From an uncultured Verrucomicrobiota bacterium (GTDB lineage: Bacteria > Verrucomicrobiota > Verrucomicrobiia > Limisphaerales > UBA9464), in assembly GCA_903939515.1 (NCBI GenBank), contig CAJAHH010000007.1, forward strand, positions 1-49,623: a DNA stretch of 49,623 nt. The letters are read 5' to 3'. Both the position numbers and the translations under genes were made by a program. The notes under the pieces were generated by a model. It made no database searches and was not told the DNA's origin. It saw only the letters and a list, made by a program, of their open reading frames with translations. Within the stretch, counting starts at the first letter, position 1. Each line of letters opens with the position of its first letter. Positions 1-49,623 of the stretch are shown piece after piece.

Positions 1-2
1 AG

Positions 3-3000
3 CAACTCGATACGTCCCTTGGGGCCCGTCCGGACCGTCGCATGAAAGTGGTGACACTCCGTCAGGGGAAGGTGAGCGAAATGTCAGCCCGGGTCCGCCA
101 ACTCTACAACGATCAGTCCCGCAACCAGCCCGACCTAGCCCTATCGGATTTGCTCGTTCTCGATGATGCCACCAGCAACCAACTCATCCTGGCCGGCAGC
201 GACGCTCAACTGGCATTGGTCGACACCATCTTGGAACAACTCCAAAAAAACGCCGCCACGCTGGGACCTCGTGAGACTCGACCCATCAACGTAGGCCAGC
301 CCGATGAAGTCATCCGGATCCTTCCCCTGCTCCGTCAGCTCTACACCGAACGCTGGAAGAGTCAGGATGCGGCGGACCCTGCCGATGCTGTGTTCACCGG
401 CGACGCGCCCAATGGCCGAATCCTGGTCACCGCACGCACCAATCATCTGGCCGAGATCGAGACTCTTCTGGGAGTAATACAAGCGCCCACCTCAACCCCT
501 GCACCGCGTGAAACCCGGGTGCTGAATTTGGCAGAGCGTCAGGCCACTGAACTGGCAGGCACGGTTCGTTCGCTGTACGAAGATTCCCTCAAGGCCAAGC
601 CCGTTCCGCCCTCCGAGCAGGCCGTCATCCGCGTCGACACCGAGGGCAACCGCCTCATCGTTACGGGCCGAACCAACGACCTCGAACAAATTGCCACTCT
701 GGTTCTCAATCTCGATACCGCCAATCAACGTTCCGGCAATTCCCGAATTTTCCGCCTGACCAACGCCGAGCCTGCTCAGGTCGCCGCCGCTCTCTCCAAT
801 ACGCTGGCCAAGTTGGACCCCTCTGGCCGACTCACCCCCCGCGTGACCCTTGGTGTGGATGCCAAGGCCCGAACACTGATGATTTCCGGCGAGGCCAAGG
901 ATCTTCAGGCCGCTGAGCAAATCGTCACACAACTCGATGCCACAACCACCCGAGAGCCCCGAGACCTCCAGATCCTAAACATCCCGCAAGGCTCCGCTTC
1001 GGAAGCGGTCGCCCGCCTTCGCCCGCTGGTCATCGATCAACTGAAAGCAGCCGGCAATGCCGCGGACTTAATCCTCATTCCGGATGACAATCAATCGAGG
1101 GTGCTGGTGACCGCTAATGCGGCCCAATGGAAGGCTGTTCAAGACATCGCCTCTCGGTTGCTGACAGCAGATACCAATTCGGTCCGCGGCGTTCGCAGCC
1201 TCCCTCTGCAACATGTGACGGCCGCACCCGTAATCACCCTGCTCGGACAACTCTTCTCCCGAGAAATGGCTCTGACCGAAACGGCCCAGCGGTTGGTCGT
1301 CACACCTGCCCTCGACGAACGCTCACTGCTGGTCAGCGCGCCGCCCGCCATTTTCGAGCGAGTACAATCGGTGATTCAATCGGTGGATGTCTCGGATCCG
1401 GGTGGGTCTTCAGTCATCCAGACCGTACAACTGCGCAAGACGGTGGCCGAGACGGTGGCCGAATCGGTGAGTAAGGCCATCGCCGGCAAGGGCACCGACG
1501 CCAAGCTGCGCCGGGTCAGCATTACTCCGGTCACCGGAGCCAATGCCCTGCTGCTCAATGGGCCCGGCGAGGCCGTCCAGGAGGTCATGAAGCTGGTCAA
1601 GGAACTGGATGCTGAAAGTGCCACCGGCGAAGTTGAAGTCCGCATTTACAAGCTCAACAGCGCCAACGCCACGGACATCCAACCGGTGCTCTTGCAATTG
1701 TTGGCCAATGTTAGCAGCCGACTCGAACGCCGCGGAATTGGTTCACGCGCCCAACCAGCCATCGCCATCGATCCGCGATCCAACAGCCTGCTCATCACGG
1801 CATCGGCCACCCACTTCAAGCTCATCGAGCAACTGCTTCCCACTTTGGATAAGGCACCGGAACGTTCCGATCGCGACGTTCAGTTCGTCTGGCTGCAGAA
1901 CGCACGCGCCGCCGATATCCGCATGAAAGTGGCCGCTGTCTATGAAGATCGATCCCGGGGAGAACAGCCCGTCCTGGAGGTAGATCGCGAGGCCAATACG
2001 CTGACGGTCATCGCTCGGCGTTCCGACATGCCGCAAATCCAAGACTTGATCCAGCGGCTCGACACCTCCGCCCAAGACAACAGCCTCCAGGTCCGGCTCA
2101 TGACCGTGGAGGACGTCCCCGTGGATCAAATGATCGGCATGCTGACCAACATCTATCCGCAGATGTATGGGACCTCGCTCAAACTAGTGAATCGCTTGCC
2201 GGCTCTGGATCGAACCAAGACCAACAATCCCGCTAAGGCGTCCGAAGTCACCGTGGCCCTGGACCGGAATGCCAACGCTTTAATCCTCTCAGGCCCAGCT
2301 CCAGAACTGGATCGGATCAACCGCATGATCATCGACCTCTCTTGGAAGGCCTCCTCGGGTGAGAGCGATCTGCGCATTCTCGCGCTGACACAGGCCGACC
2401 CCGTCGTCATGGCCCGAACCTTGAACAATGTCTTTCGTCCCGGCGGCGGGCGGGGTGGTGATCAACCCCAGCCCCAACCCCAGCAAAGTCAGCGCCCTCC
2501 CCGCTTCACGGTCGTACCAGAACCCCGTTCCCGAAGCCTGCTGGTGCGAGCCTCCGCAAAAGATTTTTCTATCATTGAAGCGCTGGTCAAACAGCTCGAT
2601 ACCGCCAACCCCGCGGCCGACCTGTCCCACCGCCTGATCACCCTCACTCACACACCGCCGGCCAAGATTAGCCCATTGGTCCAGCAACTGGTGCAGCAAC
2701 TCAGCGCTCAGCATCCGGGGGATCTTTTAACAGTACTGCCTTACGGTCGTTCCAAAGGGTTACTGGTCGTCGCTCGTGAACCCCTGATCGCTCAGGTGGA
2801 AAAGATGATCAAGACACTCGATACGCCCAGTGAGGATGCCGAGGCCGAGGTCCGGGTCTTCACACTCAAGCAGAGCGCTGCACCGGCTATGGCCACCACC
2901 CTCCAAAACCTGCTCCGTCCGGGGATCGCTGGTGAGGCGGGTTCTGAAGCGCGCGAACTCCAGGAACAGGTCCGCAAGCTCAACATCCGCAGCGACTCTG

Positions 3001-6000
3001 GAGACTCTGTCGCCCTCGACTTGCAACGTCCCATCAAGATCACGGCCGACCCCAGCGACGGCAATCGCTTGCTCATCACTTCCACTGCAAAAAACCTCGA
3101 GGCCCTCGCCAAGGTCGTCGAGATGCTCGACCAAATTGGCTCAGCGGAGGCGGCCGACTTCGCTGTCGTGGCCTTGCTTCACGCAGATGCCCGCACCACA
3201 GGGCAGAATTTGACGGCCATCTTTGCTCAGGGAGCCAAGCTCGGGACCCGGCAAGATGGCCCCGGCAAGCCTGAGGCCGGATCGGCCCGCGCCTTAGCCA
3301 GCCCGCTGAATGTCACCCCAGATGCCCGACTCAATGCATTGATCCTGTCAGGTCGGAAGGATTCCATTGAACTGGCCAGAAAACTCATCAAGGACCTGGA
3401 TAAGCAATGGGATGCTGCTGTCACCGAGGTGAAAGTATTCCGGGTGAAGTACGCAACCCCGTCCCGTTTGTTGCCCATGCTCCAATCGGTGTTCACCGAG
3501 GGCCCGGCGGTCCCAGGAACTGAAGGGCTCAACAACTACGTCAGTCGTCTTCAGACCCGACGTGACGGTGGCAAAGCCGTCTCCACCGAGCAGGCCAAGA
3601 CACGCACCGCACTCACCCTCCAGGCCGACGACAACGTCGGAGCCCTCATCGTGGCTGCCCGTGCGGACACCCTCCCCCTGATCGAGGAACTGCTGAACCA
3701 ACTCGACATTCCCGATGCTTCGGGCCTGAGCACCGTTCGCATCTATCCCCTCAAACATGCCGATGCCTCGGCTGTGCAGAAGATCATCTCGGACCTGCAT
3801 TCCGGCGCTCGCAACGCCAGTGCCAAACCCAGTGACCGCCCGACGATCACCCTCGATGAGCGAAGCAACTCAATGATTGTGTCGGGCAACGACAAAGCCT
3901 TCGCCATCATCGACAACTTGATCGCCCAACTCGACAAGCCCATGGCTCCGGAGTTCCGGGATATTCGCATACTGCCTTTGGCCCATGCCGACGCCGCACA
4001 ATTGGCCGCGACCCTTCAACGACTCATGGACCAACGCGTGGCCCGCCAGGGATCTCTCGGAAAAGGCCAGGCCGACAGCCTCCGCATCTTGATCCTGCCG
4101 GAACCTCGATCTAACAGCCTCTTAGTTGGTGGCGGCAAAGATGCCTACGAATTGGTCGAGTCCCTCGCCCGCAAGCTCGACGACGCCGCCCCAAGTCTGA
4201 CCGGTGGAGTTCGTATCGTTCCGATGGAGTACGCTGACGCGCGCATCATTTCTGCCTCGTTGAACCAGCTGTTCACCCAGCGCTACCAGGCCAGCACCTC
4301 TCCAGAAACCCAGCGTCAAAAGCCCGTCATTCTGCCCGATGCCCGAGTCAACGCCCTCATGGTCTCCGCCGGCCGCGAAGACAACGAAACCATCGACGCC
4401 CTGCTGAAGAAGCTCGATCGCAAGCTCGACAACCCGTCATTGGCTTTGACGGTTTTGCCCCTGAAGCACAATGACGCCGCCAAGGTGGCTGTAACCCTCG
4501 AAGGCGTTTTTGCCGCCCGCATGCAGGCCCGCAGTTTGCCAGGCCAAGCCCCCTCCCCTACCGACCGGGTGGAGATCCAGACCGACAGCCTCAATAACTC
4601 CCTGATTGTCTCTTCCAACAAAGAGAACCTCGACCTCATCCGCGACCTCCTCACCCGCATCGACGTGGAGCCCACTGTCGCTGAAGGCGTGTTGGAAACC
4701 TTCGTCCTCAAGCATGCCGACGCTCAACGGGTCTCCACGATGCTCAAGAGTCTGGTTCAACAAGGCATGTACCGACCGGGCCGTTCCGACGTCAAGATTC
4801 CGGGCCAAGCAAGCCGGGATGCCATGGCCATTGCCGTGGATATCCGAAGCAACACGCTCATGGTTTCGGCCAGCCCGGACAATCTAGGCCTCATCAAGGA
4901 AATCATCTCCAAGGTCGACACGTTGGACTTCGTGGCCGCCACCGACCTAAAGGTATACCGGTTGGAACACGCCCGTGCCTCCAACTTGGCAGGAGTGCTC
5001 ACCCAGTACCTTCAAGCACGTAAAGCAGCCGACTCCGCCTCACTCAACGCTTCCGAACGCAGCATGCCTGTGGCCGTGATCGCCGACACCCGCCTGAACG
5101 CCATCTTGGCGACCGGATCCAAGGAAGCCATCGACATGCTTGATCGCATCGTACCCCAACTCGATGCCGAAGATCGTCTGGCCCAGCTTAATTTTCGGGT
5201 GTTCCCCCTCAAGGAGGCCACCGCGATTCGCTTGCAGACAACCTTGCAGCGACTCTTCGCAAACCGTCCCCCCAAGACCCGGGGTGAACCTGTGGACCCG
5301 ATCACCGTGGTCGCCGACTCCTGGGTGAACGCTCTCATCGTGGGAGCCGTCGTCGAAGACATCTCCATGGTCGACGGCCTCATTCGACGCCTCGACACCC
5401 AGCAGGCGGAACTCGGCCTGAAGGTCGAAGTCATTCCCCTCGCCAAGGCCGACGCCCGTAAGGTGGCCCTGACCGTTCAGGGACTCTTTCGCGAGGGCAC
5501 CCAAGGCGGACCGTTGCCCATTGTGGTAACCGCCGACGAGCGTGTGAATGCGTTGGTCGTCTCTTCCGGTGCCGCTGATCTGAAGCGCATCCGCGACGTG
5601 GTGGCCAAGCTCGACACCGACCAAACCGCCCGCGTCAGCGAAATCCGCGTGATCCCCCTAAAGTACGCCCGCGCCGAAAATCTGACCCTGGTCCTGAACA
5701 CCTCCCTCAATTCTAAGATCACCTCGTTGGCTGACCTGAGCCCGAGCGCACAGTCAGTGCTTCAATTCGTGACCCGCACCGAAGACGGTAAGGAACTCGT
5801 CACCGCCGCACTCAAGGAGGCTATCTCCATCACCCCGGATCCGCGAATGAATGCCCTCGTCGTGTCTGGACCGGTCGACTACATGGGCCTGCTGGAGCAA
5901 ATCGTTGGACGCCTCGACAACAGCTCATCGCGAGAAGCCAAGATTCGAGTGTTCTCGCTGCGCAACGCCGACGCGCAACAGACAGCGCAGCTCCTGCTGT

Positions 6001-6515
6001 CGATGTTTCGGATGCAACCCAGTGGCAATGCCGCGGCCGGCACTGGCCAGCGCACCATCCAGTACACCTTAATGAAACCCGGAGCGGATGGCACCGAGAC
6101 TCCCAGTGCCACGGCTGTGATCGGATCCGAAGAACAGACGGCATTGAACGTGAGTGTCGACCCCCGCACCAACACCCTACTCGTCGGCGGCACCGAGCAT
6201 TACGTGGCCCTCGTTCAGCAAATCATCGAAACGTTGGATTCATCCGAAGCACTGGAGCGCAAAACCGAAGTCTATCGCCTCAAAAACGCCCAGGCCGCTG
6301 ATGTCGGCACCGCCATCCGCAGCTTCCTCGACCAAGAACGTCAACGTGTCACCCAAGTGCTGGGCGCCGATGCCGTCGGCACCGCGCAGCGCCTTCTCGA
6401 ACGTGAAGTGGCTATCGTGCCCGAGCAGGTCAGCAACACCCTGTTGCTTTCCGCCAGCCCGAGGTATTTCGAGCAAATTCATCAAATCATCGAAGAGCTA
6501 GACCAGGCCCAATCC
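3..6515 (+). repeat. Protein-level tandem repeats: 26 secretin N-domain-like units
   Basis: Twenty-six diverged copies of one fold-sized unit lie head to tail inside the secretin gene. Boundaries can be followed by the recurring LD-type ending of each unit and the VxxLKxADA-type start of the next. Some units (for example those around 2100-2380, 2850-3160, 3430-3720 and 5640-5940) carry longer loops between the first strand and the core. Divergence is high at the DNA level, so this is an old internal expansion and not a recent tandem duplication. Confidence 0.85.
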
Positions 6516-7397
6516 CAAGTACTCATTCAAGTCCTGCTCGCCGAAGTCACCCTCGATTCCAACCGCGACCTGGGCTTCGAATGGAGCTTCACTAAGAACA
6601 TCGGCAACGGATGGAATGTCGGAACCGGAACCGACTTTGGCATCCCAACCCAAATGCAGAATTTCGGCGGCTATTCTGCGCTAGTCACCGGCAACAACAT
6701 GCAATTCCTCATGCGGGCCCTGGAAAACGACGGCCGCGTGGAGGTCTTGAGCCGCCCTCAGATCCTCACCGCCGACAACAAAGTCGCCTCGATCAACATT
6801 GGCCAACGGGTCCCGATCATCACCGGAAGTTCCACGACCCCCCAGGGTGGACAAATCAACACCTTCGACTACCGCGATGTCGGAGTGAATCTAACAGTCA
6901 CCCCGCGCATCACCGGCGAAGGCTTTGTTAAGATCGACGTCGGTGCCACCAACAGCTCCTTGGCCAGTTCCAGCGTAGAGATCAACGACAAGGCCACGGT
7001 TCCCATCATCAATGAGCGTCGCGCTTCCACCACGGTCACCGTGCAAAGCGGACAGACCGTGGTCATCGGCGGCCTCATCGGCACTGTGGACGACGTTCGC
7101 CGCAAAAAGACTCCATTCCTCGGAGACATTCCGGGAGTCGGCTTCTTCTTCCGCAGTTCCTCCAAGAAATCGGAACGGCGTGAGCTCCTCATCATGCTAA
7201 CCCCCCAAGTGCTCACGGCCAACCACGAGCAGGAGCCAAAAATCACAACCATCGGGAACTACTCGACCCGCATGCTGGAGAAGTCGACCCTCCGCGGAGC
7301 TGAGCGCAAAGACCCCTTGAAGACCCAGTTGATGGATTCGATCTTCCCGAACGACATCAACGCCTCCAAAACCAACGCACCGGCCGGCAAGAAGTGA
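3..7397 (+). CDS. Giant secretin with at least 26 N-domain-like repeats (5'-partial)
   Basis: This is an outer-membrane secretin of the GspD/PilQ superfamily, which forms gated channels for type II secretion or type IV pili. The frame is open to the window edge: codons from base 3 read QLDTSLGARPDRR before the first ATG at 42. That matches the end of a repeat, so the gene starts upstream and 42 is an internal Met. About 6.5 kb encodes 26 consecutive units of roughly 70-110 residues. Each has an opening strand like VxxLxxADA, a variable loop, a core like DxRxNALIVSG, and a closing helix ending LIxxLD. The secretin domain begins near base 6519. It shows RVPIITGSS, then YRDVGVNLTVTPRI, SGQTVVIGGLI, and KTPFLGDIPGVGFFF followed by ELLIMLTPQVL. 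A charged tail of about 60 residues follows. Ordinary secretins have about 3-6 N domains. The stop overlaps the next gene. The attached machinery is not visible. Confidence 0.9.
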   Translation, partial: QLDTSLGARPDRRMKVVTLRQGKVSEMSARVRQLYNDQSRNQPDLALSDLLVLDDATSNQLILAGSDAQLALVDTILEQLQKNAATLGPRETRPINVGQPDEVIRILPLLRQLYTERWKSQDAADPADAVFTGDAPNGRILVTARTNHLAEIETLLGVIQAPTSTPAPRETRVLNLAERQATELAGTVRSLYEDSLKAKPVPPSEQAVIRVDTEGNRLIVTGRTNDLEQIATLVLNLDTANQRSGNSRIFRLTNAEPAQVAAALSNTLAKLDPSGRLTPRVTLGVDAKARTLMISGEAKDLQAAEQIVTQLDATTTREPRDLQILNIPQGSASEAVARLRPLVIDQLKAAGNAADLILIPDDNQSRVLVTANAAQWKAVQDIASRLLTADTNSVRGVRSLPLQHVTAAPVITLLGQLFSREMALTETAQRLVVTPALDERSLLVSAPPAIFERVQSVIQSVDVSDPGGSSVIQTVQLRKTVAETVAESVSKAIAGKGTDAKLRRVSITPVTGANALLLNGPGEAVQEVMKLVKELDAESATGEVEVRIYKLNSANATDIQPVLLQLLANVSSRLERRGIGSRAQPAIAIDPRSNSLLITASATHFKLIEQLLPTLDKAPERSDRDVQFVWLQNARAADIRMKVAAVYEDRSRGEQPVLEVDREANTLTVIARRSDMPQIQDLIQRLDTSAQDNSLQVRLMTVEDVPVDQMIGMLTNIYPQMYGTSLKLVNRLPALDRTKTNNPAKASEVTVALDRNANALILSGPAPELDRINRMIIDLSWKASSGESDLRILALTQADPVVMARTLNNVFRPGGGRGGDQPQPQPQQSQRPPRFTVVPEPRSRSLLVRASAKDFSIIEALVKQLDTANPAADLSHRLITLTHTPPAKISPLVQQLVQQLSAQHPGDLLTVLPYGRSKGLLVVAREPLIAQVEKMIKTLDTPSEDAEAEVRVFTLKQSAAPAMATTLQNLLRPGIAGEAGSEARELQEQVRKLNIRSDSGDSVALDLQRPIKITADPSDGNRLLITSTAKNLEALAKVVEMLDQIGSAEAADFAVVALLHADARTTGQNLTAIFAQGAKLGTRQDGPGKPEAGSARALASPLNVTPDARLNALILSGRKDSIELARKLIKDLDKQWDAAVTEVKVFRVKYATPSRLLPMLQSVFTEGPAVPGTEGLNNYVSRLQTRRDGGKAVSTEQAKTRTALTLQADDNVGALIVAARADTLPLIEELLNQLDIPDASGLSTVRIYPLKHADASAVQKIISDLHSGARNASAKPSDRPTITLDERSNSMIVSGNDKAFAIIDNLIAQLDKPMAPEFRDIRILPLAHADAAQLAATLQRLMDQRVARQGSLGKGQADSLRILILPEPRSNSLLVGGGKDAYELVESLARKLDDAAPSLTGGVRIVPMEYADARIISASLNQLFTQRYQASTSPETQRQKPVILPDARVNALMVSAGREDNETIDALLKKLDRKLDNPSLALTVLPLKHNDAAKVAVTLEGVFAARMQARSLPGQAPSPTDRVEIQTDSLNNSLIVSSNKENLDLIRDLLTRIDVEPTVAEGVLETFVLKHADAQRVSTMLKSLVQQGMYRPGRSDVKIPGQASRDAMAIAVDIRSNTLMVSASPDNLGLIKEIISKVDTLDFVAATDLKVYRLEHARASNLAGVLTQYLQARKAADSASLNASERSMPVAVIADTRLNAILATGSKEAIDMLDRIVPQLDAEDRLAQLNFRVFPLKEATAIRLQTTLQRLFANRPPKTRGEPVDPITVVADSWVNALIVGAVVEDISMVDGLIRRLDTQQAELGLKVEVIPLAKADARKVALTVQGLFREGTQGGPLPIVVTADERVNALVVSSGAADLKRIRDVVAKLDTDQTARVSEIRVIPLKYARAENLTLVLNTSLNSKITSLADLSPSAQSVLQFVTRTEDGKELVTAALKEAISITPDPRMNALVVSGPVDYMGLLEQIVGRLDNSSSREAKIRVFSLRNADAQQTAQLLLSMFRMQPSGNAAAGTGQRTIQYTLMKPGADGTETPSATAVIGSEEQTALNVSVDPRTNTLLVGGTEHYVALVQQIIETLDSSEALERKTEVYRLKNAQAADVGTAIRSFLDQERQRVTQVLGADAVGTAQRLLEREVAIVPEQVSNTLLLSASPRYFEQIHQIIEELDQAQSQVLIQVLLAEVTLDSNRDLGFEWSFTKNIGNGWNVGTGTDFGIPTQMQNFGGYSALVTGNNMQFLMRALENDGRVEVLSRPQILTADNKVASINIGQRVPIITGSSTTPQGGQINTFDYRDVGVNLTVTPRITGEGFVKIDVGATNSSLASSSVEINDKATVPIINERRASTTVTVQSGQTVVIGGLIGTVDDVRRKKTPFLGDIPGVGFFFRSSSKKSERRELLIMLTPQVLTANHEQEPKITTIGNYSTRMLEKSTLRGAERKDPLKTQLMDSIFPNDINASKTNAPAGKK

Positions 7398-7954
7398 TGG
7401 CCCAACACCCCTCTCAACACAGCATCACCCCCTTCATCTGGATGCTGACCTGTGCCCTGGCGTTGGGTGCGGGGGGGTCAGCGGGCTGCACCACAGGGGC
7501 ATCCCGTGGCGACGGAGGGAGCGTCAGCAGCCCCAATAAAAAGCCCAAACGCACATCCGGCATCCTAGAACTGCATCTACTCACCATGCCCGTCGCCTTG
7601 AATTTGGACGGGGCCCCGGGACCCGACGGAGTAGCCGTGAAACTCTTCGCCAACGTGGGCAACGCCGCCAAACCAGCACCGATCCGCAGTGGCGAAATTG
7701 AAATCCTGCTCTTTGACGGACTGCTGAGCGACAAAAACCTCCCCTCGCTCCAACCGGCTCACACCTGGACCTTCACCGCCAAAGAACTTAAAGAGTTTGA
7801 AACGCAGGCCATGGTAGGCACCGGATACCAACTCACCCTGCGCTGGGGCAGCTTCAAACCGAAGAGTGACAGAGTCTCCATCATCGCCCGTCACCCGATC
7901 GGAGACGGACGCTACCTATACTCCACACCCGGAGTCATCGCCTGTTCGCCCTGA
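7397..7954 (+). CDS. Small lipoprotein coupled to the giant secretin
   Basis: This 185-residue protein has a hydrophobic signal segment (residues about 12-29) ending in a lipobox-like SAGC, so Cys31 is the likely lipidated residue. After a Gly/Ser-rich linker comes a compact, mostly beta region with PGPDGVAVKLFAN, GEIEILLFDGLL and GYQLTLRWGS. This vaguely recalls transthyretin-like small lipoproteins, but I do not recognise the family. The secretin stop and this ATG overlap as TGATG (an upstream in-frame GTG at 7394 is an alternative start), so the two are translationally coupled. Position and lipidation make a pilotin or an assembly/stabilising partner of the secretin a reasonable guess. That is inference from context only. 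Confidence 0.75.
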   Translation: MAQHPSQHSITPFIWMLTCALALGAGGSAGCTTGASRGDGGSVSSPNKKPKRTSGILELHLLTMPVALNLDGAPGPDGVAVKLFANVGNAAKPAPIRSGEIEILLFDGLLSDKNLPSLQPAHTWTFTAKELKEFETQAMVGTGYQLTLRWGSFKPKSDRVSIIARHPIGDGRYLYSTPGVIACSP

Positions 7955-7975
7955 AGCGGCGTCTCTACCGTCCGC

Positions 7976-8242
7976 CTAAACGACCCCAGGCCAAGCCCCC
8001 ACGGCACCCTTTCCTGGAGCCTTCGCAATCGGCTCCTCGGTCGGATCACTCAACGACCGCAAGACTGCCTCCGCACGCCCGGCATCGCCGTCTCCGAGGT
8101 GGCGCATCGCTTCACGAAACGCATCCAAACGGAAATCCGCAGTTCCCTCAGCGCGATCCACCCGATCCAAGAACGCTGCGAGTTCAATGAGCTTGCAGCG
8201 TGCGTCCATGAAGTAGAGGTCCAACACCTTCTGTCGAGTCAT
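7976..8242 (-). CDS. Small conserved-looking protein of unknown function
   Basis: This 88-residue protein runs opposite to the secretin operon. I place the start at ATG 8242; a TTG six bases upstream is also in frame. The sequence begins MTRQKVLDLYFMDARCKLI and continues with a helix (LAAFLDRVDRAEG), then FRLDAFREAMRHLGDG, and a tail with SDPTEEPIAKAPGK. It has no membrane segment and looks like a compact soluble helical protein. It has a balanced amino-acid composition, unlike the shadow frames here, which supports a real gene. It resembles short hypothetical proteins I associate with Verrucomicrobiota but cannot name. Ribosome-binding signal is weak. Confidence 0.6.
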   Translation of the reverse strand: MTRQKVLDLYFMDARCKLIELAAFLDRVDRAEGTADFRLDAFREAMRHLGDGDAGRAEAVLRSLSDPTEEPIAKAPGKGAVGAWPGVV

Positions 8243-8332
8243 GGCCAAAGCCTAAACCACAGGCGCAGCTGCTCCAAGCCGTAGCCAAAAATCCCATTCC
8301 CACCCCAAGCCGCAACGGGACCGGCCTGGAGC

Positions 8333-8739
8333 AGCCTGTCCCTAGTCCCCCACCAAGGAGTATAAGCCCCCAGCAGCCTGTCCCCTCAACCAGCCTGTCC
8401 CTTGTTTCCGCAGTTCCCCAGGTAGCCTGTCCCTAACGAGCAGGAGCAGCCTGTCCCCAAAAGCGACCTGTCCCCAAAAGCGACCCAGCGGCAGCGGGAT
8501 CGTGCCGGAGCGAGCGTTGAAGGCGAACACCTCACCCCCTCGCGCATAGCGCGAAAGCAACCCCTACCCCGAGCCTTCCTGCGAGCGCAGGCACGGTCCC
8601 GCGGAGCCAAACCCCAAAAGCCACCCAACCCAACGCTCCCCCGGTAACGCTCCCTCGGTAGCCTGTCCCTAAAGCTCCCCAACGAGCTGGAAGAGCCCGT
8701 CCCCAGCCCCACAAATTCCCTCCCCGGTAGCCTGTCCCC
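8333..8739. repeat. Array of AGCCTGTCC repeats
   Basis: The 9-mer AGCCTGTCC, mostly extended to AGCCTGTCCC(C/T), occurs seven times, starting at 8333, 8375, 8392, 8424, 8448, 8660 and 8729. Near-copies start at 8465 (GACCTGTCCCC) and 8694 (AGCCCGTCCCC). All copies have the same orientation; read on the minus strand the unit is GGGGACAGGCT. Spacing is irregular. The stretch between the minus-strand small gene and the tRNA is otherwise low-complexity and C-rich, and I see no convincing gene in it. It looks like a cluster of REP-type elements. Confidence 0.75.
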
Positions 8740-8829
8740 AGTCCCTTGCTATTTGTGCCGCACAACCCGCGACAAATGCTCGTTGACGGAGCGAAATGCC
8801 TACCGCTAGTTTCCGCCTCCTTCGAGCGT

Positions 8830-8904
8830 TCCAGAGTAGCTCAATGGTAGAGCAATCGGCTGTTAACCGATGGGTTGAAGGTTCGAGCCCTTCCTCTGGA
8901 GCCA
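8830..8904 (+). tRNA. tRNA-Asn (GTT)
   Basis: This is a complete cloverleaf. The acceptor stem TCCAGAG (8830-8836) pairs with CTCTGGA (8894-8900), followed by discriminator G and an encoded CCA (8902-8904). The D arm contains AGCTCAATGGTAGAGC. The anticodon stem ATCGG/CCGAT encloses CTGTTAA with anticodon GTT at 8862-8864, specific for asparagine. The T arm contains GGTTCGAGCC. The neighbouring dacB open frame extends backwards through this tRNA, so that gene must start later. Confidence 0.97.
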
Positions 8905-8966
8905 ATCTTTCAAGGCTCCTTCGAACGCCCCAGTCCAAACGTCCAAGTCTAGGTTCCCCTCCTCGG

Positions 8967-10523
8967 ATGAAACCCATCCCTCCGACTTCGATCGTGGTTG
9001 GTCTTTTCAGAAAGCTCCGAATCTCGCCCGAATGGTTCGCCTCGACCCTTGCGCTCGCCCTCCACTGTCTCGGCGCAGAGTTAGCACCCAACAACCTTGC
9101 GCACCTGCAAGGTCAACTCCAACAAGCACTCAGCGGAACCAACACATCCTCGGTCCTCTGGGGCGCCCTGGTGACACGAATTGATGGAACAACGGTGTTC
9201 AGCACCAACACCCACCACTCCTTCATTCCCGCCTCCAATACCAAGCTGTTCATCGGAGCCATGGCCCTGGACCAACTCGGCCCAGAAGCACGACTGCACA
9301 CACCGGTGCACGTGAGCAACCCGCCCGACACCGAGGGCGTACTGCACTCCGACCTGTGGATTCTCGGCCAAGGCGACCCTGGCCTCGGCACCGCACCTAA
9401 ATCCGAAACCGGCGATAGCCCGGGCACCTGGGATGAAGCCCTCGTCCCCTGGGTGACCCAGTGGCAATCCAAAGGACTCAAACGCATCATCGGCGACCTT
9501 GTCCTGTGCGATGCGGCCGTGCGAACCCCCGAATACGGACCCGGTTGGGAGAGCGAAGACCGAGCCGAATGGTACGGCGCACCCGTCTCAGCCTTCGTGG
9601 TCAATGACAACACCTTCCGCCTCGCAGCCCCAGCAGCCGCACCCGGGGCCACAAGCATCCCCTTCCACATTCATCCGGCCCTCCCATCCCTCGTCGTGAA
9701 TTGGCGAGTATTGCCCGGAACCAACACCACACACCGCATCCAATACGACCGCCAATTTCCCGGCGGACCCATTGAATTCCGCGGCCGCTTTGCCCCCGGC
9801 ACCAATGGTTGGTCGGCCGAATTGGCCGTGGCAGACCCCGCCCGAGTTTTTGGAGAGCTATTGAAGCGCACACTCGAACGCCGAGGCATCCCGGTTTCGG
9901 GATCGGTTCGGGTGGTCCACGCCACCAACGGAGGCCCGTCCATGGAGTGGGATCATCAGACTTCTCTTCCACTCACCCGCCGTCTAGCACTCTGCCTCAA
10001 ACCGTCACAGAACCTGCATGCCCAATTATTGCTGACCGAAATAGGCCGTCAGGCGGAAAGAAAAGTGACTGCTGGAACAGCCTCGTCCACTCCCCGTCGG
10101 CACGACGAATGGGGGTTGGTCCAACTGCCAGAATTCCTTACACGAGCCGGAATCGACAGCGACTCCGTGCGACTAGAAGAGGGATCCGGGCTGTCCCGAA
10201 CCAACCGCGTCACCCCGGCCGCCACAGTGGCACTGTTACGATTCATGGCCACTCATCCTCAGCAGAAAGCATGGAAAGACAGCCTACCCCTAGGCGGCGT
10301 AGACGGAACGCTCAAACACCGTTTCAAGACAGGTCGTGCCCATCGCACGGTACGAGCCAAGACCGGCAGCCTGCGCGGCGTCCACGCACTGGGCGGCTAT
10401 GTAATTACGGCCACCGGAGAAGAACTCGTCTTCGCGATCTACGCCAACCAAGCCCAAGGCGACCCTCTGGTTCGTACCCGGATAGACCGGTTCGTAGAAA
10501 TTCTCGCCAGCACCCAAAACTGA
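8967..10523 (+). CDS. dacB: D-alanyl-D-alanine carboxypeptidase/endopeptidase, PBP4 (S13) family
   Basis: DacB/PBP4 enzymes act in the periplasm, cleaving the terminal D-Ala of peptidoglycan stem peptides or the cross-links between them. The protein has 518 residues from ATG 8967. All three penicillin-binding signatures are visible: SNTK with nucleophile Ser90 (in PASNTKLFIG), SQN at 347-349 (in SQNLHAQLLLTEIG), and KTG at 465-467 (in RAKTGSLRGVHALGGY). A hydrophobic stretch (residues about 24-38, FASTLALALHCLGAE) is the export signal. The large insertion between the first two motifs is typical of this family. The open frame continues upstream to 8796 but crosses the tRNA-Asn gene, so I chose the first ATG after it. 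It is convergent with tadA. Confidence 0.92.
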   Translation: MKPIPPTSIVVGLFRKLRISPEWFASTLALALHCLGAELAPNNLAHLQGQLQQALSGTNTSSVLWGALVTRIDGTTVFSTNTHHSFIPASNTKLFIGAMALDQLGPEARLHTPVHVSNPPDTEGVLHSDLWILGQGDPGLGTAPKSETGDSPGTWDEALVPWVTQWQSKGLKRIIGDLVLCDAAVRTPEYGPGWESEDRAEWYGAPVSAFVVNDNTFRLAAPAAAPGATSIPFHIHPALPSLVVNWRVLPGTNTTHRIQYDRQFPGGPIEFRGRFAPGTNGWSAELAVADPARVFGELLKRTLERRGIPVSGSVRVVHATNGGPSMEWDHQTSLPLTRRLALCLKPSQNLHAQLLLTEIGRQAERKVTAGTASSTPRRHDEWGLVQLPEFLTRAGIDSDSVRLEEGSGLSRTNRVTPAATVALLRFMATHPQQKAWKDSLPLGGVDGTLKHRFKTGRAHRTVRAKTGSLRGVHALGGYVITATGEELVFAIYANQAQGDPLVRTRIDRFVEILASTQN

Positions 10524-10567
10524 GCGTCTGTGCCGCCCGCCTCCGCCACACCGCCGCGCTGAGCACC

Positions 10568-10608
10568 CCAGTCACCAGTCACCAGTCAAAGTACAAAGTG
10601 CAAAGTAC
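10568..10608. repeat. Heptanucleotide tandem repeats (CCAGTCA x3, AAAGTRC x3)
   Basis: Three perfect copies of CCAGTCA (10568-10588) run directly into three copies of AAAGTRC (AAAGTAC, AAAGTGC, AAAGTAC; 10588-10608, sharing one A). The array lies in the gap between the convergent dacB and tadA genes. Short heptamer repeats of this kind occur between genes in several bacterial groups and can expand or contract. Confidence 0.8.
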
Positions 10609-10614
10609 AGACTC

Positions 10615-10673
10615 TTGTCAGTGACGTTCCGGAATCCACGGAATCTTGTCGGTTTTCAGGCCGTCGCTGACAA
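10615..10673. other. Imperfect palindrome between convergent genes
   Basis: TTGTCAGTGACG (10615-10626) pairs with CGTCGCTGACAA (10662-10673) as a 12-bp stem containing one G-T pair. The 35-nt interior can fold again (TTCCG with CGGAA). It sits between the ends of dacB and tadA, directly after the heptamer array. There is no long T run on either side, so it may be a weak terminator or a REP-like element. Confidence 0.5.
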
Positions 10674-10717
10674 ACCGATTCAGCAGATTCGTTCTGTTGC
10701 ATATTTCCGCTCCAGCT

Positions 10718-11236
10718 TCATGAATCCGAGGGATTTACCGGACGATCCTTCCGGTTGCGTTGTTCGAGGAAGAAACTCTTGAGGAGGTGACGGCATTCCT
10801 CCTCGCGGACCCCCGGCGTAATTGCACTGCGGTGATTGAGGGTGGGAAACTGCAGGAGATTCATAGCTCCCCCGGCCGCGCCTCCCTTGGCATCGGGGGC
10901 ACCGAAGACTACGCGGTCCAACCGGCAATGGACAATGGCCCCGGCACACATGGGACACGGTTCTTTGGTAACGTAGAGCGTGCAGTCGGTCAGACGCCAA
11001 TCGCCGACGGCTTCCTGAGCCATGGTCAGGGCCAGCATCTCCGCGTGCGCGGTCGCATCCTTGAGGAGTTCTACCTGATTCCAAGCACGCGCAATGACGC
11101 GGTGTCCGCGAACAATGACCACTCCCACAGGCACCTCTTGGGCCTCGTAGGCCTTGGCCGCCTGGCGCAGCGCTTCACCCATGAACACACGGTCGATTTC
11201 GGGATCCGGGATGTCCGGTTGGGAACGGGTTTCCAT
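10718..11236 (-). CDS. tadA: tRNA adenosine(34) deaminase TadA
   Basis: TadA deaminates the wobble adenosine of tRNA-Arg(ACG) to inosine and is usually essential. The 172-residue product carries the zinc-dependent cytidine/deoxycytidylate deaminase signature: HAE with His64 and the proton-shuttling Glu66 (AHAEMLAL), and PCPMC with zinc ligands Cys94 and Cys97. The stretch EVPVGVVIVRG before it and NHRSAITPGV near the end are typical of TadA. The open frame continues 39 codons upstream, but those overlap the Nudix gene and look non-native. I start at ATG 11236, two bases after the Nudix stop, which implies co-transcription from the Nudix side. Confidence 0.93.
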   Translation of the reverse strand: METRSQPDIPDPEIDRVFMGEALRQAAKAYEAQEVPVGVVIVRGHRVIARAWNQVELLKDATAHAEMLALTMAQEAVGDWRLTDCTLYVTKEPCPMCAGAIVHCRLDRVVFGAPDAKGGAAGGAMNLLQFPTLNHRSAITPGVREEECRHLLKSFFLEQRNRKDRPVNPSDS

Positions 11237-11238
11237 GG

Positions 11239-11745
11239 TCAGGCGCGACGTAAAGGGCTGCTCTGTTCCAAGGTCCAGGTGGAGCCTCCCTCTTCGTGAC
11301 AGTGAGCGTGGGCTGCAAAGAACCCTCCACGATGGCTCCAAAAGAGAGGCCAAATTTGTTCCCGGTCGGTCTCAGGCAAATCCAATAAGGCCAATTCCGC
11401 GCGACTGTAGAATCCGAAATCTCCTTCCCGATGCGGGGGCGGAACGCGTTGCAGGCGCGGCCTGACTTCAAAGAGAAACATAAGCCAGTGAGTCTGTCCC
11501 TGATACCCATATTCGCTGATAAGACCACTCAGGTGCAGGTCCGCTGGCGTGAGGGAAACGCCCGTCTCTTCCAGAGCCTCACGGCACGCGCAGGCGTAAG
11601 GTGATTCCCCAATGTCGGTCTTCAGTTTGCCTCCAGGTGGGCTGAAGAGCCCCCGGTTGGGATCCTGAGCCCGACGCAACAGGAGAATGTTGTCCCGCTC
11701 GTCAAAGCAGTAGAGAAGCGTGGCGATTTTGTAAGGTAGCGGCAC
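11239..11745 (-). CDS. Nudix hydrolase
   Basis: Nudix enzymes hydrolyse nucleoside diphosphates linked to another moiety. This one has 168 residues. The Nudix box lies at about residues 38-63 and reads GGKL, KTDI, GES, then REALEETGV with the metal-binding REXXEE core intact. Relative to the textbook box there are two extra residues between the leading Gly and the first Glu. The start (PYKIATLLYCFD) and the RRAQDPNRGLFSPPGGK run are typical of MutT-like members. Substrate cannot be told from sequence. It is directly upstream of tadA (2-bp gap) and probably transcribed with it. Confidence 0.87.
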   Translation of the reverse strand: MPLPYKIATLLYCFDERDNILLLRRAQDPNRGLFSPPGGKLKTDIGESPYACACREALEETGVSLTPADLHLSGLISEYGYQGQTHWLMFLFEVRPRLQRVPPPHREGDFGFYSRAELALLDLPETDREQIWPLFWSHRGGFFAAHAHCHEEGGSTWTLEQSSPLRRA

Positions 11746-11909
11746 CGAGCTGACTAAAGCCCGAAATCGTCCTCAGGGAAAGGGCTCTGACAACGGGTTC
11801 AGGACGATGGCGGACGGGAACAATTTTCCCGCCGGATCACCGTCTGATAGACCATTTTGAATGAGACAACACTCTCACTCCCTCCGAAACTAAATTGCCC
11901 GAAGATCGA

Positions 11910-12464
11910 TCAGCGGTAAACCGTGACCGCCAAGGCTGAAATCAAGGCTCCCCAGATAACACCAGAAACACCCAGCAGGCGCACCCGACCCTCAGATTGC
12001 GCGCACCAAGCCAACCAATCCCTCACCCGCCACGGTGAAACAGCCACCCAGATGGCCAAACTCACCCACCCGTACATCCAAAGGGTCACCAAATACCTCC
12101 ACGGGCTCGGGTGCCACCGTTGGACATCCAAGACCACGTCCGCGACGAGACACAGCACAATGGCTAATCCCCGCACGGCCAGATAATCCCGGACGACAAA
12201 GCAACTGGCCACTCCGATGGCAATGACTCCCCCCAACAGGAATGGCCGGAATGCGGCAAAGTCCGAGATCTCTGAGTTCTGCAAGTTCTGTTCGAACCAG
12301 ATGCTTCCCAAGAGCATTAGAACCACGCCCACGGCGGTATTCCGATGGAACCCCCGCATCCAGGCGGCACAGGAGGACGGATTGAATACAGGCCAAAGGT
12401 GGCCAAGAAAACAACCCAGGCCCAACACCAGGGAGACTTGCGACAAGGTCAGCGATAGATTCAT
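11910..12464 (-). CDS. Small polytopic membrane protein, unknown function
   Basis: The product has 184 residues and about five strongly hydrophobic segments: residues about 5-24, 43-55, 72-90, 96-112 and 127-142, with a further one near the C-terminus (LLGVSGVIWGALISALAVTV). Trp and Arg lie at the segment edges, as usual for an inner-membrane protein. No catalytic or transport motif is visible and I do not recognise a family. It stands alone; an inverted-repeat element begins about 40 bp upstream of its start, where a promoter or operator would be expected. Confidence 0.7.
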   Translation of the reverse strand: MNLSLTLSQVSLVLGLGCFLGHLWPVFNPSSCAAWMRGFHRNTAVGVVLMLLGSIWFEQNLQNSEISDFAAFRPFLLGGVIAIGVASCFVVRDYLAVRGLAIVLCLVADVVLDVQRWHPSPWRYLVTLWMYGWVSLAIWVAVSPWRVRDWLAWCAQSEGRVRLLGVSGVIWGALISALAVTVYR

Positions 12465-12504
12465 CGACGAATAAGCTCGGAGGATCAGGCAACTCTTACC
12501 TAAG

Positions 12505-12548
12505 CCGGAACGATTCAGTTGGAAGGACTTCTAACTGATTCGTTCCGG
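12505..12548. repeat. Inverted repeat (dispersed element, copy 1)
   Basis: CCGGAACGATTCAGTT (12505-12520) and its inverted partner AACTGATTCGTTCCGG (12533-12548) match at 15 of 16 positions around a 12-nt centre. The left arm and its flank (12503-12527) match 46009-46033 at 23 of 25 positions, so this is a dispersed repeat rather than a one-off operator. It also lies just upstream of the membrane-protein gene. Confidence 0.75.
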
Positions 12549-13306
12549 CCAAGGCGAGGGTAAAGAATCAAACCCGTCCACCGCCCGCACCGACGTAACC
12601 GTGGGTTCTGGCGCGTGGCGGCAACCCAAAATCGACTCACAATAGAAAAACCGCGGACCGGCACCCATGAAACCCTGACGAATGCTCCAGCAAACACGGA
12701 GACGAAACCGGAGCGATGCTATTGGGAGGAAGGTGATGGCATGCCTCATTCTTTCGTTAGATGAAGGCCAGAGCGAGGCGCCAGCCACGCTGAAGCTCGT
12801 GCTTGAGGCCCGCAAAGAGCGAACCGCGACGCTCTTGCGGAAGAAGGCGCAGCCAGCACGACCGATCCAACCGGATCACTTCGGATAAAGATTCTAGCCA
12901 GTCGGTACGCATGGATTGCTAAAATCCCACCTCACCAACACTCCCCGAGCCGTAGGCCTGAACCCAAGGCTTCCTAACTGCATCACCACGCTGATGCTCT
13001 ATAGAGAGCAATCTCCCGACCGATAAGATTTTTTATTAAATTCAAAAAACAGCAGCAGGTTAGGATCTTTCCGTACACATCAGCGTCAAAATTTTCCTAG
13101 TACTGCGACCTCCCTTGACTTGAAGCCAACCGACTGAAATCTCGCTATCAAAGGTTCACGCGATCGTAACAGTCCATCGAATCGCTTTTTAAACTTCCGG
13201 CATCGCCTGGATGGCGAATCGTCAGAAAAAAAGCGTTTTGAGGGAAATCGGGGTCCATCGGCTACTAACCCGGCCGGCGGTATCTGAAGCAAACCTTGTA
13301 ACAACC
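12549..13306. other. Long intergenic region without a convincing gene
   Basis: Open frames here are short, overlap each other on both strands and have no recognisable protein character. The stretch contains a diverged copy of the dispersed element (12712-12764). Near 13028-13050 there is an AT-rich patch (TTTTTTATTAAATTC), and TTGACT at 13115 could be part of a promoter for the downstream LamG gene, but no good -10 box follows at the right distance. I see no riboswitch or RNA gene I can name. Confidence 0.5.
12712..12764 (+). repeat. Dispersed element, diverged copy 2
   Basis: This 53-bp stretch aligns without gaps to 46015-46067, with 39 of 53 positions identical. The shared blocks are TTGGGAGGAA, TGATGGC and ATTCTTTCG. 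With the inverted repeat at 12505 it suggests a family of small non-coding elements in this genome. Confidence 0.55.
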
Positions 13307-16300
13307 ATGAAACGCCAAATCCTCAAATTGACGGGCCTGCTCGCGCTGGTCTCCAGCGCGGCGACGACCTTGACGGCGGACTACGCCTCCACGGTCTCCA
13401 ACCTCAAGCCGGTCGCCTTCTGGCGCCTGAATGAGACTACGCAACCTCCCGCTGCTGACGTAGCGGTGAACGCTGGTTCCCTGGGCAACTCTGCCGTGGG
13501 TTACTATCTGGGAACAGCCCAGCACCCGGTTCCTGGAGCCTTGAATGGCCGCACCGACAGCGCCGTGGGCTTCGATGCCACCGCCAACTCGGTAACCATG
13601 GTGCCTTACATGCCGGAAATGAATCCCAAGGCCCCCTTCACGGTGGAAGCCTGGCTGAGCCCGAATGTCGAGCACGCTGTGGGATCCGGCACCCTGACGT
13701 GCGCCATTTCCAGCGGCCAATTTGCCGCCCCCCGCACCGGTTGGTTGATCTACCAGTCGGAGACGGGTTGGAACCTCCGCATGTACAACAACAATGGAAC
13801 CGCCACCTCGGTGAACATCAGTGGTGGAACGGCTCCCGTGTCTGGCATGTGGTACCATGTGGCGGCGGTTTACGACGGTGCGACCGCTAAGTTGTTCGTC
13901 AACGGTGCCAAGGCGGCTGAAGCAGCCCAAACCAGCTATGTTCCCGGCCAATCGGGCGGTTTCGCCATCGGCGGCCGCGCGGACGGTTCGTTCTGGTGGA
14001 ATGGCTCCGCCGACGAAGTGGCCCTCTACAGCAAGGCCCTGACCACCGAAGAAATTTCCGCTCACTACGCCAACGGCACGGCCACCAGCCCCGCCGCCAC
14101 CTACCAGAGCCTCGTTCTGGCCCAGGCTCCCATCGCCTACTACCGACTGAACGAAGGCACCTACGCCGCACCGGCCAGTGTGCCTCCAGCCGCCAATACT
14201 GGCACGGCGGGCGCTTCCATCGCCGCCTCGTACAACCCTGGCATGAAGGCGGGCGCGGATGGCCCGAAGCCGCCGATCTACACCGGATTCGAAGCCGCCA
14301 ACGTGGGTGGTGGGTTCAATGGTTCGGCCGGCTATGTCGGCACTCCATTCCAAATGAACGACATGACCGAATTCACCATGATGGGCTGGGTCCGGCGGGG
14401 TGCCGTCAAGAGCAGCCGTGGCGGCTACTTCGGCCAGAACGACCTGCTTGAGTTCGGCGACGCGGATGCCGGCGCCAACATCGAACTGTGGGTCAACGCC
14501 CGCGGCGGCAACATCAAGTCTGCCTATCCCTTCAAGGACAACGAGTGGGGCCACTTTGCCGTCATCGGCAGCGCCACCTCCACCGTCCTGTATGCCAACG
14601 GCAAAGAAATCGGCCGACTGAGCGGAACGGTGGCCAGCTATGGCACCAGCAGCTTCAACTTCAACATCGGTGGCGGCGGGATCTTCAACACCGCCGGCGA
14701 CTACTTCCAAGGCAACATCGATGAAGTCGCCGTTTTCGATAAGGCACTGAGCGCGGCCGACATCCAGTCGATTTACTTCTCGGCTAATGTGGCTCCGACC
14801 ATCACCCAGCAACCGACCCTCCCGAGCCGCACCCTCTTTGCGGGTTACTCGGTCAACTTGACGGCTGCCGCCAGCGGCACGCCTCCCCTCACCTATCAGT
14901 GGCGCAAGGACGGCCAGAATCTGGCCGGCAAGACCTCTTCCACCCTGTCGCTGAGCGGCGTGAGCGCGGCGGATGCAGGCGCCTATGACATCGTGGTGAC
15001 GAGCGCCTACGGCTCCACTAGCAGCACCCCGGTCGCCCTGGTGGTGACTCCTGCCGACACGGTGGCTCCGACACTCCAGTATGCCGCAGGCGTTGCCAGC
15101 TTCGACAAAGTGCGGATCTGGTTTTCGGAACCCTTGGATCCGACGACCGCGCAGTTGGCGGCCAACTACAAGATCGAAGGTCTCACCGTCACCGGTGCGG
15201 CCTTGGTAGCCCCGGCGGGCAGCGTCGGCGACAACATCGTCGAACTGACAACCTCCAAGCAGACCGCCGGTCAGAGCTACAAGATTACGGTTACGGGCGT
15301 GAAGGATCAGATGGTACCCGCCACCACGATTGCAGCCAACTCGACGATCAGCTTTGGCTCCTGGCAACTGGCTTCTGGCGCCCTGCGCTTCGAACACTAC
15401 GACAATCTCCCGAGCGCGAGCGACGCCGCCATTACAACCGCACTGGATGACCCCCGCGTGATCGCCGGCACACCGACAACGCTCGGAACCATCACCGGTC
15501 GTTTCGACACCCGCACGGTGTTCCCGGATGACAGCCATGAAAACTACATGGCCCGAATCACCGGCTTCATCACCCCGACCGAGTCGGGTGACTACTACTT
15601 CTTCGTGGCCTCCGATGATGCTTCCCGCGTTTATCTCAGCGCGAACGAAACGATGCCCAACCCGGCCACCGACACCCCGATCGTCAACGAACCCGCTTGC
15701 TGCAAAGGCTTCCTGGAGCCCGAATCCGGATCCCCGCAAACCACGGCCGCACCGATCAATCTGCAGGCCGGCAAGAAGTACGCGATCCTGACGCTGCTCA
15801 AGGAAGGCGGCGGCGGCGACTGGCTCAAGGTGGCTTGGCGCAAGTCCACCGATACCACTGCATCGGCCACATTGGCCCCCATCGAGGGCAAGTACCTGTC
15901 CACCTTCGTGGATCCGAATGCCGAAGTGGAATTCACCAAGCAGCCGACCAATCAGGAGGGCGCCCTCTCCACCTCGGCGGTCAACTTCCTCACGCAGGCT
16001 TTCACCTCCAGCGACGGCGGCTTCACGGTCACCAACACCACCCCAGAGCCTCCGGGCCCCTGGGTGTATGACCCGGCCAATGGCGTTTGGTCGGCCGACG
16101 GTTCCGTGGACGGTTGCGGCGGCCCTTACAACTCGCGCCTGAATTCGGCGACCTACACGGTGCCGGAGTCCCTGGCCGTGACCCTAAACTTCTCGCACCG
16201 CTATTCCTTCGAAGGTGACTTCTATGATGGCGGCCAAGTGCTCGTCAGCGTCAACGGCGGGGCCTTCACCGTGGTTCCGGGTGACAACTTCACGGCCAAT

Positions 16301-16945
16301 GGCTATGCCAACAGCGTGATCCAGGGCAGCGGTGTCCTCAAGGGGCTGCGCGCCTTCAATGCGGATTCTGCGGGCTATGCGGCTGGCAGCTTCATCACCA
16401 GCTCCGCGATCCTTGGCACCTTTACCAAGGGCGACAAGATCGTGGTCCAGTTCCTGGGCGGCTGGGACGACTGCTCCAAGGCCAGCACCCCGAGTTGGCA
16501 AATCAAGGAAGTCAAACTGGCTGTCAGCTCGCCGCCCACCGCGGTGACCTTCGACGGCACCGCCAAGGTGACCCGTCAAGGTGTGGGCACCTCGTTCAGC
16601 TACCAATGGCAGCGCAACGACGGCTCGGGCTTCGTGGACATCGCCAACGCGACCGGCACCTCGTACCGGTTCTTCCCGACCACCCCGTCGGATATCTCCG
16701 CGAGCTACCGCCTGTTGGCGGGGGTCCCGGGCAAGATGGTCTCCAGCGTCGACGTGAAGGTCACTCCTCCGCGCCCGACGCTCTCGCTCAGCCGCACCGC
16801 CGACGTGATCACGGTCACCTTCACGGGCAGTCTGCAATCGTCCACCTCGCTCACCGGGCCGTTCTCCAATGTGACCGGCGCAACGAGCCCCTACGCGGTG
16901 CCCGCCCCAACCGGCGGCAGCCTGTTCTTCCGCAGCATCAAGTAA
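13307..16945 (+). CDS. Secreted LamG/Ig/PA14 multidomain protein
   Basis: This 1212-residue exported protein starts MKRQILKLTGLLALVSSAA, a standard signal peptide; the open frame extends 32 codons upstream without protein-like character. Domains in order are as follows. Two LamG/concanavalin-type jelly rolls (residues about 40-255 and 268-495) each open with a VAFWRLNE- or IAYYRLNE-type motif and end with DEVALYSKAL or DEVAVFDKAL. An Ig-like domain (about 497-582) has YQWRKDG and DAGAYDIVV. An SbsA-type Ig domain (about 585-682) has VRIWFSEPLD. A PA14-like domain (about 690-848) has TESGDYYFFVASDD. A MAM-like beta region (about 873-1080) and a second Ig-like domain follow. The C-terminal module has LQSSTSLTGPF and ends FFRSIK. 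Such proteins bind carbohydrate or surfaces, but no enzyme domain is present. It is monocistronic with a strong terminator. Confidence 0.88.
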   Translation: MKRQILKLTGLLALVSSAATTLTADYASTVSNLKPVAFWRLNETTQPPAADVAVNAGSLGNSAVGYYLGTAQHPVPGALNGRTDSAVGFDATANSVTMVPYMPEMNPKAPFTVEAWLSPNVEHAVGSGTLTCAISSGQFAAPRTGWLIYQSETGWNLRMYNNNGTATSVNISGGTAPVSGMWYHVAAVYDGATAKLFVNGAKAAEAAQTSYVPGQSGGFAIGGRADGSFWWNGSADEVALYSKALTTEEISAHYANGTATSPAATYQSLVLAQAPIAYYRLNEGTYAAPASVPPAANTGTAGASIAASYNPGMKAGADGPKPPIYTGFEAANVGGGFNGSAGYVGTPFQMNDMTEFTMMGWVRRGAVKSSRGGYFGQNDLLEFGDADAGANIELWVNARGGNIKSAYPFKDNEWGHFAVIGSATSTVLYANGKEIGRLSGTVASYGTSSFNFNIGGGGIFNTAGDYFQGNIDEVAVFDKALSAADIQSIYFSANVAPTITQQPTLPSRTLFAGYSVNLTAAASGTPPLTYQWRKDGQNLAGKTSSTLSLSGVSAADAGAYDIVVTSAYGSTSSTPVALVVTPADTVAPTLQYAAGVASFDKVRIWFSEPLDPTTAQLAANYKIEGLTVTGAALVAPAGSVGDNIVELTTSKQTAGQSYKITVTGVKDQMVPATTIAANSTISFGSWQLASGALRFEHYDNLPSASDAAITTALDDPRVIAGTPTTLGTITGRFDTRTVFPDDSHENYMARITGFITPTESGDYYFFVASDDASRVYLSANETMPNPATDTPIVNEPACCKGFLEPESGSPQTTAAPINLQAGKKYAILTLLKEGGGGDWLKVAWRKSTDTTASATLAPIEGKYLSTFVDPNAEVEFTKQPTNQEGALSTSAVNFLTQAFTSSDGGFTVTNTTPEPPGPWVYDPANGVWSADGSVDGCGGPYNSRLNSATYTVPESLAVTLNFSHRYSFEGDFYDGGQVLVSVNGGAFTVVPGDNFTANGYANSVIQGSGVLKGLRAFNADSAGYAAGSFITSSAILGTFTKGDKIVVQFLGGWDDCSKASTPSWQIKEVKLAVSSPPTAVTFDGTAKVTRQGVGTSFSYQWQRNDGSGFVDIANATGTSYRFFPTTPSDISASYRLLAGVPGKMVSSVDVKVTPPRPTLSLSRTADVITVTFTGSLQSSTSLTGPFSNVTGATSPYAVPAPTGGSLFFRSIK

Positions 16946-16967
16946 TCGAGCGGAAACGGTTTCTTAC

Positions 16968-17000
16968 AGCCCGGGAAGGTTCGCCTTCCCGGGCTTTTTT
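16968..17000 (+). terminator. Rho-independent terminator after the LamG protein
   Basis: A perfect 12-bp stem, AGCCCGGGAAGG (16968-16979) with CCTTCCCGGGCT (16984-16995), closes a TTCG tetraloop and runs into a T tract ending at 17000. It begins 22 bp after the LamG gene stop. Confidence 0.96.
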
Positions 17001-17205
17001 GTCGCGGATCTCGGACCCCGCACACGTTCCATCAGGCTGAAGCGCTTCTGCAGAACCACACGACTCCGATGAGACCGCCCTCGATCCGCCGGGAGCCGGG
17101 GGAGGCCTCAAGCTTGGAAGCATCATTCCAAAGCCCACCGATACCTCAACCTGTGGACTCCGAGTTGCCGACCGGATCCGGTGAAGCCACCCTAACGGCC
17201 ACGTC

Positions 17206-17856
17206 ATGACGACCCTATCCCCTGATCAACTCCTCGCTGCCCTGACTTGGCGCTACGCCACCAAGAAATTCAACGCCTCGGCCCTCATCCCGGCCGAACT
17301 CTGGAACACCCTCGAAACAGCCCTCGTTCTGGCTCCATCCAGCTTCGGCCTGCAGCCATGGAAATTTGTCGTGGTCACCGATCCCCAGGTCAAAGCCCAG
17401 CTGGTGCCCCATTCTTGGGGACAATCCCAACCGGCCGACTGCTCTCACATGGTGGTTTTTGCGGTCAAAACCGGTCTGGATCAGGCGCATGTCGACCAAT
17501 TTCTAGCCCGTCAAATCGAAGTCCGTGGCGGATCGTTGGAGGCCTTGGCCGGCTACCGCGGCATGATGCTGGGAAGCCTTCAAAAGGCGGCCGATGCGGG
17601 CTACCTCGACGTCTGGCAAACCCATCAGCTCTACATCGCGCTGGGGCAGTTCATGACGACCGCGGCCTTGCTGGGTGTGGATACTTGCCCGATGGAAGGC
17701 ATCGCTCCGGTGGAATACGACCGGATCTTGGGCCTCACCGGTTCGGGCTACAAAACCGTGGTCGCCTGCGCCGCCGGTTATCGCGCGGACGACGATAAAT
17801 ATGCGTCCCAGAAGAAGGTCCGTTTTCCCGCCTCCGAGGTAGTGAAGCACGTCTGA
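17206..17856 (+). CDS. Nitroreductase-family NAD(P)H-dependent oxidoreductase
   Basis: This FMN-dependent reductase has 216 residues, the normal size for the NfsB-type family. The N-terminal RYATKKFN is the usual phosphate/FMN-contacting start. APSSFGLQPWKFVVV matches the family's flavin-binding PSS-NxQPW-type motif. QFMTTAALLGVDTCPMEG matches the second flavin-binding region, with the usual GxxxxPMEG. Family members reduce nitroaromatics, quinones or related acceptors in the cytosol; which one cannot be told. The gene is monocistronic, and the 219 bp before the convergent YHYH gene hold nothing I can identify. Confidence 0.9.
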   Translation: MTTLSPDQLLAALTWRYATKKFNASALIPAELWNTLETALVLAPSSFGLQPWKFVVVTDPQVKAQLVPHSWGQSQPADCSHMVVFAVKTGLDQAHVDQFLARQIEVRGGSLEALAGYRGMMLGSLQKAADAGYLDVWQTHQLYIALGQFMTTAALLGVDTCPMEGIAPVEYDRILGLTGSGYKTVVACAAGYRADDDKYASQKKVRFPASEVVKHV

Positions 17857-18075
17857 GCGTCGACCGGGCAAAGCCGGTGACCCTCCGTCCGCGCCGGAAG
17901 GTCACCGCTGCGGCTTCGGCTTTGGCCGCACCCGCCAACCTTCCTGGGACCTTTCTTGTCCGTCCCGCCCCTCTGGACCGCATTGAGCGATGGAGTGCCC
18001 TTGCTCGTAAGCAGCGGCGCAGTGCTGAACAGCAAACTCAAACACCGTCGATCAAATACCGGCGACCCAGGGAAA

Positions 18076-19134
18076 TCACGGCTGGCGGCGACGCGGGCGG
18101 CTTGGGTTCTTTCCATCAGCACCACCGCCTTTTCCAGAAGGTAGCGAGTAAGTCTCGGTGGCGGTTTGACCGTCCCCATCGGCCCAATCGAAGGTCACGG
18201 TCTGGTTGGTGTTCAGGTGATATCGAAGGTGATGCGTTTGGGTGGCGGTCTTCACCTCGATATGGAAGTGGTTCGACGCGACGCGATCGAATCCCGTGAT
18301 CCGTGCTCCGCGCCACGGCTGCAGCGCCGGTCGCACCGGCTCGGCCCTGGGCTGCGGATCCACCTGTCCTTCTCGCTCAACCACCTCGCCGTGGAATCCG
18401 CCATTGAGGTACGGATACTTCCGGGTCGCATGGTAATGGTAACCCAGGGCTGGCGTGCTATGGCCGTTGAAGGTATCCAGCGGACCCACCGGAGATCCAT
18501 CGGGTTCGGTAAACCCGTAAATCCAATAGCCGTCGAGGGCGACGGCAATGGGCTGTCCCGGACCCACCTGCTCCTGCAAGTGAGTCGGAGCGATGTGGTA
18601 ATGATAATCGTCGGCGCGGCCGCAGTGTCCGCCAAATTCGTCCAGTTCGCCGGCCAGGAAGGTGTCGGTGCGACCGTCGTTCTTGATCGGGTTGAAAATC
18701 GGCACGCCGTTGACCGCCATCGCGATGGCCCCGCGAAAGAAATGGTCTTTGGCCGACAACGGTTGCGCAGCCGGCACCGGAAACCGCGGAATCCTCCACG
18801 CATTGTCACCCACATAGGGCTGCGGCAAGGGCACCTGCTGCTGCCAGGCGGTGATGCCCACCATCATGCGATGATCGGGCATGCCATCGCTCTCCACGAT
18901 CCAGTGGGTGGCATTGGTGGTGGCCCGCACCTTCGGTCCGAATCGGCTGAACAAACCGAGGCGCTGGGCCGCTGCATCCGCCACCTTGAGAGGTAATCGG
19001 TCCGGACGGGGAGAACTGCTTTGCGCACGCACGCTCCCGTGGGGCGTCTCGGCATCGGACAGGTCATGAGCCCGAACGCCCGTTCCGCCGACCATCAGGG
19101 TCAGCAACGCAGTGAGGCAATGGAGTGGTTTCAT
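18076..19134 (-). CDS. YHYH-domain secreted protein
   Basis: The 352-residue product begins with a signal peptide (LTALLTLMVGGTGVRA). It carries two copies of the defining YHYH tetrapeptide, at residues 177-180 (RADDYHYHIAP) and 232-235 (ALGYHYHATRKYPY). Between them are GYWIYGFTEPDGSPVGPLD and GHSTPALG, typical of the YHYH family. A conserved NGVPIFNPIKN lies just before. The histidines suggest metal binding, but the function is not established. The C-terminal 40 residues are Gly/Lys/Arg-rich and look unstructured. The gene stands alone on the minus strand. Confidence 0.87.
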   Translation of the reverse strand: MKPLHCLTALLTLMVGGTGVRAHDLSDAETPHGSVRAQSSSPRPDRLPLKVADAAAQRLGLFSRFGPKVRATTNATHWIVESDGMPDHRMMVGITAWQQQVPLPQPYVGDNAWRIPRFPVPAAQPLSAKDHFFRGAIAMAVNGVPIFNPIKNDGRTDTFLAGELDEFGGHCGRADDYHYHIAPTHLQEQVGPGQPIAVALDGYWIYGFTEPDGSPVGPLDTFNGHSTPALGYHYHATRKYPYLNGGFHGEVVEREGQVDPQPRAEPVRPALQPWRGARITGFDRVASNHFHIEVKTATQTHHLRYHLNTNQTVTFDWADGDGQTATETYSLPSGKGGGADGKNPSRPRRRQP

Positions 19135-19528
19135 GGAGGAGAATGCGGCGCAGATTCGGCAACCACACGAAAGAATTGCCCATCATCGGAACATCGAGGC
19201 TCCCTCAGACTTTCCGATCAGGTAGGAAGTCTGGAAAATCGCCAACCCTACTCAAATCTTTTTCCGAGGAGGTTTGAGCTGTAGAGGCGATACACGCTGT
19301 TGGAATTCCTGCCCATTCCACCGTTCAACCCATGCTAAATTCTCGATGAAGGCAGTAATGGTCCCTGCCGAAGAGGCAGACAGAGTCATTCCCATTGTCC
19401 GACCGGAAGCCGATCCTCATCTCCAAGACGCAGCCCAAGCTGAAAGAAGCAAGTTGTGCCGTATTTTTCGCCCTCCCCACTTCTGCGTGGCAAGACCCCC
19501 AAGACCACCGCCACCATCCTCTCCAAGA
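19135..19528. other. Divergent intergenic region
   Basis: This 394-bp gap lies between the starts of the YHYH gene and the DadA-like gene. The DadA frame is open back to about 19274, but the implied peptide is Pro/Arg-rich and unlike any oxidoreductase N-terminus. No RNA, operator or clear promoter is visible. Confidence 0.5.
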
Positions 19529-20782
19529 ATGCGTGGACACGTGGCCATTGTGGGAGGTGGAGTCATCGGGCTAAGCACGGCCTATTATTGTGCGAAAGCC
19601 GGTTACTCGGTGACGGTCATTGATCGAAATCCGCCGGCCCGCAATGGCTGCTCTTTCGGCAACGCCGGCATGGTGGTGCCCAGCCATTTCATCCCGTTGG
19701 CCGCGCCAGGCATGGTGGCCTTGGGGCTCAAGTGGATGTGGAATCCGGAATCCCCCTTCTACATTCGTCCCCGCTTCGATGCGCAACTCTTCGAGTGGGG
19801 ATGGCGCTTCTGGCAGGCCAGCACGGCCGAGCGGGTCCAGAGGGCTGCGCCGCTGCTGCGGGACATCAGCCTGGCCAGCCGGGCGGCGTTCGAAGAACTG
19901 GCGGCCCTACCCCACTTCGACTTCGGCCTCGTGAAAAAAGGCCTGCTCATGCTGTGCCGCAGCCAGCACGCCCTCGACGAGGAAGCCCATACCGCGGCCC
20001 AAGCCCGCGCGTTGGGCATCCCGGCCGATGTGCTCGATGCCCGGCAAACCGCGGCTCTGGACCCGGCCATCACAATGACTGTGGCCGGATCGGTCCACTT
20101 TCCGCAGGACTGTCACCTGAGCCCCGACCGCTTCATGGCCGGCCTGCAACACGAACTCGAACGCCTCGGGTGCCGCTTCCGTTGGAAGGCCGAAGTGCGC
20201 GGATGGCAAACCGAACACGGTCGGGTTCGGGCGGCGTGGGTCGACGGAGAAGCCCTAGAGGCCGATGAGTTTGTGCTATGCGGTGGATCGTGGTCACCCC
20301 AGACGACTGCCCAACTGGGGCTCAATTTGCCCATCCAGGCGGGCAAGGGCTACAGCCTGACCCTCCGACAACCCCGGGAATTGCCGAACCTTTGTTCCAT
20401 TTTCACCGAAGCCCGGGTGGCCATCACCCCCATGAACGGCCAGCTTCGCTTTGGGGGAACCATGGAAATTGGAGGTCTTAACGACACCATCAACCCGGTC
20501 CGAGTCCGGGGCATTATCAAGTCGGTGCCGAAGTACTTTCCGCGATTCGAAGAGAGTGATTTCGAAGGAGTCGAACCGTGGTTCGGCCTGCGCCCGGTGC
20601 CTCCAGATGGGCTCCCCTACATCGGTCGAACAAAGCGACTGGCCAATGTCTCCCTAGCCACCGGACACGGCATGATGGGTATCAGCTTGGCTCCCATCAC
20701 GGGCCAGCTCATCGCTGACACACTCACCGGGGCCCGGCCTCGCTTCGACCTATCGCTCCTCTCACCCGATCGGCATTCCTGA
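19529..20782 (+). CDS. DadA-like FAD-dependent amino-acid dehydrogenase
   Basis: These flavoenzymes oxidise D-amino acids (or related amines) to 2-oxo acids, usually passing electrons to the respiratory chain. The product has 417 residues from ATG 19529, close to typical DadA length. MRGHVAIVGGGVIGLSTAYY is the N-terminal dinucleotide-binding fold with GGGVIG. NGCSFGNAGMVVPSHFIPLA is the DadA-type flavin loop. The C-terminal block has WFGLRPVPPDGLPYIG, then NVSLATGHGMMGISLAPITG, both hallmarks of the D-amino-acid dehydrogenase/oxidase fold. No partner gene (such as alanine racemase) is adjacent, so the substrate is open. The start is chosen from the position of the FAD motif; no strong ribosome-binding site precedes it. 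Confidence 0.88.
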   Translation: MRGHVAIVGGGVIGLSTAYYCAKAGYSVTVIDRNPPARNGCSFGNAGMVVPSHFIPLAAPGMVALGLKWMWNPESPFYIRPRFDAQLFEWGWRFWQASTAERVQRAAPLLRDISLASRAAFEELAALPHFDFGLVKKGLLMLCRSQHALDEEAHTAAQARALGIPADVLDARQTAALDPAITMTVAGSVHFPQDCHLSPDRFMAGLQHELERLGCRFRWKAEVRGWQTEHGRVRAAWVDGEALEADEFVLCGGSWSPQTTAQLGLNLPIQAGKGYSLTLRQPRELPNLCSIFTEARVAITPMNGQLRFGGTMEIGGLNDTINPVRVRGIIKSVPKYFPRFEESDFEGVEPWFGLRPVPPDGLPYIGRTKRLANVSLATGHGMMGISLAPITGQLIADTLTGARPRFDLSLLSPDRHS

Positions 20783-20884
20783 TGAGGTTTTTGGACGAGG
20801 GTTTTTGAACGATGGGGCTGGAGAAGTGGATCGAATCGGTGGATCAGATGGGGCAAAGCGGATGGGTTAAAAACACGATGGGTT

Positions 20885-20921
20885 AAAAAAGGACGGGGGC
20901 CGGCCTTTTGAGCCGACCCCC
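20885..20921 (-). terminator. Rho-independent terminator for the SOUL gene
   Basis: Read on the minus strand, GGGGGTCGGC (20921-20912) pairs with GCCGGCCCCC (20904-20895) around a 7-nt loop, then four bases and six T (20890-20885). One stem position is mismatched. It lies 208 bp past the SOUL stop. The two copies of GATGGGTTAAAAA starting at 20861 and 20878 are a short direct repeat beside it. The rest of 20783-21128 shows nothing else. Confidence 0.8.
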
Positions 20922-21128
20922 AAGTGACGGAAGCAATTACGCCTTCACTCCAGGCGCTATAACCACGACGAGGCAAACACCCAACCCCTACCCGCAAGCC
21001 CCGCCGTCAGCACGCTCCCTTTGCCAACCCTTAGCGGATAGTTACCAACCACCTACTCCGACTCGGAAACTTCCGGATTGCTCAAAGTATTTTAAGAAAT
21101 CTCGGCCAGATCCTAAAGCCCTGAAAAA

Positions 21129-21752
21129 TCACCGAACAGCCGGCTCAGCGATCCTCAACATAACCTCATTCCGCCGGAGAACCGAGGGGGTCCAAGGCGG
21201 GTCGAAGTAACCATACACCGGCATAGCATCGACGACCGAAAGCCCCCGAGCCGCCAGCCAGGCCTGCAATTCACCCAGAACTGCCACCTCCCGCTCGGAG
21301 GACCGGGTTCCGCGGAACCGATAAATAGCAAACCGGCCGGCCGAAAACTCCCGTCGGCGCAATGCCCCATCACTCGGCACAGGCACGGAGGTCGCCGCCA
21401 TCTCCTTGGGCATGACGAAGGCCATCACCCGTTGGGACGCCGGGTCGGCAGTCGGAGACCCGGCCATGTAGACCGGTGTGGTCATGGCGATTTTTTGCTG
21501 GGACTGATTACGCCCGGTGATAAATCCGAACAAACGACCAAAACTCCCGTCCGAATTGCCATTTCCCGACCCCATGGTGGTTTCCACCCATTGCATCGCG
21601 GGATACTCCCGGATCTGGAATACTCCATCGGACTCCAGCACCCGGTACGGAGCGGTTTCATATCCGGCCCGGATCACCTGACACCCCCCGGCCGCCACCA
21701 AGATCACCGCCAACAGCGCCGCCGAAGAAAGCGCAATCCACTGGGTCTTCAT
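21129..21752 (-). CDS. SOUL haem-binding family lipoprotein
   Basis: This 207-residue SOUL/HBP-family protein has a lipoprotein signal (VILVAAGGC, lipidated Cys24). Family hallmarks are all present: YETAPYRVLE followed by FQIREYPAMQW, GRLFGFITGRN, KIAMTTPVYM, VMAFVMPKEM, and the C-terminal YFDPPWTPSVLRRNEVMLRI. Eukaryotic members bind haem or related tetrapyrroles, but the bacterial role is not settled. The lipobox means this one is anchored in the envelope. It ends before a good terminator and has its own transcription unit, separated by 87 bp from the DUF1501 gene upstream of it on the same strand. Confidence 0.9.
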   Translation of the reverse strand: MKTQWIALSSAALLAVILVAAGGCQVIRAGYETAPYRVLESDGVFQIREYPAMQWVETTMGSGNGNSDGSFGRLFGFITGRNQSQQKIAMTTPVYMAGSPTADPASQRVMAFVMPKEMAATSVPVPSDGALRRREFSAGRFAIYRFRGTRSSEREVAVLGELQAWLAARGLSVVDAMPVYGYFDPPWTPSVLRRNEVMLRIAEPAVR

Positions 21753-21839
21753 TTATTTAATCTTCAACCGGGATCGGTCAAACGCAACTGCGACGCAGTC
21801 CGTTACGCCCCCTCCCTCCCGGCCGCGGGCTGGCCCGAT

Positions 21840-23285
21840 TCAGGCCAACACCGCTCGAATCACCTCTCCGTGGACATCGGTCAAACGCCGATTAGCCCCC
21901 TGGTGAAGAACATTCAGTCGCTCGTGGTTCAAACCCAACAAGTGCAACGCCGTGGCATGGAAATCATAGGTGGTGGTGATGTCACGGGCCGCCTTCCAAG
22001 ACCACTCATCGCTTTGGCCATACGACACTCCGGGGCGCACCCCCGCCCCAGCCATCCAACCGACGAAGGTTCCACCATTGTGATCCCGACCTTCGCTGCT
22101 TTGGGCAAACGGCATCCGACCAAATTCCGTGTTCCACAAGACCAAGGTGTCTTCGAGCAGCCCGCAGGATCTGAGGTCCTGAAGAAGTCCGGCAATCGGA
22201 AGATCTGTCGCCGCGCACATGGGCGGGAGTTCCTTAGCCATATTGGCATGGTTGTCCCAATTGCCCGTGGGCCCGCCGGCACCACTCCAAACTTGGACGA
22301 AGCGAACCCCGCGCTCCACCAACCGGCGGGCCATCAGGCAGCGTCGACCAAACTCCTCAGATTCAGGGCGATCCATGCCATAAAGCCGGCGAGTGGCCGG
22401 ACTTTCTACGCTCAAATCGAAGGCCTCCGGCGCACTCAATTGCATGCGGGCAGCCAACTCGTAGGCTTGGATTCGGGCTTCCAAACGCGGGTCGGAATCG
22501 TTGGCCTCGAGGTGCCGGCGATTCCACTGCTGGAGCAAGGTCAACCCTTCGCGACTGGCCTCCGGCGTAACGCCTAGGGCGGAGGCAGGAGGTCTCAGGT
22601 AAGCCATCGGGGACGGGTTGCCGGCATGGATGAGGGTTCCCTGATGAGCCACGGGCAGAAATCCCGCCGAGAAATTGCCCCGCTGATTATACGGAAGCCC
22701 TTTAGTGTCTGGCAGCACCACGAAGCCCGGAAGGTTGTCGGCCTCGCTGCCCAGGGCATAGCCAACCCAGGCCCCGAAGGCGGGGAATCCGGGCAACAAA
22801 GACCCGGTGTTCATGAGGTAACTGGCCGGCCCGTGGACATTGGTCCGAGACTGCATGGCCATCAGGAAGGCCATGTCATCGACGCATCGAGCTAGGTTCG
22901 GCATTAGGTCGCTGACCCAGCGCCCACTCTGGCCGTGCTGCCGCAGAGGGACAGGCGGCTTGAGCACCTTACCCGGTTCACTCGTTGGGGCCTCGATCCG
23001 TACACTAGAACCGGGATCGAAGGGTTGACCGGCCCGACGGAACAACTCCGGTTTGTGATCGAAGAGGTCCATCTGGCTGGCCCCGCCATTCATGAACAAT
23101 TGGATCACCCGCTTGGCTCGGGGCCGGTGGTGCGGACGGTGCCCCACGGCTTGAGGATCCAGGCGGGAAGCGTTGTCGCTGGCCAAGAGTTGGCCCAAAG
23201 CAACACTTCCAAAACCAGCCCCCAACCGACTAACAAAGTCGCGCCGAGAAACCCCGGGGCCCAGATTCAATCCAGTGGTGTTCAT
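21840..23285 (-). CDS. DUF1501 protein with twin-arginine signal
   Basis: DUF1501 proteins are distant relatives of sulfatases/alkaline phosphatases, abundant in planctomycetes and verrucomicrobia and almost always paired with PSD1-type genes. The 481-residue product opens with a Tat-type signal (SRRDFVSRLGAGFGSVALG). Family landmarks are RAKRVIQLFMNGGASQMDLF, NVHGPASYLMNTG, PGFVVLPD, a helical LEARIQAYELAARMQ, and the C-terminal NTEFGRMPFAQ, GRDHNGGTFVGWMAGAG, and then HALHLLGLNHERL-like text. It is full length. Its ATG overlaps the stop of the upstream PSD1 gene (ATGA), so the two are translationally coupled. The precise substrate is unknown. Confidence 0.93.
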   Translation of the reverse strand: MNTTGLNLGPGVSRRDFVSRLGAGFGSVALGQLLASDNASRLDPQAVGHRPHHRPRAKRVIQLFMNGGASQMDLFDHKPELFRRAGQPFDPGSSVRIEAPTSEPGKVLKPPVPLRQHGQSGRWVSDLMPNLARCVDDMAFLMAMQSRTNVHGPASYLMNTGSLLPGFPAFGAWVGYALGSEADNLPGFVVLPDTKGLPYNQRGNFSAGFLPVAHQGTLIHAGNPSPMAYLRPPASALGVTPEASREGLTLLQQWNRRHLEANDSDPRLEARIQAYELAARMQLSAPEAFDLSVESPATRRLYGMDRPESEEFGRRCLMARRLVERGVRFVQVWSGAGGPTGNWDNHANMAKELPPMCAATDLPIAGLLQDLRSCGLLEDTLVLWNTEFGRMPFAQSSEGRDHNGGTFVGWMAGAGVRPGVSYGQSDEWSWKAARDITTTYDFHATALHLLGLNHERLNVLHQGANRRLTDVHGEVIRAVLA

Positions 23286-25957
23286 GGCAGGAACAGAAAC
23301 TCGTTGCTGTTGAAGAGCAGCCGACAGGCGTTGGCCAAACCGTGCTGTTGCGCGTAGCGAGCCAGCGACTCCCTTTCAGAGGGCGTGGGTGGGCGACCCC
23401 AAACCCAAGCAACGGCCTCCTCCCACGGAATCTCGCCTCCGCCCCCGATTTCTTTGCCACGGGCCTCCAGAGCCCGAGCCCAGTGTTCCGCCTGACGAAT
23501 GGAAAAGTCGTGATTCCACAAGGCCAGCGCCTGCTGAAGGGTCACCGAGTTGTCCCGAGCGGGCACCAGTTGATCACCCGCCGGACAGTCCAGAGCCTCC
23601 ATCCAAGGATCGGGCAGCGTCCGGAACAAAAAGCGGTGCACGCTCCGTCGCCGACCCTCAGGCGCATCCGAATCGAATCGCGTGTAGTCCACCCGGGGTG
23701 TCACATGAATACCCGGCTTCAAGTCGAATTGACGGTCACCCGGCCCGCCCATCCTCAAGTCCAGTCGCCCACTGATGAGCAGCATGCCGTCTCGCACGCA
23801 TTCGGCGTCCAACCGAGTCCGATTCATGCGGCTGAGCCACTGATTCTCCCCATCTGAGACTGCCGCGACCTCTGTGGCCACGGCGCCCTTCTGACTGCTC
23901 TGGCGGTAGGTTGCGCTGGTCAGGAGCAAGCGGTGCAACGACTTGAAGGAACCGTGGGCCTCATCTCGAAACCATACGGCCAACCAGTCGAGCAACTCGG
24001 GGTGGGACGGCGCGGCGCCCATGCGACCAAAGTCGTTGGGAGTATTCACCAAACCGCGTCCGAAATGGTGGAGCCAGACCCGATTGACGATGGAGCGCCA
24101 GGTCAACGGATTGTCTCGATGGGACAGCCAACGGGCCAGCGCTGCGCGCCGATCCCCTTCCTCGGATCCCTCTGACACCGCAAACCGAGAGGGCAGGCCT
24201 GCGATGCACGACAAGGTCCCCGGACCCACCTCTTCGCGGGGTTGGGTAATTTCGCCCCGGTTCAAGCGGTGGATCGTCCGAGGCCGCAAGGACGGTTTGA
24301 GTCCCCCGTCGGGTTCAAAATTACTTGCAGCGGCATAGACCTTCGACGGCTCGGGCAACGCAGCCAATTGCTCCCGAAGACGCTCTCGTAAAACAAAGGT
24401 CGCCACCAAGCGCTGTTGATCCCGAGTCCACTCCTTGGGCGAGTGCTCGAGGATCGAGTCGATTTGGGGCGGCACCACTCGACTGGCCGGACCCGGAGCA
24501 TCGGTCATCGAGACACGGAATCGGCCGATCACATGCGACTCTCCATGAGCTTGGCGCAAGATCAGGCTCAGTTGGTCTCCAGGGCGGGACTGAAGCGGTT
24601 CGGCCAACTCAAAGACCGCGCGGTGCGGTTGCCCCTCCTTGGGATGAATGCCCCAGGCCGTCTTTTCTTGGCCGTCGATGGCATGAGCCGCGGTCCATCC
24701 GTCCTGGTCGAAACTAGACGTGGCTCGAGCCCAACGGAGCCGCCGGGGTTCGGTAGCTCCTAAAGAAAAGACCCACAATTCGATTTCGCTCAAGTGAAGA
24801 TTCCCATTTTGCTCATTCCGACCCGGACCTCGATGGGGCAACGACTCATCCGGCAAAAGTTCCAACTGAATCGCACTCACCGGACGCCCGTCGGCGGACC
24901 GTGTCAGGGTGTAAACGTCTCGTTCTGGCCGAGTTCCGCTGACCCGATACGAACCGTCGGATTGCCGTTGGAGCGTGGCCTTGCCTGCCGAAACAAACGT
25001 CTGAGCCTCCCAGGTTGCCCAGACCGCGGGCCGCACACGGCGCTGGTCCGACCACTGCCGAACCTCGTCGCGAACCTGGGGTGATTCTAGTAAGTCTGCG
25101 TCACCCCGCTCCAACTGACGTTGCTGGTGCATCCAACGCTGCCGCCGGACATGCACCGACGGGTCCCGATCAAAGACCCGATTCGCGCGTTCAACGCCGG
25201 AGAACACCGACTGCAGGGCGTAATAATCCGACTGCGGAATGGGATCAAACTTGTGGTCGTGGCATCGGGCGCAATGAACCGTGGTACTATTAAACACCGA
25301 GAGGACCGTACTGATCATGTCATCGCGATCCACATATCGACCTAATTGGCGATCGAGCGTGTCCTCACGAATGTCGCGCAGGGAACTCTCATCCCAGGGA
25401 CCCGCGGCGATCATGCCCAAAGCGACGGTCGCCTCAGGCCGATCGGGATACAGCACATCTCCAGCGACCTGCTCCTCGACGAAGCGTCCATACGGCCGAT
25501 CGGAATTGAATGCCTCGATCAAATAATCCCGGTAGGGCCAAGCCTGCTCGCGAATGCGGTCCTGATCGTGGCCGTGGGTCTCAGCAAAATGAACCACGTC
25601 CATCCAGTGGCGAGCCCAGCGTTCCCCGTAGCGGGGCGACGCCAGCAGCCGATCGATCTCCCGCTCGTAGGCCTGCGGCGATGTGTCCGCCAAGAATCGC
25701 TGATAGTCGCTGGGCGACGGGGGCAGACCGATTAAATCCCAGTAAATCCGCCGTAAAAGCGTCGACCGATCGGCTTCCGGGGAGGGCTTCAGGCCCCGCG
25801 CCTTCCATTGCGCCCGAATAAACGTATCTACCGGCTGGAAAACCTCGGCCTCGGCCTCGGGAACCCGGGACGAACGCAATGGCGCATACGCCCAATGCGG
25901 TTCGACAGCCCAAACGGCCATGCTCGTCCAAATTAGGAGGATCGACAGGTATCTCAT
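23282..25957 (-). CDS. PSD1-type DUF1549/DUF1553 protein without N-terminal cytochrome domain
   Basis: The 891-residue exported protein starts at ATG 25957 (MRYLSILLIWTSMAVWAVEP, a signal peptide); the frame is open 29 codons further. DUF1549 covers about residues 40-245 with LLRRIYWDLIGLPPSP, RYGERWARHWMDVVHFAET and a CARCHDHKFDPI haem-type motif (Cys229, Cys232, His233). The central region is a long insert with LamG-like beta sequence (HLSEIELWVFS, AIDGQEKTAWGI). DUF1553 occupies the C-terminus with NPLTWRSIVNRVWLHHFGRG and HPELLDWLAVWF. The leading PSCyt1 domain with its own CxxCH seen in many relatives, including the one at 46278, is absent. It forms an operon with the DUF1501 gene. The biochemical role is unproven. 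Confidence 0.92.
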   Translation of the reverse strand: MRYLSILLIWTSMAVWAVEPHWAYAPLRSSRVPEAEAEVFQPVDTFIRAQWKARGLKPSPEADRSTLLRRIYWDLIGLPPSPSDYQRFLADTSPQAYEREIDRLLASPRYGERWARHWMDVVHFAETHGHDQDRIREQAWPYRDYLIEAFNSDRPYGRFVEEQVAGDVLYPDRPEATVALGMIAAGPWDESSLRDIREDTLDRQLGRYVDRDDMISTVLSVFNSTTVHCARCHDHKFDPIPQSDYYALQSVFSGVERANRVFDRDPSVHVRRQRWMHQQRQLERGDADLLESPQVRDEVRQWSDQRRVRPAVWATWEAQTFVSAGKATLQRQSDGSYRVSGTRPERDVYTLTRSADGRPVSAIQLELLPDESLPHRGPGRNEQNGNLHLSEIELWVFSLGATEPRRLRWARATSSFDQDGWTAAHAIDGQEKTAWGIHPKEGQPHRAVFELAEPLQSRPGDQLSLILRQAHGESHVIGRFRVSMTDAPGPASRVVPPQIDSILEHSPKEWTRDQQRLVATFVLRERLREQLAALPEPSKVYAAASNFEPDGGLKPSLRPRTIHRLNRGEITQPREEVGPGTLSCIAGLPSRFAVSEGSEEGDRRAALARWLSHRDNPLTWRSIVNRVWLHHFGRGLVNTPNDFGRMGAAPSHPELLDWLAVWFRDEAHGSFKSLHRLLLTSATYRQSSQKGAVATEVAAVSDGENQWLSRMNRTRLDAECVRDGMLLISGRLDLRMGGPGDRQFDLKPGIHVTPRVDYTRFDSDAPEGRRRSVHRFLFRTLPDPWMEALDCPAGDQLVPARDNSVTLQQALALWNHDFSIRQAEHWARALEARGKEIGGGGEIPWEEAVAWVWGRPPTPSERESLARYAQQHGLANACRLLFNSNEFLFLP

Positions 25958-26190
25958 GGGATACTGACGAGCATGCCCATCCCGGACCCGATGACCAGCG
26001 AGGATCCATTCCTGCCGAGAAAACCTCGGCTGAAAACAACCCAACCTACCCCCACGGATTGCAAATTAAAGTCCCCTCAGAGGGAGCGAAGGCCCTGGGT
26101 CATGCAGTCCGGTCCCGCCCCTCACTCAGAGTTCCACCGTTGACCCCTGCGCGGGCTTACTTAGCCTCAGCAGCCGTGAGCCGATTTTCC

Positions 26191-27252
26191 ATGCGTCTGT
26201 TGCTGGTGATGACTTGTCTATGGATCGGGGTAATGAATTGCCCCGCGCCCTTGATCTATCGACCCGGTGAGGGCTGGACCTACGAGGCCGTGGGCGCCGG
26301 GGCGGCCTGGCAACGCAAACGGGCCAAAGACCAATTGGTCGTGGCTCAAGAGGCCTTTGACGCCGGCCAGTACCGACTGGCCCTCAAGGCCGCCAAGCAC
26401 ACCACCAAGACTTGGCCGCTGTCGGATTCCTCGGGCCGCGCCCAGTACCTGATCGGCCGCTGCTACGAAGCCCGGAAGATGGATGAGCGCGCCTTCAAGG
26501 AGTACCAGAAGGCACTGACCAAATATCCCAAGTTGGACAACTACTCAGAAATCCAACAACGCCAATTCGAGATCGCCAATCGCTACCTGGGCGGACAGTG
26601 GTTCAAACTGTGGGGCTACATCCCTTTCTTTCCGTCGATGGACCGCACGGCCAAGCTGTTTGATCAGGTCAACAAGAATGGCCCCTACAGCGAAATCGGA
26701 CCCAAGGCGTTAATGAACATCGGTGCCGCCCGGGAGAAGCAGAAGGACTTCCGCCTGGCGGTGCGCGCCTACGAACGGGCCGCCGACAAGTACTACGATC
26801 GCCCCAAGGTGGGAGCCGACGCCATGTATGCCGCGGGCATCGCCTGGAACCGCCTGGCCCGACGCGCTGAGTACGACCAGTCCATCGCAGGCAACGCCAT
26901 CAACTTCCTTAATGACTTCAAGGCGCTCTATCCCGACGACCAGCGGTCCGAGGAGGCCACGAAGATCGTCGCCTCACTGAAGACCGAGCAGGCCCGGGGC
27001 GCTCTGAAGACCGCCGAGTTCTACGAGAAGTACAAGCGCTACCAGGGTGCGCTGGTCTATTACAACGAAGCGCTCTTGATGGACCCGAACTCCACGTTTG
27101 CGGCCCAGGCTCGCGAACGGATCGAATTCCTCAAGCCCAAGGCCCAGAAACAAGTGCGGCGGTGGTCCGAAGTGGATGCCCGCCAATTGCAGCGTGAGCG
27201 CGTCAACGCGACCAACGCACCCGCCGCCAAGACCCCAAAAAAATCCCAATGA
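26191..27252 (+). CDS. BamD-like TPR outer-membrane assembly protein
   Basis: BamD-type proteins are TPR scaffolds of the beta-barrel assembly machinery. The product has 353 residues from ATG 26191; the frame continues upstream through the divergent promoter region but reads as non-native. A signal segment (LLLVMTCLWIGV) leads into NCPAPLIYRPGEGWTYE. Cys17 is present but the residues before it (VMN) do not make a good lipobox. TPR-like helix pairs follow: AQEAFDAGQYRLALKAAKHT, AQYLIGRCYEARKMDERAF, ALMNIGAAREKQKDFRLAV, AMYAAGIAWNRLA, and FYEKYKRYQGALVYYNEAL. It is longer than classic BamD (about 245), with a basic C-terminal tail. The stop overlaps the LptE-like start (ATGA), which supports an envelope-assembly role. 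Confidence 0.78.
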   Translation: MRLLLVMTCLWIGVMNCPAPLIYRPGEGWTYEAVGAGAAWQRKRAKDQLVVAQEAFDAGQYRLALKAAKHTTKTWPLSDSSGRAQYLIGRCYEARKMDERAFKEYQKALTKYPKLDNYSEIQQRQFEIANRYLGGQWFKLWGYIPFFPSMDRTAKLFDQVNKNGPYSEIGPKALMNIGAAREKQKDFRLAVRAYERAADKYYDRPKVGADAMYAAGIAWNRLARRAEYDQSIAGNAINFLNDFKALYPDDQRSEEATKIVASLKTEQARGALKTAEFYEKYKRYQGALVYYNEALLMDPNSTFAAQARERIEFLKPKAQKQVRRWSEVDARQLQRERVNATNAPAAKTPKKSQ

Positions 27253-27785
27253 GCACCGCTGCCAACCCCACCCGCTGGTCGACAGTGGCCTCCTTGCTCG
27301 CCGTGACCTTGGGACTCGTGGTCGGCTGTGGTGGTTACTCACTGGGCCCCAGCAATGGACAATCGGCAGGCGTTCGAGCCATTCGCGTCGGCCACGTCGC
27401 CAACGGCACCGACGAACCCCGCTTGGCCGACACGGTCAGCCACGCCCTCCGCGCACAAGTCCATGTCGATGGCACGTTTCGCTTAGCCACCCAGGACGAC
27501 GGCGACATCGTCATCACCACCGCACTTCAAAAATTCCAGCGCACACCCATGACCTACCAGCGGAATGACATCATCTCGACGCGCGACTATGACGTTGTCC
27601 TCACGGCCCACGTCAAAGCGATCGAGGTAGGCAGCGGCAAGGTGTTACTCGATCAGGAAGTCATCGGACGGACCTCCATTCGCAGCACGGCAGACTTGGG
27701 TTCCGCCGAGCGTCAGGCCGCCCCGCTGCTGGCCGAAAACCTCGCACGCAACATCATTAGCCGCCTCTCCGAAGGTTCCTGGTGA
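27249..27785 (+). CDS. lptE: LptE-like LPS-assembly lipoprotein
   Basis: LptE plugs the LptD barrel that inserts lipopolysaccharide in the outer membrane. This 178-residue protein has a lipoprotein signal ending VVGCGGYSLGP (lipidated Cys27), the classic LptE start. The body shows the family pattern: AIRVGHVANGTDEPRLAD, VDGTFRLA, DDGDIVITTALQKFQRTP, STRDYDVVLTAHVKAI, GKVLLDQEVIGRT, and a final helix of ERQAAPLLAENLARNIISRL. It is sandwiched between the BamD-like and beta-propeller genes with overlapping stops and starts on both sides. Confidence 0.78.
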   Translation: MSTAANPTRWSTVASLLAVTLGLVVGCGGYSLGPSNGQSAGVRAIRVGHVANGTDEPRLADTVSHALRAQVHVDGTFRLATQDDGDIVITTALQKFQRTPMTYQRNDIISTRDYDVVLTAHVKAIEVGSGKVLLDQEVIGRTSIRSTADLGSAERQAAPLLAENLARNIISRLSEGSW

Positions 27786-29086
27786 GTCCTGTTCCCCTAA
27801 TGGCCACCACTCCGTTCCGTCGCCTAACTCTCGCATTGATAGGCACCGCTCTCGGGGCCGCCATCTTCCTTGGCTCACCGACACACGCCGCTGAAACTCA
27901 GACCCACGACTGGCCCGGGTGGCGAGGTCGGAATCGTGATGGTCATGCCGCCGATCCTTTGCCTGCGCGTCTCGATTCCGTCCCCAAGCCGCTTTGGCGC
28001 AAATCCATTGGTCACGGTTATTCCGGGGTCGTCGTGTCGGGCCAGCACCTAGTTTTTCTGGATGATTCCAGCGGTCAGGAAACTGCCCGTTGCCTCGATG
28101 CCGCGACCGGTCGGGAATTGTGGTCTCAGCCCTTCGCCGAGCAGTACTCCGACGAATTCGAAGCAGGCCCTCGATGCACGCCACTCATCGATGGTAACCG
28201 GATTTACGTGCAGAGCTGCTTTGGTGAGTTCGCCTGTCTTTCTCTCGACGACGGCAAGAAGCAGTGGGGGTTCCATTTTCGCGACTACGGAATGTTCTGG
28301 GTGAAGGACCGCGCGGGTGGCCCAGGAGCCGCAAACCGACGAGGCAATTCCGGATCGGCAGCTATCTCGGGCGATCAAATCTTCATCCAGATCGGCTCGA
28401 CGAACGGGGCGAGCATCGCCGCCTTCGACAAACTGAAGGGCCGACTCCTCTGGAAATCCCAGAACGACCTGACCAGCTACGCCTCACTCATCACCGCAAC
28501 CCTGGGCAATCACCACCAGGTGATCGGCGTGACCTGCGAGGGATTGTTGGGATTGGAGGCTGCCTCCGGAGACGCCTTATGGCGGGTCCCCTTCAAGACC
28601 GGAGCCAACCGCAATGTGCTCACCCCGGTGCTCGATGGCGACGGCGTCTTGTTTGCCAGCTACACCACCGGACTGCGACGGGTTGTTATCGAGGCTGATG
28701 GATCGAAAGTCCGGGCCAGGCAGTCCTGGCTCAATGCGGACCTCAAGATCAACTTGTCCACGCCCGTTCTCGTGGGACGACACCTTTACGGTCATGGCCC
28801 CGACAAAGATTTCGTCTGCGTCGATGCCTCTACGGGAGCGATTCAGTGGCGACACAGTGGTTTCAATCAATACGCCTCGACCCTGGCTTCGGGTTCCCGA
28901 TTGCTGGTGCTCAACGATACGGGTGAAGTCATCCTGCTCGAAGCCAGCCCCACTCGGTATACAGAACTCGGCCGCTTTCAGGCCTGCGGCAAGACCTTCA
29001 GCCATCCGGCCTACGCCCACGGTGTCCTCTATACCCGGGATAGTCGCGAACTGGTCGCCTGGCCACTCCAGCCCTCGGCGCGCTGA
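27782..29086 (+). CDS. PQQ-like beta-propeller protein
   Basis: The 434-residue exported protein starts at GTG 27782, which overlaps the LptE-like stop (GTGA) and has a GAAGG six bases upstream; ATG 27800 is the alternative. After the signal peptide (LALIGTALGAAIFLGSPTHA) comes DWPGWRGRNRDG, the entry motif of a PQQ-like propeller family common in planctomycetes and verrucomicrobia. Blade repeats are recognisable by ARCLDAATGRELWS, ACLSLDDGKKQWGF, AAFDKLKGRLLWKS, GLEAASGDALWRV, and VCVDASTGAIQWRH. No PQQ-dependent catalytic residues can be asserted. The neighbours suggest an outer-membrane assembly context, and BamB is also a propeller of this type, but there is no lipobox here. Confidence 0.85.
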   Translation: MSPVPLMATTPFRRLTLALIGTALGAAIFLGSPTHAAETQTHDWPGWRGRNRDGHAADPLPARLDSVPKPLWRKSIGHGYSGVVVSGQHLVFLDDSSGQETARCLDAATGRELWSQPFAEQYSDEFEAGPRCTPLIDGNRIYVQSCFGEFACLSLDDGKKQWGFHFRDYGMFWVKDRAGGPGAANRRGNSGSAAISGDQIFIQIGSTNGASIAAFDKLKGRLLWKSQNDLTSYASLITATLGNHHQVIGVTCEGLLGLEAASGDALWRVPFKTGANRNVLTPVLDGDGVLFASYTTGLRRVVIEADGSKVRARQSWLNADLKINLSTPVLVGRHLYGHGPDKDFVCVDASTGAIQWRHSGFNQYASTLASGSRLLVLNDTGEVILLEASPTRYTELGRFQACGKTFSHPAYAHGVLYTRDSRELVAWPLQPSAR

Positions 29087-29113
29087 GTCCAGCCTCTCAA
29101 GAGCTTCCCTCCA

Positions 29114-29908
29114 TTGAAACCGATCCTCCTCGAACTCGGCAGCTTCCGGCTTCACTCCTTTGGCTTACTGGTGGCCCTTGGTTTCCTCGCTGGCTCCTGG
29201 ATTGCCAGTCGCCGAGGACGGGCCATGGGCCTGGATCCTCAGGCAATCCAAGACATTGTGTTTCCCTGGCTGCTGGTGGGCGGCCTGATCGGCGCACGCA
29301 TCCTCTACGTCCTCAGCTATTGGCAACGGGATTTTGCCGGGCAACCCCTCGTTGAGGTACTGGCCATTTGGAAAGGGGGACTCGTTTTCTACGGAGGTCT
29401 GATCGGAGCCACGATCGCCGGTGCTATCGGAATTCGCCGCAAGGGGCTACCGCTATGGGCCACGGCGGACTGCCTGGCCATCGGTCTGGCCCTGGGACAC
29501 TTCTTTGGACGCTTGGCCTGCTTGCTCAACGGCTGCTGCTTTGGACGAGCGTGTGTCCTGCCATGGGGCATTCGCTTCCCGGCTAGTCACGCCACCGCTG
29601 GCGTCTGGGTGCACCCCTCTCAACTGTACGAGGCCGCTCTCAACCTCCTGCTGTGCGGAGGTCTCATCGTTTGGCAATCCCGACGCCCGCATGGCCGTGG
29701 ACAACTCTTCGCCCTCTACCTGATGGCCTATTCGGGAATTCGGTCTTTCACCGAATATTTTCGCGGAGATTACGGCGTCCAGAGCGCTCCCACAGCCGGC
29801 GTGTTTACCCCGGGCCAATCCACCAGCGTGGTGATTTTTGCTGCCGGACTTGCCGTGTGGTTTCTACGACGACCCCGCTCCGGTTCCACCGAGCCGCACG
29901 TCGACTGA
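29114..29908 (+). CDS. lgt: Prolipoprotein diacylglyceryl transferase
   Basis: Lgt transfers diacylglycerol from phosphatidylglycerol to the lipobox cysteine, the first step of lipoprotein maturation in the inner membrane. The product has 264 residues, the usual size, with about seven hydrophobic segments. The signature block lies at about residues 131-144 (FGRLACLLNGCCFG) and contains the conserved Arg, Asn and Gly. Downstream are HPSQLYEA (167-174) and the C-terminal FTEYFRGD. The N-terminal SFGLLVALGFLAG is typical. The start codon is TTG at 29114, 27 bp after the propeller gene. It ends the envelope cluster and is convergent with leuA (16-bp gap). Confidence 0.95.
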   Translation: MKPILLELGSFRLHSFGLLVALGFLAGSWIASRRGRAMGLDPQAIQDIVFPWLLVGGLIGARILYVLSYWQRDFAGQPLVEVLAIWKGGLVFYGGLIGATIAGAIGIRRKGLPLWATADCLAIGLALGHFFGRLACLLNGCCFGRACVLPWGIRFPASHATAGVWVHPSQLYEAALNLLLCGGLIVWQSRRPHGRGQLFALYLMAYSGIRSFTEYFRGDYGVQSAPTAGVFTPGQSTSVVIFAAGLAVWFLRRPRSGSTEPHVD

Positions 29909-29924
29909 CCAACGAACAACCGAT

Positions 29925-31583
29925 TCACTGCAACCGGTTCAGTGCACTAATCACCGCCTGAATCGAAGCCAGTTCGATATTGGTGTTCACGCCCGCTCCC
30001 CAGCGGGTCATGCCTTCGGCGGTGCGAATCTGAATGTAGGCAATGGCGCTGGCCGCCTCCCCCTCCGAGAGCGAGTGCTGTTTAAACTGGGTGACCTCGA
30101 ACCGAGGAACGCCCGCCTCGGCCAAGGCATGGACAAAGGCGGCAATTGGGCCATTACCCCGACCGCGTACCGACACTTCCTGACCCCCGCGCTTCATCGA
30201 CGCTCGGCATTCAAAGAGACCATCCACTCCATCGGCATGGAAATGGATGAGCGACCAAGGCTCGGTCCGTTGAACGTACTCCACCCAGAACATGGCCTTC
30301 AGTTCCTCGCCCCGGACCTCCCGGCCCAACGCATCCACCTGATCGTTAGCAATGGGACCAAATTCCCGCTGCAAGTCCTTGGGCAATTCGATGCCGAACT
30401 CCGTCTCCAGCAAGTAGGCCACGCCACCTTTGCCCGACTGACTATTGACCCGGATGACCTCGCGGTACTCGCGACCAATGTCTGCAGGATCCAGTGTGAG
30501 GTAGGGAACATCCCAGTGGCTGCGCGTACCGGTCTCCCACTCGGCCAAGCCTTTCTTAATGGCATCCTGGTGAGAACCGCTGAACGCCGTGAAAACCAAC
30601 TCGCCGGCATAAGGCTGCCGCGGCGGCACCGTCAAGCCCGTGCAGCGCTCATAAACCTCGCGGATCTGCCCCAAATTGGAGAGGTCGAGATTCGGATGAA
30701 TGCCGAGCATGTAGAGGTTCAGGGCCACCGCGACCACATCCAGATTGCCCGTGCGCTCGCCGTTGCCGAAGAGAGTGCCTTCGACGCGGTCCGCGCCGGC
30801 CAAGAGTCCCAGTTCGGTGGCGGCCACACCCGTGGAGCGATCGTTGTGGGTGTGCAGGCTGACAATGAGGCTGTCCCGGTCGCGGATGTGGCGGCACATC
30901 CATTCAATCTGATCGGCGTACACATTCGGAGTCGCTACCTCCACCGTGCAGGGCAAGTTCAGGATCATCTTCCGCTCCGGGGTCGGCTGCCACACGGCCA
31001 TCACCGCTTCGGAGATCTCCAACGCGAACTCCAGTTCGGTGGCGCTGAAGCTTTCCGGAGAATACTGCAGCCGGACATCCGTGCCTTTCAACCGGTGCAG
31101 GCGCTCTTGGACCCAACGCGCTCCCTGAATCGCGATGGCCTTAATCTCTTCGCGACTTTTCCCAAACACCACCCGGCGCTGAGCCGGCGACGTGGAATTG
31201 TACAGGTGGATGATCACCCGTTTGGCACCCATCAACGACTCGATGGTCCGCTCGATCAAATCTTCCCGAGCCTGGACTAGGACCTGGATGGTCACGTCTT
31301 CCGGAATCCGATTTTCCTCGATGAGCCGCCGATTGAAGGCGAACTCGGTGTTCGATGCCGATGGGAACCCAACCTCAATCTCCTTGAAGCCGCAGTTCAC
31401 CAGCGTCTGGAAGAGCTCGAGCTTCTGGGCCACATTCATGGGCACCGCCAGCGCCTGATTGCCGTCGCGAAGGTCGACACTGCACCAGATGGGAGGCGCG
31501 CTCAGCGTGCGTGCAGGCCATTGACGGTCGCGCAAGTCCACCGCCGGAGCGGGGCGATACTTCGTGGCTGGATTCTTCAACAT
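29925..31583 (-). CDS. leuA: 2-isopropylmalate synthase, type 2 (LeuA)
   Basis: LeuA condenses acetyl-CoA with 2-oxoisovalerate to give 2-isopropylmalate, the first committed step of leucine synthesis. The 552-residue protein is of the longer, type 2 class. It starts NPATKYRPAPAVDLRDRQWP, which is typical of that class. The catalytic TIM barrel shows VDLRDGNQAL (metal ligand Asp40) and LHTHNDRSTG with metal-binding His244 and His246. GTLFGNGERTGN follows. The C-terminal region (about 440-552) is the regulatory LeuA dimer domain, where leucine feedback normally acts. No leader peptide or attenuator is apparent upstream (31584-31691). It stands apart from other leucine genes in this window. Confidence 0.96.
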   Translation of the reverse strand: MLKNPATKYRPAPAVDLRDRQWPARTLSAPPIWCSVDLRDGNQALAVPMNVAQKLELFQTLVNCGFKEIEVGFPSASNTEFAFNRRLIEENRIPEDVTIQVLVQAREDLIERTIESLMGAKRVIIHLYNSTSPAQRRVVFGKSREEIKAIAIQGARWVQERLHRLKGTDVRLQYSPESFSATELEFALEISEAVMAVWQPTPERKMILNLPCTVEVATPNVYADQIEWMCRHIRDRDSLIVSLHTHNDRSTGVAATELGLLAGADRVEGTLFGNGERTGNLDVVAVALNLYMLGIHPNLDLSNLGQIREVYERCTGLTVPPRQPYAGELVFTAFSGSHQDAIKKGLAEWETGTRSHWDVPYLTLDPADIGREYREVIRVNSQSGKGGVAYLLETEFGIELPKDLQREFGPIANDQVDALGREVRGEELKAMFWVEYVQRTEPWSLIHFHADGVDGLFECRASMKRGGQEVSVRGRGNGPIAAFVHALAEAGVPRFEVTQFKQHSLSEGEAASAIAYIQIRTAEGMTRWGAGVNTNIELASIQAVISALNRLQ

Positions 31584-31691
31584 ATCCGAAACGGCTGACA
31601 GGATACGATGCCCGGGCCGGTTGCGGCAGGAAAAAAGGTTCCCGTTGATTTCACTGAGTGCCGCCTCCGAAAACCAAACGAGCGCCCGGAA

Positions 31692-34358
31692 TCACTCCGA
31701 ACCCCGAACACGAAAAAACCGCGCTCCCAGATCGACGGAAACACTGACCTGGGAAGGACCCTCCTGAGGCTGGGCGGCGACCTCTTGGAGCAGCTCGAAG
31801 GGCTTGAGAAGATCCTGCGCAGCTTCAAGCTGGTAGCGCTGCCCTGCCAAGGCCATCCATTGAATTTGCACACGACCCTGCGGTTCCAAGGCGGCTTTCA
31901 ATTTCAACGCGGGCGCCTCCGGTAAGCGAATGGATACCCCTGAAAACACGGGGTTTTCTCCCGCAGCCAGCGGGCCTGTCGCGCCAATGAAGCCGGCGTC
32001 AAACCTCCGAATCTTCGTGCCAGCGCCCACCTCCAACCCGACCCCAGCGGCGATGCGCAGCGTCTGCCCATGGCGCAAACCACCCAACTCGCTGCGGGGG
32101 ATCGCTATCTGGATGGCGTCGGCACTGCTTACCCCCGGCGTCACCACGCCGCGCACCGAATCCGGATTCCAGGCACGGATCCGAATGTTCGGCACCGAAC
32201 TCAGCGCCGTATCTAATCGGAACACCCCCTGCCCCAGCGCCACCTCCGAGCGCGGACGTCGAAACCGGCGATCCTGCTGCTGGGCCAGCACATCACTCAC
32301 AACAATTCCTATCGAAGGTCGAAACCCCTCGCCGAAGCTCACGCCCTCGGCGAGATCCAACCCATCGACTCCTTGTGCAGTGGAATCCTCGGTCAAATCG
32401 CGCCGCCCGTCGCCCAATCCCGCCAAGGACGCCACACCCGGCAAACCAGGCACCTCGAGAAACAGGCACACATCCGAACCCTGAGAAAACGCCAGACCCT
32501 CGAGGCTGAGATACAAGTGGGTGTTGTCCATCATCACCCGAAGCTGACCCAAATTGCTGGAGCGCCCGGTGAGCGACCCAATGGCCGGAGCTCGCGACAT
32601 GCCATGGGCTTCCCAAGACGGCGTTTGCGGAGGCAAATCCACCTCTGGAGTCCCCAACGCAGCAGCGACCACAAGCGCAGTCTCGGGCCGACGCCGGATC
32701 ACCGATTGATCCTCCGCCTTCCCCTCCTGGTTCACGCAGCGGACGGTCAACGTATCGCCCTCAAAGCGCAGTTCAGTGAAGTGATACGCCACCCGGAAGG
32801 CCGACTGGAATGCGGAAACTTCGCGGAGCCCGTACGGGATCGCCCCGCCACCGCCGGTGATGATTGAAGTCATGCCCTCCACGGGAATGAGTCGTTCGTA
32901 ATTGTGATCATGCCCAGAAAGGTACAATTGAACTCCATGCCGTTGGGCGATCGGCAGCAGCACCTCGGCAAATTCTCCACCATCCGGACGCCCGTTGTAA
33001 TTGGAGTCATCGATCCGGTGGGCTGAGGAGGTTTCCCACGGAATATGAGCCAAGACCACCTTCCAAGGCTTCTGCGAGACGGCCAGGTCCTGATCGAGCC
33101 ATCGCGCCTGCGGACTGTTGGTGCGCATTTGGTATTGGCTCAAGAAGGGTTGAAACAACACCGCGAAGTGCACATCGCCTGCGTCGAAGGAATAATACGC
33201 CTGGGGCACCGTGTTTTCGGTCCCATGCTCCCCACCGGGAGTGTCATTGGTGGGTGACCCAAAGACCTCCACCAGCGGTGCAAAGCCGTAGTATAAGTCG
33301 TGATTTCCCCACGTGAACGCTGAAGCACGGGCCCGCATCCAGGGCCGTTGCACGCTCAAGAATCGTAGATCGGCCAAGGATGGTGAGAAACCCGGGTACA
33401 CCATATCGCCGGCATGCAGGACCAAGTCGGCCTCGGACCGCATCATCTGGGCTACGACGGCGTGCGGGGCAAAGTCTCCCCAACCGGAATCACCCACGAC
33501 CTGAACGGTGAGAGGACCTGCTGCGGGCAAGGTCTGGAAAGTGATTGGCGCTGTAGCGCCACCGTCCCCCTGCTTGCCCAAGATCACCCGATATTGATAC
33601 CGAGTTCCGGGGCGCAACCCCTCCAAGCGCACCACATGGTTCGTACCTTCGGGGCCCGTCACTGCGGTTTCTTGGATCGACTCCGTCCCATATTCTACCC
33701 GAATGGACCGCGGCCACGGCGTCAGGCAGCGGATTTCCGCACGATTGGAGGACACATTCTGCAGGTAAGGAGCCCGAGAGAAATTGGCCAGTGTCTCGCC
33801 GGTAAAAACAGGCCAGCGAGAATACACTCCGTCCGCGTGCAACTGGAGGGTCACCCAATTGGTTCCCGGGCCAATCCATCCCTCGGCCGAGCCCATCGGA
33901 ATGAACTCCGGGTTCCCTGAACCGCGCGGACTGGGGATCGCCGTCAACGGTACCGGAGTTCCCGCCTCTCCGGTGAATCCACGTCGCACCCACTCCCGAC
34001 CATTCAAGCTCAGCACGAAGCCGCCCGAATAGTCCACACGCAGGGACAACCATCGCACGTCGGCCCCTTCCGGAACCACGAATGCACGCCGCAAGAGCAC
34101 GCGTTCCCAGCCGTTGGTGTTGGGGAACCGGGTGGATTCTCCATAAGAACTCGTCCCAAACCCACCGGGACCCTCCGCCCAACCCGTCGCGTCAAAGCCT
34201 AGAGTTTGCCAGTTAGCTGGAGCCTCTGAGAGGGCTCCCGCGGCCAAGAATCGCCACCGATCGGAGAGCCCCACCAGTGCGACATCGTCGCCCGCCCTCG
34301 TTGTCTCAGCGAACAAGCAGAGCACCCAGAACCCGAAGCAACGAGCCCAGTTCAACAT
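31692..34358 (-). CDS. Purple-acid-phosphatase-like secreted metallophosphoesterase
   Basis: The 888-residue exported enzyme starts at ATG 34358 (MLNWARCFGFWVLCLFA signal). An N-terminal beta domain (about 25-190) precedes a fibronectin-like purple-acid-phosphatase N domain (about 190-280, with RAPYLQNVSSNRAEIRC and LRPGTRYQYRV). The calcineurin-type catalytic domain carries its metal-binding blocks in order: GDSGWG (289-294), GDMVY (317-321), GNHD (351-354), His438 (VLAHIPW) and GHDHNYE (482-488). The following roughly 350 residues are beta-rich and end in a module like that of the LamG protein (YQLEAAQDLLKPF, final FFRVRGSE). The substrate is probably an organic phosphate, but this is not shown. 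It is monocistronic. Confidence 0.9.
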   Translation of the reverse strand: MLNWARCFGFWVLCLFAETTRAGDDVALVGLSDRWRFLAAGALSEAPANWQTLGFDATGWAEGPGGFGTSSYGESTRFPNTNGWERVLLRRAFVVPEGADVRWLSLRVDYSGGFVLSLNGREWVRRGFTGEAGTPVPLTAIPSPRGSGNPEFIPMGSAEGWIGPGTNWVTLQLHADGVYSRWPVFTGETLANFSRAPYLQNVSSNRAEIRCLTPWPRSIRVEYGTESIQETAVTGPEGTNHVVRLEGLRPGTRYQYRVILGKQGDGGATAPITFQTLPAAGPLTVQVVGDSGWGDFAPHAVVAQMMRSEADLVLHAGDMVYPGFSPSLADLRFLSVQRPWMRARASAFTWGNHDLYYGFAPLVEVFGSPTNDTPGGEHGTENTVPQAYYSFDAGDVHFAVLFQPFLSQYQMRTNSPQARWLDQDLAVSQKPWKVVLAHIPWETSSAHRIDDSNYNGRPDGGEFAEVLLPIAQRHGVQLYLSGHDHNYERLIPVEGMTSIITGGGGAIPYGLREVSAFQSAFRVAYHFTELRFEGDTLTVRCVNQEGKAEDQSVIRRRPETALVVAAALGTPEVDLPPQTPSWEAHGMSRAPAIGSLTGRSSNLGQLRVMMDNTHLYLSLEGLAFSQGSDVCLFLEVPGLPGVASLAGLGDGRRDLTEDSTAQGVDGLDLAEGVSFGEGFRPSIGIVVSDVLAQQQDRRFRRPRSEVALGQGVFRLDTALSSVPNIRIRAWNPDSVRGVVTPGVSSADAIQIAIPRSELGGLRHGQTLRIAAGVGLEVGAGTKIRRFDAGFIGATGPLAAGENPVFSGVSIRLPEAPALKLKAALEPQGRVQIQWMALAGQRYQLEAAQDLLKPFELLQEVAAQPQEGPSQVSVSVDLGARFFRVRGSE

Positions 34359-34558
34359 AATCCGAAAGGCTACCCGCCCTACGCCGCCTCGAGAACCCCA
34401 AAACACCAGAACCGTTCGGCCTGAGCGGCAGCAAAGAAAAAACTCAATTTCTGAAAGGTCTTAGCCGATGCCGACGAAAACCCTCATGACGCCTGAAACG
34501 GGCACACGGCAACCGACGCCCCGCCCTTCAGGAACAACAACCACAGCAACCTCCAACC

Positions 34559-35335
34559 ATGCACAGCCATCGCCACCACCACCGCTATAGCCTCTCCCTG
34601 ATCCTCACCCTCCTGGCAAACACGCTGACCACGCCAGAGGCCTACGCCGCCAAAAGCTCCTCTGCCAAACCCAAACCCAAACCGGGAGCCCCAGGGCTTG
34701 AGAAGCTTGAGAAAGTAGCGAGCATATTCCAAGTTCTGTATAATGTTGGATCTAAGACTGTAGATAGCGCTAACGATTACGCAATATATACAGCAAGCGC
34801 ACAACTTGAAAGGTATAGTGAAAGACTGGATTCTTGGGATCATGACACCAAAGAATCCATTGAAAGGGTCCATTGGGTTGACCAAAACGACGGGACATCC
34901 AAGTATATTACAAGGTTTTACAAAAATGACAAACGAACGGATAGAACGAGTACAGAAGCTTTTCCGCACGGATGGGGAAACTGTACGAACAATTGTGGAA
35001 TCATTTCAAGTAAAGACGGCACGATCGTAGGTGGAGAGAGAACCGCGGTTTATCCAACCAAATTCAGATTAATAACAACACTAGATCGAACACCTCAGTC
35101 CACTGCGCACCTACGTGACCCCATTCCAGTTTGGTATGTTTTCCAATTCTGCAGTCCATCACCTACTAATGCTTGTGGAGTACTTTTAGATAGTACGTTA
35201 CCAATCAAGAGCATGGGTTTTGAAGGCAGAGCGTTCAGAAACCGTGCATCGAATCAGGTGCTTGATTATCCAATTTCAAATTCATTTAGCCAGTCGGGTG
35301 AGCCATTGGTCTTCGTCACGGTTTCAGATGAATAA
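34559..35335 (+). CDS. Secreted protein of unknown family (AT-rich cassette, gene 1)
   Basis: The 258-residue product begins MHSHRHHHRYSLSLILTLLA and continues NTLTTPEAYAA, a signal peptide with a His-rich front. A Lys/Pro linker (SSAKPKPKPGAPG) follows. The mature part has an amphipathic helix (LEKLEKVASIFQVLY) and then a beta-looking region with two cysteine pairs (NCTNNCG and FCSPSPTNACG), which could form disulfides in the periplasm. I do not recognise a family. Base composition shifts at about 34710: the signal region is GC-rich like the host, the rest visibly AT-rich with rare-looking codons (ATA, AGA, TTA). It is the first of three co-directional genes with the same composition. Confidence 0.7.
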   Translation: MHSHRHHHRYSLSLILTLLANTLTTPEAYAAKSSSAKPKPKPGAPGLEKLEKVASIFQVLYNVGSKTVDSANDYAIYTASAQLERYSERLDSWDHDTKESIERVHWVDQNDGTSKYITRFYKNDKRTDRTSTEAFPHGWGNCTNNCGIISSKDGTIVGGERTAVYPTKFRLITTLDRTPQSTAHLRDPIPVWYVFQFCSPSPTNACGVLLDSTLPIKSMGFEGRAFRNRASNQVLDYPISNSFSQSGEPLVFVTVSDE

Positions 35336-35376
35336 AATATAAATAAACCACCCTCTCAAACTGATAGGATTCATTG

Positions 35377-36060
35377 ATGAAATTTTACGTTGCATCGTTG
35401 CTATTTGGAATCTTACTCTTGATCTTTATTTTAAGTTCAAGGAATCACGTTTCCATAAGTGATCCAGCAAAAATAGTAACACCAACTATTGCTCAAGAGC
35501 TATCTCCAGATCCCAAAAATAACCCTGCGTTTCAGCGCTCCAACCATCTGAAACAACTTCACGAATCAAAGAACGGCGAGACGGTACAGCTAATAGATCT
35601 AAAAAATATGGTCAAGGCTGCACATCCGGCCGCAGAACAATTGGCTGATTTATTGTTGGAAAGCGGTTTTACTCAGCAAGAAGCAGCACAAATTTTTGTG
35701 AGTGTTCATAATGACCTCGGGAGGATACGGCAGATTGAAGATATGGTGGCGACGGATTGGATTGAAATAACAGCAGGGATTGCAAAGCTTGAGCAGCGTA
35801 CGGATCTTACTGAAGCGCGAAAAAGACAAGAATATTATTCAGAGTCTTCTAGGTTAAGTTTTTTGAACATTGATATGCGAGGGGAACAGTCCAAGATACG
35901 AGAAAGGTTGTTAGAAACTGTAGGTGTACCCCGCAGTGCGGAAATAGATTTATTTCGAAGCCAGTTACTTTCCATATTTCCGCGCGGTCCATTGCCCGAT
36001 ACGGTAATTCAAGAACTTGAGAATACCACCCGGAATCTGATTAAACGCGACTCACCGTAA
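35377..36060 (+). CDS. Membrane-anchored protein of unknown family (AT-rich cassette, gene 2)
   Basis: From ATG 35377 (a TTG immediately upstream is also in frame) the product has 227 residues. One N-terminal hydrophobic segment (VASLLFGILLLIFILSS) would anchor it in the inner membrane with the rest in the periplasm. The rest is mostly alpha-helical and charged: MVKAAHPAAEQLADLLLESG, FVSVHNDLGRIRQIEDMVA, then a linker and SSRLSFLNIDMRGEQ. The middle and this last block resemble gene 3 of the cassette (see that entry), so the two appear to be diverged paralogues. No catalytic motif or known domain is seen. The sequence is visibly AT-rich. The gap to gene 1 is 41 bp. Confidence 0.72.
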   Translation: MKFYVASLLFGILLLIFILSSRNHVSISDPAKIVTPTIAQELSPDPKNNPAFQRSNHLKQLHESKNGETVQLIDLKNMVKAAHPAAEQLADLLLESGFTQQEAAQIFVSVHNDLGRIRQIEDMVATDWIEITAGIAKLEQRTDLTEARKRQEYYSESSRLSFLNIDMRGEQSKIRERLLETVGVPRSAEIDLFRSQLLSIFPRGPLPDTVIQELENTTRNLIKRDSP

Positions 36061-36177
36061 TTATCATAAAAACCAGTAACCGGAACTTATGTTTTATTTT
36101 CTGGCTCCGAGAAAAGATATATATATTATCGCTCCCCCTTCAGAGGACTCTACTGAAAACCCCTGAATCTGGCCTTC

Positions 36178-36903
36178 ATGAAACGCTTTTCTACCAGTGT
36201 TCTCCTGTTTGCTGGGTTTTTGGCTCTCGTGTTGTGGGTGCTTATCGGGTTACGACCGAAACCACAAGATCCCGAAGCAGCCAATATTTTACCGCTTCAA
36301 GCGACTGCGCAAACTGTAGAGACCGCCCAGGCACCGCCACCCTCATTCCGCGATCTGATTCCGCTACCAGAAGAAGGCTCAAACCGGTCTAGTCAAGGAA
36401 GTCGAAAAGTCCGACATTATTCAAGGCCATTCCGACCCAAATCAGAACTACCCCAGGTCTTGCACGGCAACTTGCACGCTCAACAGTTGTTGATCGTATT
36501 GGAAGAGGCTCAAGTCAACCCGGCCATCATTCAGTTGGAGTTCAAGAATATTTACAATAACCTGGGTACCATCAAAGACTTACAAGTGATGATCGCTCAA
36601 AGGATCGTCGATGCGCATACAGGAATTGAAAATGTATTGCAAACAAACACCGGAAACCCCGATGCGATTGACACAGAGCTGAATATTAGAGATATGCGTG
36701 AAAGTAGTGGCACGTGGTCTTTCGGCATCGATATCGAAGAACACCGCCAGGCAATCCTTTCTGCACTCGCCGGAACGAAGATTGCTTCTGACCCTGAACT
36801 CCAAAAGAAGCTCTTTGACATCAAAGTGCGTTTGAACCTGTCGCCTGAGGCCAGTGAGTTCATGAAATCCTACAGTCCTATCACCACAACGCAGGCCCCG
36901 TGA
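36178..36903 (+). CDS. Membrane-anchored paralogue (AT-rich cassette, gene 3)
   Basis: The 241-residue product has an N-terminal membrane segment (VLLFAGFLALVLWVLIGL), a Pro/Gln-rich linker (residues about 26-95), then a helical domain. The domain aligns with gene 2: NNLGTIKDLQVMIA here and NDLGRIRQIEDMVA there, each followed by a GI...Q segment at the same spacing (9 of 29 identical over that block). Further on, ESSGTWSFGIDIEEH matches ESSRLSFLNIDMRGE. The family is unknown to me. An A/T-only stretch (ATATATATATTAT, near 36117-36129) in the 117-bp gap before it may hold a promoter. A GCCTGAA/TTCAGGC hairpin (36920-36952) lies just after the stop. Confidence 0.72.
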   Translation: MKRFSTSVLLFAGFLALVLWVLIGLRPKPQDPEAANILPLQATAQTVETAQAPPPSFRDLIPLPEEGSNRSSQGSRKVRHYSRPFRPKSELPQVLHGNLHAQQLLIVLEEAQVNPAIIQLEFKNIYNNLGTIKDLQVMIAQRIVDAHTGIENVLQTNTGNPDAIDTELNIRDMRESSGTWSFGIDIEEHRQAILSALAGTKIASDPELQKKLFDIKVRLNLSPEASEFMKSYSPITTTQAP

Positions 36904-37384
36904 CGGAGGCACTGAATCGGCCTGAAGTCCGTCGAAGGGAGGGATTTCAGGCTTGAACATAGAGTCTCCGATGCCGTTACCCGAGCCCGCAGGGTTCGGT
37001 TTGCCTGACCGATAGGTGAACGATCCATAGCAGGCGGAATGTTCCGAAACCAAACAGGAACCTCGAACAAGCACCTGTCAGCGGCCGATTGCCAAATCCA
37101 CGCCGAAGATTCCCGGCATTCGGTGAGCAAAACGAGTGATCCGCCAAGCCGCCGGGGAGTGAGCTCCGTGCTTGCTCCCCGGCAAGAGTCCGAATCGGCT
37201 GCAAATCGACGCGTTGAACGCGTTAAAAAGCCCCTCGATGACCAGTCGGAGCTAGCTCGTAAGCCAGCAGATGTACAAACAGGTAGAAGAACAGGCGGGG
37301 GAAAATAGAACCCAAGAATCTTGAGCGGGAAGCCCGGCAGCAGTGGCCCTTTAGAACTCGGCAAATCCTCGAGGCCTTGCCGCA
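36904..37384. other. Intergenic region between AT-rich cassette and RAYT remains
   Basis: Composition returns to mixed. Open frames exist on both strands (up to about 164 codons on the minus strand) but they overlap, lack protein-like character and have no plausible starts, so I do not call a gene. The region holds a small hairpin after gene 3 (36920-36952) and the strong hairpin at 37151-37183. Confidence 0.5.
37151..37183 (+). other. Strong 14-bp hairpin with two G-U pairs
   Basis: GCCGGGGAGTGAGC (37151-37164) pairs with GCTTGCTCCCCGGC (37170-37183) around a 5-nt loop. In plus-strand RNA all 14 positions pair, two of them as G-U; on the minus strand those two become A-C mismatches. This asymmetry suggests the structure matters in plus-strand RNA. 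There is no T run, so it is not a standard terminator. Confidence 0.6.
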
Positions 37385-37426
37385 GTCAGCACAAAGGGGT
37401 CAGCACAAAGGGGTCAGCACAAAGGG
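37385..37426. repeat. Three tandem copies of a 14-bp unit
   Basis: GTCAGCACAAAGGG is repeated perfectly three times (37385-37398, 37399-37412, 37413-37426), followed by GTCAGTTCTTGATATT, which is the REP-like end of the RAYT element. It has no spacers, so it is not a CRISPR. The unit shares its GGGGTCAG junction with the REP-like repeats nearby. Confidence 0.85.
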
Positions 37427-38339
37427 GTCAGTTCTTGATATTGGGTACTCACCGCCCAGCTTCCTCCGGCGATACAAGAGATGGTTCAGATAACCGCGCG
37501 TGCCCATCGCCAGACGCTTGGCGATCTACCCCACCGTCATCGCCGTCTCCGCCCGCAAGCGCGCAGCCAAAGCCACCTTCATTGCCCCCCTTGGGCCGAG
37601 TTTTGAGATCAGCTTCCTGCCACCGCCCCCGCTTCAACTCTCCCGCGATGATTAGTTCCGCCAGCGCCTCCGCCGTCTCCGCGCGCTCCTCGCCGTAACG
37701 CTCCGCCCCCATCCGCTCGCTCATCTGCGTCAGCAACTCCTCCCGAAACTTCTCTTCGCCCAGACATCAGCCGCACCGTTCCTCCAACGCCTGCTCAAGC
37801 CGTTGCCGCCCCTCCGGACTGTCCTTGGGGACGCCCCACTCGCCCAGCAACCGATCCACCTGCAACCACGCCGAACGTTTCGAGCGCGCGAGCAAGTACG
37901 CCGGCCAACTGCTCCAGGCAAAACTCTGCAAGGGCGCGTCCGCTGCCACCAGTTTCGCTCGCGCCGGATTCAAGTGGACGTAATCGCCCACGCTCTTGAG
38001 ATAACCGCTGCCCGATCCGTCCACGATCAGCGACTTGTAGCGCCCAGAGAACAAGTGGCCGAAGAGCTTGTGACGCCGGTTGAAGCGACTCGTGGAAGTG
38101 CCCAGCAACCATTTCATCCCGGCGACCAGATTGGGCTGCGGCGTCTCGACCACCCAATGAAAATGATTCGGCATGAGGACATAGGCGTGAACCTGCCAGC
38201 CCGTCTTAGCGCAAACCTCGCCCAGCGTGTCGACGAAGCGCTGGCGATCCGCATCATCAATGAAAATTATTTCGCGCCGGTCACCGCGATTCATGACGTT
38301 ATAAATCCCGCCAGCCTACTCGACTCTTAACTGGCAGGC
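37386..38339 (-). pseudogene. REP-associated tyrosine transposase (RAYT), multiply inactivated
   Basis: RAYTs are single-copy Y1 transposases of the IS200/IS605 superfamily that mobilise REP sequences. The longest open part (38294 to 37767) shows NRGDRREIIFIDDADRQRF, the HUH motif in YVLMPNHFHWVVETP, and the catalytic-tyrosine region GDYVHLNPARAKL. Lesions are visible by reading through. TAG at 38316-38318 replaces the usual Tyr in a LRVE-Y-AGGIYNVMNRG-type start. TGA at 37767-37769 sits where RAYTs have Trp (CG-stop-CLGEEKFREELL). A frameshift near the G run at about 37588 moves the frame to VALAARLRAETAMTVG. A second TAG at 37526-37528 again replaces Trp (TVG-stop-IAKRLAMG). The tail ends LYRRRKLGGEY. 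With four lesions it cannot be functional, but the recognisable sequence means decay is fairly recent. Confidence 0.88.
37421..37442 (+). repeat. REP-like end, left side of RAYT element
   Basis: AAAGGGGTCAGTTCTTGATA and the following TT (37421-37442) form the inverted counterpart of the right-side repeats at 38376-38440, with a single A/G difference. It overlaps the end of the transposase reading frame. Confidence 0.8.
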
Positions 38340-38366
38340 CGTGATAGGGGGTGGCTTTGGCCGCTC

Positions 38367-38483
38367 TACATATCAATATCAAGAACCGACCGCTTTTCCT
38401 TTTCTATATTTACATATCAATATCAAGAACCGACCCCTTTTCCATACAAGAACCGACCCCTTTTCTAATGGGTGACCCCTTTT
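38367..38483 (-). repeat. REP-like repeats, right side of RAYT element
   Basis: Two 31-bp copies (38367-38397 and 38411-38441; 30 of 31 identical) share the core ATCAAGAACCGACC. A shortened copy, ACAAGAACCGACCCCTTTT, lies at 38446-38464. A further remnant, GGGTGACCCCTTTT, is at 38470-38483. They are inverted relative to the left-side repeat at 37421, which is the arrangement expected for RAYT target sequences. Confidence 0.82.
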
Positions 38484-38597
38484 CGGCACCGGGGAGGCCT
38501 TCTCTTCAAGCTAACGCAGCAGGTCGGCGATCTGAGGGCGGGTTGCCTTGATCAGATCGCCCCCCTGCTGTGTTGGCTAAGTGGAGAGCAAGGGGCG

Positions 38598-39824
38598 TTA
38601 GCGCGGTTTCGCTCCAGCGTTCGGCAACTTCGGTCCAGCGGACTTGCCGTTGTTGTCTCGCTTTCGCCCAGCTTCCCAAGGCGAGTTAAAAAGAGCTTTA
38701 TGAGGATACTCATCGCCCACGACCTGCCTTTTCCGACCGCTGGCTGGCGGGATGACCCAAATAGCCCCGCTGACGCTCCCTGGGCCATCACGCCAAGCCT
38801 TCAGCAATTGCTCCAAATCCCCGGCCAGGCTCCCAGGGTCCCGTGGCGGCATGTGTTTGTTCGGTTGCCAGCCATTCTCCACAAACATGGACAGGGTGCT
38901 CATGCCCACCCGGTGACACTCGAAGCACTTGTTGCCCTCGATGTGTAACGTGCGCATATCCCATCTCTCGCCGCCAATGACGTAATACGGCGAATCCTGA
39001 TCGAGAATCGGAACCACGTTCTCAGTCGTGCCGGAGATCTTGGCGGCGTTGATGAACGGGTTTGTGATGAACGGATCCGCTTGGTGGCACTGCACGCATT
39101 GCGGGCGCGTCGGATCTGGAACCTTGAATGCCCGATTGAACTCTTCCGGGTTGTCGATCCACGGCATGACGCCCCGCATCCGCTGCGTGTCCCGGTCGAG
39201 CCGGACCCACGGATGGATTTGATCGCTGCTCTCGAAAAAAGCCGTCGCCCCGGTTTTCCGGTGGTAGCCAATCATCTGAACCGAGCCCAGAATCTTGGCG
39301 GGGTCGCGGGTTGAGTTCCGCCCGAAACTGACCCACACGACATCCGGCAGCGGAACGCCGGCGGCGGTGCGCCCTTCATGACGCTGGAGCGTCGATCCCG
39401 AGACCGTGTCCTTTCCCAGCAAGCTCGGATTGTCCAAGGCCTGACCCAGGTTGCCGTAAGAACGGACCCCGTTGACGTAGAGAGGAATCTCCACTGCCTC
39501 GCTCAGGTCGATTCGGGGCGGGACGCCCAGATGCGGCTCGACCATCTTCGCATACTCGGACGCCGTCTTCGGAAAATTCCAACCGCGAGGATCGAGCAGA
39601 CCTCTCTCAACCAGCAACTTCTCAACAAACGCGCGCTTCTGCTCTTCGGTCCACTCGGCTTCTTGGCCCCGGTCGGATTTCGTTTGGGGCGGGACGGTGC
39701 CAGCGGAAGCCCCCTTCACCGGCTCGACGGCTGCGCGCGTACCGAGGTTGAATGTCAGCGCCAGGACCAAGGCCAGAACGCGGGTTGAAATGTTCGATAT
39801 CATGCAGAAAAGAGTAGGATTCAT
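38598..39824 (-). CDS. Exported dihaem cytochrome c-like protein
   Basis: The product has 408 residues from ATG 39824 (ATG 39803 is an alternative that gives a tighter signal peptide, ISNISTRVLALVLALTF). Two CxxCH haem-attachment motifs are present: CVQCH at about 243-247 (RPQCVQCHQADPF) and CFECH at about 300-304 (NKCFECHRVGM). The spacing and the intervening PFITNPFINAAK recall multihaem or di-haem proteins found near PVC-group cytochrome genes, but I do not recognise a named family. It is likely periplasmic and takes part in electron transfer. It follows the ECF sigma gene on the same strand after 62 bp, so the two may be co-expressed. The REP-like debris lies just past its 3' end. Confidence 0.8.
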   Translation of the reverse strand: MNPTLFCMISNISTRVLALVLALTFNLGTRAAVEPVKGASAGTVPPQTKSDRGQEAEWTEEQKRAFVEKLLVERGLLDPRGWNFPKTASEYAKMVEPHLGVPPRIDLSEAVEIPLYVNGVRSYGNLGQALDNPSLLGKDTVSGSTLQRHEGRTAAGVPLPDVVWVSFGRNSTRDPAKILGSVQMIGYHRKTGATAFFESSDQIHPWVRLDRDTQRMRGVMPWIDNPEEFNRAFKVPDPTRPQCVQCHQADPFITNPFINAAKISGTTENVVPILDQDSPYYVIGGERWDMRTLHIEGNKCFECHRVGMSTLSMFVENGWQPNKHMPPRDPGSLAGDLEQLLKAWRDGPGSVSGAIWVIPPASGRKRQVVGDEYPHKALFNSPWEAGRKRDNNGKSAGPKLPNAGAKPR

Positions 39825-39886
39825 GGGATGGTGCCGCCGGCGATGAACCAGTCCGCGGATATTCCTGTTGAGGTGCTTGGCTGCTA

Positions 39887-41464
39887 TCACCGTTTTTTGG
39901 AGGACTCGAGTGACGATGCTTCAAGGGATTTGTGCCCGATCGAATGGGCCTCCGAGCCAGGCTGGGTCGCGAGTCTTCGGATCATCGCCTCGAGTTTCGG
40001 CATTTCCTCTGCGGCCATCATCCGCCGCCAGTTGCCGTTCTCGTCCTTGTGCAACAGGATCGAAGCTTCGCGCACGAGGCCATCCACAGACTGGCACTGT
40101 TCAAACAAGGTCACTGCGTTCGGTCCTAGGTCGGTTTGCGACAATACCCGGTATGATTCGATCGGTTTTGATTGGCCAACGGTCCAATCAAGAATCATGT
40201 CTTCCACGGAACGCTGGCGTAGCTGCACAGGTTCCGGGAGATCCGCGAAAAGCGCCGCCGCCTGACTCATGATCTGGGAGTCCCAGTGCATCGCAGTGGC
40301 AAAAGCTTTTGCATCGTGGTTCAGCATCGCCCAGTGAAGGGTTTGGATTGCGGAAAGCGGTGTCTCGAACCCCTGGTTGCTCCACGCATGGGCTGGCAGC
40401 ATCGGAATTTCGGCGGATTTCCTCAAAAGCAGCGTGTTCGGACCTCCTTCCGCCGGCTCTGGTTTGGGGGATTGGTCGTCTTCGACTTCGTGTGGACCGA
40501 TGTGTTTCTGGGAACCTCGCGCGAGCGCGGCACGCAGGTTCCTCACCTGCTCCCTCAGTGGACCAAGTTCTGCGTTTTCCAGACGCATGCGGACCAACTC
40601 GTCCGACTCGCCTGCAGTCGCATCGAGGGCTGGTCCGGACGCCTGTTCCAACAACTGCAAGCGCAGAGCATCATTCTGCTCGGTTAGACGCGCGTTTTGA
40701 CGGTGCTGGATGAGTGCCGGGGCGACGATACCGGCGGCGATCAGCATGCCCGCCGCGATGGGCTTTGCATGACTCATGACAGCGGCGACCACGGTTGTAG
40801 GGCCTGTGGCCGTCGCCACCACTGCCATGGAGGAGGCGACGACGGAGGCGGCCAGGCCATCCGGTGCCAGGCCGACCGATTGACGGGCGAGCAGAACGGC
40901 CAAAGCGGATACCGAAGAGGTCATGCCGCGGCGAGCCACGCCGTTGCGAAGTTTGTCCAGAGCCCTTTCGACACGCATTCGTGCGGCGTTGTCGGTCACT
41001 CCAAGTTTTCTGCCCAACTCAGCGAATGAGCACTGACGGAAGTAACGCAAAAGGAGAGCTTCGCGGTCTGGTTCCTTCAATTCGAGCAGGAGTGCGTCGA
41101 GGTCCGGCTGCAAACGTTCCCATTCAATCTCGGGACCGTCGGTCTGCGATTGTTCCTGCATCATCAGTGCCTCCTGTTCCCGCGCATGGCGTCGCCTCGC
41201 TGAACGGATCGCCTTTCTCGCCGCATAGACCGTGCTGGTGTGGAGCCAACCCGTGAGGCTTGGACGTTTATCAAGAGTGGAGGCCTTGGAGGCCAGATCG
41301 ATGAAGACGGATTGGCTGACGTCCTTGGCGGCGTGCACGTCGCCATCCAGCACCCTGAGAGCCGTGCGGTAGACGAAGTCAACATGCCGGCCCACCAGTT
41401 CGGCAAAGGCGTCTTCTGAACGCGCCTCGTTGAAGGCACGGACTAGATTGAGATCATCCATCAT
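39887..41464 (-). CDS. ECF sigma factor with long membrane/coiled-coil extension
   Basis: The first about 175 residues are a sigma-70 ECF core. Region 2 has HVDFVYRTALRVLDGDVHAA, then KDVSQSVFIDLA. Region 4 has LKEPDREALLLRYFRQCSF followed by AELGRKLGVTDNAARMRVER, the helix-turn-helix. Beyond the core lie about 350 residues not found in simple ECF factors. There are hydrophobic stretches (VSALAVLLA, ASSMAVVATA, AAGMLIAAGIVAPALI), then a heptad coiled coil (ARLTEQNDALRLQLLEQ and LENAELGPLREQVRNLRAAL). A globular C-terminal domain has TPLSAIQTLHWAMLNHDAKA. This looks like the C-terminally extended ECF groups known from planctomycetes and verrucomicrobia, where the extension may replace a separate anti-sigma factor. 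That function is inferred. Start is MM at 41464/41461. Confidence 0.9.
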   Translation of the reverse strand: MMDDLNLVRAFNEARSEDAFAELVGRHVDFVYRTALRVLDGDVHAAKDVSQSVFIDLASKASTLDKRPSLTGWLHTSTVYAARKAIRSARRRHAREQEALMMQEQSQTDGPEIEWERLQPDLDALLLELKEPDREALLLRYFRQCSFAELGRKLGVTDNAARMRVERALDKLRNGVARRGMTSSVSALAVLLARQSVGLAPDGLAASVVASSMAVVATATGPTTVVAAVMSHAKPIAAGMLIAAGIVAPALIQHRQNARLTEQNDALRLQLLEQASGPALDATAGESDELVRMRLENAELGPLREQVRNLRAALARGSQKHIGPHEVEDDQSPKPEPAEGGPNTLLLRKSAEIPMLPAHAWSNQGFETPLSAIQTLHWAMLNHDAKAFATAMHWDSQIMSQAAALFADLPEPVQLRQRSVEDMILDWTVGQSKPIESYRVLSQTDLGPNAVTLFEQCQSVDGLVREASILLHKDENGNWRRMMAAEEMPKLEAMIRRLATQPGSEAHSIGHKSLEASSLESSKKR

Positions 41465-41570
41465 TCGCTTTCAGGAGTTAGCACCCGCGGAATCTGAAAC
41501 CGCACAAAATTCCCGCCGATATCGTGGATTGGGTCTGCCCGTCCACTCATCACCTAAGGGGTCACCTACG

Positions 41571-41624
41571 GGGTCAGTTCTTGATATTGTTAACTACCCG
41601 CCCAGCTTCCTCCGGCGATACAAG
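41571..41624. repeat. Second RAYT/REP scar
   Basis: This 54-bp stretch matches 37425-37478 at 49 of 54 positions with no gaps; all five mismatches fall in one 10-bp patch. On the minus strand it encodes the last residues of the same transposase (LYRRRKLGG) plus its REP-like end. No more of the transposase is present, so this is a 3' stub left by an older copy. An extra GGGGTCA core lies just upstream (near 41558). Confidence 0.85.
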
Positions 41625-41629
41625 TGATG

Positions 41630-41728
41630 CTGGATGGACTTTGGGAATCGTTCACCTCCGAGCAGCAGCGCGACATCCTTGCCTATCTGATGCACCCATC
41701 GCAGGTCGCGTTGCCCCGCAGCCCATGA
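41630..41728 (+). pseudogene. 3' fragment of a lost gene (33 codons)
   Basis: Starting five bases after the RAYT scar, the plus strand reads LDGLWESFTSEQQRDILAYL and continues MHPSQVALPRSP to a TGA at 41726-41728. This strongly resembles the conserved C-terminus of PVC-group c-type cytochrome/propeller proteins (pattern GL-E-x-x-T-x-x-Q-x-R-D-x-L-A-Y-L, then QV-x-LP). There is no start codon in a suitable place and the 5' part is missing, so it appears to be the tail of a gene removed by recombination at the scar. It lies 120 bp before another gene of the same functional group. Confidence 0.7.
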
Positions 41729-41848
41729 GTCTTTGAACCTCTCACAGAAGCGTCTCGTAGGGGGTGAGGACTCGGGTCGAAGGGTAACAGGAACGATTCG
41801 TCGTTTGACGGATTCAACCAATCTCCGCGTAATCTCGGCATCCCCTCC

Positions 41849-43852
41849 ATGAAGAAATTCACGTCGCTTGTTCTCTCCGGTGCGGTTTTATCGTTCGTCC
41901 TGACCGCCCGGGCCGACGCAACCCGTTCCGGTCGCGACAATGCGCTGGGCCAACTCAAGCAGATGAAGGTCGCTGATGGACTCGAGGTGAAGCTTTTCGC
42001 TCTCGAACCAGCGGTGGTCAACCCGGCCAACCTCGACATCGATGCCGCGGGTCGCATCTGGGTCACCGAGGGGGCCAATTACCGGTTGTTCCAAAAATGG
42101 GGCAAGCTCCGCCCGGATGGCGACCGCATCCAAGTGCTGGAAGACACCAACGGGGACGGTGAGGCCGACAAGGCCACGACATTCTACCAGGGCAACGAGA
42201 TCAATACCGCGCTGGGGATTTGCGTGCTGGGAGACAAGGTCATCGTCAGTTGCTCACCCAACGTCCTCCTGTTCGAAGACAAGAACGGCGATCTCAAGGC
42301 CGATGGTCCGCCCAAGATCATCTTCACTGGCATCAAGGGCGTGGATCACGATCACGGCGTCCATGCATTCATCTTCGGCCCCGACGGAAAGCTCTACTTC
42401 AACATGGGCAATGACGGCAGGGAGTTGCACACGGCCGATGGCCGGTTGGTCGTCGATGCCGAGGGCAACGAAGTCATCACCCGAGGCAAACCCTATCGGC
42501 AAGGCCTCGCATTCCGACTGAACGAGGACTTCACGGGGGTCGAGGTCTTGGGACACAACTTCCGCAACAACTATGAATTGACGGTGGATTCCTTCGGCAC
42601 CGTTTGGCAGTCCGACAACGACGATGACGGCAACCAGGGCGTCCGCATCAACTACGTGATGGAGCATGGCAATTTCGGCTACAGCGACGAACTGACCGGC
42701 GCGGGCTGGGGTCAGAAGCGCACGGGATGGGAGGGCGAGGTTCCCAAGCGTCACTGGCATCTCAACGATCCTGGAGTCGTGCCCAACCTACTGCAAACCG
42801 GCGCAGGTTCGCCCACCGGCATCACGATCTACGAGGGCAAGTTGCTGCCGGAAGTCTTCCAGAACCAACTCATCCACTGCGACGCCGGGCCGCGCGTGGT
42901 GCGGGCCTATCCGGTCACGAAGTCGGGCGCGGGCTACGATGCGACGATCAAGGACATCCTCACGAGCGAGGATTCGTGGTTCCGTCCCAGCGACGTCGGC
43001 GTGGCACCGGACGGATCCATCTTCGTGGCCGACTGGAATGACTCGGGCGTCGGCGGTCACTACATGGCGGACCATAAACTAGAGACGATGACGGGTCGCA
43101 TCTATCGTGTGGCTCCTCCCGGCCACAAGGTCCGTGGGTCGACGCCGGACTTTAAGTCCGCCAAGGGCGCCGTCGCCGCGCTCCAATCGCCCAACCAAGC
43201 AACCCGCTATCTGGCCTGGCATGCGCTCCACGGCATGGGCAGCAAGGCTGAGGGCGAGTTGAAGAAGCTCTGGGCAAACAACGATCCCCGGATGCGCGCC
43301 CGTGCGTTGCAGTTGCTCGCTCGCATCGACACCAAGAAGGCCGTCGAGTGGAGCAGCAAGGGGTTGAAAGACTCCGAAAGCGACCTCCGTATCACCGCTC
43401 TCCGCATCGCTGGCGAACGCGGGTTGGACGTGATTCCCATCGTAAAAACCCTGGTCAATGATCCCAGCGTCCAAGTTCGCCGCGAAGCCGCACTAGCACT
43501 CCGCCACAGCAAAGCTGCGGAGGCGCCCGCCTTGTGGGCCAAACTTGCGCAGCAGTATGATGGAAAGGATCGGTGGTATCTCGAAGCCCTAGGCATCGCC
43601 GCCGACAAGCAATGGGACGCCTACCTGACGGCGTGGCAGCAACTCGCTCACGATGTGTCCAAATCACCGATCGGACGCGAGCTCGTCTGGCGTTCCCGCG
43701 CCAAGGCGACGCCGGATTTGCTCGTCCAACTCATCAGCGATTCGGGGACCAACGAGACAGAGCGGAATCGTTACTTGCGCTCCCTCGACTTCCAAAGCGG
43801 TCCTGAGAAAGACGCCGCACTGCTCCAACTGCTGACCATTCCTGCCAAGTGA
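41849..43852 (+). CDS. PVC-type beta-propeller dehydrogenase-like protein with HEAT repeats
   Basis: The 667-residue exported protein (signal KKFTSLVLSGAVLSFVLTARA) matches the membrane-bound dehydrogenase/NHL-propeller domain common in planctomycetes and verrucomicrobia. Landmarks are GLEVKLFALEPAVVNPANLD, GRIWVTEGANYRL, DTNGDGEADKATTFYQG, DHDHGVHAFIFGPDGKLYF, HNFRNNYELTVDSFGTVWQS and DVGVAPDGSIFVADWND. From about residue 440 the sequence becomes helical repeats of HEAT type (QATRYLAWHALHGM, ARALQLLARIDT, QVRREAALALRHS). In many relatives a cytochrome c domain follows in the same chain. Here it is on the next, overlapping gene. Likely periplasmic oxidation of sugars or alcohols; substrate unknown. 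Confidence 0.88.
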   Translation: MKKFTSLVLSGAVLSFVLTARADATRSGRDNALGQLKQMKVADGLEVKLFALEPAVVNPANLDIDAAGRIWVTEGANYRLFQKWGKLRPDGDRIQVLEDTNGDGEADKATTFYQGNEINTALGICVLGDKVIVSCSPNVLLFEDKNGDLKADGPPKIIFTGIKGVDHDHGVHAFIFGPDGKLYFNMGNDGRELHTADGRLVVDAEGNEVITRGKPYRQGLAFRLNEDFTGVEVLGHNFRNNYELTVDSFGTVWQSDNDDDGNQGVRINYVMEHGNFGYSDELTGAGWGQKRTGWEGEVPKRHWHLNDPGVVPNLLQTGAGSPTGITIYEGKLLPEVFQNQLIHCDAGPRVVRAYPVTKSGAGYDATIKDILTSEDSWFRPSDVGVAPDGSIFVADWNDSGVGGHYMADHKLETMTGRIYRVAPPGHKVRGSTPDFKSAKGAVAALQSPNQATRYLAWHALHGMGSKAEGELKKLWANNDPRMRARALQLLARIDTKKAVEWSSKGLKDSESDLRITALRIAGERGLDVIPIVKTLVNDPSVQVRREAALALRHSKAAEAPALWAKLAQQYDGKDRWYLEALGIAADKQWDAYLTAWQQLAHDVSKSPIGRELVWRSRAKATPDLLVQLISDSGTNETERNRYLRSLDFQSGPEKDAALLQLLTIPAK

Positions 43853-45018
43853 AAGGGGTGGGCGTGCGCCGGTCTTGGTGGATGCCAACAACGGCTAGTA
43901 TCAGAACGGCGGTCCTTCGATCCACCGTTCTGGCATTGACCGTTTCCTGGTTCACCCTCTCGCCTGGCATCTCAGCGGACGACTCGCGCACCCAAGTAAT
44001 GCTCGAGGCATTGAGCCGTCTTAAAGGTCGGGATCTGGAGGCAAACCCAGCGCTTAAGAATGCTGTGTTGAACGTGCTCAAGCAGGTGGACGGCAAGCCG
44101 GCTGCCGTGGAGATCATTCGCGACTTCCAACTCAAGGATCAGGCTCAAGCCCTCCTCGACTTCGCATTAAAGAATCCCACAGACCCCGCCGCGGCCGAGG
44201 CGTTGAAAACGATCCTCGCCTTTGATCGCAGCGACCTCATCAGGCCCTCACTCGCGGCCGACCTCCCGGCGGGAGTGTTGGTCGATTTGCTCGGGGTCAC
44301 CGCCGAGAACCGAATCTCTCCGCTTTTGATTCCAATCGTTGTGGACACGAAGCGCGATGTTGGTTTGCGTCGTCGGGCGGTCAAATCCCTCGCTCGCGTC
44401 CAAGAGGGCGTGGTTGGCCTGATCGCCTTGGCCAAGGACGACCGTTTGCCCCCCGACGTGAGAGGAATCGCCACGACCGAACTGAACGCCGTGCGTTGGC
44501 CCCAGCTGAAGGCCGAGGCGGCACGGATCCTTCCACCGCCTGTGGTCCAGGGCGACCGAGCACTCCCACCCATCGCCGAATTACTCCAATGGGCGGGAGA
44601 CGCCTCGAAAGGCGCGGTTATTTTCCGACGGCCCACGGTCAATTGCATCGGCTGCCACCAAGTCGGAACCGAGGGATCCGATTTTGGGCCGGCCCTCACC
44701 GAGATCGGAACCAAACTGGGCAAGGACGCCTTGTTTGATTCCATTCTCGATCCCAGCGCAGGCATCGGATTCGGCTACGAAACCTGGCAGTTCGAATTAA
44801 AGAACGGGGACGAAGCCTTCGGCCTCATTGGCAGCGAGACTGAAGATCAAGTCGTATTGAAGGTTCCGGGTGGGACACCTCAGAGACTCAAGAAATCGGA
44901 GATTCGTCAGCGTACCCAGCAGAAACTGTCCATCATGCCGGCCAACTTGCAGGCTGCATTGAGCGCCCAGGAATTCGTGGACCTGATAGCGTATTTGGCG
45001 TCCCTGAAGAAACCGTGA
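43849..45018 (+). CDS. HEAT-repeat cytochrome c partner of the propeller protein
   Basis: The 389-residue product starts at GTG 43849, overlapping the previous stop as GTGA. GTG 43864, which has AAAGGGG upstream, is a plausible alternative. A signal-like segment (STVLALTVSWFTLSPGISA) leads to helical HEAT-type repeats (about 45-230). The C-terminal cytochrome c domain (about 245-389) has the haem motif CIGCH at 266-270 (NCIGCHQVGTEGSDFGP) and TEIGTKLGKDALFDSILDPS. GYETWQFELKNGDEAFGLI and LSIMPANLQAAL follow, the latter with a probable distal Met ligand. This is the C-terminal half that is fused to the propeller in many relatives. Overlap implies coupled translation and a two-chain complex. 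Confidence 0.9.
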   Translation: MKGVGVRRSWWMPTTASIRTAVLRSTVLALTVSWFTLSPGISADDSRTQVMLEALSRLKGRDLEANPALKNAVLNVLKQVDGKPAAVEIIRDFQLKDQAQALLDFALKNPTDPAAAEALKTILAFDRSDLIRPSLAADLPAGVLVDLLGVTAENRISPLLIPIVVDTKRDVGLRRRAVKSLARVQEGVVGLIALAKDDRLPPDVRGIATTELNAVRWPQLKAEAARILPPPVVQGDRALPPIAELLQWAGDASKGAVIFRRPTVNCIGCHQVGTEGSDFGPALTEIGTKLGKDALFDSILDPSAGIGFGYETWQFELKNGDEAFGLIGSETEDQVVLKVPGGTPQRLKKSEIRQRTQQKLSIMPANLQAALSAQEFVDLIAYLASLKKP

Positions 45019-45077
45019 GTTAGCAACACCGAGGCCCGCGCAGTGCTGCCCCCGGGATCGCGCCGTGGGGCTTGATA

Positions 45078-45959
45078 CTATTTCTTCAGCCGTTGCTCGA
45101 AGTAGGTGATCAACGCCTTCTCCGCCTTCTCGGCGTCCGCACCCTTAAACCCGTGCCCTGCCCCCTCGACCGTGAGCAGTTCTACGGGCACGCCGCAGGC
45201 CGTGAGCCGGTCGCGCATCCAGACTCCCTGTTCGTAGGCCACGTATTTGTCCTCGGTGCCATGGATAATGAGCGAGGGTGCAGCGTTCGGAGTCACCCAG
45301 TTCAGCGGACTGGATTGAATGTGCTTGGCGCGCGCAGTCGTCACGTCACCACCCAACCACAGGGGCAGCACCACGTGCGCATCCACGCTCTTGCCGTAAG
45401 ACTGGGTGAAGTCGCTCGGGCCGTAGACATTGACCACGCAAGTGACAGCACTCGAGAAGCCGGGATTGTCCATTCCTTCAAACTCCTTCACGCCCGCCGT
45501 CACACCGAGGAACTGAGCGAGGTGCCCTCCTGCCGAGCTGCCGGTGACGCCGACGCGGTCGGGATTCAATCCATACTTCGTGGCATTCGCACGAATCCAA
45601 CGCACCGCAGCCTTGGTGTCGTGGATGGCGGCCGGAAATAGGTGCGTCGGTGCGAGTCGGTAGCTGATGGTGACGGCCGCAAAACCCCGTTGAGCAAGGG
45701 TAAGGCACAGCGAGTTGTAGCCCTCGCGGTTGCCCGCCCGAAAACCGCCGCCGTGGATGCACAGTACGACCGGGAGCGGTCCACTGGCGTTCTTCGGGCG
45801 AGCGAGGTTGAGCTGCATCCGAGCGCCGCCCGCGTCTGCATACGGGATGTCCCGTTCGAAGGTGATCGTGTCCGGGATCACAGGTTCAACAGCCCGTGCC
45901 GCAACGAGGGCCAGACAGTAAATAAGGACGGCGAGCACGGAAGGAAAACGAGGCATCAT
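45078..45959 (-). CDS. Secreted alpha/beta hydrolase (carboxylesterase-like)
   Basis: The 293-residue exported enzyme (signal VLAVLIYCLALVAARA) has an alpha/beta-hydrolase fold of the hormone-sensitive-lipase/BD-FAE type. The oxyanion-hole HGGGF is at 69-73. The nucleophile elbow is GSSAG (140-144, nucleophile Ser142). The likely acid is Asp237 (IHGTEDKYV) and the base His269 (GAGHGF). SYRLAPTHLFPAAIHDTKAA is a family landmark. Many PVC-group relatives act on acylated sugars or xylan substituents; the actual ester is unknown. It faces the propeller/cytochrome operon convergently across 59 bp. Confidence 0.92.
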   Translation of the reverse strand: MMPRFPSVLAVLIYCLALVAARAVEPVIPDTITFERDIPYADAGGARMQLNLARPKNASGPLPVVLCIHGGGFRAGNREGYNSLCLTLAQRGFAAVTISYRLAPTHLFPAAIHDTKAAVRWIRANATKYGLNPDRVGVTGSSAGGHLAQFLGVTAGVKEFEGMDNPGFSSAVTCVVNVYGPSDFTQSYGKSVDAHVVLPLWLGGDVTTARAKHIQSSPLNWVTPNAAPSLIIHGTEDKYVAYEQGVWMRDRLTACGVPVELLTVEGAGHGFKGADAEKAEKALITYFEQRLKK

Positions 45960-46014
45960 AAGGGTAAGGGTGTGGACCGTGTTGACAGGCTTCAGGAGTA
46001 AACCTTTTAGCCAG

Positions 46015-46067
46015 AACGATTCAGTTGGGAGGAAAATGATGGCGGGGCCGATTCTTTCGCTCGGTGA
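46015..46067 (+). repeat. Dispersed element, copy 3
   Basis: This stretch aligns to 12712-12764 (39 of 53 positions), and its left flank (46009-46033) aligns to 12503-12527 (23 of 25). It therefore links the two elements near 12.5 kb into one family. It lies in the gap (45960-46277) upstream of both the esterase gene and the second PSD1 operon; I see nothing else in that gap. Confidence 0.65.
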
Positions 46068-46277
46068 GACGAGGGCTTATGGCTCGTGAAAGTCATTTTT
46101 TCATCAAACCTCAGGCAGTCGTCGCTCGTACCGGGGGAACAACGACGAACAACGCACTTGGCACCTCCCTAGCAAAACCTCATCACTGCAAAACTCACCT
46201 CGACCCAGAAGCGGTTCTCCGTGGATCCTCTGAAGTCATCACCCAAAACTTAGGAATACCTTGAGCGTTCACCAGCG

Positions 46278-48668
46278 ATGTCCGCCTTCGGATGTAGTTC
46301 AATGACTTTCCACGGCCACACGGAGCAACGGGCATTTGGGGGATGTCGCAACACGGGGGTTGCGCTGAGCCGGTTCGCGATTTTGGCTGGCTGCTGGCTG
46401 GGTTTGATTTGCACGAAGTCTTGGGGAGCAGAGGTCACCGCAGCCCATCCCTCCGCCGAACACATCGAGTTCTTTGAGAACAAGATTCGACCGGTGCTAA
46501 CCCAGCACTGCTATTCCTGCCACTCGGCGGAAGCAACCAAACTCAAGGGCGGTCTGCGTCTCGACAGCCGGGCCGGTCTGCTCAAGGGCGGCGACACCGG
46601 GCCAGCCATCGTGCCGGGCCAACCCGATGCCAGTTTGCTCATCAAAGCGGTGCGCTATAAGGATGAGGATACCGCCATGCCGCCGAAAAAGCCTTTGCCG
46701 GAGGCGCTGGTTGCCGACCTTGAAGCTTGGGTGCGCATGGGCAGTCCGTGGCCGGAGACGGAGAAAACAGGATTACCGGCCCGGGTCGAGACCCAAGGAT
46801 TCGACTGGGCGAAATTTCGCTCAGAACACTGGGCGTTTCGAAACGTTGTGACGTCGGAACCGCCGACGGTAAAGAACACGTCCTGGGTGAGTCATCCGAT
46901 CGACCAATTTGTCCTCGCCCGGCTTCAGTCCGCCGGACTGACGCCCGCACCCCCCGCGGAGAAACGCGTTCTCATTCGCCGGGCTTACCTTGATCTCACC
47001 GGTCTGCCACCCACTCCCGAAGCGGTTACGACGTTTCTTGCCGACCCGTCGCCAGACTCCTTCGCCAAGGTCGTCGACGCGCTCCTTGCCTCGCCGCAAT
47101 ACGGCGAACACTGGGGACGGCACTGGCTGGATGTCGCGCGCTACAGCGACGGACTAGGAGGATTTCTCGACTCCGAAGAGTTGCCCGAAGCGTGGCGTTA
47201 CCGGGACTGGGTTGTTGGCGCCTTAAATCGCGACCTGCCCTATGACCAGTTCGTGCGGGCTCAAATCGCTGGCGATCTCCTTTCGAACGACCGAGATATC
47301 GCCATTGCGACCGGCTTTTTCGCGGTAGGTCCCACTTACATCTCGGACGGTGGCGATCCCGAGGCGACGGCACAGGCCCGGGCGGAGACGTTGGCCGATC
47401 GCGTGGACACCTTCTCGCGAACATTCCTCGGGCTCACCGTGGCTTGCGCCCGCTGTCATGATCACAAGTTCGATCCCATCACCGCGCGGGACTACTACGC
47501 GCTGGCAGGAATTTTTGACAACTCCAAGGTCGAACTGACTTCGATCGCTCCGCGTGAAGTGGTGAACGCCTTCGATGCCGCCCAGAAAGCCATCAAGGAT
47601 CATGAAAAACTCATTAAAGCCGCAGGAACCAACACCGCAGCGAAGTCCCAGGAAGCGCCGCTGAAGACAGAATTGGAACGCCTCAAAAAAGCCGTGCCGG
47701 CCGCTTATGCCAAGGCGCACCTGCTCGTGGACCGCGGAAATAAGGACATGCCTGTCGCCATTCGGGGCGACTTGCGCAAGCCGGGCGAACCAGCTCCCCG
47801 CCGTTTCTTGCAAATCGTCGCCGGTGAAAACCCTCCGCTCTTCAGAGACGGGAGCGGCCGCCGTCAACTAGCAGACGCGGTCACCGATCCTGCCAATGCG
47901 TTGACGGTGCGCGTCATCGTCAACCGCGTCTGGCAACACCACTTCGGACAAGCGCTGGTCCGCACGCCGAGCAATTTTGGCATGCTCGGCGAAAAGCCTA
48001 CCCATCCCGAACTGCTCGACTGGCTTGCCTCGAGGTTCATGGAAAACGGATGGTCCTTAAAGAAGCTCCATCGCCTGATCCTGCTTTCGTCCACTTGGCA
48101 AATGAGCAGCCAGTATCGCTCAGAGGCGTTTGCGAAGGACGGCGAGAACCGCCTGCTTTGGCGGATGAACCCACGCAAACTCGAGGTGGAATCTTGGCGC
48201 GACAGCATGCTCGCGGTCACCGGCGAACTCGATCGCGCCCTCGGCGGGCCGCCTTCGGACCGGATTCTCGAATCCAACCGCCGCACGCTCTACGGCAAGG
48301 TCAGCCGCAACGGCGACCGGTTTCTCTCCGATGAATTTCTGCGTCTCTTCGACTTTCCCGCTCCCCGCTCAACGAGCGAGCAACGCACGGCTAGCACGGT
48401 GCCTCGACAGCATCTCTTCATGATGAACAGCGCCTTCATGGCTGCCCGCGCCCAAGCGCTGTCCGCCCGGCTCCAACGTGAATCCAGCGACGATCAAACC
48501 CGCGTCGCCCGCGCGTACCAGTTGCTTTACGCGCGCCCCCCGGCAACCGATGAAACCGCCCTTGGCCTGGCTTTTCTCGCCGAGACCACCACTGGAACGA
48601 CGGGCTCCCGCTGGGATTCCTACGCCCAGGCATTGCTCTCAGCTCATGAGTTCATTCAAAACCAATAA
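46278..48668 (+). CDS. PSD1-type protein with N-terminal cytochrome domain (PSCyt1/DUF1549/DUF1553)
   Basis: The 796-residue exported protein has a signal segment near residues 29-50 (ALSRFAILAGCWLGLICTKS), following a longer than usual front; ATG 46302 is an alternative start. The PSCyt1 domain carries CYSCH (Cys78, Cys81, His82; VLTQHCYSCHSAE) and LKGGLRLDSRAGLLKGG. DUF1549 follows (LIRRAYLDLTGLPPTP, YGEHWGRHWLDVARYSD) with a second haem-type motif at Cys390/Cys393/His394 (CARCHDHKFDPI). DUF1553 ends the chain (IVNRVWQHHFGQALVRTPSN, HPELLDWLASRFMENGWS, NRLLWRMNPRKLEVESWRDS). It is full length. A DUF1501 gene follows after 5 bp. Presumed redox role in polysaccharide degradation; unproven. 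Confidence 0.94.
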   Translation: MSAFGCSSMTFHGHTEQRAFGGCRNTGVALSRFAILAGCWLGLICTKSWGAEVTAAHPSAEHIEFFENKIRPVLTQHCYSCHSAEATKLKGGLRLDSRAGLLKGGDTGPAIVPGQPDASLLIKAVRYKDEDTAMPPKKPLPEALVADLEAWVRMGSPWPETEKTGLPARVETQGFDWAKFRSEHWAFRNVVTSEPPTVKNTSWVSHPIDQFVLARLQSAGLTPAPPAEKRVLIRRAYLDLTGLPPTPEAVTTFLADPSPDSFAKVVDALLASPQYGEHWGRHWLDVARYSDGLGGFLDSEELPEAWRYRDWVVGALNRDLPYDQFVRAQIAGDLLSNDRDIAIATGFFAVGPTYISDGGDPEATAQARAETLADRVDTFSRTFLGLTVACARCHDHKFDPITARDYYALAGIFDNSKVELTSIAPREVVNAFDAAQKAIKDHEKLIKAAGTNTAAKSQEAPLKTELERLKKAVPAAYAKAHLLVDRGNKDMPVAIRGDLRKPGEPAPRRFLQIVAGENPPLFRDGSGRRQLADAVTDPANALTVRVIVNRVWQHHFGQALVRTPSNFGMLGEKPTHPELLDWLASRFMENGWSLKKLHRLILLSSTWQMSSQYRSEAFAKDGENRLLWRMNPRKLEVESWRDSMLAVTGELDRALGGPPSDRILESNRRTLYGKVSRNGDRFLSDEFLRLFDFPAPRSTSEQRTASTVPRQHLFMMNSAFMAARAQALSARLQRESSDDQTRVARAYQLLYARPPATDETALGLAFLAETTTGTTGSRWDSYAQALLSAHEFIQNQ

Positions 48669-48673
48669 GCTCT

Positions 48674-49492
48674 ATGCAATTTGAGCAACACGAAGCCGCC
48701 TTCCGCCGCGCCGTCCGGCTCCATTCGCGCCGCGATTTTCTTAGCCGTCTCGGAGCGGGGATAGGGACGATTGGTTTGGCGGGAATGCTCAACACAACGC
48801 GCGCGCTCGGCGGACCGGTGAGTGAGTCCCCGTTGCTACCCAAGCGCCCGCATTTCCGGCCTCGCGCCAAACATGTCATCCAACTCTTCATGCCCGGCGG
48901 GCCGTCGCAGGTGGACACTTTCGACTACAAACCGCAGCTAGCAAAACATGCGGGCAAGCGCCCGGATTCGGTCAACCGCAAGACGCTCCGCGACACCAAA
49001 AACGGGCTGATGCCCTCGCCATTTTCCTTCCGGCAATACGGCCAAACCGGCAAGTGGGTTAGCGATATTTTCCCGCACGTCGGCGGCTGCGTCGACGACA
49101 TCAGTTTCATCCACTCGATGCACACGGACATCCCAGAGCACGCCGGTGCAATGATGATGATGAACGTGGGCGCATTGCAGCCCAACCGTCCGAGCATGGG
49201 GGCGTGGCTCGTCTATGGACTGGGCACCGAAAATCAGAACCTTCCGGGATTTGTCGCCATGTCCCCACGTGCGCAACCGCGGGGCACCCTCGCCAACTGG
49301 GGTAACGCTTTTCTTCCCGGTGCCTACGCCGGCAGCTACGTGAACCTGGCCGAGATGAAACCCGACGCCGTGATGCGCGATCTGAAGAACACGCACCTCT
49401 CTGCGCCCGAACAGCAACAGCAGATCCATCTCCTCGAGCAACTCAATCGAAAGCACCTCGCACGCCTAGAAAAAGATCAGGACCTAGTGTAG
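48674..49492 (+). pseudogene. DUF1501 gene truncated by an insertion element
   Basis: The open frame gives 272 residues, against 481 in the intact paralogue at 21840-23285. The N-terminus is normal: a twin-arginine signal (SRRDFLSRLGAGIGTIGLAG), RAKHVIQLFMPGGPSQVDTF, then EHAGAMMMMNVGALQ. Homology runs to EQLNRKHLARLEKDQDL at base about 49484, just where the paralogue continues into LEARIQAYELAARMQ. The next codons (GTG, then TAG) belong to the inserted element. About 200 C-terminal residues are missing, including the NTEFGR and GRDHN blocks conserved in the family, so the product is almost certainly inactive. It was the second gene of the PSD1-DUF1501 operon. Confidence 0.88.
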
Positions 49493-49623
49493 TGTCTCAA
49501 TTAAGTCTTTCTTAACAACCATTACTCGTGCCATCGTTCGGACATGGCCCGTCCAAAGTTTCCATTCGAACTTTCCACTGAGCAGCGGGCGGAACTTCAG
49601 CGCCTTATCCAAGCGCCGAATAC
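49487..49623 (+). mobile_element. Left end of an IS630-type insertion element (runs off window)
   Basis: DUF1501 coding stops at a TA dinucleotide (49485-49486), the target of IS630/Tc1 elements. It is followed by GTGTAGTGTCTCAATTAAG and TCTTTCTTAA, a plausible terminal region, and then a transposase start at 49544. The right end and the rest of the DUF1501 gene are outside the window, so the target duplication cannot be confirmed. Confidence 0.75.
49544..49623 (+). CDS. IS630-family transposase, N-terminal fragment
   Basis: From ATG 49544 the visible 26 codons read MARPKFPFELSTEQRAEL and continue QRLIQAPN. This matches the typical opening of IS630-family transposases (MARP..., then a helix beginning LTxEERxxLE) that precedes the DNA-binding helix-turn-helix. 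The gene is cut by the window edge, so the DDE catalytic residues cannot be seen. It sits 57 bp inside the presumed element end. Confidence 0.72.
   Translation, partial: MARPKFPFELSTEQRAELQRLIQAPN

What the first reader, a model, noticed from the sequence alone, without database searches (positions are those of the whole stretch)
3..7397. Giant secretin with at least 26 periplasmic N-domain-like repeats
I count 26 consecutive N-domain-like units before one secretin pore domain, and the frame is still open at the window start, so the true number is higher. Known secretins carry about 3-6 such domains that stack as periplasmic rings. If these fold as rings, the tunnel would be several times longer than any ordinary periplasm is wide. 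So either the cell has an unusually deep or invaginated periplasm, or the repeats do not stack linearly, or the protein is a different structure such as a fibre or a surface pit. Ring stacking and cell-envelope meaning are inference.
Basis: partly seen in the sequence, partly recalled or inferred. Interest (0 to 1): 0.8.

Follow-up and report, generated by a model that had tools for sequence, protein, structure and literature searches.

The report
Giant secretin with 43 ring-type domains
The window holds the last two thirds of a nearly 4,000-residue outer-membrane secretion pore (a type II secretion system secretin) that carries about 43 ring-type domains in front of one pore, where ordinary versions carry about three to six, so the channel may be far longer than a normal bacterial envelope is deep.

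Summary
Confirmed and extended. Window 3-7397 is one open frame with 26 Secretin_N matches and one Secretin domain. Its 5' part lies on another contig of the same genome (190-bp overlap, 94% identity). In 25 relatives the whole frame is 2928-5155 aa with 29-56 uninterrupted N domains, 43 in 13 of 25. It is the secretin of a type II secretion system: gspG-H-K-L-M lie upstream, gspE/F elsewhere in this genome, and a conserved lipoprotein gene follows (window 7397-7954). Domains are orthologous one by one between families (39-40 of 43 collinear) and under purifying selection (three same-genus pairs). 71 of 217 genomes of the order carry the expansion; 0 of 239 other genomes of the phylum and 0 of 199 of a second phylum do. 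A four-domain model folds like GspD/XcpQ N domains. Stacking into a 0.1-0.2 micrometre tunnel and a deep periplasm are inference. No report of it was found in the open-licence library searched.

The parts
3..7397 (+). 3' part of the giant type II secretin gene (gspD-like), 2464 aa, 5'-open at the contig start; aligns to residues 1494-3956 of the 3956-residue stop-to-stop frame of relative G003
42..6506 (+). 26 consecutive Secretin_N (ring-building, beta-alpha-beta-beta-alpha) domains = domains 18-43 of an estimated 43
   Evidence: Pfam PF03958 x26; own profile; AlphaFold2 of four of them
3729..4676 (+). four consecutive N domains (window domains 16-19) modelled by AlphaFold2; match XcpQ/GspD N domains
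   Evidence: (pLDDT 79, pTM 0.57)
6717..7214 (+). Secretin pore domain PF00263, complete
7215..7394 (+). C-terminal tail with a weakly conserved segment (possible partner-binding tail; function inferred)
   Evidence: alignment of 27 C-termini
7397..7954 (+). small lipoprotein-like gene, start overlapping the secretin stop (TGATG); one Cys at the end of the signal-like segment and a conserved domain of about 130 aa; candidate pilotin/assembly partner (role inferred)
   Evidence: no Pfam family

Best explanation
It is the outer-membrane secretin (GspD) of a divergent type II secretion system of one order of Verrucomicrobiota, expanded to an N0-like domain, about 43 N1-type ring-building domains and one C-module. 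Most likely the domains stack, ring on ring, as the few N rings of ordinary secretins do, so that an oligomer (15-mer if like known GspD) makes a periplasmic tunnel of roughly 0.1-0.2 micrometre, through which a long pseudopilus pushes folded substrates from the inner-membrane platform to the pore. The length would be matched to a locally deep, invaginated periplasm of the kind reported for Planctomycetes and claimed for some Verrucomicrobia. The downstream lipoprotein would help target or anchor the secretin in the outer membrane. Shown: sequence, domain number, operon, co-occurrence, purifying selection, fold of four domains. Inferred: oligomer, stacking, length in nm, deep periplasm, role of the lipoprotein, piston.
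For: 26 Secretin_N + Secretin in the window; top NCBIfam model TIGR02517 type_II_gspD (scores are summed over repeats), and the solved chains closest in sequence to the last 465 residues are T2SS secretins (6hcg, 5wq7, 6i1x). Full-length relatives: N domains end to end, no gap over 30 residues, median linker 8; N0-like domain by Pfam in the one tested (G003) and the same segment readable in 23 of 25 N-termini printed (G206 and G094 not shown by my search). T2SS operon: gspG, H, K, L, M directly upstream in this genome (C102) and gspE, F on C10; gspE-F-G-H-K-L-M-giant in G226, G109, G092, G008, G004 and G029. GspM homologue in 70 of 71 giant-bearing genomes and 3 of 146 others; lipoprotein in 66 of 71 and 6 of 146. 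Domain-by-domain orthology: 39, 40 and 39 domains collinear with three other families (G137, G120, G226). dN/dS 0.00-0.16 in every domain for three same-genus pairs. Four-domain model: two consecutive domains superpose on XcpQ (5mp2_A Z 10.7, rmsd 4.0 over 130) and single domains on GspD at 1.3-2.4 A. Literature: Thermus PilQ has six N rings in a 350 A complex, and its authors call it plausible that the length is adapted to a wide periplasm (PMC5745081, PMC4463427, passages).
Against: No ring or oligomer was modelled. Longer superpositions are poor (XcpQ 5ngi_A rmsd 6.0 over 174; cryo-EM GspD 5wq7_A rmsd 19.8 over 124), so the relative placing of neighbouring domains is not shown to be that of a stacked ring; a single-chain model at pTM 0.57 fixes it badly. 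The model of the last four N domains plus pore was poor (pLDDT 50). No GspC (PF11356) was found in this genome, so the inner-membrane docking partner of N0 is unknown. The N0 match is below Pfam's cut-off (24.3 vs 27 bits). No measurement of periplasm depth for these organisms was found in what I read; one source doubts that the planctomycete envelope extends to all Verrucomicrobia (PMC3422733). Domain number varies (29-56), which a strict fixed-depth ruler would not predict.
Confidence: 0.6

Rival explanations
1. Same T2SS secretin, but only the first few and the last few N domains form rings; the middle dozens are a flexible beads-on-a-string tether or a compact bundle, so that N0 can reach an inner membrane at variable distance.
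For: The middle is the least conserved between families (domains 22-23 at 21-36% identity in three comparisons) and most number differences fall near domains 20-23, while both ends align one to one; no stacked geometry was obtained from the model; flexibility of the N-module is reported for XcpD (PMC10550240, passages).
Against: No gap over 30 residues and no spacer occurs anywhere along the array; every one of the 43 domains is under purifying selection and is matched by the domain profile.
Confidence: 0.25
2. The expanded N region is a storage or sorting chamber or a binding array (for substrates, peptidoglycan or partner proteins), its length unrelated to envelope depth.
For: Position-specific conservation of single domains (79-81% identity between G003 and G137 at domains 8, 11 and 17 against 23-30% at 22-23) would suit specific binding sites.
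Against: No separate binding module was recognised: the other Pfam hits in the window protein are weak or KH-like and lie on N domains, which share that fold.
Confidence: 0.1
3. Assembly artefact or repeat-collapse product: the giant frame is a mis-assembly of repeats.
For: The source genome is fragmented (160 contigs), and the gene itself is broken over two contigs here.
Against: 25 whole frames from different genomes; in the 16 compared with G003 the distinct domains keep the same order; purifying selection throughout.
Confidence: 0.02

Closest known systems
Type II secretion secretin GspD/PulD/XcpQ
   Same: N0-like start, N1-type ring-building domains, Secretin C-module, gspE-M genes, top sequence and fold matches
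   Different: about 43 N1-type domains instead of three (N1, N2, N3; PMC10550240, passages); no GspC found by Pfam in this genome; a lipoprotein of no Pfam family next to it
Thermus thermophilus PilQ
   Same: extended stack of N rings, which its authors think may fit a wide periplasm (PMC5745081, PMC4463427, passages)
   Different: six N rings (350 A complex) against about 44 layers; type IV pilus/DNA uptake rather than a T2SS operon
Crateriform structures of Planctomycetes that fasten outer to cytoplasmic membrane
   Same: a link between the two membranes in a cell with an enlarged periplasm, in the same superphylum (PMC5394234, passages)
   Different: molecular identity not given in the passages that I read and 'secretin' does not occur in that paper's main text; no planctomycete genome was sampled here, so no link is shown

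Membership tests
T2SS secretin GspD | C-terminal Secretin domain (PF00263) | tested here: met
   167 bits, cut-off 27.5, residues 2239-2404
T2SS secretin GspD | N1-type ring-building domains (PF03958) | tested here: met
   26 in the window; 38 by Pfam and 43 by my profile in G003 full length
T2SS secretin GspD | N0 domain at the N-terminus | tested here: inconclusive
   PF21305 type_II_gspD_N0 at residues 85-146 of G003, 24.3 bits vs cut-off 27 (one protein tested); the same segment is readable in 23 of 25 N-termini
T2SS secretin GspD | encoded with the T2SS core (E, F, G, H, K, L, M) | tested here: met
   GspL by a PilM_2 match, GspM only by position and a weak PF04612 match (E 0.069); gspI/gspJ not separately identified
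T2SS secretin GspD | GspC (PF11356) partner in the genome | tested here: not met
   no match at E<=10 in this genome; the control search found it in 3 of 14 named genomes. GspC is a partner, not part of GspD, and a divergent one may be missed
T2SS secretin GspD | oligomeric outer-membrane channel (15-mer) | not testable with these tools
   no multimer prediction available
Secretin pilotin (GspS/AspS/PilF type) for the lipoprotein | match to a known pilotin family | tested here: not met
   no Pfam family at E<=10 for the window protein; so only 'works like a pilotin' is proposed
Type IV pilus secretin PilQ | best family model PilQ, or pilus operon | tested here: not met
   GspD model scores higher than PilQ (824.7 vs 343.2 bits, both summed over repeats, both over their cut-offs); the operon carries T2SSG and T2SSK genes

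The most novel reading that the evidence does not exclude
A type II secretion system whose secretin makes a continuous tunnel of about 44 stacked rings, roughly 0.1-0.2 micrometre long, each ring with its own conserved identity, fixing or bridging a very deep periplasm in one order of Verrucomicrobiota: a far longer envelope-spanning protein channel than the six-ring PilQ, and a molecular handle on the disputed deep-periplasm cell plan of the superphylum.
Probability: 0.45. Interest if true: 0.93.

Novelty: new variant of a known kind. Interest (0 to 1): 0.8.

Why it matters
The authors of the Thermus PilQ work suggest that secretin length may follow periplasm depth (PMC4463427). A secretin with about seven times as many ring domains as that six-ring one, kept at 43 in 13 of 25 whole frames from several families, means either a very deep local periplasm in Verrucomicrobiota, where the cell plan is debated (PMC3422733, PMC5945725), or that ring-building domains can be used in another way. 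Both are directly testable by cryo-tomography and by expressing domain blocks.

Tried and rejected
Single-gene artefact: rejected by 25 whole frames. Profile artefact: rejected by shuffles and by the independent Pfam count. PilQ / pilus system: rejected. The first structure alignment, A1 (79 overlapping five-domain windows), slipped register and was dropped unused. The AlphaFold2 model of the last four N domains plus pore was too poor to search (pLDDT 50), so no fold search was run on it. Pfam KH-domain hits (KH_DEAH11, PARP14 and others) lie on N domains and were taken as shared fold. A few non-secretin rows in the fold search (Pcc1, phosphoglucosamine mutase) were taken as common alpha/beta arrangements. 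Planctomycetota were not sampled (no genome handle). G203 was left out of the 25 whole frames because its stretch holds only the 3' end of the gene (984 aa, 5'-open). Six genomes keep the lipoprotein without 26 or more N-domain matches (G024, G030, G145, G153, G202, G224). Stretches of five of them (not G030) were fetched: in G153, G145 and G224 the contig ends at or soon after the lipoprotein (in G145 after nine N domains), while in G024 and G202 no N-domain frame lies beside it; not followed further. Five giant genomes lack a lipoprotein hit (G010, G033, G111, G146, G215). In G206 the lipoprotein lies on another contig than the secretin. The domain count for G025 is 43 and 42 (length filter).

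Full report
What was checked. The window is bases 1-49,623 of contig C7 of a 4.7-Mb genome bin. Frame 3-7397 is open to the contig start and codes for 2464 residues. Pfam finds 26 Secretin_N stretches (750 bits) and one Secretin domain (167 bits). A profile that I iterated from one repeat finds the same 26. In 20 shuffles of a full-length giant it has 1 hit in all, against 43 in the real one; in ten other secretins it has one hit (seven proteins) or none (three), so it is tuned to the giants and undercounts ordinary N domains. Pfam is the neutral count.

The whole gene. A search for the N-terminal part of a relative puts this genome's 5' half on contig C102, reading off its end. The C102 end and the window start overlap by 190 bp at 94% identity, and both parts align colinearly to relative G003. 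The estimate is about 3950 aa and 17+26 = 43 N domains. Whole frames (stop to stop) were taken from 25 other genomes: 2928-5155 aa, domain counts 29, 29, 35, 38, 40, 42, 42, 43 (13 genomes), 45, 47, 47, 47 and 56. A 26th stretch (G203) holds only the 3' end of its gene. No gap over 30 residues separates domains; the median linker is 8. The N-terminus of G003 has an N0-like domain (PF21305, 24.3 bits, under the cut-off of 27), and the same segment can be read in 23 of the 25 (in G206 and G094 my motif search did not reach it).

What system it is. Upstream of the giant gene in G003 lie genes with T2SSG, GspH, T2SSK and PilM-like (GspL) Pfam matches and a GspM-like gene; gspE and gspF were typed in G008. 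By tblastn in 26 stretches: gspE-F-G-H-K-L-M-giant-lipoprotein in G226, G109, G092, G008, G004 and G029; gspE/F turned round in G023 and set apart in G031; none of E/F within 54 kb in G003; upstream sets without E/F in G120, G094, G137, G206 and others whose stretches mostly end early; only the lipoprotein in G022 (25 kb upstream seen) and G028 (0.9 kb upstream seen); giant-lipoprotein-gspE-gspF in G036, and the same start in G147, whose contig ends just inside gspE; lipoprotein and, further on and reversed, gspF-gspE in G203. In this genome gspG, H, K, L and M are on C102 and gspE and F on C10. The best family model is type_II_gspD (scores summed over repeats), and the solved chains closest to the last 465 residues are T2SS secretins. 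No GspC match was found in this genome.

The lipoprotein. The gene at 7397-7954 overlaps the secretin stop (TGATG). Homologues follow the giant gene in 25 of 26 stretches; the exception is G206, where it lies on another contig. They share one Cys at the end of a hydrophobic segment and a domain of about 130 aa; in an alignment of 15 there are eight invariant columns. No Pfam family matches the window protein.

Distribution. In 217 genomes of the order (at least 85% complete) Secretin_N matches per genome are bimodal: 71 genomes with 26 or more, 146 with 16 or fewer, none between (tallied). The tool scores at most 26 first-look candidates per genome in that search, so the high numbers are not exact counts, and that the matches lie in one frame was verified only for the 25 whole frames. 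The 71 belong to 18 of the 48 families in the table (my count), patchily. Outside the order the highest count is 15 in 239 genomes of the phylum and 9 in 199 genomes of the phylum of a Propionivibrio bin. The lipoprotein profile matches 66 of the 71 and 6 of the other 146; the GspM profile matches 70 of 71 and 3 of 146. Fisher's test gives 3.6e-42 and 4.1e-52, but the genomes are related, so these are not true probabilities.

Evolution. Against G003, reciprocal best hits of single domains are collinear for 43 of 43 (G008, same genus), 39 (G137, G141, G226, G023, G109), 40 (G120, G031), 28 (G036, G147) and 23 (G206 and the 29-domain forms G092 and G094). Number differences fall mostly around domains 20-23, at domain 7 (missing in G022, G028 and G226), and in recent block duplications (G109). 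For three pairs of the same genus dN/dS is 0.00-0.16 in every domain and 0.04-0.08 for N0 and pore; domains 20-23 are among the highest, but domains 5, 28 and 31 reach similar values. So the expansion is old, domains keep their identity, and the array is under purifying selection.

Structure. AlphaFold2 on four neighbouring domains gives four beta-alpha-beta-beta-alpha units (pLDDT 79, pTM 0.57). VIA-align puts T2SS secretin N domains on top (5mp2_A Z 10.7, rmsd 4.0 over 130 residues in two consecutive domains; single domains at 1.3-2.4 A on 9k8v, 5w68 and 5wln). Longer alignments are poorer: XcpQ 5ngi_A rmsd 6.0 over 174, cryo-EM GspD entries 14.7-21.9 A. Inter-domain geometry is therefore not shown. 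The model with the pore was poor.

Mechanism and size (inference). [quoted passage not shown]). Taking 2.5 nm (recalled thickness of one such domain) to 5 nm (350 A over seven layers) per layer, 44 layers make about 110-220 nm; with 15 chains of 3950 residues the complex would be about 6.5 MDa. Enlarged, convoluted periplasm is documented for Planctomycetes (PMC5394234, passages). A similar plan was claimed for some Verrucomicrobia and reinterpreted as an enlarged periplasm, while the same authors doubt that it extends to all (PMC3422733, passages; PMC5945725, passages). A T2SS pseudopilus can in principle lengthen by adding subunits (general knowledge). I therefore favour a long stacked channel adapted to a deep periplasm, with a tether model as the main rival.

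Literature. Searches for giant, long or extended secretins, secretin with Verrucomicrobia, Limisphaerales or Planctomycetes terms, and N-domain terms listed no paper that describes such a protein. PMC6155069 contains the words 'giant secret...' once (listing and start of abstract only); the abstract is about the type III needle complex. The library holds only open-licence papers and no preprints, so a report elsewhere is possible.

Noticed in passing
L030, L034, L038, L039 (record titles): Four public bins titled 'Akkermansia muciniphila' carry this gene at 82-97% identity to the window; the titles look wrong for these genomes.
   Followed up: no
G109:C60 (L091/L092): The longest giant (5155 aa, 56 domains) has very similar domain pairs two and four apart (e.g. 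18/22, 30/32, 31/35), pointing to recent block duplications.
   Followed up: partly
G036, G145-G148, G153: In one other family and one further genome (G153) the GspM-like protein is a 538-552 aa frame with an insertion of about 190 residues.
   Followed up: no
window 13211-16945 (+) and 13265-15739 (-): A 1244-aa frame with weak fimbrial (TafC, ZirU) matches overlaps an 824-aa frame on the other strand.
   Followed up: no
window 35374-36060: ORF with low third-position GC (0.38) where most neighbours have about 0.6-0.75, possibly foreign DNA or not a gene.
   Followed up: no
window 37767-38294 (-): ORF whose start resembles REP-associated transposases (recalled, not tested; sequence start).
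   Followed up: no
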